Source: Pseudomonadota bacterium (lineage in GTDB: Bacteria > Bdellovibrionota > Bacteriovoracia > Bacteriovoracales > Bacteriovoracaceae). Taken from it: a stretch of DNA of 40,501 nt. This document shows, one piece after another, positions 1 through 40,501 of the stretch. The stretch spans positions 1 to 40,501 of the forward strand of contig JAIXOY010000093.1 in NCBI GenBank assembly GCA_027486525.1, given 5' to 3'. How positions within the stretch are numbered: the first letter of the stretch is position 1; each line of letters starts with the position of its first letter. The notes beneath the pieces are model-generated. The model was not told the origin of the DNA and did not search any database. It saw only the letters and a program-made list of their open reading frames with translations. The position numbers and the translations under genes are program-made.

Positions 1-929
1 ATCGGCAGGTTGCGCGTCTTAAACTCTTCCAGGATCGGACGGATGTTGTAGTGCTGCGTGAAGCGATGAGAGGTGTCAAACTCATCCCGTGGCTTGAGAT
101 TCGTAATATCCTTCGGCGGATTCTTCGGCGCATACTGCAGAATCTTTTCCAGGAACGTGGCACAGTTCGCTCCGATGCGCATCTTCTTCTCGTCCGGGAG
201 CTGCTTCTCGGTGTTGTAGAAGATGAAAAGCGAGCGCAGGAGGTCGAGATTTCTCATGACGAACAGGTAAGGCATTTTATCGGCATCGTCAGCGATCTCA
301 AGCCAGCCTAGCTCTTTAAGAGTCAGAACCACCGCCTCCATCTTCGCTTCGGCGATGCTGTAAATGTCACCTGCGTAGAGGTCCAGTGTCTTCTTATGAA
401 CAGAGACCCCTGCTTCGTGTTTCTCTCCGTGAGTTTTGAAAACCAAGAAAAAGGTACTCAATACTTTGAGCACCTCATTTGGTTTCATGAATTCGTACTC
501 ACCGACTTTGCTACCGTATTGAGCGGTAGAGTTCGACTCGAGTTCTTTTAAGCGCGAGTTGGCTTTGCGCAAACGGTTGGCCAGGGTGTTGATGATGGTC
601 TTGAACCATGGGTTCAAGGTCGCCATGGTCTTACCAAAAGCGACGAACGAAATTTCGATGATTTCCGTCGGAACCATCGCGGCCGCAGAAGCCGAACGTT
701 TACGACCTGAACCATCTTCGTCGAAGAAGGCCATCTCGCCGATCACTTCACCGGTGCGTAAAACGGCGATCTCGATGAAGCCTTTCCCTTTTGGTTTAAA
801 CAGTCGGATCTGGCCTCGCTGAATGATGTAGAGGGAGTCAGCTGGATCGCCATCGTTGAACAAAACTTCGTTGCCCTTCAGTTGCCTGAGGCCCGATTTC
901 GCTTGTGTCGTTACCGGCGTGGTGGCCAT
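1..929 (-). CDS. Cyclic nucleotide-binding domain protein (3' part outside window)
   Basis: Reading the minus strand from the ATG at 929 gives an open frame of about 309 codons that runs off the window edge without a stop. Residues ~10-130 form a cNMP-binding (Crp/PKA-type) fold: a GD..DSLY..QRGQIRLF stretch followed by the phosphate-binding cassette with G-E-V-I-G-E-M-A and a downstream K-R-S-A. The rest is helical and charged; a piece near residues 190-215 could be a winged helix, but I cannot show a clear DNA-binding motif, so it may be a ligand-gated effector rather than a Crp-type regulator. Its ATG shares one base with the TAA of the upstream thiolase gene (TAATG, 927-931), so the two are co-transcribed and probably translationally coupled. 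Ligand identity (cAMP, cGMP or other) cannot be read from the sequence. Confidence 0.85.
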   Translation of the reverse strand, partial: MATTPVTTQAKSGLRQLKGNEVLFNDGDPADSLYIIQRGQIRLFKPKGKGFIEIAVLRTGEVIGEMAFFDEDGSGRKRSASAAAMVPTEIIEISFVAFGKTMATLNPWFKTIINTLANRLRKANSRLKELESNSTAQYGSKVGEYEFMKPNEVLKVLSTFFLVFKTHGEKHEAGVSVHKKTLDLYAGDIYSIAEAKMEAVVLTLKELGWLEIADDADKMPYLFVMRNLDLLRSLFIFYNTEKQLPDEKKMRIGANCATFLEKILQYAPKNPPKDITNLKPRDEFDTSHRFTQHYNIRPILEEFKTRNLP

Positions 930-2092
930 TAGCGAACCTTCTCAATCACGACGGCGAGAGCTTCTCCCCCACCGATGCAGATGGCAGCACAGCCGTACTT
1001 CGCATCCTTGCGCTCCATCGCTGTCGTGAGCGTGAGAAGGATACGCGCACCGGAAGCACCGATCGGGTGACCGATCGCCACGGCACCGCCGAGCGTGTTC
1101 ACTTTCTCATGCGGGAGCTTCAACTCTTTCATGGCTGCCATCGTCACTGCCGCAAAAGCTTCGTTGATTTCCCAGAGGTCTACTTGCTCCGTCGTGAGCT
1201 TCGCTTTCTCAAGCGCCTTTTGAATCGCGCCAACCGGAGCCGTGGTGAACCATGTGGGGTTCTGCGCATGAGAGGCCCACGAGACGATCTTAAATTTCGC
1301 CGTGGCTGCGAATGCATCACCGCCCAGAACGAGGGCCGCTGCTCCGTCGTTGATGGTGGAAGCGTTCGCGGCTGTGATGGTGCCGTTCTTATCGAACGCC
1401 GGACGAAGACCGGGGATTTTTTCAAAGTTGGCTTTGAAGGGTCCCTCATCTTCCATCACGTCGACCGCGCCACCTTTTGCAGGAACCGGCACGGCCACGA
1501 TTTCATTTTTAAAGGCGCCGTCTTTCACGGCCGCTTGCGCGCGCTTGAATGATTCAATGGCAAAAGCATCTTGTTCGGCACGAGTCATCGCGTACTTCGT
1601 CACGCACTCTTCGGCACAATTCCCCATCGGACGATCGGTGTACACATCCCACAAGCCATCCCACTGCATGCTGTCTTTGATTTCAGATGATCCGAACTTG
1701 AAACCATTGCGTGAGTTCGGCAGCAAATGTGGAGCGAGCGACATGTTCTCCATGCCGCCAGCGATCACCACTTGGTTCTCACCGGTTTGGATACTACGGG
1801 CCGCGAGGATCACTGACTGCAAACCCGAACCGCAAACTTTGTTGATCGTAGTGCAAGGAACAGCTTCGGGAAGACCGGCGAAAAGTGCGGCCTGCCGAGC
1901 CGGTGCCTGACCTACCCCGGCCTGAACCACGTTGCCCATGAAGACTTCGTCCACGCGATCTTTCGAAAGTCCCGACTTCGCCAAGGCTCCTTGAATCGCC
2001 ACTGCGCCGAGCTTCGTTGCAGGGATTGCAGAAAGGCCTCCCATGAAACTACCGAAAGCAGTGCGAGCACCGGAGAGAATGTAGACGGCCAT
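929..2092 (-). CDS. Acetyl-CoA acetyltransferase (thiolase)
   Basis: A 387-residue type II thiolase, the usual family length. It condenses two acetyl-CoA or cleaves 3-ketoacyl-CoA, the last step of beta-oxidation. Visible signatures: nucleophilic Cys87 in NKVCGSGLQSV, the NINDGAAA-like region (here STINDGAAALVL), the catalytic His in GGAVAIGHPIGASG, and the second Cys near the C-terminus in CIGGGEAL. The open frame extends 24 codons further upstream, but the start at 2092 is preferred because an AAGGA ribosome site lies just ahead and the family N-terminus (VYILSGARTAFG) begins there. It overlaps the downstream cyclic-nucleotide-binding gene by one base. The other three beta-oxidation genes lie at 4724-7501 in a separate operon. 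Biosynthetic versus degradative direction is not decided by sequence. Confidence 0.95.
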   Translation of the reverse strand: MAVYILSGARTAFGSFMGGLSAIPATKLGAVAIQGALAKSGLSKDRVDEVFMGNVVQAGVGQAPARQAALFAGLPEAVPCTTINKVCGSGLQSVILAARSIQTGENQVVIAGGMENMSLAPHLLPNSRNGFKFGSSEIKDSMQWDGLWDVYTDRPMGNCAEECVTKYAMTRAEQDAFAIESFKRAQAAVKDGAFKNEIVAVPVPAKGGAVDVMEDEGPFKANFEKIPGLRPAFDKNGTITAANASTINDGAAALVLGGDAFAATAKFKIVSWASHAQNPTWFTTAPVGAIQKALEKAKLTTEQVDLWEINEAFAAVTMAAMKELKLPHEKVNTLGGAVAIGHPIGASGARILLTLTTAMERKDAKYGCAAICIGGGEALAVVIEKVR

Positions 2093-2195
2093 AGGAAATT
2101 CCTTGAAAAAGAAAGCAGACTTATCTATCTCAACTATTCTATTAATCCCCCTCGACGGGACCAAGTAAAATCTCGCTTTTTAAGGCAGGAACAAG

Positions 2196-2705
2196 ATGCT
2201 GGAACGAAAACCCTCTAAGGTCGTTGGAATTGCCCTCCCAAAGGACTGGATTCAGTCGGTGACTGCACTACTCAATCAAACATATGAGAAGGAATGCGAC
2301 GCACAGGGTCGACACTTTGAGGTGCACGGTCAGATTTTTCCTTCTGAATTAGTCGTCATCTTCGGCTTCAACCCCCAAGATAAGAGCTCCCCTGAAAGCT
2401 CAGTGAGCTGCTTCATTTCCTGTGACACCGCCGATATCGCCACTCCGGATCTCGTTAAAACGACCCAGGAGAACTTTGTTCTCATGGCCGGCATGTTCTT
2501 CGATGAAGTGTTTGCCACTGAAGATTGGTCAGACTGGGAACCGAACTGGCAGGAAGTTGAGTGGAAAGACAAAAAGTACTTCTACAAGATGACTCGCGAA
2601 AACGTCACACTCACACTGGAAGCGGATCGCCTGCTTCGAGAAGCAAACTTTGTCGAAGACCTCGAGGACTTTGACGACGAAGATGAAGACGAAACCCGCC
2701 ACTAA
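2196..2705 (+). CDS. Conserved hypothetical acidic protein
   Basis: 169 residues with no signal peptide or membrane segment, so probably cytoplasmic. The body is mixed alpha/beta and the C-terminus (last ~20 residues) is very acidic, rich in Asp and Glu. I recognise no family. The start has an AGGA ribosome site (GCAGGAACAAG before ATG). It is divergent from the thiolase and converges on a secreted-protein gene, with a hairpin terminator between. The even codon use and well-placed ribosome site make it a real gene, but its function is unknown. Confidence 0.75.
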   Translation: MLERKPSKVVGIALPKDWIQSVTALLNQTYEKECDAQGRHFEVHGQIFPSELVVIFGFNPQDKSSPESSVSCFISCDTADIATPDLVKTTQENFVLMAGMFFDEVFATEDWSDWEPNWQEVEWKDKKYFYKMTRENVTLTLEADRLLREANFVEDLEDFDDEDEDETRH

Positions 2706-2708
2706 AGC

Positions 2709-2731
2709 AGGGCACCTCTCGGGGCCCTTTT
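2709..2731 (+). terminator. Rho-independent terminator after the 2196-2705 gene
   Basis: AGGGC (2709-2713) pairs with GCCCT (2724-2728) around a 10-base loop, followed by a short T run. It starts four bases after the stop codon of the plus-strand gene. The stem is short, so efficiency is uncertain. Confidence 0.6.
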
Positions 2732-2733
2732 CA

Positions 2734-3318
2734 TTACTTCTTGTGCACGACGACTTCATTCACTTTAATTGTTTTAGGAACATAGAAGAGTTCTTCACGA
2801 CAGTAAGGGCCATCTTCCATGGAGCAAATTGTTGAGCGCTGGTAATCCAAAACGCGGACGACGTGCGAGCGCTCAGTGACCACGACTGCAAAATTAGCTC
2901 GCAGGATGGCCTGGCGAGCGCGGGCACGACGCTGAAGCAAATCAAAGACCGTGGTGTTCTGCTTGAGCTTTGCTAAATCTTCTGCCGAAAGTAAGTTCAC
3001 CGGCAAGTTCAAGTCAACCCACTGCTCACCATCATCGTCCATTGAGCCAGGGGTGAAGTAAGAGACCGTTACGCGTAACGCTGGAACTCGCTCGAGGATA
3101 ATGCGCTGGTCGCAGAAACTGCTTTCGCCGCAGTACTCTTCTTCGATGATCTTGACCTTCGACTCTGCTTTGTAGAAATGGATATCGTTTAATTTGATTT
3201 TAGATACGTCACCGGCAAGCTGAAGCTTGTTATTGAACACGTCGATGTTAACGATTCTCTCTGAAGCGAAAGCTGCGACTGACAAAAGACTGATGAGTAA
3301 CAACGCTGCAAACTTCAT
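2734..3318 (-). CDS. Secreted hypothetical protein
   Basis: 194 residues. The N-terminus MKFAALLLISLLSVAAFASE is a classical Sec signal peptide with an AFA-S cleavage site near residue 18. The mature part contains four cysteines in two close groups (C-GESSF-C and C-SMEDGPY-C), suggesting disulfides in the periplasm or outside the cell. No known domain is recognised. The two Cys pairs and the beta-rich pattern look like a small envelope domain. It converges with the 2196-2705 gene and stands alone. Confidence 0.75.
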   Translation of the reverse strand: MKFAALLLISLLSVAAFASERIVNIDVFNNKLQLAGDVSKIKLNDIHFYKAESKVKIIEEEYCGESSFCDQRIILERVPALRVTVSYFTPGSMDDDGEQWVDLNLPVNLLSAEDLAKLKQNTTVFDLLQRRARARQAILRANFAVVVTERSHVVRVLDYQRSTICSMEDGPYCREELFYVPKTIKVNEVVVHKK

Positions 3319-3430
3319 GAATACTCCGTTTCGATGGGGGGAAAGAGTGTGCGGAGGATAGATGAGGAAAGAAGCCTTCTGGGCCCCAGATCACGTCATG
3401 AAAATGTTAAGAATAGGAAAAGATGGAAAA

Positions 3431-3451
3431 AGCCCCTCACGAGGAGGGGCT
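3431..3451 (-). terminator. Rho-independent terminator of the Lys-rich protein gene
   Basis: AGCCCCTC (3431-3438) and GAGGGGCT (3444-3451) form an 8-bp GC-rich stem with a 5-base loop. On the minus strand it is followed by a T run (complement of the A run at 3426-3430). It lies a few bases beyond the stop codon at 3457. Confidence 0.85.
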
Positions 3452-3456
3452 CAAAA

Positions 3457-4638
3457 TCATTCAGCGTCTTCGTATCGGACCGTGCCGTTAAAGCGTTCGA
3501 TCCCAATGTCCCCATCATCGTCATCATCATCATTCTGCTCGAAGTCTTCTTCTTCGAAGTCGAACTCGTTCGTGATGTTGAGCTCGTTCAGAACTTTGTA
3601 GAACTCTTTGTCGTCTGACAAATCGTTGGTGATCGCTTCGATGTACTTCGGCGGGTACTTCGAGATCAGCTCCTCGATGTACTCTTGCAGCTTGCCTTCG
3701 CTCAAAATTTCTTTCTTGCGTTGGATGTTCTTCCAGCCCTTCAGGTAGTGGAGGCGGCACCAGCTCTGCGAGGTGCGAATGTTGTCGCAGCCTTTCTCAA
3801 CGCATGAGTCGTCTTTTGGATCCACGAAGAAATCCAGCGTGCCAATCGCGCCAACGATGTCTTTCCACGCGAAGTGTTCGCGGAGCTCCGCGATTTCATC
3901 GGCGATTTTACCTTCGAGGTCACCGACACTGTATTTTTTGAAGCCGCGCTCGAGGTCGTGCGTGCCTTCTTCGTCGAACTTACGGCCGCCTTTGCCTTTC
4001 GCGGCAACGCGCTTGAAGTCTTCTTCGTCGTCATCTTCATCTCCTTTACGGGCCCGTGGAGCATCGTCTTCAACTTCTTCACCACGAGCGCGGCGCTTGG
4101 CATCGTCTTTCGCCTTCAGCTTCGCAGCCTTCTCGTCTTCTTTCGCTTTAACTTTGGCAGCTTTTTCAGCTTCCTTTGCGGCGAGTTTTTTATTCTTTTC
4201 TGCGTCTTTCGCCGCCTGGATTTTAGCTTTCTCAGCGTCTTTCTTGGCGCGCTCTTTGTCCTTGGCAGCATCCGCTTTCGCTTTCGCAGCGTCAGCTTTC
4301 GCTTTAAGAGCTTCTTTCTTCGCGCGCTCTTTTTCTTTTGCTGCGTCAGCTTTCGCTTTGGCGGCTTCTTTCTTCGCGCGCTCTTTTTCTCTCAAAGCTT
4401 CAGCCTTCGCTTTAGCTGCTTCTTTCTTCGCGCGCTCTTTGTCGGCCTTAGAAAGCACCTTGCCGACGAACTTCGTCGCAGTCTTCAAGAGACCTTTTTT
4501 CGCAGGAGGAGCTTTCTTCGCTGGGGCTTTCTTCGCCGCAGGTTTAGCTTTAATTTTGGCCACTGGTTTCCCTTTCGCCTTCGCTTTTGCTGCAGGCTTC
4601 TTGGCCACTATCTTAGTCTTGGGTTTGGTTTTCGCCAT
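3457..4638 (-). CDS. Histone-H1-like Lys/Ala-rich protein with C-terminal zinc-type module
   Basis: 393 residues. About the first 185 are almost only Lys, Ala, Pro, Glu and Arg: a KPAAK/KAPAKKAP segment like histone H1 tails, then a long charged helix built of an 18-residue repeat (ERAKKEAAKAKADAAKEK type). The second half is an ordinary globular domain containing C279-x4-C284-x9-C294-x2-H297, which resembles the CxxxGC...C.xHY zinc knuckle seen in many DNA-associated and phage proteins. The last ~30 residues are strongly acidic. I infer a nucleoid-associated or nucleic-acid-binding role; this is not proven. The ATG at 4638 has a GGAG ribosome site; an ATG nine codons upstream has none. It lies downstream of the fatty-acid operon but behind a terminator. 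Confidence 0.8.
   Translation of the reverse strand: MAKTKPKTKIVAKKPAAKAKAKGKPVAKIKAKPAAKKAPAKKAPPAKKGLLKTATKFVGKVLSKADKERAKKEAAKAKAEALREKERAKKEAAKAKADAAKEKERAKKEALKAKADAAKAKADAAKDKERAKKDAEKAKIQAAKDAEKNKKLAAKEAEKAAKVKAKEDEKAAKLKAKDDAKRRARGEEVEDDAPRARKGDEDDDEEDFKRVAAKGKGGRKFDEEGTHDLERGFKKYSVGDLEGKIADEIAELREHFAWKDIVGAIGTLDFFVDPKDDSCVEKGCDNIRTSQSWCRLHYLKGWKNIQRKKEILSEGKLQEYIEELISKYPPKYIEAITNDLSDDKEFYKVLNELNITNEFDFEEEDFEQNDDDDDDGDIGIERFNGTVRYEDAE
4236..4440. repeat. 54-bp in-frame tandem repeat inside the Lys-rich gene
   Basis: The block CTTCTTTCTTCGCGCG recurs at 4311, 4365 and 4419, exactly 54 bases apart, with a diverged copy near 4236 offset by a duplicated seven-codon unit. It encodes the 18-residue Lys/Ala/Glu repeat. 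Such repeats change length easily by slippage or recombination, so copy number may differ between strains. Confidence 0.8.
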
Positions 4639-4676
4639 AGATTTCGTAACTCCGCCAAAGATCAAACAAAAATAGT

Positions 4677-4704
4677 GGACACCGTACCAAACAGCACAGT
4701 GTCC
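4677..4704 (-). terminator. Terminator of the acyl-CoA operon
   Basis: GGACAC (4677-4682 complement side) and GTGTCC (4699-4704) pair, with a further two base pairs beyond a mismatch. On the minus strand the stem is followed by ACTATTTTTG. It sits 20 bases after the acyl-CoA dehydrogenase stop at 4724 and upstream of the Lys-rich gene. Confidence 0.65.
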
Positions 4705-4723
4705 GTCTAACGGAATCAGTTGG

Positions 4724-5866
4724 TTATTGGAGGTCTTTCAGCTCGTTGGCGGCGATCACCATACGCTGAACTTCCGAAGTTCCCTCGTAAATTTCGGTAA
4801 TTTTTGCGTCCCGGAAGTAGCGCTCCACTGGGTATTCTTTGGTGTAACCATTACCACCACAGAGCTGAATCGCCTTGGTGGTCACCCACATGGCCGACTC
4901 AGAGGCCATCAACTTCGCTTGCGCTGACTCTTTAGAGTACGGACGCCCCGCGTCTTTAAGCGCAGAAGCGTGATAAATCAACAAACGCGATGAAGCAATT
5001 TTCGTGCTCATATCAGCGAGCATAAATTGAATCCCCTGCAAGTTCGCCAAGGGAGCGCCGAACTGCACGCGCTCTTTCACGTATTTTGCAGCGTACGTGA
5101 ATGCACCCTGTGCGATCCCCAGGGCCTGAGCAGCAATACCGATACGGCCACCGTCGAGAGTCGCCATCGCAACGCGGAAACCTTTCTCTGGGTCGCCGAG
5201 CAAAGCATCTTTTGGAACTTTCACTTTATCAAACGCAAGTTGGGCCGTTGAAGAACCGCGGATCCCAAGCTTGTCTTCGATTTTGATGATCGAGAATCCC
5301 GGTGATGAAGTCTCAACGATAAACGCCGAAATGCCTTTGTAGTCTGGCGTTTTCTTGGTTTTCGCAAAGACGATCGCGACGTTGGCCTCTTTGCCGTTGG
5401 TGATCCAGTTTTTTACGCCATTGATTTCCCAATGATCGCCTTTGTCTTCCGCCATCGTTGTTAATGAACCCGCATCAGATCCAGCGTTGGGCTCAGAAAG
5501 CGCGAAGCAACCAATCCACTCACCGCTGGCGAGCTTGGGAAGGAATTTTTTCTTTTGAGCGTCGGTACCGAAATTCAAAATCGGCCACACACACAAGGAT
5601 GTGTGCGCGGAGACGAACACACCGGTGGACGCGCAGTTGCGCGAAAGCTCTTCAATCAAAAGTGCGTAGCTTAAATAGTCGAGGCCTGCACCGCCGAACT
5701 CTTCTGGAATGTATGAACCAAGAAAACCGTTCTCCGCAAGTTTTGCGATGATGTCTTTCGGCATCTCCCCGTCATGGTCGATTCCCATGGCCCGCGGGCC
5801 AATCTCAGCATCCGAGAATTTCTTTATCATGTCGCGAACTTCGTTGTATTTCTCGTCGAGCAACAT
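4724..5866 (-). CDS. Acyl-CoA dehydrogenase (short-chain/butyryl type)
   Basis: 380 residues, the normal size for short-chain acyl-CoA dehydrogenases. It oxidises acyl-CoA to trans-2-enoyl-CoA with FAD, passing electrons to ETF. Visible signatures: CFALSEPNAGSDAG (flavin/substrate signature 1), W-I-T-N-G near the flavin, the C-terminal QLCGGNGYTKEYPVER signature 2, and catalytic Glu361 in IYEGTSE. The Glu position matches short-chain/butyryl enzymes. The ribosome site AAAGGAG lies inside the end of the upstream enoyl-CoA hydratase gene, whose TAG stop is only two bases ahead. It is the last gene of the operon and is followed by a terminator. Confidence 0.95.
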   Translation of the reverse strand: MLLDEKYNEVRDMIKKFSDAEIGPRAMGIDHDGEMPKDIIAKLAENGFLGSYIPEEFGGAGLDYLSYALLIEELSRNCASTGVFVSAHTSLCVWPILNFGTDAQKKKFLPKLASGEWIGCFALSEPNAGSDAGSLTTMAEDKGDHWEINGVKNWITNGKEANVAIVFAKTKKTPDYKGISAFIVETSSPGFSIIKIEDKLGIRGSSTAQLAFDKVKVPKDALLGDPEKGFRVAMATLDGGRIGIAAQALGIAQGAFTYAAKYVKERVQFGAPLANLQGIQFMLADMSTKIASSRLLIYHASALKDAGRPYSKESAQAKLMASESAMWVTTKAIQLCGGNGYTKEYPVERYFRDAKITEIYEGTSEVQRMVIAANELKDLQ

Positions 5867-5868
5867 CC

Positions 5869-6654
5869 CTATTCTCCTTTGAAAACGGCCGGGCGCTTAG
5901 CCATAAACGCGGCAGTCCCTTCTTTCATATCTTGTGAGGTAAATAATTGTGAGAACGCATTCGCTTCAAGCGCAAGACCTTGCTCCAATGTCGTCTGCGC
6001 CCCTTGGTCGATCACGCGCTTGGCGATGCCCACCGCCAGCGGCGAGTTTTTTGCCACCAAGGCGAGATAGTCGCGACAGCCCTGCATGAGCACGGCTTTA
6101 TCTGTGAAAATCTGAGTGGCGATGCCGCGTGAGAGGGCTTCTGTCGCCGTGAGATTTTTCCCAGCAAACACCATTTCTTTTGCAAAGGCTGGATTTGTAC
6201 GACGAGCGAGTCGTTGTGTTCCACCAAATCCTGGCAACAACCCGAGTTTTACTTCTGGCAAACCAAACACGGCTTTCTCAGAGGCAAAAATGAAATCACA
6301 CGCCAGGGCCATTTCGAAACCACCGCCGAGAGCAAAACCATGAACGGCGGCAATGGTTGGGTACGGAAGATACTCAAACATCACGCTGACGGTTTGACCG
6401 AGACGACCAAACTCACCAGCGGCTTTCGCATCCATGGTGGTCATGGCAAGAATATCGGCACCGGCGATGAACGCTTTTTCTCCTGCACCCGTGAGAATGA
6501 GACCGGTCAGTTTTTTAGTAGCGGCCTGTGACAAAAAAGCCTTAAGCTCAGACAACACAGTCGCATCCAGCGCGTTCAATTTGTCTGGGCGATTGATCGT
6601 AAGAACACCGACCTTATCAACTTCTTCGTACTGCAGAGTTTGGAACTCACTCAT
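5869..6654 (-). CDS. Enoyl-CoA hydratase (crotonase)
   Basis: 261 residues of the crotonase family, hydrating trans-2-enoyl-CoA to 3-hydroxyacyl-CoA. The oxyanion-hole segments are present (AFIAGADI and HGFALGGG), as are both catalytic glutamates, Glu114 (GGGFEMAL) and Glu134 (GLPEVKLGLLPG). Both Glu residues are retained, which supports hydratase activity rather than isomerase or hydrolase only. The frame extends 17 codons upstream, but the ATG at 6654 is preferred: it overlaps the last 8 bases of the hydroxyacyl-CoA dehydrogenase gene (TTTATGAGTGA), an arrangement typical of translational coupling, and the family N-terminus starts there. Confidence 0.95.
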   Translation of the reverse strand: MSEFQTLQYEEVDKVGVLTINRPDKLNALDATVLSELKAFLSQAATKKLTGLILTGAGEKAFIAGADILAMTTMDAKAAGEFGRLGQTVSVMFEYLPYPTIAAVHGFALGGGFEMALACDFIFASEKAVFGLPEVKLGLLPGFGGTQRLARRTNPAFAKEMVFAGKNLTATEALSRGIATQIFTDKAVLMQGCRDYLALVAKNSPLAVGIAKRVIDQGAQTTLEQGLALEANAFSQLFTSQDMKEGTAAFMAKRPAVFKGE

Positions 6655-7501
6655 AAACGAACACGCCTTTTTTATTCTTACGACCGTAGCGACCAGCGGC
6701 CACATACTGCTTCAACAGTGGGCACGGACGGTACTTTGTGTCTGATAAACCGGTGTGGAGCACATCCATGATCGCCAAGCAGGTGTCAAGACCGATGAAG
6801 TCCGCGAGCTCCAGTGGGCCCATTGGCTGATTGGTGCCGAGCTTCATCGCGGTATCAATGTCTTTAGCCGAGGCGACGCCCTCGTAAAGAGCGTAGAATG
6901 CTTCGTTGATCATCGGCATGAGAATACGATTCACGGCGAAACCAGGATAATCCTGAGCACGCACAAAGGTCTTGCCCATTTTCTCCGCAGCAGCGGCGAC
7001 CGTATTGAACGTCTCGTCACTGGTCTCGAGTCCACGGATCCCCTCAACTAATTTCATGACCGGCACTGGATTCATGAAATGCATGCCTGCCACGAGATGC
7101 GGACGCTTCGTTTGTGCGGCAATTTCAGTGATGGAGATAGAGGATGTATTCGAAGCCAGCAAAGCGTCTGGCTTCACGATTTCATCGAGCTTTTTGAAAA
7201 TATCAAATTTTAGCGCGCGGTTCTCAGTGGCCGCTTCAATCACGAGGTCACAGTCTCTGAGAGTTTTCATGTCATTGGCGGTTTTGAGACGTTTCAAAGC
7301 AGCGTCAGCATCGGCCGCGCTCCACTTCGATTTCTCCACACCTTTATTGAGCTGGTTCTTAATGAAATCAACGCCAGCGTCTAAAGCGTTTTGAAACGCA
7401 TCGAAAATAATGACGTCAAAACCAGATTGAATAGCTACCTGAGCGATGCCTCGGCCCATTTGACCAGCACCAACGACACCAATAATGCGGATGTTTTGCA
7501 T
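6647..7501 (-). CDS. hbd: 3-hydroxybutyryl-CoA dehydrogenase
   Basis: 284 residues, equal to the family norm (about 282). It oxidises 3-hydroxyacyl-CoA with NAD or NADP, or runs in reverse. Visible: the Rossmann GxGxxG motif (GAGQMGRG, residues 11-18), the catalytic His141 in HFMNPVPVMKLVEG with Glu153, Ser/Asn in ASNTSSISI, and the C-terminal helical dimer domain starting at GFAVNRILMPMINEAF. It is the first gene of a three-gene operon with hydratase and acyl-CoA dehydrogenase; an AAGGG ribosome site precedes the ATG. Together with the thiolase this is a complete C4-type beta-oxidation cycle. Confidence 0.95.
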   Translation of the reverse strand: MQNIRIIGVVGAGQMGRGIAQVAIQSGFDVIIFDAFQNALDAGVDFIKNQLNKGVEKSKWSAADADAALKRLKTANDMKTLRDCDLVIEAATENRALKFDIFKKLDEIVKPDALLASNTSSISITEIAAQTKRPHLVAGMHFMNPVPVMKLVEGIRGLETSDETFNTVAAAAEKMGKTFVRAQDYPGFAVNRILMPMINEAFYALYEGVASAKDIDTAMKLGTNQPMGPLELADFIGLDTCLAIMDVLHTGLSDTKYRPCPLLKQYVAAGRYGRKNKKGVFVYE

Positions 7502-7609
7502 AGCAACCCTTTGGCAGTTAAATCATGGATATCTTTGAAGAAAAACTCCTTCACTCTGCCCTGAATGCGCCCAGCCGGTCAACAGACTCATGTGAGACAC
7601 GAGGTTCTC

Positions 7610-7638
7610 TTGCCATGGTCCGCAAAAGTGTTTATAAC
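7610..7638 (+). promoter_or_regulatory. Sigma-70-type promoter of rpsT
   Basis: TTGCCA (7610-7615), a 17-base spacer, then TATAAC (7633-7638). Transcription would begin near 7645, giving a leader of about 35 bases before the GTG start at 7681. Confidence 0.75.
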
Positions 7639-7680
7639 TTCGCGGATACATTAGTACCGAATCATCTTTAGGAGTGCATC

Positions 7681-7947
7681 GTGGCAAACCACAAGTCATC
7701 AACGAAACGCGCAAAACAAGACAAAGTTAAGCGTATGACCAATAAAGTAAAAAAAGCCTCTGCTCGTACAGCCGTAAAAGCTGTTCGCGACGCGATCGTT
7801 AAGGGCGACAAGACTGCGGCTTTGTCTGTTTTGAAGACTGCTCAATCAAAATTGATGAAAGTTGCTAAGTCTCCAGCTATGCACAAGAAGACGGTAGCTC
7901 GCAAGATCTCACGTCTCACGAAGCAAGTAGCTGCGCTCACTAAGTAA
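7681..7947 (+). CDS. rpsT: Small ribosomal subunit protein S20 (bS20)
   Basis: 88 residues. The start MANHKSSTKRAKQDKVKR and the basic helical body are characteristic of bS20, which binds 16S rRNA early in 30S assembly. The start codon is GTG, preceded by AGGAG six bases away. Non-AUG starts are known in this family (E. coli uses UUG, which is involved in autoregulation), so weak initiation here may serve the same purpose; that is inference. The gene is a single transcription unit with a good promoter upstream and a strong terminator downstream. Confidence 0.97.
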   Translation: MANHKSSTKRAKQDKVKRMTNKVKKASARTAVKAVRDAIVKGDKTAALSVLKTAQSKLMKVAKSPAMHKKTVARKISRLTKQVAALTK

Positions 7948-7972
7948 TCCCGATCTTGACTTAAATTTTCTG

Positions 7973-8008
7973 AAGCCCATATTGTGTAACTACATTATGG
8001 GCTTTTTC
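7973..8008 (+). terminator. Rho-independent terminator of rpsT
   Basis: AAGCCCATA (7973-7981) pairs with TATGGGCTT (7996-8004) around a 14-base loop and is followed by a run of T. Confidence 0.9.
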
Positions 8009-8025
8009 TATTTTGGAGACTCCAC

Positions 8026-8598
8026 ATGCGTTTACTTATTTTAATCCTTCCTCTTCTCACCATCCTCACTGGCTGCGGTGTTCAGTCGATCCCTACGGCG
8101 CTCAACGAAACTGAAGCTTCGTGGGCCGAAGTACAAAACCAATACAAGCGTCGTGCGGACTTAGTGCCTAACTTGGTGGCCACGGTAAAAGGCTACGCGT
8201 CTCACGAGAAAGAAACACTCGAAGGTGTCGTTGAGGCACGTGCGAAAGCCACTCAAATGACAGTCGACGCTTCTAATCTCACGCCGGCGAAGCTCAAAGA
8301 GTTTCAGTCAGCCCAAAACGGTCTTTCCCAGGCACTGGGCAAGTTGATGGTCGTGGCTGAGAAGTACCCTGACTTGAAAGCTGCAGAAAACTTCAAAGGC
8401 CTCCAGGCACAACTTGAAGGCACAGAAAATCGCATCACGGTCGCTCGTCGTCGTTATATTGAAACGGTGAAAGAGTTCAACAACCTCGTTACCGTGTTCC
8501 CGACATCCCTGACGAACAGCCTGATGTTCAAACATGAGAAGAAACCTCAGTTTGAAGCAACCGCCACTGAACAAACCGTTCCGACAGTTCAGTTCTAG
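8026..8598 (+). CDS. lemA: LemA family lipoprotein
   Basis: 190 residues. The N-terminus is a lipoprotein signal with lipobox LTGC (Cys17). The mature part is the LemA helical bundle: a SWAEVQNQYKRRADLVPNLV segment (typical W-x-x-V-x-x-x-Y-x-x-R-x-D-L-x-P-N-L), then VKGYASHEKETLEGV and ENRITVARRRYIETVKEFN. LemA proteins sit at the membrane and are regularly found next to TPM-domain genes, as here; their biochemical role is poorly known. It starts with a GGAG ribosome site. Its TAG stop shares one base with the GTG start of the next gene (TAGTG). Confidence 0.95.
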   Translation: MRLLILILPLLTILTGCGVQSIPTALNETEASWAEVQNQYKRRADLVPNLVATVKGYASHEKETLEGVVEARAKATQMTVDASNLTPAKLKEFQSAQNGLSQALGKLMVVAEKYPDLKAAENFKGLQAQLEGTENRITVARRRYIETVKEFNNLVTVFPTSLTNSLMFKHEKKPQFEATATEQTVPTVQF

Positions 8599-9341
8599 TG
8601 CGTTCAATCATCTCTTTTCTCCTTATCCTTTGGAGCGCGCTGGCCTTTTCTCAAGGCCCGCGCTTTCCCGAGCTCAATCGTCCAGTCATCGATCAAGTCG
8701 GACTTTTCACGCCTGAGCAAAGTGCCCAACTGACGCATTTTATCACGGAGATTAAAGCGCAAGGTGGCCCGCAAATTGGTGTGATCATTCCGAGTGACCT
8801 GCAAGGTTACGAGATCGAAGACTACAGCATCCGCGCCGCTGAGGCGTGGAAGCTCGGTGGTGAGAAAAGTGACAACGGTCTTATCATTGTTATTGCTCCC
8901 ACCGAGCGCAAAATGCGCATCGAAGTGGGCGGCGGCATTGAGGGTGAGATTACCGATCTCGAATCTTCCCGGTGGATCAGCGGTGTACTGCGTCCTGCTT
9001 TTAAGAATGGCGACTATGCCGGTGGTGTAGCGCAAATCTTATTGGAAGTAGCCGGTAAGTTTAATGTTAAAATCAGCAATGCACCGGTGGTACGTCGTAC
9101 TCGTCGAGCGAAGGGAGAGCTTTCTCCTCTGGGCACACTGATTCTCATGATTCTCTTTTTCTTCATATTCCCGCTACTCAATCGTTCACGTGGTGCACGC
9201 GCCTTTGGTGCGGGAGCATTGATGGGAAGTATCCTAGGCGGTGGCCGGGGCGGCGGCGGAGGTTTTGGCGGCAGTTCTGGCGGAGGCTGGGGCGGCGGCG
9301 GTGGTGGGTTCAGTGGCGGTGGCGCCTCAGGAGATTGGTAA
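8598..9341 (+). CDS. TPM-domain protein (YgcG type) with Gly-rich tail
   Basis: 247 residues. A signal peptide (residues 1-18, cleaved after ALAFS) is followed by a TPM domain (about 25-155: VIDQVGLFTPEQ, GPQIGVIIPSDL, KSDNGLIIVIAPTERKMRIEVG, DLESSRWISGVLRPAFKNGDYAGGV). A transmembrane helix at about 178-193 follows, and then a Gly/Trp/Ser tail ending GASGDW that is typical of this family. The TPM domain would lie outside the membrane. Translation starts at GTG overlapping the lemA stop by one base, so it is coupled to LemA. The exact function is uncertain; roles in envelope maintenance or photosystem repair are known only for distant relatives. Confidence 0.92.
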   Translation: MRSIISFLLILWSALAFSQGPRFPELNRPVIDQVGLFTPEQSAQLTHFITEIKAQGGPQIGVIIPSDLQGYEIEDYSIRAAEAWKLGGEKSDNGLIIVIAPTERKMRIEVGGGIEGEITDLESSRWISGVLRPAFKNGDYAGGVAQILLEVAGKFNVKISNAPVVRRTRRAKGELSPLGTLILMILFFFIFPLLNRSRGARAFGAGALMGSILGGGRGGGGGFGGSSGGGWGGGGGGFSGGGASGDW

Positions 9342-9962
9342 ATGAGAAATGCACCGTTTACTTCAGCTTCAGTCGCTGAAAAAATTAAGAACTTCGAAGA
9401 ACACACCGGCTATGAACTCGTGGTCGCAGCTTGTCATGCATCTGACCCCTACCCTGGCGCGCTTTGGCGCGGTGGAGTATTGATCGGGCTTGTGCTCTCA
9501 GCACTGGCCCTTCACTTCTATAATTTGCATCCCCGCTCACTAGAAATCTTGCTTGTCGGTGCCTGCATCTTGCTGGCGGTGACGGTGATGCGCTTGCTTG
9601 ATCTTCAGCGCTTTTTTGTGCTGCCGTCTGAGGCGGAGAGAGAAACTGCAGAAAAAGCCAGTGCCCTGTTTTCACAATTCCAATCTTCGAGCCTGGGCCA
9701 CCAAGCCGCGATTTTGCTGTTCTTTTCATTGAGCGAACACAAGATGCATCTCCTGATTGATCGCGACATGAATGAGAAGCTCAAAGCAGAAGACCTGCAT
9801 GAGATTCTTGCGCTTCTTCGTACTCACTTCAAGAAAGGTGATTTCCAGACCGGCCTTGAGAGTGCCATCAGTGTGCTGGAAGAAAAAGTTCTCGCGAAGG
9901 CCGGAAAGAATCCTCACCCACCGACCCTGTCAGTGCCGGATCGTATTTTCTGGCTCGACTAG
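9342..9962 (+). CDS. TPM-domain-like membrane protein
   Basis: 206 residues, starting directly at the base after the stop of the previous gene. The N-terminal ~30 residues (EKIKNFEEHTGYELVVAACH) and the C-terminal half (EKASALFSQF ... ILLFFSLSEHKMHLLIDRDM ... EDLHEILALLRTHFKKGDFQTGLESAI) match a TPM fold split by two hydrophobic helices at about residues 43-62 and 66-87. The arrangement, TPM strand, two membrane helices, rest of TPM, is that of the second TPM gene often found in LemA operons. Its TAG stop shares the palindrome CTAG with the stop of the convergent zincin gene. Confidence 0.85.
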   Translation: MRNAPFTSASVAEKIKNFEEHTGYELVVAACHASDPYPGALWRGGVLIGLVLSALALHFYNLHPRSLEILLVGACILLAVTVMRLLDLQRFFVLPSEAERETAEKASALFSQFQSSSLGHQAAILLFFSLSEHKMHLLIDRDMNEKLKAEDLHEILALLRTHFKKGDFQTGLESAISVLEEKVLAKAGKNPHPPTLSVPDRIFWLD

Positions 9963-11623
9963 GGAAAGAGCTTCTTCAAGTAGCTCGTCATCTCCTGGGT
10001 CTTTAACGGTCCAGGAGTATTCGGATTCGAACGGGCCTGCACCACATCAAGACACATTTGCCGTACACTCTCCGCGATCTGCACACGCGCACGATAGCGT
10101 TCGGGGTCGTTAGGCGATGTTTGATAAACGGGCGTGTAGTAAGTGTAGGCCTGAGAGAAGTCGGCCTGCTGACAGCCGGAGCGACTAAGACTCGGCAGAT
10201 AGACCTGAAAAACGGTGGGAAGAACGCTGGTGAGTGACTGTCGCATTTGTGCACCAAAACTTGTGGTGGCCCCTTGCATACGATTCACTAGCGTCGGCGG
10301 TAATTCCACATGGGTATTTCGCAACATCGGCTCGATGTGAGCTCCCCACGGACGGGAAGCGGCCGATTCGTTCATCCACTGGCGCACTTCCGTTTGGGGG
10401 GCATCGGCCAAACAGTTTTGCACCGGTGAGCTGGTGAGCATGGCTCCCGGCGCTCCACTTCCCATCGTCGTAAAAATTGTTGAGAGACACGCCTTACTCA
10501 TGCGATTGAGATCGGCTGTCGTGGGATTCCACGCCTCAAGACGAGGGCGCACGGCCTCGGCTAGCTGAGCGCTATAGGTACCAGGCTGACTGCAAGCGGC
10601 TGCGCTGGTGTACTCAACGCCGTTAAAAACAGAGTGTTTAATGAATTCGTACTTGGCCGGACTGCGTGTGCGCAAATGCTGAGGGTTATAGCGATAGGCC
10701 GCCACACTTTCAGCGAAATCTTCTACGGGGCTGGTGCTTCCGTAGCCGGAGACGATCGCTTCTTTAATGGTGGCCTTATAGCTCTCCACGGGCCCAGTAG
10801 GTCCCTGGAAGGTTTGGACTTCCCACCCCGAAAGCGCATACCAAGCCGAACTTCGATCGGCACCGGTTTCAGCGGCAATAGCGTGGCCCAGTTCGTGAGA
10901 GGTATTGGCGTGCTTTTCACCGTCAGGAAGAGTGAGCCAGCGATCAAAAAAACGCACGATCGAGTCTGCTACAGTTGATTGACTGTAGCCAGCTGGTAGT
11001 TGTCCGGCCTTAAAACGTACAAACGGACGGGCCTCTTCCATCGGGAAAACACCCTGGGGAAATTCCAACACGCCGGTGAGGGCCTGGCTAAGCTGAGCGC
11101 GAGTCCAAGGAGACGTCTCGTTATAGGCCAAATGAGAAGCGGTAAAACCATAACGACGCTGCATATAGAGCGCCATGACCCCAGAATCACCCAAAAGCTC
11201 TGTCGCCGCACAAAGTGCTGTCGTGCAAGTTGAATTGTACTGCGGTTGCTGAGCAGTCAACGGGTTCTTGCGCCAGTCTTTCAGCGTGGTGAGATGCTCA
11301 AGGGCCCGAATGTTTTCCACCGACTCATTCTGCAGCGAAAGACCATTCACATTTTTATTTGCTTTTGTACCGGAATCGAAAGCTGCGAGCCATTCCCGCA
11401 TCTGGGCATCGCTCGGAATGCTTTGACGGCAGGGAGCTGCCGCCACTTGGGCTGGCGTTGCAGACCACCAGTTCAGCGACGAAGACGCCTGCTGGAGACT
11501 CGCCGTCCATTCGGAAAGACCTTCGGCAGGATGACCTTCCACCTGCCTGCAAGATTCGCAGTCGTCATGAGAAAAACCAATGAGAGGTATGAAAAGAAGG
11601 ATGGCAAAAAGATTTTTCTTCAT
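9959..11623 (-). CDS. Secreted zincin-type metalloprotease
   Basis: 554 residues with a Sec signal peptide (residues 1-18, FIPLIGFS-H). A zincin active site is visible: H243-E-L-G-H247 within TSHELGHAIAAETG, and a downstream EDFAESVAAY (Glu305 likely the third zinc ligand), the pattern of gluzincins with a FAE-S/A-type second motif. Cysteines are numerous, as expected for an exported enzyme. The substrate is unknown. Being exported, it may act on cell-wall or host/prey protein. The ATG overlaps the stop of the upstream small secreted-protein gene (ATGA, 4 bases), so the two are coupled. The C-terminal ~200 residues match nothing I recognise. Confidence 0.8.
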   Translation of the reverse strand: MKKNLFAILLFIPLIGFSHDDCESCRQVEGHPAEGLSEWTASLQQASSSLNWWSATPAQVAAAPCRQSIPSDAQMREWLAAFDSGTKANKNVNGLSLQNESVENIRALEHLTTLKDWRKNPLTAQQPQYNSTCTTALCAATELLGDSGVMALYMQRRYGFTASHLAYNETSPWTRAQLSQALTGVLEFPQGVFPMEEARPFVRFKAGQLPAGYSQSTVADSIVRFFDRWLTLPDGEKHANTSHELGHAIAAETGADRSSAWYALSGWEVQTFQGPTGPVESYKATIKEAIVSGYGSTSPVEDFAESVAAYRYNPQHLRTRSPAKYEFIKHSVFNGVEYTSAAACSQPGTYSAQLAEAVRPRLEAWNPTTADLNRMSKACLSTIFTTMGSGAPGAMLTSSPVQNCLADAPQTEVRQWMNESAASRPWGAHIEPMLRNTHVELPPTLVNRMQGATTSFGAQMRQSLTSVLPTVFQVYLPSLSRSGCQQADFSQAYTYYTPVYQTSPNDPERYRARVQIAESVRQMCLDVVQARSNPNTPGPLKTQEMTSYLKKLFP

Positions 11624-12093
11624 GGCTTCCTCTGCACAACGACAGAGTAAAGATCTTTATTGGAAGACATGAAACGAAACTGCACTCCTTCATCCGGGAA
11701 ACTCACTTCGATGTATTGTCCCGGAGCGGGCCCACCCACTTGCACATCTTTAATCTTGGCGGTCTTCGCGTACTTCTCCATGATTTTTTCATAGAGACCT
11801 CTGGCGTGCTGTGGAGGAGAACGAAGCGCAAGCCATTCCACCGTTTCTGCTTTTTTTCCGAGAGTGACGTCGTAGTTTACTCCGAGCAAATTCACAAAGA
11901 GACCGCGCTCATCTTCACGGCGTTTATTACTGGGAACATCTTTCAGAGCAGTCCGTGCTTCAAGAATTTTTTTGCCCACGAGCTCTCTGACTTGAGCAGG
12001 AAATTGCTCCAGCGCAAGCGCACGAGGCGATGTATCCGCCCAAGAGCTAGCAACTGTCAGCGATAGAAAGGCCACTATGAGGTATTTCATCAC
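11620..12093 (-). CDS. Small secreted protein, partner of the zincin
   Basis: 157 residues with a signal peptide (to about ASSWA, residue 19). The mature protein is basic and helical, followed by a beta region ending in VQFRFMSSNKDLYSVVVQ. It has no cysteines and no recognised family. It is the first gene of a two-gene operon and overlaps the zincin gene by four bases, so a role as chaperone, inhibitor or co-secreted factor of the zincin is possible but only inferred from position. Confidence 0.7.
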   Translation of the reverse strand: MMKYLIVAFLSLTVASSWADTSPRALALEQFPAQVRELVGKKILEARTALKDVPSNKRREDERGLFVNLLGVNYDVTLGKKAETVEWLALRSPPQHARGLYEKIMEKYAKTAKIKDVQVGGPAPGQYIEVSFPDEGVQFRFMSSNKDLYSVVVQRKP

Positions 12094-12155
12094 AGGAGCT
12101 TATCGGTTATTTGAGGGGATAAATGAGAGGCTAAGTCACTGATTCAACAAACAAA

Positions 12156-12177
12156 AAGGGCCCCTTTCGGGGCCCTT
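12156..12177 (-). terminator. Rho-independent terminator of the DUF4360 gene
   Basis: AAGGGCCCC (12156-12164) pairs with GGGGCCCTT (12169-12177) around TTTC. On the minus strand it runs into a T-rich tract (complement of the A run at 12153-12157). It lies just beyond the stop at 12206. Confidence 0.9.
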
Positions 12178-12205
12178 CGGGAGTGATACAACCGAGCGGT
12201 GCCGA

Positions 12206-12808
12206 TTAACGGCAGCGACGGTATTGGAGCTGGTAGAGGATCCCAGAGCTGATATCGGCCGAGTCAACGGTCGCGATCGCGTCTTGTGAGTAGTCAGTGT
12301 TCTGCAACATGATCGAAGCGTTGATGCGCATGTTGGTTTCAGCACCACACGCAGACCATACTTGTGCAGACACGATCAAGTCGTTTTCAACCAAGTAGTC
12401 GGTGTTCTGTGCGCCCAAGAAAGTCTTCGACATGCGGGGTCCGATCATACCAGCGAAGAAGTACTCGGCAGTGAAGCGAGCGTTGGCCCGGCGGCTCGGT
12501 AAGCCCACGAAGCCGCGGTAGTCGACCGATACGATCGAAACGCTGTAGCCGCCTGGAACACGGATCGGGATTGAGATGTTACAGCTCTTACGATCGAGTG
12601 TTTTTCCTGAAGCAGGACCGGCTTCCGCAACGAACTGGTCGAACAAAACAGTGAGTTGTTTGCTGTCCGGTGAGAGGTTCGCTGAAACAGTTCCTTGAGG
12701 GCAACCGTTACCGCCTGTGCTCGGGTAGCCGAGTTCGAGGCCCTGTGCCATGGCACCAGCTGAGAGAGAAAGAGTTGCGATCAGAACGAGTTTTTTCATA
12801 AGAGTCAT
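12206..12808 (-). CDS. Secreted DUF4360-family protein
   Basis: 200 residues. The start at 12808 is preferred over the longer frame because AAGGAG lies six bases upstream and a signal peptide follows at once (MKKLVLIATLSLSAGAMAQ). The mature protein carries the DUF4360 hallmarks: G-x-G-C-P-x-G-T-V, L-S-P-D, L-F-D-x-F, K-S-C-x-I-x-I-P, V-D-Y-R-G-F, and a final R-R-C. Four cysteines (GCP, KSC, SAC, RRC) are placed to form two disulfides. The family is secreted and of unknown function, best known from fungi and some bacteria. It has a divergent paralogue at 13027. Confidence 0.88.
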   Translation of the reverse strand: MTLMKKLVLIATLSLSAGAMAQGLELGYPSTGGNGCPQGTVSANLSPDSKQLTVLFDQFVAEAGPASGKTLDRKSCNISIPIRVPGGYSVSIVSVDYRGFVGLPSRRANARFTAEYFFAGMIGPRMSKTFLGAQNTDYLVENDLIVSAQVWSACGAETNMRINASIMLQNTDYSQDAIATVDSADISSGILYQLQYRRCR

Positions 12809-12911
12809 GTGATCTCCTTGCAGGTTGGAGGACTTCGTTGTCCCGTTGGCTTGCTCTGAACATACACACCGGCAATTTGTTTCGTGAAGTAGCAAAATGG
12901 TTTCGAGTAAA

Positions 12912-12958
12912 CGTTGTCGCCCACCTGGTTTTTTCAAAAAACCACCTGGGCGAAAACG
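12912..12958. repeat. Long inverted repeat between the divergent DUF4360 genes
   Basis: Two arms of 23 bases face each other with a single C (12935) between. Pairing includes CGCCCA/TGGGCG, TGG/CCA and six T against six A, broken only by a CC/CC mismatch and one G-A mismatch. As DNA it could extrude a cruciform; as RNA it would fold into a near-perfect hairpin in either leader. It lies 104 bases from one start and 69 from the other. An operator or shared leader element is plausible; it is not a normal terminator because no gene ends here. Confidence 0.7.
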
Positions 12959-13026
12959 ATTTCATCGGGGCTTCACTTCACAATCACTATAGATGTATTC
13001 AGGAAGTAAGAAACAAGGGAGACCAC

Positions 13027-13755
13027 ATGTCACACATACTCGCCATCATCACCGCCGCCACACTTCTTCTTGCACTTAATAGTGCGCAAGCTCAGGTTCA
13101 ATTCGGTGGTCTCTCTTATAGGGGATCAGGTTGCCCGGTAGGATCCGTCGCAATCTCCCCTTCGCCGGACAACACCAGCGTATCGATCCTCTTTGATTCG
13201 TTTCAACTTCAGGTGCCGCGTAATCTTCCTAACACGGGTCGCGTGAATCGTGCCAATGATCCGGCCCTCAACTTCAAGTCGTGCGCGATAAGCCTCACGG
13301 CGGATCTGCCCGAAGGACAACAGGTTGAGTCCCTCGAGATCTCCCTCTTCAACCGAGGTGCGATGATTCTTGATAGCGGCGTTCAAGGCACCTTCTCTAC
13401 TATGTTCATGGGACACCAAGGGTTGGGTGGCATTGGCTCAAATAAGGCTGTGCTCGAGAATAGAATTTGGAATGGCGAAGCCAATGATGACTGGGTAAGC
13501 AATCCTGTTGTCACCGTTCCCATTCGCTCGGCGTGCGCGTCCCGCGCCGCTCGCAGTGTGAAGTTCATGCTCAATAATCACGTGGAGCTCGCCATCTTGA
13601 ACCGCGACCTGAGCCGCAGTGGTCTTGCGACCGTGGACTCATCCGACATCAACGGGAGTGTAAAAATTAGCCTGATCACCCGCCCATGTGGAGCTTCTGC
13701 CCCGACAAACGGTGGCAGAACGACACCAGTTCGCCCCGGTCGCGTACGCCCGTAA
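13027..13755 (+). CDS. Secreted DUF4360-family protein (paralogue)
   Basis: 242 residues from the ATG at 13027, which has an AAGGGAG ribosome site; the frame continues upstream without one. The signal peptide ends near AQAQ (residue 22). The DUF4360 pattern is shared with the divergent gene: G-S-G-C-P-x-G-S-V, SPD, ILFDSF, F-K-S-C-x-I-S, a central region without the VDYRGF strand, then R-S-A-C, ATVDSSDI and T-R-P-C. The C-terminal ~20 residues are a Pro/Arg/Gly/Thr-rich tail that the paralogue lacks. Function unknown; the pair probably arose by duplication and inversion. Confidence 0.85.
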   Translation: MSHILAIITAATLLLALNSAQAQVQFGGLSYRGSGCPVGSVAISPSPDNTSVSILFDSFQLQVPRNLPNTGRVNRANDPALNFKSCAISLTADLPEGQQVESLEISLFNRGAMILDSGVQGTFSTMFMGHQGLGGIGSNKAVLENRIWNGEANDDWVSNPVVTVPIRSACASRAARSVKFMLNNHVELAILNRDLSRSGLATVDSSDINGSVKISLITRPCGASAPTNGGRTTPVRPGRVRP

Positions 13756-13763
13756 GGGGTGCC

Positions 13764-13785
13764 GGGTGGTTTTTCGGAGCCACCC
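13764..13785 (+). terminator. Possible terminator hairpin after the second DUF4360 gene
   Basis: GGGTGG (13764-13769) pairs with CCACCC (13780-13785) around a 10-base loop, nine bases after the stop. There is no T run after it, so it may be only a stabilising 3' hairpin. Confidence 0.35.
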
Positions 13786-13880
13786 TGACACCATGTATCT
13801 CTTATCGTCTGTCAGGACTACACGCCCTCTTTCAAGGAGTACGAAGTTGTTGATATGAAGGGAGCAGGGAGAACGAAACC

Positions 13881-14672
13881 TTGCAAACTGAAGTCACACA
13901 AAACGAAGCCTCGACCATCAGCTCACTAAGAGCTTTGGTACAAGACTTTCTCGCACGTCACCCACGAGTGACTGTGCAAGCACTCGCGCAAAGAGCGCAA
14001 GTGCCGGTGACCTCTCTGCGGCGTTTGATGCAGGAAGAGTCGAAGTCAGAAGTAGCGCCGCATACGGCTTTGAACTTGTGTGCCTACATCTGCCGCGAAA
14101 AACGCGTTGGCGAGTTATTGAAGCTCTTGCCTCCGGTTCTCGCTGAATTTTTGCAAAAGCACTTCGGTGGATTCGTGTTCGAAGGTTCTGAGAAGCGCGT
14201 TTACTCGGTTGATCTGAATGAAGCTTTGAAAGATCGCATGAGCTACTTCATCTACAAGCTCGCGGCGAACAGCGCGGGAACATCGTGGATGGAAGTGACC
14301 GAGCTCTTCGGGAGCACGGGTAAGCGGAAAGCAGAAGACATGCTCAAGCAGGAACTCATCAAAGAAGTTGATGGCCGCTTGAGTGCTCGTGATCGTGACT
14401 TCAGCCTGGACTTGCAAGTGGCCTCAGCGCACTTGCCGGAGTTGGTGAAGTTCTACCGTCCAGAGTCGGTAGGCCGTGGTTTGAACCTTATGTACTCTTT
14501 GAGTGAGTCACTGAATGAAGACGCGATCAAAAAAATTAAAGATGTTCAGCGTGAAGCGGTTAAAGCCACTCACGCCATCATGCAAGACAGTGCGAACCAC
14601 GGCGACGTTCCTTACTTTACTTTGAACCTTTGCGAAACTTTTCTGGCCGAGCCAGAAGGAGAACTCCAATGA
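13881..14672 (+). CDS. Probable HTH transcriptional regulator
   Basis: 263 residues, starting at TTG with GGGAG about nine bases ahead; no in-frame ATG exists before residue 51. Residues ~18-60 form a helix-turn-helix (ARHPRVTVQALAQRAQVPVTSLRRLMQEES). Residues ~120-175 look like a second winged-helix segment (AGTSWMEVTELFGSTGKRKAEDMLKQELI). The remainder is helical. The two-part layout, N-terminal HTH then an effector-type domain, resembles regulators common in predatory deltaproteobacteria and Fibrobacter, but I cannot assign a named family. It overlaps the next gene by four bases (ATGA), so the small secreted protein is probably under the same control. Confidence 0.7.
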   Translation: MQTEVTQNEASTISSLRALVQDFLARHPRVTVQALAQRAQVPVTSLRRLMQEESKSEVAPHTALNLCAYICREKRVGELLKLLPPVLAEFLQKHFGGFVFEGSEKRVYSVDLNEALKDRMSYFIYKLAANSAGTSWMEVTELFGSTGKRKAEDMLKQELIKEVDGRLSARDRDFSLDLQVASAHLPELVKFYRPESVGRGLNLMYSLSESLNEDAIKKIKDVQREAVKATHAIMQDSANHGDVPYFTLNLCETFLAEPEGELQ

Positions 14673-15010
14673 AAGCTTTAATCATTTTCATGGGACTGTT
14701 GACGGCATTCCAAGCACTCGCTCTTGATCGCACCCAGGCCGATCGCTTGCTGCAAGAACGCCAGCTCACTCTCCGTGGCCTTGAGCAAGGTGGCGGTAAA
14801 CTTCTTCTGGGTGAAGTCACCGGCGCTGGCCTGGTTCTCCCAGCAGATCGTGTACAAGTTGTTCTCTTGCAAGACCGCGCGGTCTTGAAGCGTGAGATCG
14901 AATCCATGGCCTTCAGCCCCGTCACGGGCAAGCTCGGTGACCTGGATAGCTTCCGCGTCGGCGGAACGTACTTCACGCGCGAAGACATTCGCGGCGTAGT
15001 GGTTAAGTAG
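14669..15010 (+). CDS. Small secreted protein
   Basis: 113 residues with a signal peptide (to about FQALA, residue 18). It starts at 14669 with AGAAGGAG ahead of it and overlaps the regulator's stop codon. The mature part is a compact alpha/beta domain (ERQLTLRGLEQGGGKLLLGEVTG ... VQVVLLQDRAVLKREIESMA ... GKLGDLDSFRVGGTYFTREDIRGVVV) with no cysteines. Not recognised. Coupling to an HTH gene suggests it is its target or its co-acting partner. Confidence 0.75.
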   Translation: MKALIIFMGLLTAFQALALDRTQADRLLQERQLTLRGLEQGGGKLLLGEVTGAGLVLPADRVQVVLLQDRAVLKREIESMAFSPVTGKLGDLDSFRVGGTYFTREDIRGVVVK

Positions 15011-15460
15011 TTACTTCGCGACGTGGGCGACGAAATCGCCCACAAAACGGCACAGCACTTCCCCGCTGCTGTCGACGATCTGGGAAGAAATCTTCAAGCG
15101 CGCCACACCCTTCCTATCCACATGCCGTAACATTCTTTCGATCAGGGCCCCATCAGGTGGGCTGCAGATTGCGCGCAGATCTCCCGTGACGGGTTTTAAG
15201 TAATCGGTCTGAGCGGTCTGAATCACCACATGGCAGTTCTTCCCGTCCTCTCCCAAGCGATTAAACATCCAGGCGTAGCACGCAAGAATCATTACCGAGC
15301 CAAGACTGCCGCCGAAGGCGGTGCCGAGGTGATTGCGGTTAGCTTCGAGTGGTGCTGTCAGCTCCACTCCCTCAGCGCTGAGACTCACGACCTGAATTCC
15401 CAAGGCCTGGGCGATGGGGATCTGGGCGCAGAGATACTCTTTGAGCTCGAGCGGTTTCAA
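15011..15460 (-). CDS. Hotdog-fold thioesterase (YiiD C-terminal type)
   Basis: 149 residues. It is a hotdog fold of the YiiD/PaaI class: a long central helix following [15 protein letters not shown], then strands [21 protein letters not shown] and [28 protein letters not shown]. It would hydrolyse an acyl-CoA thioester. The start codon is TTG at 15460, overlapping the acetyl-CoA synthetase stop by four bases (TTGA), so it is the second gene of an acs operon. Its substrate is not evident; pairing with acs suggests it may keep free CoA available or limit acetyl-CoA build-up, which is inference. Confidence 0.85.
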
Positions 15461-17394
15461 TGACGGGCCTTGTGTTCATTCACAAGGGCATCCACCACAC
15501 TTGGATCCGCGAGGGTACTGAGATCACCCAACCCGCTGTACTCGGCGGCCGCGATCTTGCGAAGAATACGGCGCATGACCTTCCCCGAGCGAGTTTTCGG
15601 TAGGCCCTTGGTGACATGCACTTTATCGGGAGCGGCAAAGCGTCCGATGCTGTTGCGAACACTGTCTTTGATCGTTTCTAAGAGTTCGGGGGATTCAGTT
15701 TGGTTGGGATAAAGCACCACGTAAGCGTAGATGCCCTGGCCCTTGATGTCGTGCGGGTAACCCACCACGGCCGCCTCTACGACCGCCTCATGCTCAACCA
15801 GAGCGCTTTCTACTTCGGCTGTGCCCAGTCGGTGACCCGAGACGTTCAACACGTCGTCAATGCGGCCTGTGACCCAGTAGTAACCGTCTTCATCGCGCTT
15901 GCAACCATCGCCGGTAAAATAGAGGCCTTTGTACTGCGAGAAATAGGTTTCTTTGAAGCGCGCGTGGTCTTTGTAGATCGTGCGTGCTTGACCGGGCCAT
16001 GAACGTTTGAGGCAGAGAGCGCCTTCCACGCCATTGCCGTGCAACTCTTCGCCAGTCTCTGGCCTTACCAGTAGCGGCTCAACGCCGAAGAATGGAAACG
16101 TCGCGGAACCTGGCTTCGTGGGCGTCACTCCTGGCAGCGGCGTCATGAGAATGCCGCCCGTCTCGGTTTGCCACCACGTGTCCATGATGTCACAGCGACC
16201 TTCGCCCACGACGTCGTGGTACCACTTCCAAATTTCAGGATTGATCGGTTCACCGACGCTCCCAAGGATGCGCAACGAAGAACGATCGTATTTGCGCACA
16301 ATCTCGTCGCCCATCTGGGCCAGAGCACGCAACGCCGTCGGCGCGCCGTAAAAGATGTTCACTTTCAAGTCTTGGATGATCTGCCAGTAACGGCCCGCAT
16401 CCGGATAGTTCGGCACGGATTCAAACAGCACGCAGGTCGCCCCATTTGAGAGCGGGCCGTAGACGATGTAGCTGTGACCTGTCACCCAACCGATGTCGGC
16501 GGCGCAGAAGTACACGTCTTCTTCGTGGTAATCAAAAACGTACTGATGGGTATAGCTGGCATACGTGAGGTAACCACCCGTGGTGTGCAGGACACCCTTC
16601 GGTTTCCCCGTCGAGCCTGAAGTGTAGAGAATGAACAAGGGATCTTCCGCATCGTGGGCCGGACACGGGGCCACGGGACGGAACTTCTGAATCTCGTCGT
16701 TCCACACCACGTCCACGGAACGAGGAGTCCAAGGCGTTAAGGTACGGTTGACGACAAAAACTTTTTCGACAAATTTGATGTCTTTAACCGCATCGTCAGT
16801 GATGGCCTTGAGTGGGATCGGCTTTCCACCGCGCAGGCCTTCGTTGGCGGTGATGATGACTTTGCATTCCGCATCTTCAATCCGACCACGCAAAGCTTCG
16901 GCACTGAAGCCACCAAACACAACGGAGTGAACCGCGCCGATCCGCGCACAGGCCAGCACGGAGTAGACGAGCTCGGGAATCATCGGCAGGTAGATGCAGA
17001 CGCGGTCACCTTTTTTTACTCCATGGGCTTCCAGCATGTTGGCCGCGCGACAAACTTCTGCATAGAGCTCTTCGTAACTGATGTGCTGGTACTCGCCGGG
17101 ATGATCTTTCGCCCAGATTAAAGCTGTTTTTTTTGCGCGATGAGGGAGCTGCCGATCCACACAGTTCCATGATGCGTTGAGCTTTCCGCCGGTAAACCAC
17201 TGATGATTCACGTGATGAAAATCTCCGCGGCCAGCTTCAATAGGCGCCGTGAACCAGTCTAAACGTTGGGCCACGTCCAACCAGAACTTCTGGGGCTCTT
17301 CAAGTGAGCGGCGGTAGAGGTTTTGGTAAACGGCCATATCCTTCAAATAAGATTTATCTTGTACTGCGGCTTTGACGGGATAGGTATCGGCCAT
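15457..17394 (-). CDS. acs: Acetyl-CoA synthetase
   Basis: 645 residues, full length for Acs. It activates acetate with ATP and CoA in two steps through acetyl-AMP. Visible signatures: [14 protein letters not shown] (AMP/ATP loop), [13 protein letters not shown] (acyl-binding Trp loop typical of acetate-specific enzymes), [20 protein letters not shown] hinge, and [11 protein letters not shown] with Lys605, the lysine known in Acs to be acetylated to switch the enzyme off. The ATG at 17394 has GAGGAG six bases ahead. It is divergent from the MerR/B12-type regulator gene and co-transcribed with a thioesterase. Confidence 0.97.
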
Positions 17395-17486
17395 GAGTGC
17401 TCCTCGGGAATAAACAATGCGTGGTCTATTAAATAGTAAAAAAACTTATCAGGCCAAAAAGTGCTTTTTTTCATAGCATTGGCATC

Positions 17487-18419
17487 ATGTCGTTATTCAA
17501 TATTCATATCGCATCGCAGCTATCTGGCGTTGCGGCTGCGACCATCCGAGCTTGGGAAAAGCGCTACAACGTCCTCACTCCCCAGCGCGCGGACAATGGC
17601 CATCGCCTCTACTCTGAAGCCGACATCGAAAAACTCTCCATCCTCCAGCAACTGACACAGCAGGGACTTTCCATCGGAAAGATCGCCGCTCTCTCAAACG
17701 AGGACTTGAAACAGTTACTGAAAGAAAACGAACTCACGTCGATCGAGCTCTTCTCGACGAATGACAAGGACCTCATCGACATGGACGCGTTGAGGAGCGG
17801 CATCATGCTGGCGCTCTCGGCGTATAAGCTCGACATCATTTCTCACGAACTGGAGAAAGTGAAAAAGACGCTGAGTCCCCGCGACTTCGCGCTCGAAGTC
17901 ATCGTACCGCTGTTTCGGGAGATCGGGATCCGTTCCATGAACGAGACCCTGTCGATTGCGCAAGAACACACCCTGACGGCGATCGTGCAGTTTCACATGG
18001 GCCAGATGATTGCGAAGCACTACGTGCGCCAGCAGCTGCGCCCCGGACTCATTCTACTGGTCGCACCTGAGGGCGAGTTGCACGAGATTGGACTGATGGC
18101 CGCGTGCCTCTTATGTATTGAGTACAACGTGCAGTTTTTATTTTTGGGTAAAGACATGCCGGCCGATGCCATGGCCGAAACCATCAATCAACTTCGACCA
18201 ACGTCCGTGCTTTTTGGCGTCACCAAAGGTCATGAAATCACCGAGCGTCTCACGCTGCAAGACTATCTGAAAAAACTCAAAAGTTTGCTGACTGTGAATG
18301 TACAATTACGTGTGGGCGGGAACATTAAGCCCTGGGTGGCCACAGAGATCAAAACTCTCGGGGTGGACCACTTGCCCACCCTCGAAAGCCTCGATAAGTA
18401 TCTCAGCGAGTTTCGTTAA
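17487..18419 (+). CDS. MerR-family regulator with cobalamin-binding domain (CarH/LitR-like)
   Basis: 310 residues. Residues 3-55 are a MerR winged helix (IHIASQLSG.A..TIRAWEKRYNVL, then G-H-R-L-Y-S-E-A-D-I). Residues ~100-180 are the four-helix cap and ~185-305 the Rossmann B12 domain with E-x-H199-x-x-G202, S240-V-L, and G277-G278. In light-sensing CarH the cap carries W-x9-E-H; here E160-H161 remain but the Trp is Ser150 and the next residue, the upper His in CarH, is Met151. So B12 binding looks possible while the known photochemistry does not. The promoter region is shared with acs, the most likely target. No clear ribosome site is seen ahead of the ATG. Confidence 0.85.
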   Translation: MSLFNIHIASQLSGVAAATIRAWEKRYNVLTPQRADNGHRLYSEADIEKLSILQQLTQQGLSIGKIAALSNEDLKQLLKENELTSIELFSTNDKDLIDMDALRSGIMLALSAYKLDIISHELEKVKKTLSPRDFALEVIVPLFREIGIRSMNETLSIAQEHTLTAIVQFHMGQMIAKHYVRQQLRPGLILLVAPEGELHEIGLMAACLLCIEYNVQFLFLGKDMPADAMAETINQLRPTSVLFGVTKGHEITERLTLQDYLKKLKSLLTVNVQLRVGGNIKPWVATEIKTLGVDHLPTLESLDKYLSEFR

Positions 18420-18422
18420 TTC

Positions 18423-18716
18423 TTATTCGCACTCGTACGCCGTAGCGAAGACCTGAATCTTCGCGCCGTTCGGCACTTCTTGATTGATGAACATCGAGTT
18501 GCCGCGCAACTTCGCGGTGAGGTTACGAGCATGGTTGCGCGCCATCTCTGGACTGCCCTGCTCACTCTCGCCCACAACCTTTCCAACGACGTTGCACTCT
18601 GTACCTGGCTTATTGGCGAGCGTCTCCACGGCCTTTCCGCCCTCAGTGAGAACGCCGGGAGCCGAGCTACAAGCTGTTGCGAGGCCTAATACACTTACGA
18701 ACAAGATGAATTTCAT
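18423..18716 (-). CDS. DUF4156-type lipoprotein
   Basis: 97 residues with lipobox ATAC (Cys16). The mature part, ECNVVGKVVGESEQG ... ARNHARNLTAKLRGNSMFI ... VFATAYECE, has the layout of DUF4156 lipoproteins: a Cys near the start and one at the C-terminal end, with a helix (ARNxARN..A) between two strands. Such proteins sit in the outer membrane or periplasm; relatives resemble RcsF in fold, but that link is only suggestive. Confidence 0.7.
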   Translation of the reverse strand: MKFILFVSVLGLATACSSAPGVLTEGGKAVETLANKPGTECNVVGKVVGESEQGSPEMARNHARNLTAKLRGNSMFINQEVPNGAKIQVFATAYECE

Positions 18717-18735
18717 GAAGTCTCTCCTTTCGAGC

Positions 18736-18741
18736 TATAAT
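18736..18741 (+). promoter_or_regulatory. -10 element (TATAAT) ahead of the 18776 lipoprotein gene
   Basis: A perfect TATAAT at 18736-18741 lies about 35 bases before the ATG at 18776. The -35 region 17 bases upstream (TCATGA) is weak, so the promoter may depend on an activator or on an extended -10. Confidence 0.5.
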
Positions 18742-18775
18742 GGCAGTAGTCTAACAGAAAGCTGGGAGAGAAGAC

Positions 18776-19552
18776 ATGCGCTGGGACGTCATTTGTCTGA
18801 CATTTTTGCTCGGGCTAGCGGGGTGTACCAAGAAAGCCGTGCTTCAACGCGACGGTGTAGGTGTTCGACTGTCTGAGGTCACCTGGACCGTGCCCACCAC
18901 GTCTGAGGGTGTGTGGAAGGTTGGCCGAATCTACCGCGACACCGTCAGCAAGAGTCTCAACGTCGTTCTCGCCTTGCCCCCGATGGAAGAAGACGACATC
19001 AACTACCTCAATGAATCATTCGGCATCGATGCCTGGTTGGTAAGAATCATTCAGGCCAACTCGCAGGGTTCGCGCATCGAACTCATCACGCTCTATGCGC
19101 CGTTCCGAGGTGTGCAAAAGGGAAGAGCGAGCACCCAGCCGATGAAAGCCATCTCTTTCAGTTTAACCTATGCAGCGTGGGCGATCTCGGAACGTTTTCG
19201 ACGCTTCCAGTGCCCCGCTTTCTCACACGATCGCCGCTTGAACGACTGGCAGCTGATCGGCGAAAAAACGCACACGGAATTTCCCATCGCGTTTGCGGGT
19301 AACTACTCGGAGAAGCTCACGGTGAGCGAGCTCGTTCCCACCGCTCTGAACATCGGAAATACGATGGTGGGTGACTACTACTTTGAAGTCGCACTCTTCA
19401 GCTCCAGCAAGAAGCAGATCTACAGTCCATTCGTCCGGCTTCCGCAGCACGTGCACGTCTCCTCTGAGAAAACGGTTTCGGTCGATGGGTGCGCAGGGAT
19501 CCACTCGGAGTACGACCCCGTCTCGCCGGAAACCGTTCCACGAAAGAAGTGA
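18776..19552 (+). CDS. Lipoprotein of unknown function
   Basis: 258 residues with lipobox LAGC (Cys17) and a GGGAG ribosome site. The mature protein is beta-rich: LSEVTWTVPTTSEGVWKVGRIY, SLNVVLALPPMEEDDINYLNESFG, ISFSLTYAAWAISERFRRF, and a Cys pair (C145 and C241). I recognise no family. It converges on the retropepsin-like gene with three bases between. Divergent from the DUF4156 lipoprotein. Confidence 0.7.
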   Translation: MRWDVICLTFLLGLAGCTKKAVLQRDGVGVRLSEVTWTVPTTSEGVWKVGRIYRDTVSKSLNVVLALPPMEEDDINYLNESFGIDAWLVRIIQANSQGSRIELITLYAPFRGVQKGRASTQPMKAISFSLTYAAWAISERFRRFQCPAFSHDRRLNDWQLIGEKTHTEFPIAFAGNYSEKLTVSELVPTALNIGNTMVGDYYFEVALFSSSKKQIYSPFVRLPQHVHVSSEKTVSVDGCAGIHSEYDPVSPETVPRKK

Positions 19553-19555
19553 CTC

Positions 19556-20158
19556 TTAGAGTTTTTCCACGGCCGAGAGGGCGCGCGTGATCACGTAGGC
19601 TTGGTTGGTGTCAATCAGGTAGCCCTGATTGAGGAGGTTCTTTCCGATCAGCATTTTCTTCGAGAGCGCGGAACGATCGGCCAGGTTTATTTCAATCTCG
19701 TAAGACGTGTTATCGATCCACACCATCTCGCGGAAGAAGTAGCGGGTGGATGTGCCGGAAGCTGAGCGCACTTGATCGATGCGACTCACCATCCGTTCGA
19801 GTTGCCGAGTCCGGCCAGCATCGTCTTGGGTTTCAAAACGCACGAACAGCAACTCTTTGGCCTGGCCGTTCTCTTCGATCTTGCGGGAGAACGCGGTTAC
19901 ATTGAGGGCGTGGATAGAGCTGGTCTCAGCTCCGGAATCAACCTTGGCATCGAACACCATGCTCTTCTCGGGGCCAAAGAAGACGGTCTCGCTATGACCA
20001 ATGATTGTTTTGTCTTCCTCTACGGAGGCGGGGCAACGGCCAGCGTCTTTCTTCGCTTGAGATGCATAGTAGCGCTCGGCGAGATCGTTAAAGCTGGCAG
20101 CACCAATCAGACTGGCGGCCAGTACGAGTCCACAGATAAAAAGAGATGTTTGATTCAT
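19556..20158 (-). CDS. RimB-type retropepsin-like aspartic protease (formerly ATP-dependent zinc protease)
   Basis: 200 residues. A signal or anchor helix spans residues ~5-22, so the enzyme is exported or membrane-tethered. The core is the PF05618/COG4067 fold: KVDSGAETSSIHA (the D-S-G-A active-site triad of retropepsins, one copy per subunit, so a homodimer is expected), then VRFETQDDAGRTRQLERMV, EIEINLADRSALSKKMLIGKNLL. The L-I-G-K-N-L motif is the family's second hallmark. The ATG at 20158 has AAGG six bases ahead; an ATG six codons upstream has no ribosome site. The protease role is family knowledge; substrates are unknown. Confidence 0.82.
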   Translation of the reverse strand: MNQTSLFICGLVLAASLIGAASFNDLAERYYASQAKKDAGRCPASVEEDKTIIGHSETVFFGPEKSMVFDAKVDSGAETSSIHALNVTAFSRKIEENGQAKELLFVRFETQDDAGRTRQLERMVSRIDQVRSASGTSTRYFFREMVWIDNTSYEIEINLADRSALSKKMLIGKNLLNQGYLIDTNQAYVITRALSAVEKL

Positions 20159-20254
20159 CCAAGACCTTGCATTCATCGCGTGCAGTCGCGATCACAGTCT
20201 TGTCGGATAAAAGGGCCAGAATTTTAAGGAAAACTGAGGAGAAACCTTAACCGA

Positions 20255-21139
20255 CTAATCTGCTTTCTTGGTTCGGCCCGGTAACACCTTGTTTATCGCT
20301 TCCATGATCTCAAATTGAATCTCTTTAGAGTCATCGAGCTCGGTGTGATCAAGGGGTGACAAAATATTTTGCACCTGGGTTTTCTCGAAGCGACGGGCCA
20401 CATGGGGACCATCATTCAAGAACATATCGTTCTCACCAAACACGTTCAGATGTTCTTTCACGTTTTGCGGAATGATGTCGTTCCCAAAACCCACGGCATC
20501 GATCGTGACCAGTAAATCAACTTTGCGAAATGCGTGCTCAAGGGAGTCGAGCTCATCGGCCACTTCCTTCACGGTGTCACCACCCAGCGAGTGACCCACT
20601 AAGATCACCGGAAAGTCTGAGTGGGTTTTCTTGATCTGCTCAATGATTTCGTCTTTCTGGTCCCAGCCGTAGATGCGCGACCCGTCGACGGCTTCGGCCA
20701 TGCGCCCGACACCGGCGTAGCTGCCTTCTGACTTAGAAGGTGAATACATCCACTGCAAACCAGAGACGAAAATGATCGCCGGCTTTTTTACACTGCCGGC
20801 CTTGGCACTCTCTTCGGCCTTGGCCAACTTCTCGGCTTTCTCTGTCGCCTTCTCTTTGACTTTATCCTTGGCCACTTCTTGCGCGGCTTCTTTAGGCAAC
20901 GAAGGAAGATCGGGCGTTGAAGGCAAGGAAGGTACACTCGGGGCACTTGGAAGTGAGGGTGAACTTGGGGTCGGTTGACGAGCGGCATCCGAGAGATCGA
21001 CCTTATAATCTTTCGCTGCACTCGCGGGCTTCAACGCCTCAGGAACTTTCGCACCCACAGGCAACGCTTTACCGTTTTTGAGCGGCTGACTATTGGCCAA
21101 ATTAAGGGGCGCCCCGTAGGGATTGAGGTCCGTTTTCAC
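20255..21139 (-). CDS. Serine hydrolase (alpha/beta fold) with Pro/Ser and coiled linker
   Basis: 294 residues. Residues 1-55 are polar and disordered (ending VDLSDAARQ), 56-82 are Pro/Ser repeats (SxPSLPSxPxLP), 84-118 a charged helix, and 120-290 an alpha/beta hydrolase. The nucleophile is Ser184 in VGHSLGGDTV; an Asp follows in VTIDAVGFG and a His in SPLDHTELDD. The substrate is unknown. There is no signal peptide, so it is cytoplasmic or exported by another route. The Pro-rich linker suggests the hydrolase is held away from an N-terminal anchor or partner-binding part. Confidence 0.75.
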   Translation of the reverse strand: MKTDLNPYGAPLNLANSQPLKNGKALPVGAKVPEALKPASAAKDYKVDLSDAARQPTPSSPSLPSAPSVPSLPSTPDLPSLPKEAAQEVAKDKVKEKATEKAEKLAKAEESAKAGSVKKPAIIFVSGLQWMYSPSKSEGSYAGVGRMAEAVDGSRIYGWDQKDEIIEQIKKTHSDFPVILVGHSLGGDTVKEVADELDSLEHAFRKVDLLVTIDAVGFGNDIIPQNVKEHLNVFGENDMFLNDGPHVARRFEKTQVQNILSPLDHTELDDSKEIQFEIMEAINKVLPGRTKKAD

Positions 21140-21245
21140 ATCCCTAGTTTACTGGTTTGGCCCATTTTTTTCGTGGTGGGCAAGGATTGGCCCAAGACCG
21201 AGCAAAGAAGTTGCTTTTGTGGTCGATATTGGCCAGCCTTGGGGC

Positions 21246-21707
21246 ATGAAAACACTCATTCTGACGATCTTGTTCTCCACCTCTACCCTCGCCTCTTGCC
21301 CGGACCTGCGTGGTCGCTGGGGCACTTGCCGCGGTGGTAACGAGCAATGGCCCGTGGATCTCGTGGCGAGCATGAGTGATGGTGAGACGGGACCAATCTA
21401 TCATTTCAGCACCACCGATTTTCGTAATGGCCGTACCACGCAGCTCGAATTCAAAACCGACCCCGCCGGCAGCGTCCGCGACGAACCCTATGCCGGCACC
21501 AACATCATCAAACGCACCATTATCCGTTACTACTGCCAAAATAATAGTTTGGTGCAATACGAACGCGTGCTCGCCCAAACTGAAGGCTCACCGTCTTGGA
21601 CTCTCCAGTCTCACTTAGAGGCTCGCTATTCAATTGGAAGACAGGGCGAGTTCATCATGGCGATTGATCGCCAGAACGGTCGCCCCACCGTCACAACTTG
21701 TTTCTAA
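21246..21707 (+). CDS. Small secreted protein
   Basis: 153 residues with a signal peptide (MKTLILTILFSTSTLAS, cleaved near residue 17). The mature part starts C-PDLRGRWGTCRG and is beta-strand rich, resembling a lipocalin-like or small beta-barrel domain (strands around GPIYHFSTTDF, TTQLEFKTD, IIRYYCQNNSLVQYERV, WTLQSHLEARYSI). Cys at four places would give two disulfides. The ATG at 21246 follows a G-rich, weak ribosome site. It converges on the TonB receptor gene with one base between stops. Confidence 0.7.
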   Translation: MKTLILTILFSTSTLASCPDLRGRWGTCRGGNEQWPVDLVASMSDGETGPIYHFSTTDFRNGRTTQLEFKTDPAGSVRDEPYAGTNIIKRTIIRYYCQNNSLVQYERVLAQTEGSPSWTLQSHLEARYSIGRQGEFIMAIDRQNGRPTVTTCF

Positions 21708-21708
21708 A

Positions 21709-23772
21709 CTAGAAGCGGTAGCTCGCACCCGCGTAGAAGTTTCTTCCCATGGTGGGGAGCACTCCCGTTGACTGCACGCGGGCGTAGTAAATTTTGTCCA
21801 AGAAGTTATTCACGGCTCCGTTCACACTCCAGTTTTTACCGAAGCGCGCTTCCCCTAAGAGATCGAACAACTGGTACGACGGCACGTAGTTGTTCTGCGT
21901 ATGCGTGTCGTTGGCATAGTAGTCGGAAACGTAGGTCGCCAGGAGCGACGCGCGGTACTTCTCCGCGTAGCGGTAGATCGCACCGTACTTCACCATGTGG
22001 CGAGGGCTGAACATCGGACTGTTGCCTTCGAGTTCGCCGCCGCGGAATTCCGCATCCAGCAAGTTCCCATTCACGTAGAGGTCGAGCGCATGCTGTTCGT
22101 GGGAGAGGACGTCTTTGCGAGTCACGCCCGCTTCGATCCCGCGGTAGTGGGCCGAGCGACCGTTGAACAACGTCGTCACACCGCCAGCAGTGGTGCTCGC
22201 GAGTTGGTTTTGGTACTGCACCCAATATCCCGACACATCCCAGTTCCATCTTGCAGAATCGCTGCGCACACCCGCCTCGTAGTTGTAGATGTAGGACGGC
22301 TTGATGTCGCCTTCGACCACAACCGTCGGATCGGCCTGCTGAAGAACGGTGGCAAAGCTGATGGGCTTGAATCCCTGCGAGACATTGGCGTACGCCTGTG
22401 TTTCTTCCGTGAGATCGTAGCTGGCGCCCAGGCCACCGAGGACGACGTCAAATTTCTCCTCGCGCTCGCGCTCGAGCGTCCGGTTTTCAGTGCTGAGTTC
22501 GATGTGCTCGAGACGCACTCCCGGTATGATGGCGAGTTTTCCAAAGGCAAAGCGGTTTTCCGCGAAGACGGCTTGAGCACGGGTCTCATTGTGTATGCGA
22601 CTCGAAACGACGCCACGAATTGAGTCTGCCTTCGCGCCGGACCACGACGTGAGCGGGGAATTCGTGTTGTAGCTCAAGACACCCGCCGTGAGCGTGTTTT
22701 CGTTTTCACCAGCTTTCCAATCGTGGCGCGCGCGCACCTCGGCGTTGAAGCCGTAGGCATCCGTTTGTCGACTCGTGTTCGTGTCCACCGTCGGCTTGAT
22801 GCCGAAGCTTGTCCCCGTCTGCGTGTTCGAATAGCGCTTGTAGGCCGTCGTCCACACCGTCGCATCGATGGTCGTCGCGTCCGTGACTTTCTTCTCATAG
22901 CCAACGGACAGCAACGCACGGGCAATTTTAAGCCGATCGTTTTCCCGCGTGGCCCGGCGGTTGTCTCCGTCGCGATCCCAGCAGTTGGCGTTGGCGGCGT
23001 TGCAGTTCAAGCGCGCCATGCCTCCCGGCATGCCGAAGTCAGAGTCGTAGCCCTGCAGGGAGAACTTCACGATGCCACCGTTCTCGAGGAACGTGTGCGT
23101 CTTCGCCTGCAGATTGTGCGCGAAGAAATCGGCGTTGGTGCGCTGGTAACCGTTGCCTGATTTGCCATAGTACCCGGCCCAGTAGGCCGTGTTCCCTGCC
23201 TTGCCGTGGATCTGGTTTACGGTTGATCTAAGATCATAGCTCCCGTAGGTCAGTCCGACCTTGCCGCCGAACTCGGTTTCTGGAGTGAGGGCCTTGCTGC
23301 GGAAGTTGATCGCACCGCCGGGTTGCGGGCCGAACATCAACGCTGCTCCACCACCGATGACTTCGATCTCATCCATCAAGGGACCAGGAGGTGAATAGTA
23401 CTGCCCAGCAGTTCCGTACATGTCGACCGGCACGGGCAGGCCGTCTTGGAGGATCAAAACGTTCTGGGCTTCGTGGGGATCGCCGATCCCGCGGATGCTG
23501 AGCGCGGCCCAGGGCTCCGTGCTTTGCTCCGGCGTGAGCACGGCGGCGTTCTGCGAGAAGAACTGCCGCAAATTATCCGTCGCGATGGGAGGATTCACAT
23601 CCGTCTTCGTCGCCTTGTTCTTCTTACCACTCAAGATGCGCGTGCTCTCCACCTCTTTCCAGCGGACGGGTGCGACCTGTTTGGCACGAACTTCAACCGG
23701 GGCGAGGACGTCTTGGGCGATCGCTGGCGATAGCACGCTGAGAGCAAGCAAGGGAGCGAGAAAGCGGATCAT
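21709..23772 (-). CDS. TonB-dependent outer-membrane receptor
   Basis: 687 residues starting at 23772, where AGGAGG lies five bases ahead; the signal peptide ends at AIAQ (residue 20). Residues ~45-160 are the plug (ALSIRGIG, VLILQDGLPVPVDMYG, EIEVIGGGAALMFGPQPGGAINF) and the rest is a 22-strand barrel ending in a C-terminal Phe (FYAGASYRF), as outer-membrane proteins do. The plug resembles FecA-like and siderophore receptors, so an iron or other metal chelate is the likely substrate. Its start overlaps the stop of the upstream PepSY gene by four bases (ATGA), so the two work together. No Fur box is obvious. Confidence 0.93.
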   Translation of the reverse strand: MIRFLAPLLALSVLSPAIAQDVLAPVEVRAKQVAPVRWKEVESTRILSGKKNKATKTDVNPPIATDNLRQFFSQNAAVLTPEQSTEPWAALSIRGIGDPHEAQNVLILQDGLPVPVDMYGTAGQYYSPPGPLMDEIEVIGGGAALMFGPQPGGAINFRSKALTPETEFGGKVGLTYGSYDLRSTVNQIHGKAGNTAYWAGYYGKSGNGYQRTNADFFAHNLQAKTHTFLENGGIVKFSLQGYDSDFGMPGGMARLNCNAANANCWDRDGDNRRATRENDRLKIARALLSVGYEKKVTDATTIDATVWTTAYKRYSNTQTGTSFGIKPTVDTNTSRQTDAYGFNAEVRARHDWKAGENENTLTAGVLSYNTNSPLTSWSGAKADSIRGVVSSRIHNETRAQAVFAENRFAFGKLAIIPGVRLEHIELSTENRTLEREREEKFDVVLGGLGASYDLTEETQAYANVSQGFKPISFATVLQQADPTVVVEGDIKPSYIYNYEAGVRSDSARWNWDVSGYWVQYQNQLASTTAGGVTTLFNGRSAHYRGIEAGVTRKDVLSHEQHALDLYVNGNLLDAEFRGGELEGNSPMFSPRHMVKYGAIYRYAEKYRASLLATYVSDYYANDTHTQNNYVPSYQLFDLLGEARFGKNWSVNGAVNNFLDKIYYARVQSTGVLPTMGRNFYAGASYRF

Positions 23773-24764
23773 GGGGCCTCCTGCACAGGGTGTGCATGTT
23801 TGAATTTCTTGCGGGCCCACAGAGTGAGTCCGGAGATGATGAAGAATGTGAGAGCGATTCCCACGATAAAATTATAGATGTGATGGGCCTTGCCAAAAAT
23901 CTTCGCCTCGTGGAGTCCCACGAAAAAACCTTTGCGCGTGAGGGGACTCCCCTGCCACATATCTTTCGACTGTGTCATCACGGCCAGTCCGGCGGGCGTA
24001 AACTGGATGACCTCGCCGACCGTGGTCCGCACCATGAGATAGGGAAAATCCGGGCGACAAAAGAAAACCATCGCCGGTTCGTGCTGCAGGTTTTGCATGA
24101 AGGCGAGTTGCTCGCTCGGGGTGCAGCTCGTGGGTTTCGCATGCTCAATGACGGGATGATTCGCGAAGACCAATCCATGCAACTCGATCAAGCTGCCCGT
24201 GAGGGCTTGAAAAGATAACGGTCCCGCGATCGCAAGACCGAGCACCACGTGCCACGCGGCCAGACGGCGGGGACTGTTTTGCCAAAGATTCTTCGTGCGC
24301 TTCATGAAGCCCGTGCCGAGCCAATACACCACACCGGAGAAAACGATGAGCGCGAGACCGAGACCGCTGTAGGCGACGATCTTTTTTCCGACGCCGGAAA
24401 GTAAGAAGCCTTCGTGGAAATGTTTGTTTTGATAAAAAAAGTCGCGACTCAAATCGTGGCGCTTGAGCTCTTCACCGTCGCTCCAGATGAACTGCCGCTT
24501 CCCTTCTTCGTTGATCATCAGATGTGCCGTTTGCCCGCCGGGCCCGCGACTGAGGCCGCGCAGGATTTGCGCCTGGGGCGCCTCTTGCAAAACTTTTTGT
24601 AGTAACGACGGAAGGCTGCTCGGTGAAGAGTTGAGGGATGCGCCCCCACTGGTAAAAAGAGGAGACAGAGAAATAAGAACGCCCGAAAGGGCGGTGAGAA
24701 GCAGGGGGAGAGACAGAGTAAGAGCGATGTATTTATGGAGGGCAAAGAGCCAGTGTTTGCGCAT
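23769..24764 (-). CDS. PepSY-associated membrane protein (ferric reductase-like)
   Basis: 331 residues of the PepSY_TM family. Transmembrane helices at about 10-33 (HKYIALTLSLPLLLTALSGVL), 128-150, 172-195 and 298-320. Histidines near membrane faces (HKYIAL, KHFHEGF, AAWHVVLG, LHEAKIFGKAHHIYNF) fit the haem-binding role known for relatives. Members of this family reduce iron or flavins next to TonB receptors, so this gene likely frees iron from the imported chelate. There is no ribosome site; the promoter lies so close that the mRNA is probably leaderless (see that entry). Confidence 0.9.
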   Translation of the reverse strand: MRKHWLFALHKYIALTLSLPLLLTALSGVLISLSPLFTSGGASLNSSPSSLPSLLQKVLQEAPQAQILRGLSRGPGGQTAHLMINEEGKRQFIWSDGEELKRHDLSRDFFYQNKHFHEGFLLSGVGKKIVAYSGLGLALIVFSGVVYWLGTGFMKRTKNLWQNSPRRLAAWHVVLGLAIAGPLSFQALTGSLIELHGLVFANHPVIEHAKPTSCTPSEQLAFMQNLQHEPAMVFFCRPDFPYLMVRTTVGEVIQFTPAGLAVMTQSKDMWQGSPLTRKGFFVGLHEAKIFGKAHHIYNFIVGIALTFFIISGLTLWARKKFKHAHPVQEAP

Positions 24765-24770
24765 GCGTTA

Positions 24771-24800
24771 TGAGTAGCAAACGTAAGTTTGGCATGTCAA
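24771..24800 (-). promoter_or_regulatory. Promoter of the PepSY-receptor operon with palindromic operator
   Basis: On the minus strand TTGACA (complement of 24795-24800) and TACTCA (complement of 24771-24776) are 18 bases apart. Only six bases separate the -10 element from the ATG at 24764, so transcription would start at or next to the start codon. CAAAC (24778-24782) and GTTTG (24787-24791) form a 5-4-5 palindrome in the spacer, the place where MerR- or repressor-type regulators act. Confidence 0.6.
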
Positions 24801-24818
24801 ACAGTCTTTTTCGGAATT

Positions 24819-25124
24819 CTACTTAACACCTTTGATAGTTCCGTTAAGCCGCTGGGACTTACATTTGAAACGCGTCACTCCGTCAGGTCTTTTGGCCTCA
24901 TTTTTAAGATGTCCCTGCTCGTGGACACGGCGACGCCAGCGCGCAAAAGCTTTGGCATCCAGCTGAGTGCGCATGAAGCGCACGACATCATTCGGGGATA
25001 GGCCAAACTGCAGCTTGATGGCATCAAAAGACGTGCGATCTTCCCAGGCCATGCGGATGATCCGATCTGCATCTTCTTCAGAAAATTGTGCGAATTGAGT
25101 TTTGAGTTCGCGAGAGATGCCCAT
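24819..25124 (-). CDS. TIGR03643 family protein
   Basis: 101 residues. The pattern A-D-R-I-I-R-M-A-W-E-D-R-T-S-F-D-A-I, then QFGLSPNDVVRFMRTQL, K-A-F-A-R-W-R-R-R-V is the family signature: a small HTH-like helical domain. Its function is unknown. The frame extends 50 codons upstream, but the family starts at MGISRELK and that ATG at 25124 has a weak GGGA ahead. The gene is divergent from the small stress operon. Confidence 0.8.
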   Translation of the reverse strand: MGISRELKTQFAQFSEEDADRIIRMAWEDRTSFDAIKLQFGLSPNDVVRFMRTQLDAKAFARWRRRVHEQGHLKNEAKRPDGVTRFKCKSQRLNGTIKGVK

Positions 25125-25272
25125 GGTCCCATTATCTCGCAAAGCGCGCGTACCGCATCCATAGAAATGCGTTGTCTGAGGATTGTAGAAATCAGCACAA
25201 CATCTGTACGTCCGCGAGACGCCGCACCATCTTCCCCGAGCTAACTTCCTTACTAGCATCAAAGGAGGACTC

Positions 25273-25380
25273 ATGAAAATGAATGCTAAGGGTAAAGTCG
25301 CTGTTCCGATTCTCTTATGGTTTCTCGGCGTCCCCGGATTCGTGGTGGTTCTACTCTGGGTTTTTATATTTCGTAACTAA
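25273..25380 (+). CDS. 35-residue membrane peptide
   Basis: ATG at 25273, stop TAA at 25378-25380, with a very strong AAAGGAGG ribosome site six bases ahead. The peptide is MKMNAKGKV followed by a hydrophobic helix (PILLWFLGVPGFVVVLLWVFIF) and a short basic end, i.e. one transmembrane segment. It is followed after 10 bases by the BON lipoprotein gene, so it is the first gene of a three-gene operon. Small single-pass proteins like this sit beside stress genes in many proteobacteria; function unknown. Confidence 0.7.
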   Translation: MKMNAKGKVAVPILLWFLGVPGFVVVLLWVFIFRN

Positions 25381-25390
25381 CGGAGGTCTT

Positions 25391-25750
25391 ATGAGGTTGA
25401 AGAGTCATTTTTTTCTTGGAGCACTGCTGGCCATCACGGGTGGGGCCTGTTCGTCTGGGACACAAGAGTACGGTAAACCCAAGAAGCACACACAGGAACA
25501 AGTCACCGCCGATGACCAGATGAGAGGCAATGACTCTGACATCGAAGTCACGCGCAAAATTCGGTCACGCTTAACCGATGACGACGTGTTATCCCTCTCC
25601 GCACAGAACATCACCATCGTGACTCTCAAAAAGAGTGTCACGCTGAAAGGAGAAGTGCGTAACCAGCAAGAAAGAGACCGTGTCCTCGAGCATGCGCGCC
25701 AGTTCACCGGTCCCCGCTCCATCAATAACCAAATGATCTACACCGAATAA
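25391..25750 (+). CDS. BON-domain lipoprotein
   Basis: 119 residues with lipobox GGAC (Cys20) and a GGAGG ribosome site. Residues ~45-118 are a BON domain: D-I-E-V-T-R-K-I-R-S-R-L-T-D-D, then ITIVTLKKSVTLKGEVRNQQERDRVLEHARQ. BON domains bind phospholipid membranes and help cells withstand osmotic and other stress (OsmY, DolP in E. coli). It would lie in the outer membrane or periplasm. It belongs to the operon of the 35-residue peptide and the YflT-like protein. Confidence 0.88.
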   Translation: MRLKSHFFLGALLAITGGACSSGTQEYGKPKKHTQEQVTADDQMRGNDSDIEVTRKIRSRLTDDDVLSLSAQNITIVTLKKSVTLKGEVRNQQERDRVLEHARQFTGPRSINNQMIYTE

Positions 25751-25764
25751 CCAGGAGGTTCACC

Positions 25765-26400
25765 ATGGGCTACGACATCAAGCAAAAAGGCCACAAGGCC
25801 GTGTTCGCAATATTTGATAATCGCTCTTCCGTCGAAAGAGCGGTCACTCGGCTAAAAGCCGACGGTTTCCGCCACTCTGATGTATCTGTCTTGATGCAAG
25901 ACGTTGGCGACACTAAAGCCTTCGCTCACGAGATGCACACGAAGGCCCCCGAAGGCGCGGCCACCGGAGCTACCACGGGCGCACTGGCCGGCGGCGCACT
26001 CGGCTGGCTGGCTGGAGTTGGCGCCTTGGCCATTCCAGGCATCGGTCCGTTCGTCGCAGCAGGCCCTATCATGGCGGCCATCGCTGGTGCTGGCATCGGC
26101 GGCACTGTCGGCGGCGTCGCTGGCGGGTTGATCGGCATGGGAATACCTGAGTATGAAGCCAAGCGTTTCGAGTCGGAAGTCAAAAACGGCGGCATGCTGA
26201 TCTCCGTGCACGTTGATGACGCGGTCTGGGCGACGAAGGCCAAAGAAATTGTCCGTGACTGCGGTGCCCGCGATATCTCCGTGGCCTCGGAAGAGACCGG
26301 AGCTTGGAAATTCTTAGACGACGATCGCGTCGAGACGGGATACTTCAAAAAGACGAACTACGCGTCGACGCCCGAGAAGCGAACGGACGATTTGTACTAA
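25765..26400 (+). CDS. YflT-like general stress protein with Gly/Ala-rich glycine-zipper
   Basis: 211 residues. Residues 10-45 (AVFAIFDNRSSVERAVTRLKADGFRHSDVSVL) and 145-185 (GGMLISVHVDDAVWATKAKEIVRDCGARDISVA) make the two halves of a ferredoxin-like fold of the YflT/general stress 17M type (PF11181). Between them lies an 80-residue Gly/Ala zipper with two hydrophobic stretches that could insert in a membrane. An AGGAGG ribosome site precedes the ATG. It is the last gene of the stress operon; likely expressed under general stress. Confidence 0.82.
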   Translation: MGYDIKQKGHKAVFAIFDNRSSVERAVTRLKADGFRHSDVSVLMQDVGDTKAFAHEMHTKAPEGAATGATTGALAGGALGWLAGVGALAIPGIGPFVAAGPIMAAIAGAGIGGTVGGVAGGLIGMGIPEYEAKRFESEVKNGGMLISVHVDDAVWATKAKEIVRDCGARDISVASEETGAWKFLDDDRVETGYFKKTNYASTPEKRTDDLY

Positions 26401-26422
26401 CCTTTAGCTAGTGTCTAGATTG

Positions 26423-26478
26423 ACCTGCCGATTTGACGAGTCTTTCTCACTAAAGAGATGATTCCCAAAAAGGCAGGT
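26423..26478 (+). promoter_or_regulatory. Leader that can fold over the ribosome site of the 26484 gene
   Basis: ACCTGCC (26423-26429) is complementary to GGCAGGT (26472-26478), which contains the ribosome site of the ATG at 26484. Inside the 42-base loop TCTTT and AAAGA can form an inner stem. If transcription starts upstream of 26423 the fold would mask the start. This is a prediction from pairing only. Confidence 0.3.
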
Positions 26479-26483
26479 TTAAC

Positions 26484-27371
26484 ATGAAGTTAATAGCTCT
26501 CGTTTTCGCATTCACGTCGTTTGCCGCGCAGGCAAGTTTCATCGACGAATCACAGATCCAGTACGGCAACCTCACCAAAGGTGAGCCGCAGATTACCCAA
26601 GACATTTTCAACGAACGCATCTCTCAACTCCAGACCGTCTACGCTCCGATCATCAAACAACTCGGTGGCAAGCTCGACCTCAAAGGTAATTGGGGCAACG
26701 ACAAGATTGTCGCCCAGGCCACGCAAATGTTCGGCTCGTGGAAGATCCAGTTTTCCGGCGGCCTCGCTCGTCGCCCGGAACTCTCCGCGGATGGCATGAC
26801 ACTCATCATCTGCCACGAGATTGGCCACCACGTGGCCGGTTTCCCTTTCGTATCGGGCAGTCCCCTCGGCGGCTACTGGGCAGCGGTGGAAGGTCAATCC
26901 GATTACTACTCAACGCAAGTCTGCGCGCGCAGAATGTGGGAACAGGATCGCGAACTCAATGCTAGTTACGCCAGCAAGGTGAATCCCGCCGCGAAAGAAA
27001 AATGTGATGTGGCTTTCGCGCAAGTTGACGACCAAGCTCTCTGCTATCGCACAACCGTGGGTCTCGAGTCCGTCATTCAAACCATGGCGGCGTTGATGAA
27101 TAAGCCAGTTCCGCAATACGCGACTCCGGACACTTCGGTTTCACGCGGTAACATGGAAAACCATCCACCGATCCAGTGCCGCTTCGACACGCTTTTCCAA
27201 GGAAGCATCTGTGCTGCGGACTTTGATGATCAACTGATCCCCGGCAAAAAAACCTCGGGCGGCCGCGAGGGACTCGAAGCAGAACGCGAAGCTTCGACAA
27301 ATTCCTGCACTGCTTTCTCGCAGTTCACCCTCGGCTTACGGCCCGCCTGCTGGTTCAAGCAACGCCTATAA
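26484..27371 (+). CDS. Secreted zincin-type metalloprotease
   Basis: 295 residues with a signal peptide (residues 1-17, ending AAQA). The active site is I-C-H111-E-I-G-H115-H, followed by AAVEGQSDYY (Glu136 or Asp140 as third metal ligand), a gluzincin layout close to M48-like and ImmA-like peptidases. Six or more cysteines suggest an exported, disulfide-stabilised enzyme. The substrate is unknown; a role in predation or wall turnover fits an exported protease. Its last six bases overlap the convergent hydrolase gene. Confidence 0.8.
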   Translation: MKLIALVFAFTSFAAQASFIDESQIQYGNLTKGEPQITQDIFNERISQLQTVYAPIIKQLGGKLDLKGNWGNDKIVAQATQMFGSWKIQFSGGLARRPELSADGMTLIICHEIGHHVAGFPFVSGSPLGGYWAAVEGQSDYYSTQVCARRMWEQDRELNASYASKVNPAAKEKCDVAFAQVDDQALCYRTTVGLESVIQTMAALMNKPVPQYATPDTSVSRGNMENHPPIQCRFDTLFQGSICAADFDDQLIPGKKTSGGREGLEAEREASTNSCTAFSQFTLGLRPACWFKQRL

Positions 27372-28208
27372 CAATCTCTTCGCAAAGAACGATGTGATCT
27401 TTCCACCGTGTAGCCTTGTCGCTTTGACAAGGCCCACACGGTGGGAGCCGCGCATGACATATACCAACGGCTCTCTGACGGCCCGTCTTAGCTCACGCTG
27501 ATAGCGCACGGGGACAGTGGTGTCGCTGTTGGGAATAAACATGTACATGGAGTTCGGTTCGATGCGCCCAACCACATTCAACGGGTCAATGGTCAGCACC
27601 GAGCGCAGCTGCGCCTCGTAGGTCCTGATTGTCGGAATGCTCAACTCGCGCATGCGCCGCTGCCGCAAGTTCACAACAAGGCGCTGATCACTATGCGCAA
27701 GGACGCCCGCGGGATTCCCCGAACCGGCAATCACCACACTCGCCAAAATTTTTGGCTCTGCTCCAGCGACATACGCGGCGAAGAGGCCACCTAAGCTCAT
27801 GCCGATGATGCCGTAGCGCGGAAGAAACTGCACGCGCGACTCCAGCTCATAAATCACATTACGGACGGCCCCGTGGGCACGAAGAAACGCTTCATCGTGA
27901 ATTGTGAAGTCTTCAACTTCCCGCTGACGACTGTTGGGTCTCATGGTGTGAAGGATGTAGGCCGCCATGCCAGAGTTGCAGAAGCGAAGAGCGAGCTGGC
28001 GATCGAGCTGAGTCTCGCCAACGATGGGTGGCAAGATCAAGATGACGGGAGCGCCTTGGTAGCTCGGCACATACTCTTTGGTGATGAGAGGCCAGGCTGA
28101 CCCATCTACGGGATCGGCCATCTCGAAAATACGCACCTTCCCCGTGCATTGGGCGTAAGAACAGAATGAGACTAAGAACAGTGTCAGTACTAAAATCAGA
28201 TTCTTCAT
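27366..28208 (-). CDS. Secreted alpha/beta hydrolase
   Basis: 280 residues with a signal peptide ending SYAQ (residue 20); the ATG at 28208 has AAGGAGG five bases ahead, whereas a longer frame has none. The nucleophile is Ser138 in GIIGMSLGGLFA; Asp follows in IPNSDTTVPV and His in VMRGSHRVG, a complete triad. An exported esterase or lipase is likely, substrate unknown. Followed on the minus strand by no gene for some distance; converges with the zincin gene. Confidence 0.8.
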   Translation of the reverse strand: MKNLILVLTLFLVSFCSYAQCTGKVRIFEMADPVDGSAWPLITKEYVPSYQGAPVILILPPIVGETQLDRQLALRFCNSGMAAYILHTMRPNSRQREVEDFTIHDEAFLRAHGAVRNVIYELESRVQFLPRYGIIGMSLGGLFAAYVAGAEPKILASVVIAGSGNPAGVLAHSDQRLVVNLRQRRMRELSIPTIRTYEAQLRSVLTIDPLNVVGRIEPNSMYMFIPNSDTTVPVRYQRELRRAVREPLVYVMRGSHRVGLVKATRLHGGKITSFFAKRLL

Positions 28209-28321
28209 GGGGTCCTCCTTGTTACCTAACAAGTGGACCCTTTTTGCAGAACTTTGACTCACGACGCTCTATGCAGAGTCGGTGCTGAAGCTGGCACATC
28301 TAAACTGTTTCGCTTGCCCTT

Positions 28322-28362
28322 AAAACAAAACGCCCCGGCACAAGGCCAGGGCTTTTTGTTTT
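28322..28362 (-). terminator. Strong terminator between the two minus-strand genes
   Basis: Two 18-base arms (28322-28339 and 28345-28362) pair with only two mismatches around a 5-base loop, GC core flanked by A and T runs, so it can stop transcription on both strands. In the minus direction it ends the 28413-28988 gene. Confidence 0.85.
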
Positions 28363-28412
28363 GAGAGACGGTGCAATTGATTCGACGATCCTCGAACCGT
28401 TACAAATTCAAC

Positions 28413-28988
28413 TTAAAGCTTAATGTTTTTTAGCTTCTGCTTAAGGAACACTTCCACTTCATCCAATACCACCGAACGGTCTGAGGTATAGTCCTTCACG
28501 TGAAAGAGCACGACAACACGCTGATCAGAATCCACCCGATGGACGAGGTAGCAGTGATCTTTTTTGACCAGTGCCGAGGACTTCGAACCTGTTTGCAAGC
28601 GGTCCCAAGCCTCTGAGTAGCGCATCCAAAACATTTGATCGAGCTGCCGATCTTCTTTGTAGGGATATCCACCGTGACCGACTCCGGGGTAGGGGCCAGT
28701 TTGCAAATTATAATGAGGGATCGCAGCGCAAGAAGTCTTACCCAGATCGATGATCCCTCCCAAGTGATCAGTGACCATAACTGTGTTGAAGTAACCGTCA
28801 AAGTCTGCCCGGTCTTCGAACTGGATGTCGTAGTTATTGAGAGTGACATCGGACTCATGGGAAGCGAAAAAGAAGCTGTAGGCCCCCTTCTCGTAAGATC
28901 CTTCGGGGTGATAGCGGGTTATCATTTCTACATCTGCATGAACTGTCGCAGCCAGCAGAGTAAAGACTAAGCAAACAAGCTTTTTCAT
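28413..28988 (-). CDS. Secreted protein of unknown function
   Basis: 191 residues with a signal peptide ending ATVHA (residue 18). The mature protein is rich in aromatic and His residues (ITRYHPEGSY, FFFASHESDVTLNNYDIQF, YKEDRQLDQMFWMRY) with two cysteines (Cys87 and Cys146) and a charged helical C-terminus ending LKQKLKNIKL. No family recognised. A terminator follows and the tRNA-Phe terminator precedes it, so it is a single-gene unit. Confidence 0.7.
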   Translation of the reverse strand: MKKLVCLVFTLLAATVHADVEMITRYHPEGSYEKGAYSFFFASHESDVTLNNYDIQFEDRADFDGYFNTVMVTDHLGGIIDLGKTSCAAIPHYNLQTGPYPGVGHGGYPYKEDRQLDQMFWMRYSEAWDRLQTGSKSSALVKKDHCYLVHRVDSDQRVVVLFHVKDYTSDRSVVLDEVEVFLKQKLKNIKL

Positions 28989-29050
28989 GAAGGATCCAAT
29001 GTTTGAGGTTGTGACGATGAAGGAAGGTTACCGCAACTGTTGATGAATAA

Positions 29051-29075
29051 AAAAGCCCCCATCATGGAGGCTTTT
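29051..29075 (-). terminator. Terminator of tRNA-Phe
   Basis: AAAAGCCCCC (29051-29060) pairs with GGAGGCTTTT (29066-29075), one mismatch, loop ATCAT. On the minus strand a T run follows. It lies 18 bases beyond the tRNA 3' end. Confidence 0.85.
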
Positions 29076-29092
29076 AAGATCATTTTGGGAAG

Positions 29093-29168
29093 TGGTGCCC
29101 ACGCGCGGAATCGAACCACGGACACAAGGATTTTCAATCCTTTGCTCTACCAACTGAGCTACGCGGGC
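29093..29168 (-). tRNA. tRNA-Phe (GAA)
   Basis: 76 bases on the minus strand from 29168 to 29093. The acceptor stem GCCCGCG pairs with CGTGGGC, the D arm has TAGCTCAGTTGGTAGAGC, the anticodon arm is AGGA-TTGAAAA-TCCT with anticodon GAA, the T arm has GGTTCGATTCC, and the 3' CCA is encoded. It has its own promoter and terminator, so it is a single-gene unit. Confidence 0.97.
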
Positions 29169-29189
29169 AATTCTCAAAATGAGTTCTTC

Positions 29190-29218
29190 AAGTTAAGGTA
29201 GGGCCTAAGAATCGTCAA
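29190..29218 (-). promoter_or_regulatory. Promoter of tRNA-Phe
   Basis: On the minus strand TTGACG (complement of 29213-29218), 17-base spacer, TAACTT (complement of 29190-29195). The predicted start leaves about 14 bases before the mature tRNA. Confidence 0.7.
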
Positions 29219-29258
29219 CGAGATTTGCTCCACCATTTTCTGGCTCAACGCGTCTATT

Positions 29259-30032
29259 ATGAATGTAAAAATCACGAAGACCCTTCTCTCTCTTGCTTGG
29301 TGCGAAACCCAGGCCTTCGCGCTCATTCCCGAGGGAGATCTTCGTCCGATTCGCGCGGTCTATGGCCACGGCTACACCGCCAGCAAAGGCGACTGCCTCC
29401 CCTGGGCGATCCGCGCCGCCGAAGCGGGCATCCCTGCTTTGATTTTTGATTGGCCCGGCCATTATTTAGGCAGCTTCAACGAAGTGGAGCGCTTCGAGGA
29501 TTTCACGGCCGAAGCCCACACGCTTTTCGCGCAAGCTTACGAACGCCTAGAAGGCCTGCTCAATAGCCTGAGTTCTCCCCAGCAGATTATCCTCGGTGGC
29601 CATTCCCTCGGCGCCCTGATGGCACTGAAGGCGCTTAAACTGCCGGCCTTCGCCTCACTTAAACGTCTCGGCGTTGGTGTGGGCCTGGGCCTCAATGAAA
29701 AAGTCGAAACCCATCTCTTTGATACAGAATTTTATCAGAAAACCTTGAGCATCCGTCGCCAGCTGGTTTCACCCGCGTTGGATACCAGTGTGATGTTTCC
29801 CTGGATCCGCGATGAAAAAGTGAATCTGCCCATTTCGGGCGAGCGCATTCATCTCATCGTGGGTGAAGACGACATGGTGGTCGGTGCCGGAGGCATGGAT
29901 AATTTTGCCAGTCATCTCAAAACGCTCGGGAATAGCGTCACGAGTTTTGCACCTAAAAAGCTCGCCCACCACGAGCCCACGCTTGCGGCGCCCCATTTGC
30001 ATGCTTTCCTTAAGCAAGAACTCTCTTTGTAA
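29259..30032 (+). CDS. Alpha/beta hydrolase
   Basis: 257 residues. The oxyanion motif is VYGHGYTASKGDCLPWA, the nucleophile Ser116 in ILGGHSLGALMA, the acid Asp204 or 205 in IVGEDDMVV, and the catalytic His in LAHHEPTL. No signal peptide, so cytoplasmic. Likely an esterase or thioesterase of the lysophospholipase type; the exact substrate cannot be told. No clear ribosome site ahead of the ATG. Its neighbour downstream is the HD-GYP-like gene, 44 bases away. Confidence 0.75.
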   Translation: MNVKITKTLLSLAWCETQAFALIPEGDLRPIRAVYGHGYTASKGDCLPWAIRAAEAGIPALIFDWPGHYLGSFNEVERFEDFTAEAHTLFAQAYERLEGLLNSLSSPQQIILGGHSLGALMALKALKLPAFASLKRLGVGVGLGLNEKVETHLFDTEFYQKTLSIRRQLVSPALDTSVMFPWIRDEKVNLPISGERIHLIVGEDDMVVGAGGMDNFASHLKTLGNSVTSFAPKKLAHHEPTLAAPHLHAFLKQELSL

Positions 30033-30076
30033 TATCGAGCTGTTAAATAACTCGGTATTCGTGGCACAATAGAGCT

Positions 30077-31024
30077 ATGGATTCTCCTCTCTGCAAAATT
30101 GCTATTGTGCACCTCATGCAATTCCCCGGCTCTTTTGAAGGGATCGCTGTGCACGTCCTGGTGGCGGGGAAATACCTCAAGCTGAACTACCCCAATGAAA
30201 CGTTCATGGATATTTTAAACAAACTTCAAGCGAAGGGTGTGGAAGACGCTTACGTGAGCCAAGCCGATTGCGACAAAATTCTTCTCGGGATGAGCACTAC
30301 CCTCAACTCAAAATCATTCAACGACTCCGGTACCACCGACGAAGTTCGACTTCAGCAAACGGAAGATGTCGCAAACGTGGCGAAGCAGTTCATGCGCAGT
30401 TTTGGAGTGAACAAGGAAGCCGTCGATGCGTTGAAAGTCGCGAACGAGAAAGCGATGGTGATGGTGAAGGAAGCTCCGGGCATCCACGCATTCTTAAAGC
30501 GCTTCCGGGGAAAATGCTCAGAAGAGTATCTAAAGAGTTGCTTGACCAATTTCTTGGTCGCCAAGGTGCTGGGAAAATTCCCGTGGAAGTCTCAGCAGAT
30601 CATTCAGAAAACGATGTTTGCCGGTATGCTCTGCGACGTCATGCTGTTGCCCGGCGACTTCGAGGAAGTCCGCCGCTTTGAGCATGGCGAGGCCGCCATC
30701 TCAGATCGCGTGCGCCAGCACGCTTCGGACGTGAGCCAGATGCTTCGCAAGAAGAAGGATCTCATTCCGATGGAAACCATCACCATCATCGAGCAGCACC
30801 ACGAACGCCCCGATGGAAAAGGGTTTCCCGTCGGCATCACCCTCTCACGCTTCAACCAACTCTCCGCGATCTTCATCGTCTCACAGCGCTACATTGAAAA
30901 GCTCTGCGACCAACACTTCGACTTCACGAAACGCCACGACATCATCCAGTCATTGAAGGAAGTGTATGCGGGTGGGTCTTTCGACAAGGCCATGGAGGCC
31001 CTGACCAGTGTTGTCGAGGAGTAG
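30077..31024 (+). CDS. Degenerate HD-GYP-type protein
   Basis: 315 residues. An N-terminal ~130-residue part of unknown fold is followed by an HD-GYP domain (about 145-315). The GYP motif reads H241-H-E-R-P-D-G-K-G-F250-P, so Tyr is Phe; the HD pair is C186-D187; the first ligand helix lacks its His and the late metal-ligand Asp is absent (VSQRYIEKL). His215 is kept. The enzyme therefore probably no longer cleaves c-di-GMP and may bind it or another partner. Unconventional HD-GYP proteins without the Tyr are known in Bdellovibrio. It abuts the stop of the convergent DUF2185 gene. Confidence 0.75.
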   Translation: MDSPLCKIAIVHLMQFPGSFEGIAVHVLVAGKYLKLNYPNETFMDILNKLQAKGVEDAYVSQADCDKILLGMSTTLNSKSFNDSGTTDEVRLQQTEDVANVAKQFMRSFGVNKEAVDALKVANEKAMVMVKEAPGIHAFLKRFRGKCSEEYLKSCLTNFLVAKVLGKFPWKSQQIIQKTMFAGMLCDVMLLPGDFEEVRRFEHGEAAISDRVRQHASDVSQMLRKKKDLIPMETITIIEQHHERPDGKGFPVGITLSRFNQLSAIFIVSQRYIEKLCDQHFDFTKRHDIIQSLKEVYAGGSFDKAMEALTSVVEE

Positions 31025-31369
31025 TCAGTCCTCGGGTGCCTCGAACTCAATTTTCTGAAACTCACTGTCTTCAGTCTCGCGCTCAAAAGCAGCGCCCACC
31101 GGTGCATCTAAGAAGGGGACGATGTCGCGATCGTAGTTGGCGATGGTATTGAGGTCATACACACCGTGATTGGCCGGCTCATCCATGTACTCTTCATCTT
31201 CGTCGCCGGCCATGAAGCGCCAGCCGCTGTCGTGTTCATTATCTGGCTCTTCACGATACATGAAACGCACCTTCTCACCGTCGACTGTGATCCGATCCGT
31301 GGCGATGCAAGCGCCCTTGCCTTCGATGATGGATTCAATGTCCTTTTCTTCTAGAAAAAACTTTTTCAT
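31025..31369 (-). CDS. DUF2185-domain protein
   Basis: 114 residues. The pattern G-A-C-I-A-T-D-R-I-T-V-D-G-E-K-V-R-F-M-Y-R-E-E-P, then D-S-G-W-R-F-M-A-G-D-E-D-E-E-Y, and N-Y-D-R-D-I-V-P-F-L-D-A-P-V-G-A-A-F-E-R is typical of DUF2185 (also called Imm33-like, since some members are toxin immunity proteins). No toxin gene is nearby, so an immunity role is not supported here. Its ATG overlaps the queG stop by four bases (ATGA); an AAGGAAG ribosome site is present. Confidence 0.85.
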   Translation of the reverse strand: MKKFFLEEKDIESIIEGKGACIATDRITVDGEKVRFMYREEPDNEHDSGWRFMAGDEDEEYMDEPANHGVYDLNTIANYDRDIVPFLDAPVGAAFERETEDSEFQKIEFEAPED

Positions 31370-32346
31370 TCGCTTCCTTTTTTCATCCAGAAACTGAGTG
31401 TGCGTATAAATGAGGGACGACCCGGACGGCCCAGGGCGGTCCCAGCCGTCAAGCGCAGGAAAGCCCGATTCGTCAGCGGCAGCACCGCACTGGCGATCTC
31501 GGCATAGGGCCGATCAAACCAGCTGAGCCACTCGCGCGCACGCGCTCCGAGGTGGGGCCTGACGTGAGCGATGGGCTTCTGATTCCACGGGCAAACATCT
31601 TGGCAGATGTCGCAGCCAAACACTTCTCCGCGCGCGCTTTCCGTTCCAACCGGTGCCGGCGTGTCGGCACTGCGGTCTTCGATGGTCCAGGTGGAGATAC
31701 ACTTGGAGACAACCAAGGTTCTCGTTTCAAGATTGATGGCGTCTGTGGGGCACGCATCAACGCAAGCGCGGCACTGGCCGCAGTGATCGGCGGAGAGCGG
31801 ACCCGTCTCGAGGGCGAGCTCTTGGTCGAAGATCAACGACCCCAGCATGAAATAGGAGCCGTGCTGGCGACTGATGAGCAACGCATTCTTGCCAAACCAT
31901 CCGAGGCCCGCACGGTAAGCGAGATCTCTCTCGAGGATGGCTTCGGTATCATGGGAATGGCGAAACTGCAGCGGAAGCTTTTCTTGGAGCCGGCGACCGA
32001 TGAGGTGCAAGCGCTCTTTCATGACCGTGTGGTAATCCTCACCGTCAAAGCCCAACGCATAGCCCGCCACGCGGAACTGTTTTTCTTCCAGCAACGCTTT
32101 TTTCGCCGGAGCATAGCTAAAAAGAAACACCACGGCCGAGCGAGCATGAGGCCACCACGCTTTTAAGTCGGAGCGGTAGTTGATGTTTTTTTCCAGCGCC
32201 ATGAAGGGCAGCTTCGCGCCATTTTCAGGAAGCCAATTTTTAAAGTTCGTAAAAGACCGTGGAACGGTTTCGGAGGTGTAACCCCAATCAACAATGCCAA
32301 GCTCAGAGAGTTCGGCCGCTGATATATGAAGAAGATCTTTCATCAT
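31366..32346 (-). CDS. queG: Epoxyqueuosine reductase
   Basis: 326 residues. QueG reduces epoxyqueuosine to queuosine in tRNA using cobalamin and two 4Fe-4S clusters. Visible: Asp133 (the general acid, E. coli Asp134) in HDTEAILERDLAYRAGLGWFG, cluster Cys residues C189-x2-C192-x2-C195-x3-C199-P and C245-x2-C248-x3-C252-P. It is shorter than the B. subtilis enzyme because it lacks the C-terminal HEAT-like repeats. The start overlaps the pyruvate kinase stop (ATGA), so the two are translated together; no separate ribosome site is seen. Its tRNA substrates would be those with GUN anticodons. Confidence 0.95.
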   Translation of the reverse strand: MMKDLLHISAAELSELGIVDWGYTSETVPRSFTNFKNWLPENGAKLPFMALEKNINYRSDLKAWWPHARSAVVFLFSYAPAKKALLEEKQFRVAGYALGFDGEDYHTVMKERLHLIGRRLQEKLPLQFRHSHDTEAILERDLAYRAGLGWFGKNALLISRQHGSYFMLGSLIFDQELALETGPLSADHCGQCRACVDACPTDAINLETRTLVVSKCISTWTIEDRSADTPAPVGTESARGEVFGCDICQDVCPWNQKPIAHVRPHLGARAREWLSWFDRPYAEIASAVLPLTNRAFLRLTAGTALGRPGRPSFIRTLSFWMKKGSE

Positions 32347-34037
32347 TCAAAAGGAATGATTTCGATGGCACCGGTGGGACAAACACGCACGCACTCCATA
32401 TCCAGAGTACAACGTTCAACGCGAGAGGCGTCGATGCGAGTTTCGTGATGGTTCTCTTTGCTCACGGTCCAGATGTGATGTGGACAGATGGCGACACAGG
32501 ACTGGCATGAAGCGCAGACCACCGTATCAAGTAGGAGCTTTCCCCGAGCGAAGCCCACCTCCTGAACCGAGTCTTGGTGACCGGTCGCGATGGCTTTAGG
32601 AACGTCTTTGATGATCTCAACGCGAATCGAGTTGGTGGAACCTTGCTGGAAGTATTTCCCATCGCCCATGGTGATCACGACTTTGTCGCCATTCACGAGA
32701 CGGCCCTTCTCTTTCAAGCTCTGCAGCATGCTGCGCTCAAGCAGGGCCATGTCTCCATCCGCAGGCATCTCGACGTAGTACGGAGAGATGCCCCAGTAGA
32801 GCGCCATACGACGCACGACCTTAAGAGAGTTCGTCACGCCGAGAACATGGTTCTTCGGACGAAATTTTGTCATCTGCAAACAGGACTTCCCCGACTCGGT
32901 GATCGAAAGGATCCAGCGAGCGTGGGTCTTCTCAGCGATGATGCTGGCCGCGACCTGAGTCGAGGCACTCACACTGGAAATATCCATATGGCGAAGCAGC
33001 GGTCTTTCCCGTGGCATTCTTTCTGCTTCGATAACAATCTGGTCCATCATAATGACGGTCTCTACAGGGTAAGCCCCCGAAGCCGTTTCACCGGAAAGCA
33101 TCACGCAGTCCGTGCCATCCCACACCGCGTTCGCGACGTCAGAGGCTTCTGCGCGCGTCGGGCGTGGATTCGTGATCATGCTCTCGAGCATCTGCGTGGC
33201 GGTGATCACCGGTGTCCCGGCTTCGTTACACGCACGGATAAGTTCTTTCTGAATGGCCGGCACAAGATGGTTCCCCACTTCCACGCCCATGTCGCCACGA
33301 GCGACCATGATCATGTCCGTGACTCCCAGAATCTCTTTGATATTTTCAACGGCTCCCGGTGTCTCGATTTTTGAGACGATGGGAATGTCCACTTTCATTT
33401 TGTGGAGCAAGCTCTTCACTGCAAGAATGTCCGCTGCGGTACGCACGAAACTCAGGGCGACGTAGTCGACGCCTTGCTTGAGTCCAAACATTAAGTCTTC
33501 GTGGTCTTTGTCTGTGTAAGATGGCGCGGAAACTTTCACGTTCGGCAGGTTGATGCCTTTGTTACTCTTGAGGGCTCCGCCAACCTTCACGCGAATTTTC
33601 AAGAGATCACCAAACTTCTCAATGGCCTCGGCTTCTAACAAGCCGTCATCGAAAAGGATTTGCGCGCCAACGAAAGAATCTTTCACGAGGTCTTGGTAAA
33701 CAGTTGGAATGGAACGGGCCGCATACTCAGGATGCTTTGCGAGTTCGGCTTTCGTGCCAATCACCCACTCTTCACCAGCCGCGAGCTGCAGCGGCGCCGG
33801 AACTTTATCCACACGGATCTTCGGGCCCTGGAGATCGAGGAGAATGGCGACTTCACGACCCGCCTGGCGGCTGGCTTCGCGAATGTTGGCGATGCTCTTA
33901 GCATGATCCTCATGCGTCCCGTGAGACATGTTGATGCGCGCGGAGTTCATTCCCGCGTGAATCAACTTCACGAGCATGTCGATGGTGCTGGACGAGGGTC
34001 CGATGGTGGCTATGATCTTGGCGCGACGTAAAGGCAT
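32343..34037 (-). CDS. pyk: Pyruvate kinase fused to a C-terminal ferredoxin-type domain
   Basis: 564 residues, about 90 longer than ordinary pyruvate kinase. Residues 1-475 are the normal enzyme: ARINMSHGTH (ADP/PEP), DLQGPKIRV, SKIETPGA (catalytic Lys), VARGDMGVEV (metal Asp/Glu), TATQMLESM, and DGTDCVMLSGETASG. Residues 506-560 are a ferredoxin domain: C508-x2-C511-x2-C514-x3-C518-P, then C543-x2-D546-x2-C549-x3-C553-P, where Asp replaces the expected second Cys. The reading frame is continuous. In ferredoxins such an Asp makes a labile cluster (known in Pyrococcus furiosus). The fused domain may sense redox state or dock a partner; this is inference. It is transcribed with the coiled-coil gene upstream. 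Confidence 0.92.
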   Translation of the reverse strand: MPLRRAKIIATIGPSSSTIDMLVKLIHAGMNSARINMSHGTHEDHAKSIANIREASRQAGREVAILLDLQGPKIRVDKVPAPLQLAAGEEWVIGTKAELAKHPEYAARSIPTVYQDLVKDSFVGAQILFDDGLLEAEAIEKFGDLLKIRVKVGGALKSNKGINLPNVKVSAPSYTDKDHEDLMFGLKQGVDYVALSFVRTAADILAVKSLLHKMKVDIPIVSKIETPGAVENIKEILGVTDMIMVARGDMGVEVGNHLVPAIQKELIRACNEAGTPVITATQMLESMITNPRPTRAEASDVANAVWDGTDCVMLSGETASGAYPVETVIMMDQIVIEAERMPRERPLLRHMDISSVSASTQVAASIIAEKTHARWILSITESGKSCLQMTKFRPKNHVLGVTNSLKVVRRMALYWGISPYYVEMPADGDMALLERSMLQSLKEKGRLVNGDKVVITMGDGKYFQQGSTNSIRVEIIKDVPKAIATGHQDSVQEVGFARGKLLLDTVVCASCQSCVAICPHHIWTVSKENHHETRIDASRVERCTLDMECVRVCPTGAIEIIPFE

Positions 34038-34045
34038 GCTCTATC

Positions 34046-35989
34046 TTAGCTTATGCCCTTGTAGTCATTCAACTTGTCTTGTTCAAGTTTGTGAGAACGC
34101 TTTAGCTCGGTGATCTGGTTCTCATACTGACTGATCAATTGACCCTTCTCGGCGTCCATGGCCGATTTCAGGCGCTTGAGTTCCGCATTATTGAGATTCG
34201 TCTTCTCGCCCATGTCCTTGGCGTAAAGTGCGTCTTTCGCCTTCAGCTGGGCCTCGAAGTCCTTGGTCACCTGCTTCAAACGCATCTCAGAGTCGTAGGT
34301 CTGTTGATCCATCTTCGACTGGTAACTGTTGCTCACGTCACGGATCTTGGCCTGGAAGGCCGACTGACGTTGATCCATCAGGGCCTGAGCGGCTTTAAGG
34401 TCAGCTTGACGCTTGTCTTCATACATCCGGGTCTGCTGCTCAACGCGGCGATCTGCATCACCCATCAAGAAACTGACCTTCTGGTCGAGCTCAGTGCGAA
34501 GCTGGGCATTTTCGCGGTTTGCTGTATCGAGGCGGCTTTCGTAGTCCCCTGAGGTGGTATCCATGAGTTTGTTAAAGCTACGGCGCAGCTCCGTGATCTC
34601 GTCATTGCGCTGAATATTCGACTGCGTGATGAACTTCGATTTGTCGTCCGTGGTCTGCTTCTTCAACTCCACCACGAAGCGCTCATTTCTATCTTGAAGA
34701 TCGGCCAACGACTTGTTGAAGTTTTCTTTCAACTTCGTCATGTTCTTGTTGGCACCGTTGCGTTCCGTGGAAATTTGGCTTTCGTAACGCTGACGTTCCG
34801 AGAGCTGGCTCGACTGCTGAAGTGCGGATTGTTTATTCGCTTTCTCACGTTCGTTCGACACGTTGACGATCTTGTCCGCCATCATCTCGCGCTCTTTGCG
34901 CTCCAGACGGGCCGCTGCCTCCGCGGACTGAACCCGTAGCGTGTCACGGTTACCTTCGTTCAACTCATCGGCGTGCTTGTTGAAGTTTCGCTTCTCTTCC
35001 GCTTTCTGTGCCTGGAGACGTTCGATCTTCTCCTCAAACACCTGGTCACCTTTTAGACCTTGCTGACGACGAACGACTTCAGCGAACTCGCCAGAGCCGT
35101 TGTCACGGCGGCGTTTCTCGATGTCGATGTTACGAAGACTGCGCTCGTAGTTACTGCGCACTTCGGCGATGTCGTTCTGATGTTCTTTGTTGGTCTGTTT
35201 GTTTTCGATGGCCGCTTTCTCGACGAAGTTTTCGTTCTTCTTCGCGTAGTCGTTGCCCATTTTCCCAACGCGTTCATTGAACGAGTCGTTCATGCGACGA
35301 AGTTTGTCGCGGCTGTAGTCCTGCGTCTGCTCGGTGTTCGCCGCGTACGCCGCCTGCGTGCGCTGGAGGTCTTTCTGCAGACCCTCTTTCATTTCCGTGC
35401 GCTTCTGCGACTCGACCTTGTAGACGCCCTGGAGATTGTCTTCTTGAGCACGCACGAGCTGCTCTTTTTCACGCTTGTACTGGTCACGCATGTCGGTTCC
35501 AGAGGACGCCATCTTCTCTTGGAAGGAAGCAATCTTCTGATCTTTGTCTTGCGTCAGGCGCGTAACGTTCTCGTCATAGCGCTTTGCCTTCGTCTCCTGG
35601 ATCGACTCGTTTCCGTTTCTCTCGTTGCGCAGCGCTCGGTCGTAGGAGTTCTTGATGTCGCGCATGCGGCCATCAAAATCTTTCTTAGAAACTGAGCGCT
35701 CTTCGTGGAAGCGCTCTTGCTCCACTTTATTCTGCTTGTGGAAACGTTCTTTGATGTTGTCGATCGATTCGCCGGTGCGCTCTTTGATGTCGGAGATGTT
35801 GGTCTGGTAGTCGCTCTCGAGTTCTTTGCGGTCGCGCTCGAAGACGTCGCGCTGTTTGACCTGGATGTTCTCGTGGCGCTCTTGCTCGGCTTCGATCCGC
35901 TTCTCAGAGTGGGCACGATCCTTTTGGATCGTATTCTGATAGTGATCACGCTCGCGCGCTAACTGCTTTGAATAATCAACACCATTCAT
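34046..35989 (-). CDS. Long coiled-coil protein
   Basis: 647 residues, nearly all of it heptad-patterned, rich in Glu, Lys, Arg, Gln, Asn and Asp, with no Cys, no Pro-rich stretch, no signal peptide and no membrane helix. It is therefore a rod-like cytoplasmic or cytoskeletal protein. Bdellovibrio has a coiled-coil repeat protein (Ccrp) acting like an intermediate filament; this one is of similar type but I cannot show homology. It is first in a run with pyruvate kinase (8-base gap), queG and the DUF2185 gene. An AAGGATT ribosome site precedes the ATG; a small hairpin (36006-36020) lies in its leader. Confidence 0.8.
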   Translation of the reverse strand: MNGVDYSKQLARERDHYQNTIQKDRAHSEKRIEAEQERHENIQVKQRDVFERDRKELESDYQTNISDIKERTGESIDNIKERFHKQNKVEQERFHEERSVSKKDFDGRMRDIKNSYDRALRNERNGNESIQETKAKRYDENVTRLTQDKDQKIASFQEKMASSGTDMRDQYKREKEQLVRAQEDNLQGVYKVESQKRTEMKEGLQKDLQRTQAAYAANTEQTQDYSRDKLRRMNDSFNERVGKMGNDYAKKNENFVEKAAIENKQTNKEHQNDIAEVRSNYERSLRNIDIEKRRRDNGSGEFAEVVRRQQGLKGDQVFEEKIERLQAQKAEEKRNFNKHADELNEGNRDTLRVQSAEAAARLERKEREMMADKIVNVSNEREKANKQSALQQSSQLSERQRYESQISTERNGANKNMTKLKENFNKSLADLQDRNERFVVELKKQTTDDKSKFITQSNIQRNDEITELRRSFNKLMDTTSGDYESRLDTANRENAQLRTELDQKVSFLMGDADRRVEQQTRMYEDKRQADLKAAQALMDQRQSAFQAKIRDVSNSYQSKMDQQTYDSEMRLKQVTKDFEAQLKAKDALYAKDMGEKTNLNNAELKRLKSAMDAEKGQLISQYENQITELKRSHKLEQDKLNDYKGIS

Positions 35990-36053
35990 GGCGAATCCTT
36001 ATGGGGGTCCTTCCTGGACCTTACCCACTAGACTAGCACGCACCCCAATAAAA

Positions 36054-36088
36054 AAGCCTTGGGCAAATTTTGCACTTGCCCAAGGCTT
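36054..36088 (-). terminator. Terminator of the DsbA-like gene
   Basis: AAGCCTTGGGCAA (36054-36066) pairs perfectly with TTGCCCAAGGCTT (36076-36088) around nine bases, followed on the minus strand by a T run. It separates the DsbA-like gene from the coiled-coil gene, which must have its own promoter in 35990-36053. Confidence 0.9.
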
Positions 36089-36117
36089 CTGTGATTGTCG
36101 TAACTTAAGTCTACTTT

Positions 36118-37146
36118 CTAGCGGTCGAGCTCTTCATCAATGATCTCTGCAAAGGCTTCAATCGGCTGTGCACCGTTGATCATCTGGCCATTGACGAAAA
36201 AGGTCGGGGTTGATTTGACCTTCAAGGCCTTCCCTTCTTCCATGTCCGCTTTCACTTTCGCGAGGTACTTGTTGCTGTCGAGGCAAGCATCGAACTCAGG
36301 CTTCGCGCCCAACTTCTTCGCAAGCTTTTTGAGTGATTCAACATCAAGTGCATCTTGAGCGGCGAACATACCGTCGTGCATTTTCCAGAACAGTTCTGAG
36401 CTCTGCTCGTTGGCGCACAGACTGGCCACGGCAGCGCCTTCCGCTTGATTGTGGAACGGCAGTGGGAAGTTCTTGAATGCGACTTGAATCTTGTCACCGT
36501 ACTTCTTCTTCAGATCCGTCACGACCTGGGCACCCTTCGAGCAGAACGGGCACTGGAAGTCGGAGAATTCGACGATCGTCACTTTGGCGTTCTTGTTGCC
36601 AGTCACGGGTGCATCGCCGACCTTCACGTCGAAGCTTGGGCGACGGGGCTTGGTGATGTACACCTCCACTGGTGTTTTCGCCGTCTGCTGACCGAGCCAC
36701 TTGTCCATGGCTTCTTTGCGTTTTTCCATCTCAAGGTAGCCCTTGATCTTCTCGCGCACCATGGGATTCAAGTGCTCTTGCGGAATCTGCTGCTTCTTGA
36801 TGAAGGCGTCGATGTCTTGCTCAGAGATTTTGATGCCCTTCGCGATGTACTTCTCGAGGTACTCGTCGTTCGAGAGACCTTTCTTATTCGGATCTTTATC
36901 CATGAGCTTCTGCATGACAACCGAACGCAAGCGGTTGTACTTCACGTCGTAAAGTTTCTGTTCGGCTTCGTAGACTTCGGCTTCGATGCCATCCATCAAC
37001 TCGGCGTCGGTGATTTTCACGTCGCCCATCTTGGCAGCGATGCCTGCTTCACCCGCAGAACGGAATTGGAAATTCGGCTTGCTCACCGCAGAGCCCGTAC
37101 AAGCAACTGCGATAAAAAGCGCCATCACAGACAATAATGATTTCAT
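36118..37146 (-). CDS. DsbA-family thioredoxin-fold lipoprotein with SurA-like N-terminus
   Basis: 342 residues with lipobox AVAC (Cys16). Residues 35-160 are helical and resemble the N-terminal region of SurA-type chaperones. Residues 170-340 are a DsbA/thioredoxin fold with active-site C199-P-F-C202 in VEFSDFQCPFC, a helical insert, and the cis-Pro in KSTPTFFVNGQ. It would make or isomerise disulfides in the periplasm. The many Cys-containing secreted proteins in this window are plausible clients. AAGGAG precedes the ATG. It follows the ABC genes after about 70 bases. Confidence 0.9.
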   Translation of the reverse strand: MKSLLSVMALFIAVACTGSAVSKPNFQFRSAGEAGIAAKMGDVKITDAELMDGIEAEVYEAEQKLYDVKYNRLRSVVMQKLMDKDPNKKGLSNDEYLEKYIAKGIKISEQDIDAFIKKQQIPQEHLNPMVREKIKGYLEMEKRKEAMDKWLGQQTAKTPVEVYITKPRRPSFDVKVGDAPVTGNKNAKVTIVEFSDFQCPFCSKGAQVVTDLKKKYGDKIQVAFKNFPLPFHNQAEGAAVASLCANEQSSELFWKMHDGMFAAQDALDVESLKKLAKKLGAKPEFDACLDSNKYLAKVKADMEEGKALKVKSTPTFFVNGQMINGAQPIEAFAEIIDEELDR

Positions 37147-37217
37147 CTAAGACTCCTTGAAATTTGAATCATCATAGCAGGGAGATGTGAAGAGAGTCCA
37201 AGAAGCAAAACGCTCAA

Positions 37218-38915
37218 CTAATTGCGGAGGTGAGACAAAAACTCGCGGAAAAGTGGGGAGCGAACTTCCAGCTCTCGGGGCGGCCCCTGGTCCACGGCCC
37301 TGCCGCCTTCCATCACGACTAAATGCTGCGCGGAAAGGATGGTTTCTACCCGGTGGGTGACGATGATGGTGAGGGAGCGGCGTTGCACAAAGAGAACGAG
37401 GTCGCGTAGAGCCTTCTCGAGTTCAGGATCTAGCCCAGAGGAGACCTCATCGAACAGCACGATCGGTTTATGCAAGAAGCAGGCACGCAAGCCGCTCAAG
37501 AGCTGCTTCTGGCCCAGCGAGAGCGCCTTAGGATCAATCGATGAGTCGGGGGTCACACCCCAGCGCTGCATGTATGGGAGTGCTGCTTTGACCTGCGCCC
37601 AGAACTCGTCGAAGCCCGCCGCACTCTCGACGAGCGCGATGTTGAAGCGCACGGTGGCGCTGAACACATGCGAGTCCTGCGACACCAAACTCACCTGCTG
37701 ACTCAGGCGTTGCAAGTCCTGCGTGTTCTCCATGTTCAGGGCCTCATCATTCAATACGATGGTGCCGTCGAACATGCCATGCTGGCCCGACAAGAGCCGT
37801 AAGAACGTCGATTTTCCACACCCCGACGTTCCCACGATGCCGATCAATTCTCCCGGGCGACCCGTGAGACTGATGTCGTTCAACGCAAAAGCCTCTTCGC
37901 CTTCGCGGGGCGGATAGCCGTAGTGCTTGAGCTCTACTTTCAACTGTTGAAGCTGGCCGATGGTGCGCGGTTGAATCTGTTCGTCTTCCGCAAAGTAAGA
38001 ATGGAATTCATGAATGCGCTCGAGACCAGTGCGGGCCCGTTGAATGCTCGAAATTTTACTCGCGACTTCTTTGATCGGCGTGATGGATTTTTGAATCAGA
38101 TCGATCAACACTGCGAGCAGGGCCATGCGAGCCGCAACACCCGTCGGGAAGAAGAACAAAACGAGCGCGAGCAAAATCGGATAGAGCGATTCGGCCGCCG
38201 AGTAGTACCCCGAATCCCACACGTTCGCCTTCAACTGTTTCTGCAGGAAATCATCGAAGACTTTGTCGCCGCGCTTAGAGGCGTACTGCGCGTGGGGCGT
38301 GAAGGCGAGTTCGCGCAGGCCCTGCGTGACGTCGGCGACGACCCGAGACAAGAGTCCTGTGACGTGACGGACCGAGGCGAAGATCTCGCCCATCTTGCGA
38401 CTGCCCCAGATGAGCATCACGCAGGCCACGACTTCGACGATGAACAAACCGCCGCCGACCTTGGCATCAATCCGCAAGAAGCCAACCAATGAAGAAAGAA
38501 TGAAGACAAAATCAATGGCGATGGCAAAGGCACCGGAGGTGACGAGTTCTTTTACCGATTCGGTGTCACTCATGATGCGGGCGAGAACTTCGCCCATCGG
38601 AAAATCGTCTTCCATGCCTTTGCGACGAACCTTTAAGGGGGCCCGCATCCAAAGACTAAATGTCTTCGCGCGCGCTTCACCCAGCAAGTGAGTCACGTAC
38701 TTATACGTACAGATCTGGTACCCCAGGCGATTGATGTATTCAGCTAAGAACAAGCCACCCAGAACCAAGAACGGTGTGAGGGCCGGGCCATTGAAATCTT
38801 GGTAGAACGATACGGTGATACTTGGCAACGCGAGCCCGATGAGGCCCGTGAGCCCCATGTGCACCAACATCATCGCGAGCCACCCTCTTCCCTGCTTAGG
38901 AAAGAGCAGCGCCAT
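37218..38915 (-). CDS. ABC exporter half-transporter B (consensus catalytic site)
   Basis: 565 residues: six membrane helices in residues ~10-310 and an ATP-binding domain from ~340. Walker A is GTSGCGKST, Walker B ends VLFDEVSSGLD with the catalytic Glu present, the signature is LSLGQ instead of LSGGQ, and the H-loop is TH-R. The frame opens at 38981, but the Met near 38915 is preferred because it marks the start of the conserved region and overlaps the upstream gene by only 20 bases; no ribosome site distinguishes them, so translation is probably coupled. It pairs with the upstream half-transporter as a heterodimer. The substrate (lipid, peptide or drug) is unknown. Confidence 0.88.
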   Translation of the reverse strand: MALLFPKQGRGWLAMMLVHMGLTGLIGLALPSITVSFYQDFNGPALTPFLVLGGLFLAEYINRLGYQICTYKYVTHLLGEARAKTFSLWMRAPLKVRRKGMEDDFPMGEVLARIMSDTESVKELVTSGAFAIAIDFVFILSSLVGFLRIDAKVGGGLFIVEVVACVMLIWGSRKMGEIFASVRHVTGLLSRVVADVTQGLRELAFTPHAQYASKRGDKVFDDFLQKQLKANVWDSGYYSAAESLYPILLALVLFFFPTGVAARMALLAVLIDLIQKSITPIKEVASKISSIQRARTGLERIHEFHSYFAEDEQIQPRTIGQLQQLKVELKHYGYPPREGEEAFALNDISLTGRPGELIGIVGTSGCGKSTFLRLLSGQHGMFDGTIVLNDEALNMENTQDLQRLSQQVSLVSQDSHVFSATVRFNIALVESAAGFDEFWAQVKAALPYMQRWGVTPDSSIDPKALSLGQKQLLSGLRACFLHKPIVLFDEVSSGLDPELEKALRDLVLFVQRRSLTIIVTHRVETILSAQHLVVMEGGRAVDQGPPRELEVRSPLFREFLSHLRN

Positions 38916-40501
38916 GGACTTGTTCGCGGAAGAAATCAAACAACGCCCCTTCTTGAACTTCGACGGCCTTCGGGCCGCCATCAGCTTTCACACCAACTTT
39001 CGGATCCAACAACAACGTACGATCACAGGTCTTCACCGTCGTCAGACGATGGGACGTGAGAATAAAGGTTTGGTCTTTCACCCGCAGGCGAAGCGCTTGA
39101 ATAATTTTTCTCTCGAGCAAGATATCGACGGATGAGAACGGGTCGTCCCACAGCACAACCCGGGCATCGGCGAGGAGCGATCGTACGAGGGCAAGACGCT
39201 TGGCCTGGCCACCGGAGAGCCGCTTACCGTTCTCCCCCACTTCAAGGGACAACAACGCTTCGGCGCCGGCCGCGAGGACATCGAGTCCAAACAAACGCAG
39301 CAACTCGCTGGCGTGCTTACGTTCTTCTTCTGTGGGTGCGCGGCCCAAGAAGATGTTCGCTTCAACGGTATCGTTAAACAGATAGGGCTCTTGCTGAACC
39401 ATGGCGAACTTCGTGCCGGCCGAGGAAAGTCTAAAGGCCATCTTCTTCAAGAGTTCGGATTTGCCACTGCCGGTTTCACCGCAGAGGACAGTCCAAGAGC
39501 CCTTCTTCATCGTCAGAGCAAGTTTTTGCTCCCAGTAAGGCAGTTGGAAACTTAAGTTCGCGGCATCTTGCGAAATCTGCTGGCCCCAGGAAGCTTCCTC
39601 GTCATGCGGCTTGATGACCACAGCGTAGAGGCCCTTCACTCGTCCCCAGGCCGCGTAGCCTTGAGAAGTGACGACGGCGATCCACGATAAGAACATCAAC
39701 GGCTCGAGCAACAGGAACAAGTAGCCCGCGAAGAAGACCAGCTCCGAGGCGCCGGCACCACGTGCGCGCAAGATCCAGGCGCCCCACAAGAGCGATGCGC
39801 CAACCCCCAGACGAATCATGGGCACACTGAAGGCAAAGCCCACCGAAGATTTGAAGAAGAGTCCCAATTCGAAACCAGAGAGTTCTTTGAAGCGATTAAT
39901 GAACGTCTCTTCGCGGTGATAGTTCTTCACCGTCGCTTTCGCGGAGTACGACTCGATCACATGGTTTTGCACTTCACCTTGCGCATTGAGGGCGCGCTTC
40001 GAAAACTTCTGAAAGATCGCCGTGAGCACGGAGAACACGAGAACAGAAACACCCATCGGGATGAACGCTTGCCACAAATCAGAAACCGCCTCATTCAGGC
40101 GCGGGATCATCACCCACGCCGCCACGATCACGTTACCGATTTGCAAGAGCGCGAAGCCGATGAAGCCGCGCAGTCCATTGAAGTCGTTGAAGAGAACTTG
40201 ATAGAGCTGCCCATCGTTCCAAGCGGCGTACCGGGCCGGTGGACTTTGCTCCAAGAGTTCCAGCATCTCAGTGCGAAGAAATTTCTGCTGATAGCGCGCG
40301 GGTGTAAAAAACAGCAAGCGCGAGAGCGTTCTAAAAACCAAAATGCCCAAAGCGATCAAGAGGAATGTGCCAACGGGTGCCGGTGGCAATTGGCCTGTCT
40401 CCGTCGCGACGTCGGTGAGCTTTTTTAGTTCGCTCGGGATCAATGTCTGCAAGCGATGAAGGGCGTACAAAGATACGAACGCGCCGAGGTACCAGAACCA
40501 A
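38896..40501 (-). CDS. ABC exporter half-transporter A (degenerate catalytic site; 5' end outside window)
   Basis: The frame is open to the window edge: the codons beyond the TTG at 40470 read WFWYLGAFVSLYALH, the start of the first membrane helix, so the true start lies outside. Six helices are followed by an ATP-binding domain with Walker A GETGSGKSE, signature LSGGQ, Walker B VVLWDDPFSSVD (Asp in place of the catalytic Glu) and H-loop SH-R. The Walker A/B of this subunit and the LSLGQ of its partner meet in the same ATP site, so that site is the degenerate one, and the other site is intact. This asymmetry is that of TM287/288- and TAP-like heterodimers. Confidence 0.9.
   Translation of the reverse strand, partial: WFWYLGAFVSLYALHRLQTLIPSELKKLTDVATETGQLPPAPVGTFLLIALGILVFRTLSRLLFFTPARYQQKFLRTEMLELLEQSPPARYAAWNDGQLYQVLFNDFNGLRGFIGFALLQIGNVIVAAWVMIPRLNEAVSDLWQAFIPMGVSVLVFSVLTAIFQKFSKRALNAQGEVQNHVIESYSAKATVKNYHREETFINRFKELSGFELGLFFKSSVGFAFSVPMIRLGVGASLLWGAWILRARGAGASELVFFAGYLFLLLEPLMFLSWIAVVTSQGYAAWGRVKGLYAVVIKPHDEEASWGQQISQDAANLSFQLPYWEQKLALTMKKGSWTVLCGETGSGKSELLKKMAFRLSSAGTKFAMVQQEPYLFNDTVEANIFLGRAPTEEERKHASELLRLFGLDVLAAGAEALLSLEVGENGKRLSGGQAKRLALVRSLLADARVVLWDDPFSSVDILLERKIIQALRLRVKDQTFILTSHRLTTVKTCDRTLLLDPKVGVKADGGPKAVEVQEGALFDFFREQVHGAALS

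Follow-up and report, generated by a model that had tools for sequence, protein, structure and literature searches.

The locus raises the question of what signal is read by a CarH-like regulator that keeps a cobalamin site, has no tryptophan in the cap over that site and faces a gene of acetate activation. We analyzed the window, a stretch of 40,501 nucleotides from a Bacteriovoracaceae genome (Bdellovibrionota), in which the regulator and its partner are located as follows.

15457..17394, minus strand: acs, acetate-CoA ligase, divergent partner of the regulator (TIGR02188)
17395..17486, no strand: divergent intergenic region of 92 bp, presumed operator and promoters, without an 11-bp TnnACA repeat
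17487..18419, plus strand: MerR-family regulator with a CarH-type cobalamin-binding domain, 310 aa (Pfam, NCBIfam, PDB, AF2/Foldseek)
17499..17693, plus strand: MerR winged-helix DNA-binding domain, residues 5-69 (Pfam MerR_1, residues 6-69, 6.6e-16)

Both family and fold bear out the assignment as a CarH-like regulator made in the earlier note. The protein has the N-terminal MerR DNA-binding domain by which CarH and class I LitR are recognized. It matched the NCBIfam CarH model NF052513 (3.1e-21, 75.9 bits, below the equivalog cut-off of 400 bits) and PDB CarH 5C8D (1.8e-15 by HMMER). The AlphaFold2 model had a pLDDT of 85.5, and its best Foldseek matches were all TtCarH, with full-length Thermus thermophilus CarH on top. 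The isolated cobalamin domain of the model gave a TM-score of ~0.8 (target-normalised) against TtCarH, and a complete Rossmann subdomain was observed at residues 189-307. The relatives in named genomes are Bacteriovoracaceae MAGs (Bdellovibrionota), of which UBA6144 is the closest (62%).

The regulator faces acs, as had been proposed. The acs gene was confirmed by TIGR02188 (944 bits; cut-off, 725), the two genes diverge over 92 bp and the arrangement is conserved in 23 species. The acs orthologous group was defined as homologs with at least 44% identity, giving 23 species after de-duplication. All of these orthologs are divergent from acs (23/23), whereas homologs below ~42% identity are not.

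Elsewhere in the window (32343-34037, minus strand), a pyruvate kinase has a 4Fe-4S ferredoxin-like domain fused at its C-terminus (CASCQSCVAICP ... CTLDMECVRVCP). In most of the searched genomes of the same family, full-length matches include the ferredoxin part, and matches in other families mostly stop before it. In G017, this part is a separate adjacent ORF.

The residues of the cap and of the cobalamin site are listed below; those marked (alignment) were positioned by ungapped HMMER alignment to TtCarH (5C8D/3WHP).

17934..17939, plus strand: cap position, Ser150-Met151 where TtCarH has Trp131-His132 (alignment)
17964..17969, plus strand: E160-H161, the EH of Wx9EH, TtCarH E141-H142, invariant in 23/23 of the acs group (alignment)
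18075..18092, plus strand: E197-L-H199-E-I-G202, lower axial ligand motif, with E, H and G invariant in 23/23 of the acs group (alignment)
18147..18161, plus strand: GxxxP, G221-P225
18216..18224, plus strand: G244-V-T246 at the canonical SxT/V column, Gly for Ser (motif spacing)
18315..18320, plus strand: G277-G278, GG motif, invariant in 23/23 of the acs group

The alignment confirmed that the cap Trp is replaced by Ser150 (TCC, 17934-17936) and the adjacent His by Met151 (ATG, 17937-17939), as the earlier note had read them, and that the cap E160-H161 is kept. Thus, where CarH has Wx9EH, the regulator has S150-x9-E160-H161, with EH and its spacing but no Trp. The CarH counterpart of E160 hydrogen-bonds the adenosyl group. 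TtCarH E175-x-H177-x-x-G aligns with E197-L-H199-E-I-G202. The cobalamin motifs had been described as intact, and this holds for E-x-H-x-x-G and G-G. However, the S-x-L motif had been misplaced at S240-L242. The published B12 motif is ExHx2Gx41SxV/T (PMC8156234), and because the x41 counted from G202 ends on 244, the canonical Ser column is Gly244 and not S240, which is conserved in just 3/23 acs-group orthologs. Compared with ExHx2Gx41SxV/Tx22-27GG, the regulator has ExHxxG, x41 and GG, with Gly244 for Ser and a GG spacing of 30 instead of 22-27. This Ser is also missing from many Trp-bearing homologs. GxxxP, a signature element of cobalamin photoreceptors (PMC11796333), is present at G221-P225, and the second signature element, GxxH, at G196-E-L-H199. 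The ten scored B12-site residues were 100% invariant in the 23 acs-linked orthologs, against a domain mean of 0.68; none of 20,000 random draws matched this (0/20,000).

With CarH and class I LitR (Thermus thermophilus, Bacillus megaterium), the regulator shares the MerR domain, the four-helix cap and the Rossmann B12 domain, together with EH, ExHxxG, GxxxP and GG; relatives in its branch have 11-bp TnnACA direct-repeat operators. It differs from them in having no Trp before x9-EH, no His132 and Gly for the Ser of SxT/V, and its partner gene is acs, where theirs are carotenoid or photolyase genes. CtMerR (Chloracidobacterium thermophilum, 8JBS) has the same cobalamin-domain fold and also no His132, yet is photoactive; unlike the regulator, it has the Trp (Trp156). 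CarA (Myxococcus xanthus) likewise keeps the B12 motif and EH without the Trp. However, CarA falls in another clade of our tree, its Trp region is missing whereas here it is substituted by a conserved Val/Ile (Ser in the window), it dimerises independently of B12, and its site of action, shared with CarS, is a carotenoid promoter. Class II LitR with a short LOV protein (Pseudomonas PplR/PmlR2) is also of the MerR family, and relatives of the regulator resemble it in their light-gene neighbourhood and, in some without the B12 site, in a nearby LOV-motif gene. However, class II LitR keeps only the four-helix bundle, whereas the regulator has a complete Rossmann B12 domain. The regulator is outside CarH as defined by Wx9EH, is not a class II LitR, and is similar to CarA in its residues but, as far as the tree shows, not by descent.

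The Trp is missing from 110/112 non-redundant Bdellovibrionota homologs, in which the Trp column contains V 85, I 10, S 3 and W 2, plus others. In the named-genome scan, Trp was present in 54/77 non-redundant loci. Most of the Trp-less loci carry Bdellovibrionota-type titles (Bacteriovoracaceae, Oligoflexia and similar); the others are two CarA-like myxobacterial paralogs and a few with different titles. When the 211 domain columns were ranked by conservation across the phylum, the Val of the Trp column was 20th and the His132 column 205th. Thus, the Val is a residue in its own right and not debris of loss. A private loss of the Trp is ruled out, as Trp is missing phylum-wide and Val/Ile is conserved instead. 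In the acs group, residue 150 is Val or Ile in 21/23 orthologs, and Ser150 is private to the window species and its sister species; L006, a congener at 89%, also has Ser. Ser150 is a recent change inside the acs group. EH or the ligand His was absent in 20/112 of the phylum homologs.

The Met at the position of His132 was rejected as a sign of lost photochemistry. In CtMerR, SasPcob and AbDPcob, all of them proven photoreceptors, the Trp is followed by R, Q or Y (PMC11796333), and the His132 column is among the least conserved of the domain.

In a tree of 95 rows, built with the trait columns left out, the Trp/not-Trp distribution was explained by three changes only. The CarA-like rows were nested in the Trp clade, apart from the Bdellovibrionota rows, in a short search with long branches and an unsure deep order. 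Orthology with CarA was without support in this quick tree. At L080 (Pyxidicoccus) and L091 (Archangium), there are two CarH-like genes per locus, one Trp-bearing and one CarA-like with a gap at the Trp column. The best reading of these comparisons is that the regulator would belong to an undescribed Val-type CarH/LitR subfamily typical of Bdellovibrionota, in an acs-linked subgroup.

The genes near Trp-less homologs code for DNA photolyase, GTP cyclohydrolase I, lipocalin, TIGR01777/DUF1731-type SDR, lycopene cyclase and polyprenyl synthase. SDR and lipocalin genes are tied to the LitR-type light regulon. In P. putida, class II LitR governs the light induction of folE, phrB and cryB (PMC9758184). 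We counted photoprotection genes within 1.5 kb of each homolog. A photolyase, folE, lipocalin, SDR or crt gene was found near 59/79 Val/Ile-type homologs with an intact B12 site outside the acs group (L056, L067, L074, L068 and L132-L218, among others), in contrast to 0/23 in the acs group (Fisher p ~2e-11). Such a gene was near 9/54 Trp-type homologs, a comparison that is biased because the query genes were chosen from Val-type loci. In the loci not used in that choice, 41/53 Val/Ile-type homologs have a photoprotection neighbour.

Four homologs without the ligand His, L062 and L063 (Arg) and L017 and L057 (Ser), adjoin or lie near a gene that encodes the LOV photo-cysteine motif NCRFLQ, an arrangement like that of class II LitR with a short LOV protein.

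L062, 6908-7495: LOV-motif gene
L063, 6899-7498: LOV-motif gene
L017, near 3835: LOV-motif gene
L057, near 4584: LOV-motif gene

At L044 (4034-4645), a PAS/LOV-like gene without the Cys (GRNLAFLQ) is next to a site-intact homolog. The window genome also possesses a second CarH-like paralog (L039, G000:C161:15646-16422), which adjoins an SDR gene and has counterparts in the congeners L035-L038. In this paralog, L035-L039, EH and ExHxxG are degenerate, yet 11-bp TnnACA repeats are upstream of most copies.

Mainly because the Val-type relatives look light-related, we doubt that loss of the Trp means loss of light sensing. The earlier argument that the light-sensing residues are lost, and with them the photochemistry, is unsupported: the Trp is absent phylum-wide, Val/Ile is conserved, photoprotection genes are neighbours and the His is variable in photoreceptors.

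The operators bound by CarH are tandem 11-bp repeats that contain TnnACA (PMC9304148). TnnACA pairs at a spacing of exactly 11 were found 33 times upstream of Trp-less homologs, and pairs at each other spacing tested 0-5 times. A second, later-fetched set gave 39 pairs at spacing 11 against 0-7 elsewhere, and a blind lag test also picked out 11. With the strict pattern, the repeats were detected upstream of 40/79 Val/Ile-type homologs, 11/20 site-lost homologs and 0/23 members of the acs group. Thus, the DNA-binding mode of the family resembles that of CarH, as judged from the Val/Ile-type relatives. Since 11/20 site-lost homologs keep the repeats, DNA binding in the family need not depend on cobalamin.

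No 11-bp repeat was found in 17395-17486 of the window (p = 0.94; PWM scan, p = 0.2-0.6). In the acs intergenic regions of two congeners, a lag-11 repeat is real (L008, 21/22 matches, 0/300 shuffles; L009, 15/22, p = 0.003), and it forms a degenerate triple 11-bp repeat with a different sequence. In the DNA-binding domain, the acs group differs from the repeat-bearing members by Ala for His at residue 18 and His for Arg at residue 39, changes that would fit an altered operator. One half-site is present in the intergenic region of the window.

17411..17416, plus strand: lone TnnACA half-site TAAACA near the acs start, a weak lead only

Three congeners have a half-site in a comparable position (TGAACA, TAGACA and TAGACA). 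In the acs intergenic regions of related genera (L010, L144, L149, L151, L152, L159 and L052, L166, L182), a conserved 12-bp element, CTTCATTTAAAG / CTTCTTTTCCAG, lies ~30 bp before the regulator start. An extended -10-like TATGnTAAAAT comes next, near the regulator ATG, so placed that a leaderless transcript is possible. A palindromic operator in CTTCATTTAAAG, suggestive by eye, was rejected, as inverted-repeat scores were no better than those of dinucleotide shuffles.

The window genome encodes a PduO-type adenosyltransferase and MetH; a methylmalonyl-CoA-mutase-type protein with a MeaB-type GTPase and an IcmF-like fusion were also read from the sequence. Since an adenosyltransferase and enzymes of both the MeCbl and AdoCbl types are encoded, both coenzyme forms should be present, and the organism appears to use both.

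The regulator may still sense light. AdoCbl under the Val/Ser cap would be photolysed, relieving or imposing control of acs, and the Trp would be dispensable in this branch. We regard this as a real possibility, though short of probable. The photoprotection neighbours, also frequent in the loci outside the query choice, and the light-induced genes of P. putida point to it, as do the LOV-motif genes, which are placed as if LOV had replaced B12. Furthermore, the Co-C bond of AdoCbl is inherently sensitive to light. However, photoprotection genes are absent from the surroundings of the acs group, and neighbourhood is indirect evidence. In TtCarH, the stacking of Trp131 on adenosine stabilises the tetramer and is the means by which AdoCbl drives its formation (PMC10442372); the Wx9EH motif has been termed critical (PMC8156234). 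The AdoCbl-driven oligomer of CarH comes apart on illumination. With AdoCbl as the ligand, a cap that has Val or Ser for the stacking Trp must therefore work in another way. The idea of the earlier note, that acs tracks the supply of AdoCbl or another cobalamin by form or level without light input, seems somewhat doubtful. It agrees with a B12 site that is invariant though the Trp is gone, with a neighbour that is metabolic rather than light-related, and with the apparent use of AdoCbl and MeCbl enzymes. However, no B12-dependent step ties directly to Acs, the wider Val branch looks light-related and, to our knowledge, no member of the CarH family senses cobalamin form or level without light.

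It is unlikely that the regulator is independent of B12, with a pocket that is retained but unneeded, and answers to a partner protein. CarA of M. xanthus is the precedent: it keeps the B12 motif and EH without the Trp and flanking residues, binds B12 and works without it (PMC8156234, PMC9304148). The repeats upstream of homologs without EH or the ligand His are consistent with such a mode. However, that the site is unchanged in all 23 species argues for its use, and the CarA-like L080b and L091b have a gap at the Trp column and no conserved Val. Since these two fall inside the Trp-bearing clade, their lack of Trp is a separate loss. Something other than these three takes what little probability remains.

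On balance, we favor, with modest confidence, a cobalamin-bound MerR-type factor of the Val-type CarH/LitR branch that controls acs, with the state of the cobalamin setting acs expression. Binding of cobalamin by the regulator is very likely, and its control of acs is likely. In the working that we propose, Val or Ile (here Ser) takes the place of the cap Trp and the remaining cobalamin site is kept. The cobalamin, most likely AdoCbl, would be bound His-on through H199 and covered by the cap helix bearing E160-H161. Its state (adenosyl present, or lost via light or low supply) would set oligomerisation and DNA binding, and hence acs expression. The regulator would act on the divergent acs, and probably on itself, through the 92-bp intergenic region. 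The CarA precedent, the Gly at the canonical Ser, the repeats kept by site-lost homologs and the lack of an identified operator in the window's acs-regulator intergenic region count against this explanation. A wider proposal, which is tentative, is that Bdellovibrionota possess a phylum-wide Val-type class of cobalamin photoreceptor transcription factors that function without the Trp regarded as essential for CarH, one branch of which was recruited to acs with control by light or by AdoCbl and a new operator.

We know of no earlier link between cobalamin state and acetate activation, and among the literature searched no paper connecting them was found; the link would be the first. Published work takes the Trp of Wx9EH as a defining mark of CarH photoreceptors and screens databases for further members by it (PMC8156234, PMC11796333). 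Should AdoCbl binding and a light response be properties of the Val-type proteins next to photolyase, folE and crt genes, a screen by Trp overlooks most of a phylum. Otherwise, these proteins are an example of a light regulator turning into something else with its cofactor site retained. The acs branch, with one regulator, one conserved target and an invariant cofactor site, is a clean test case.
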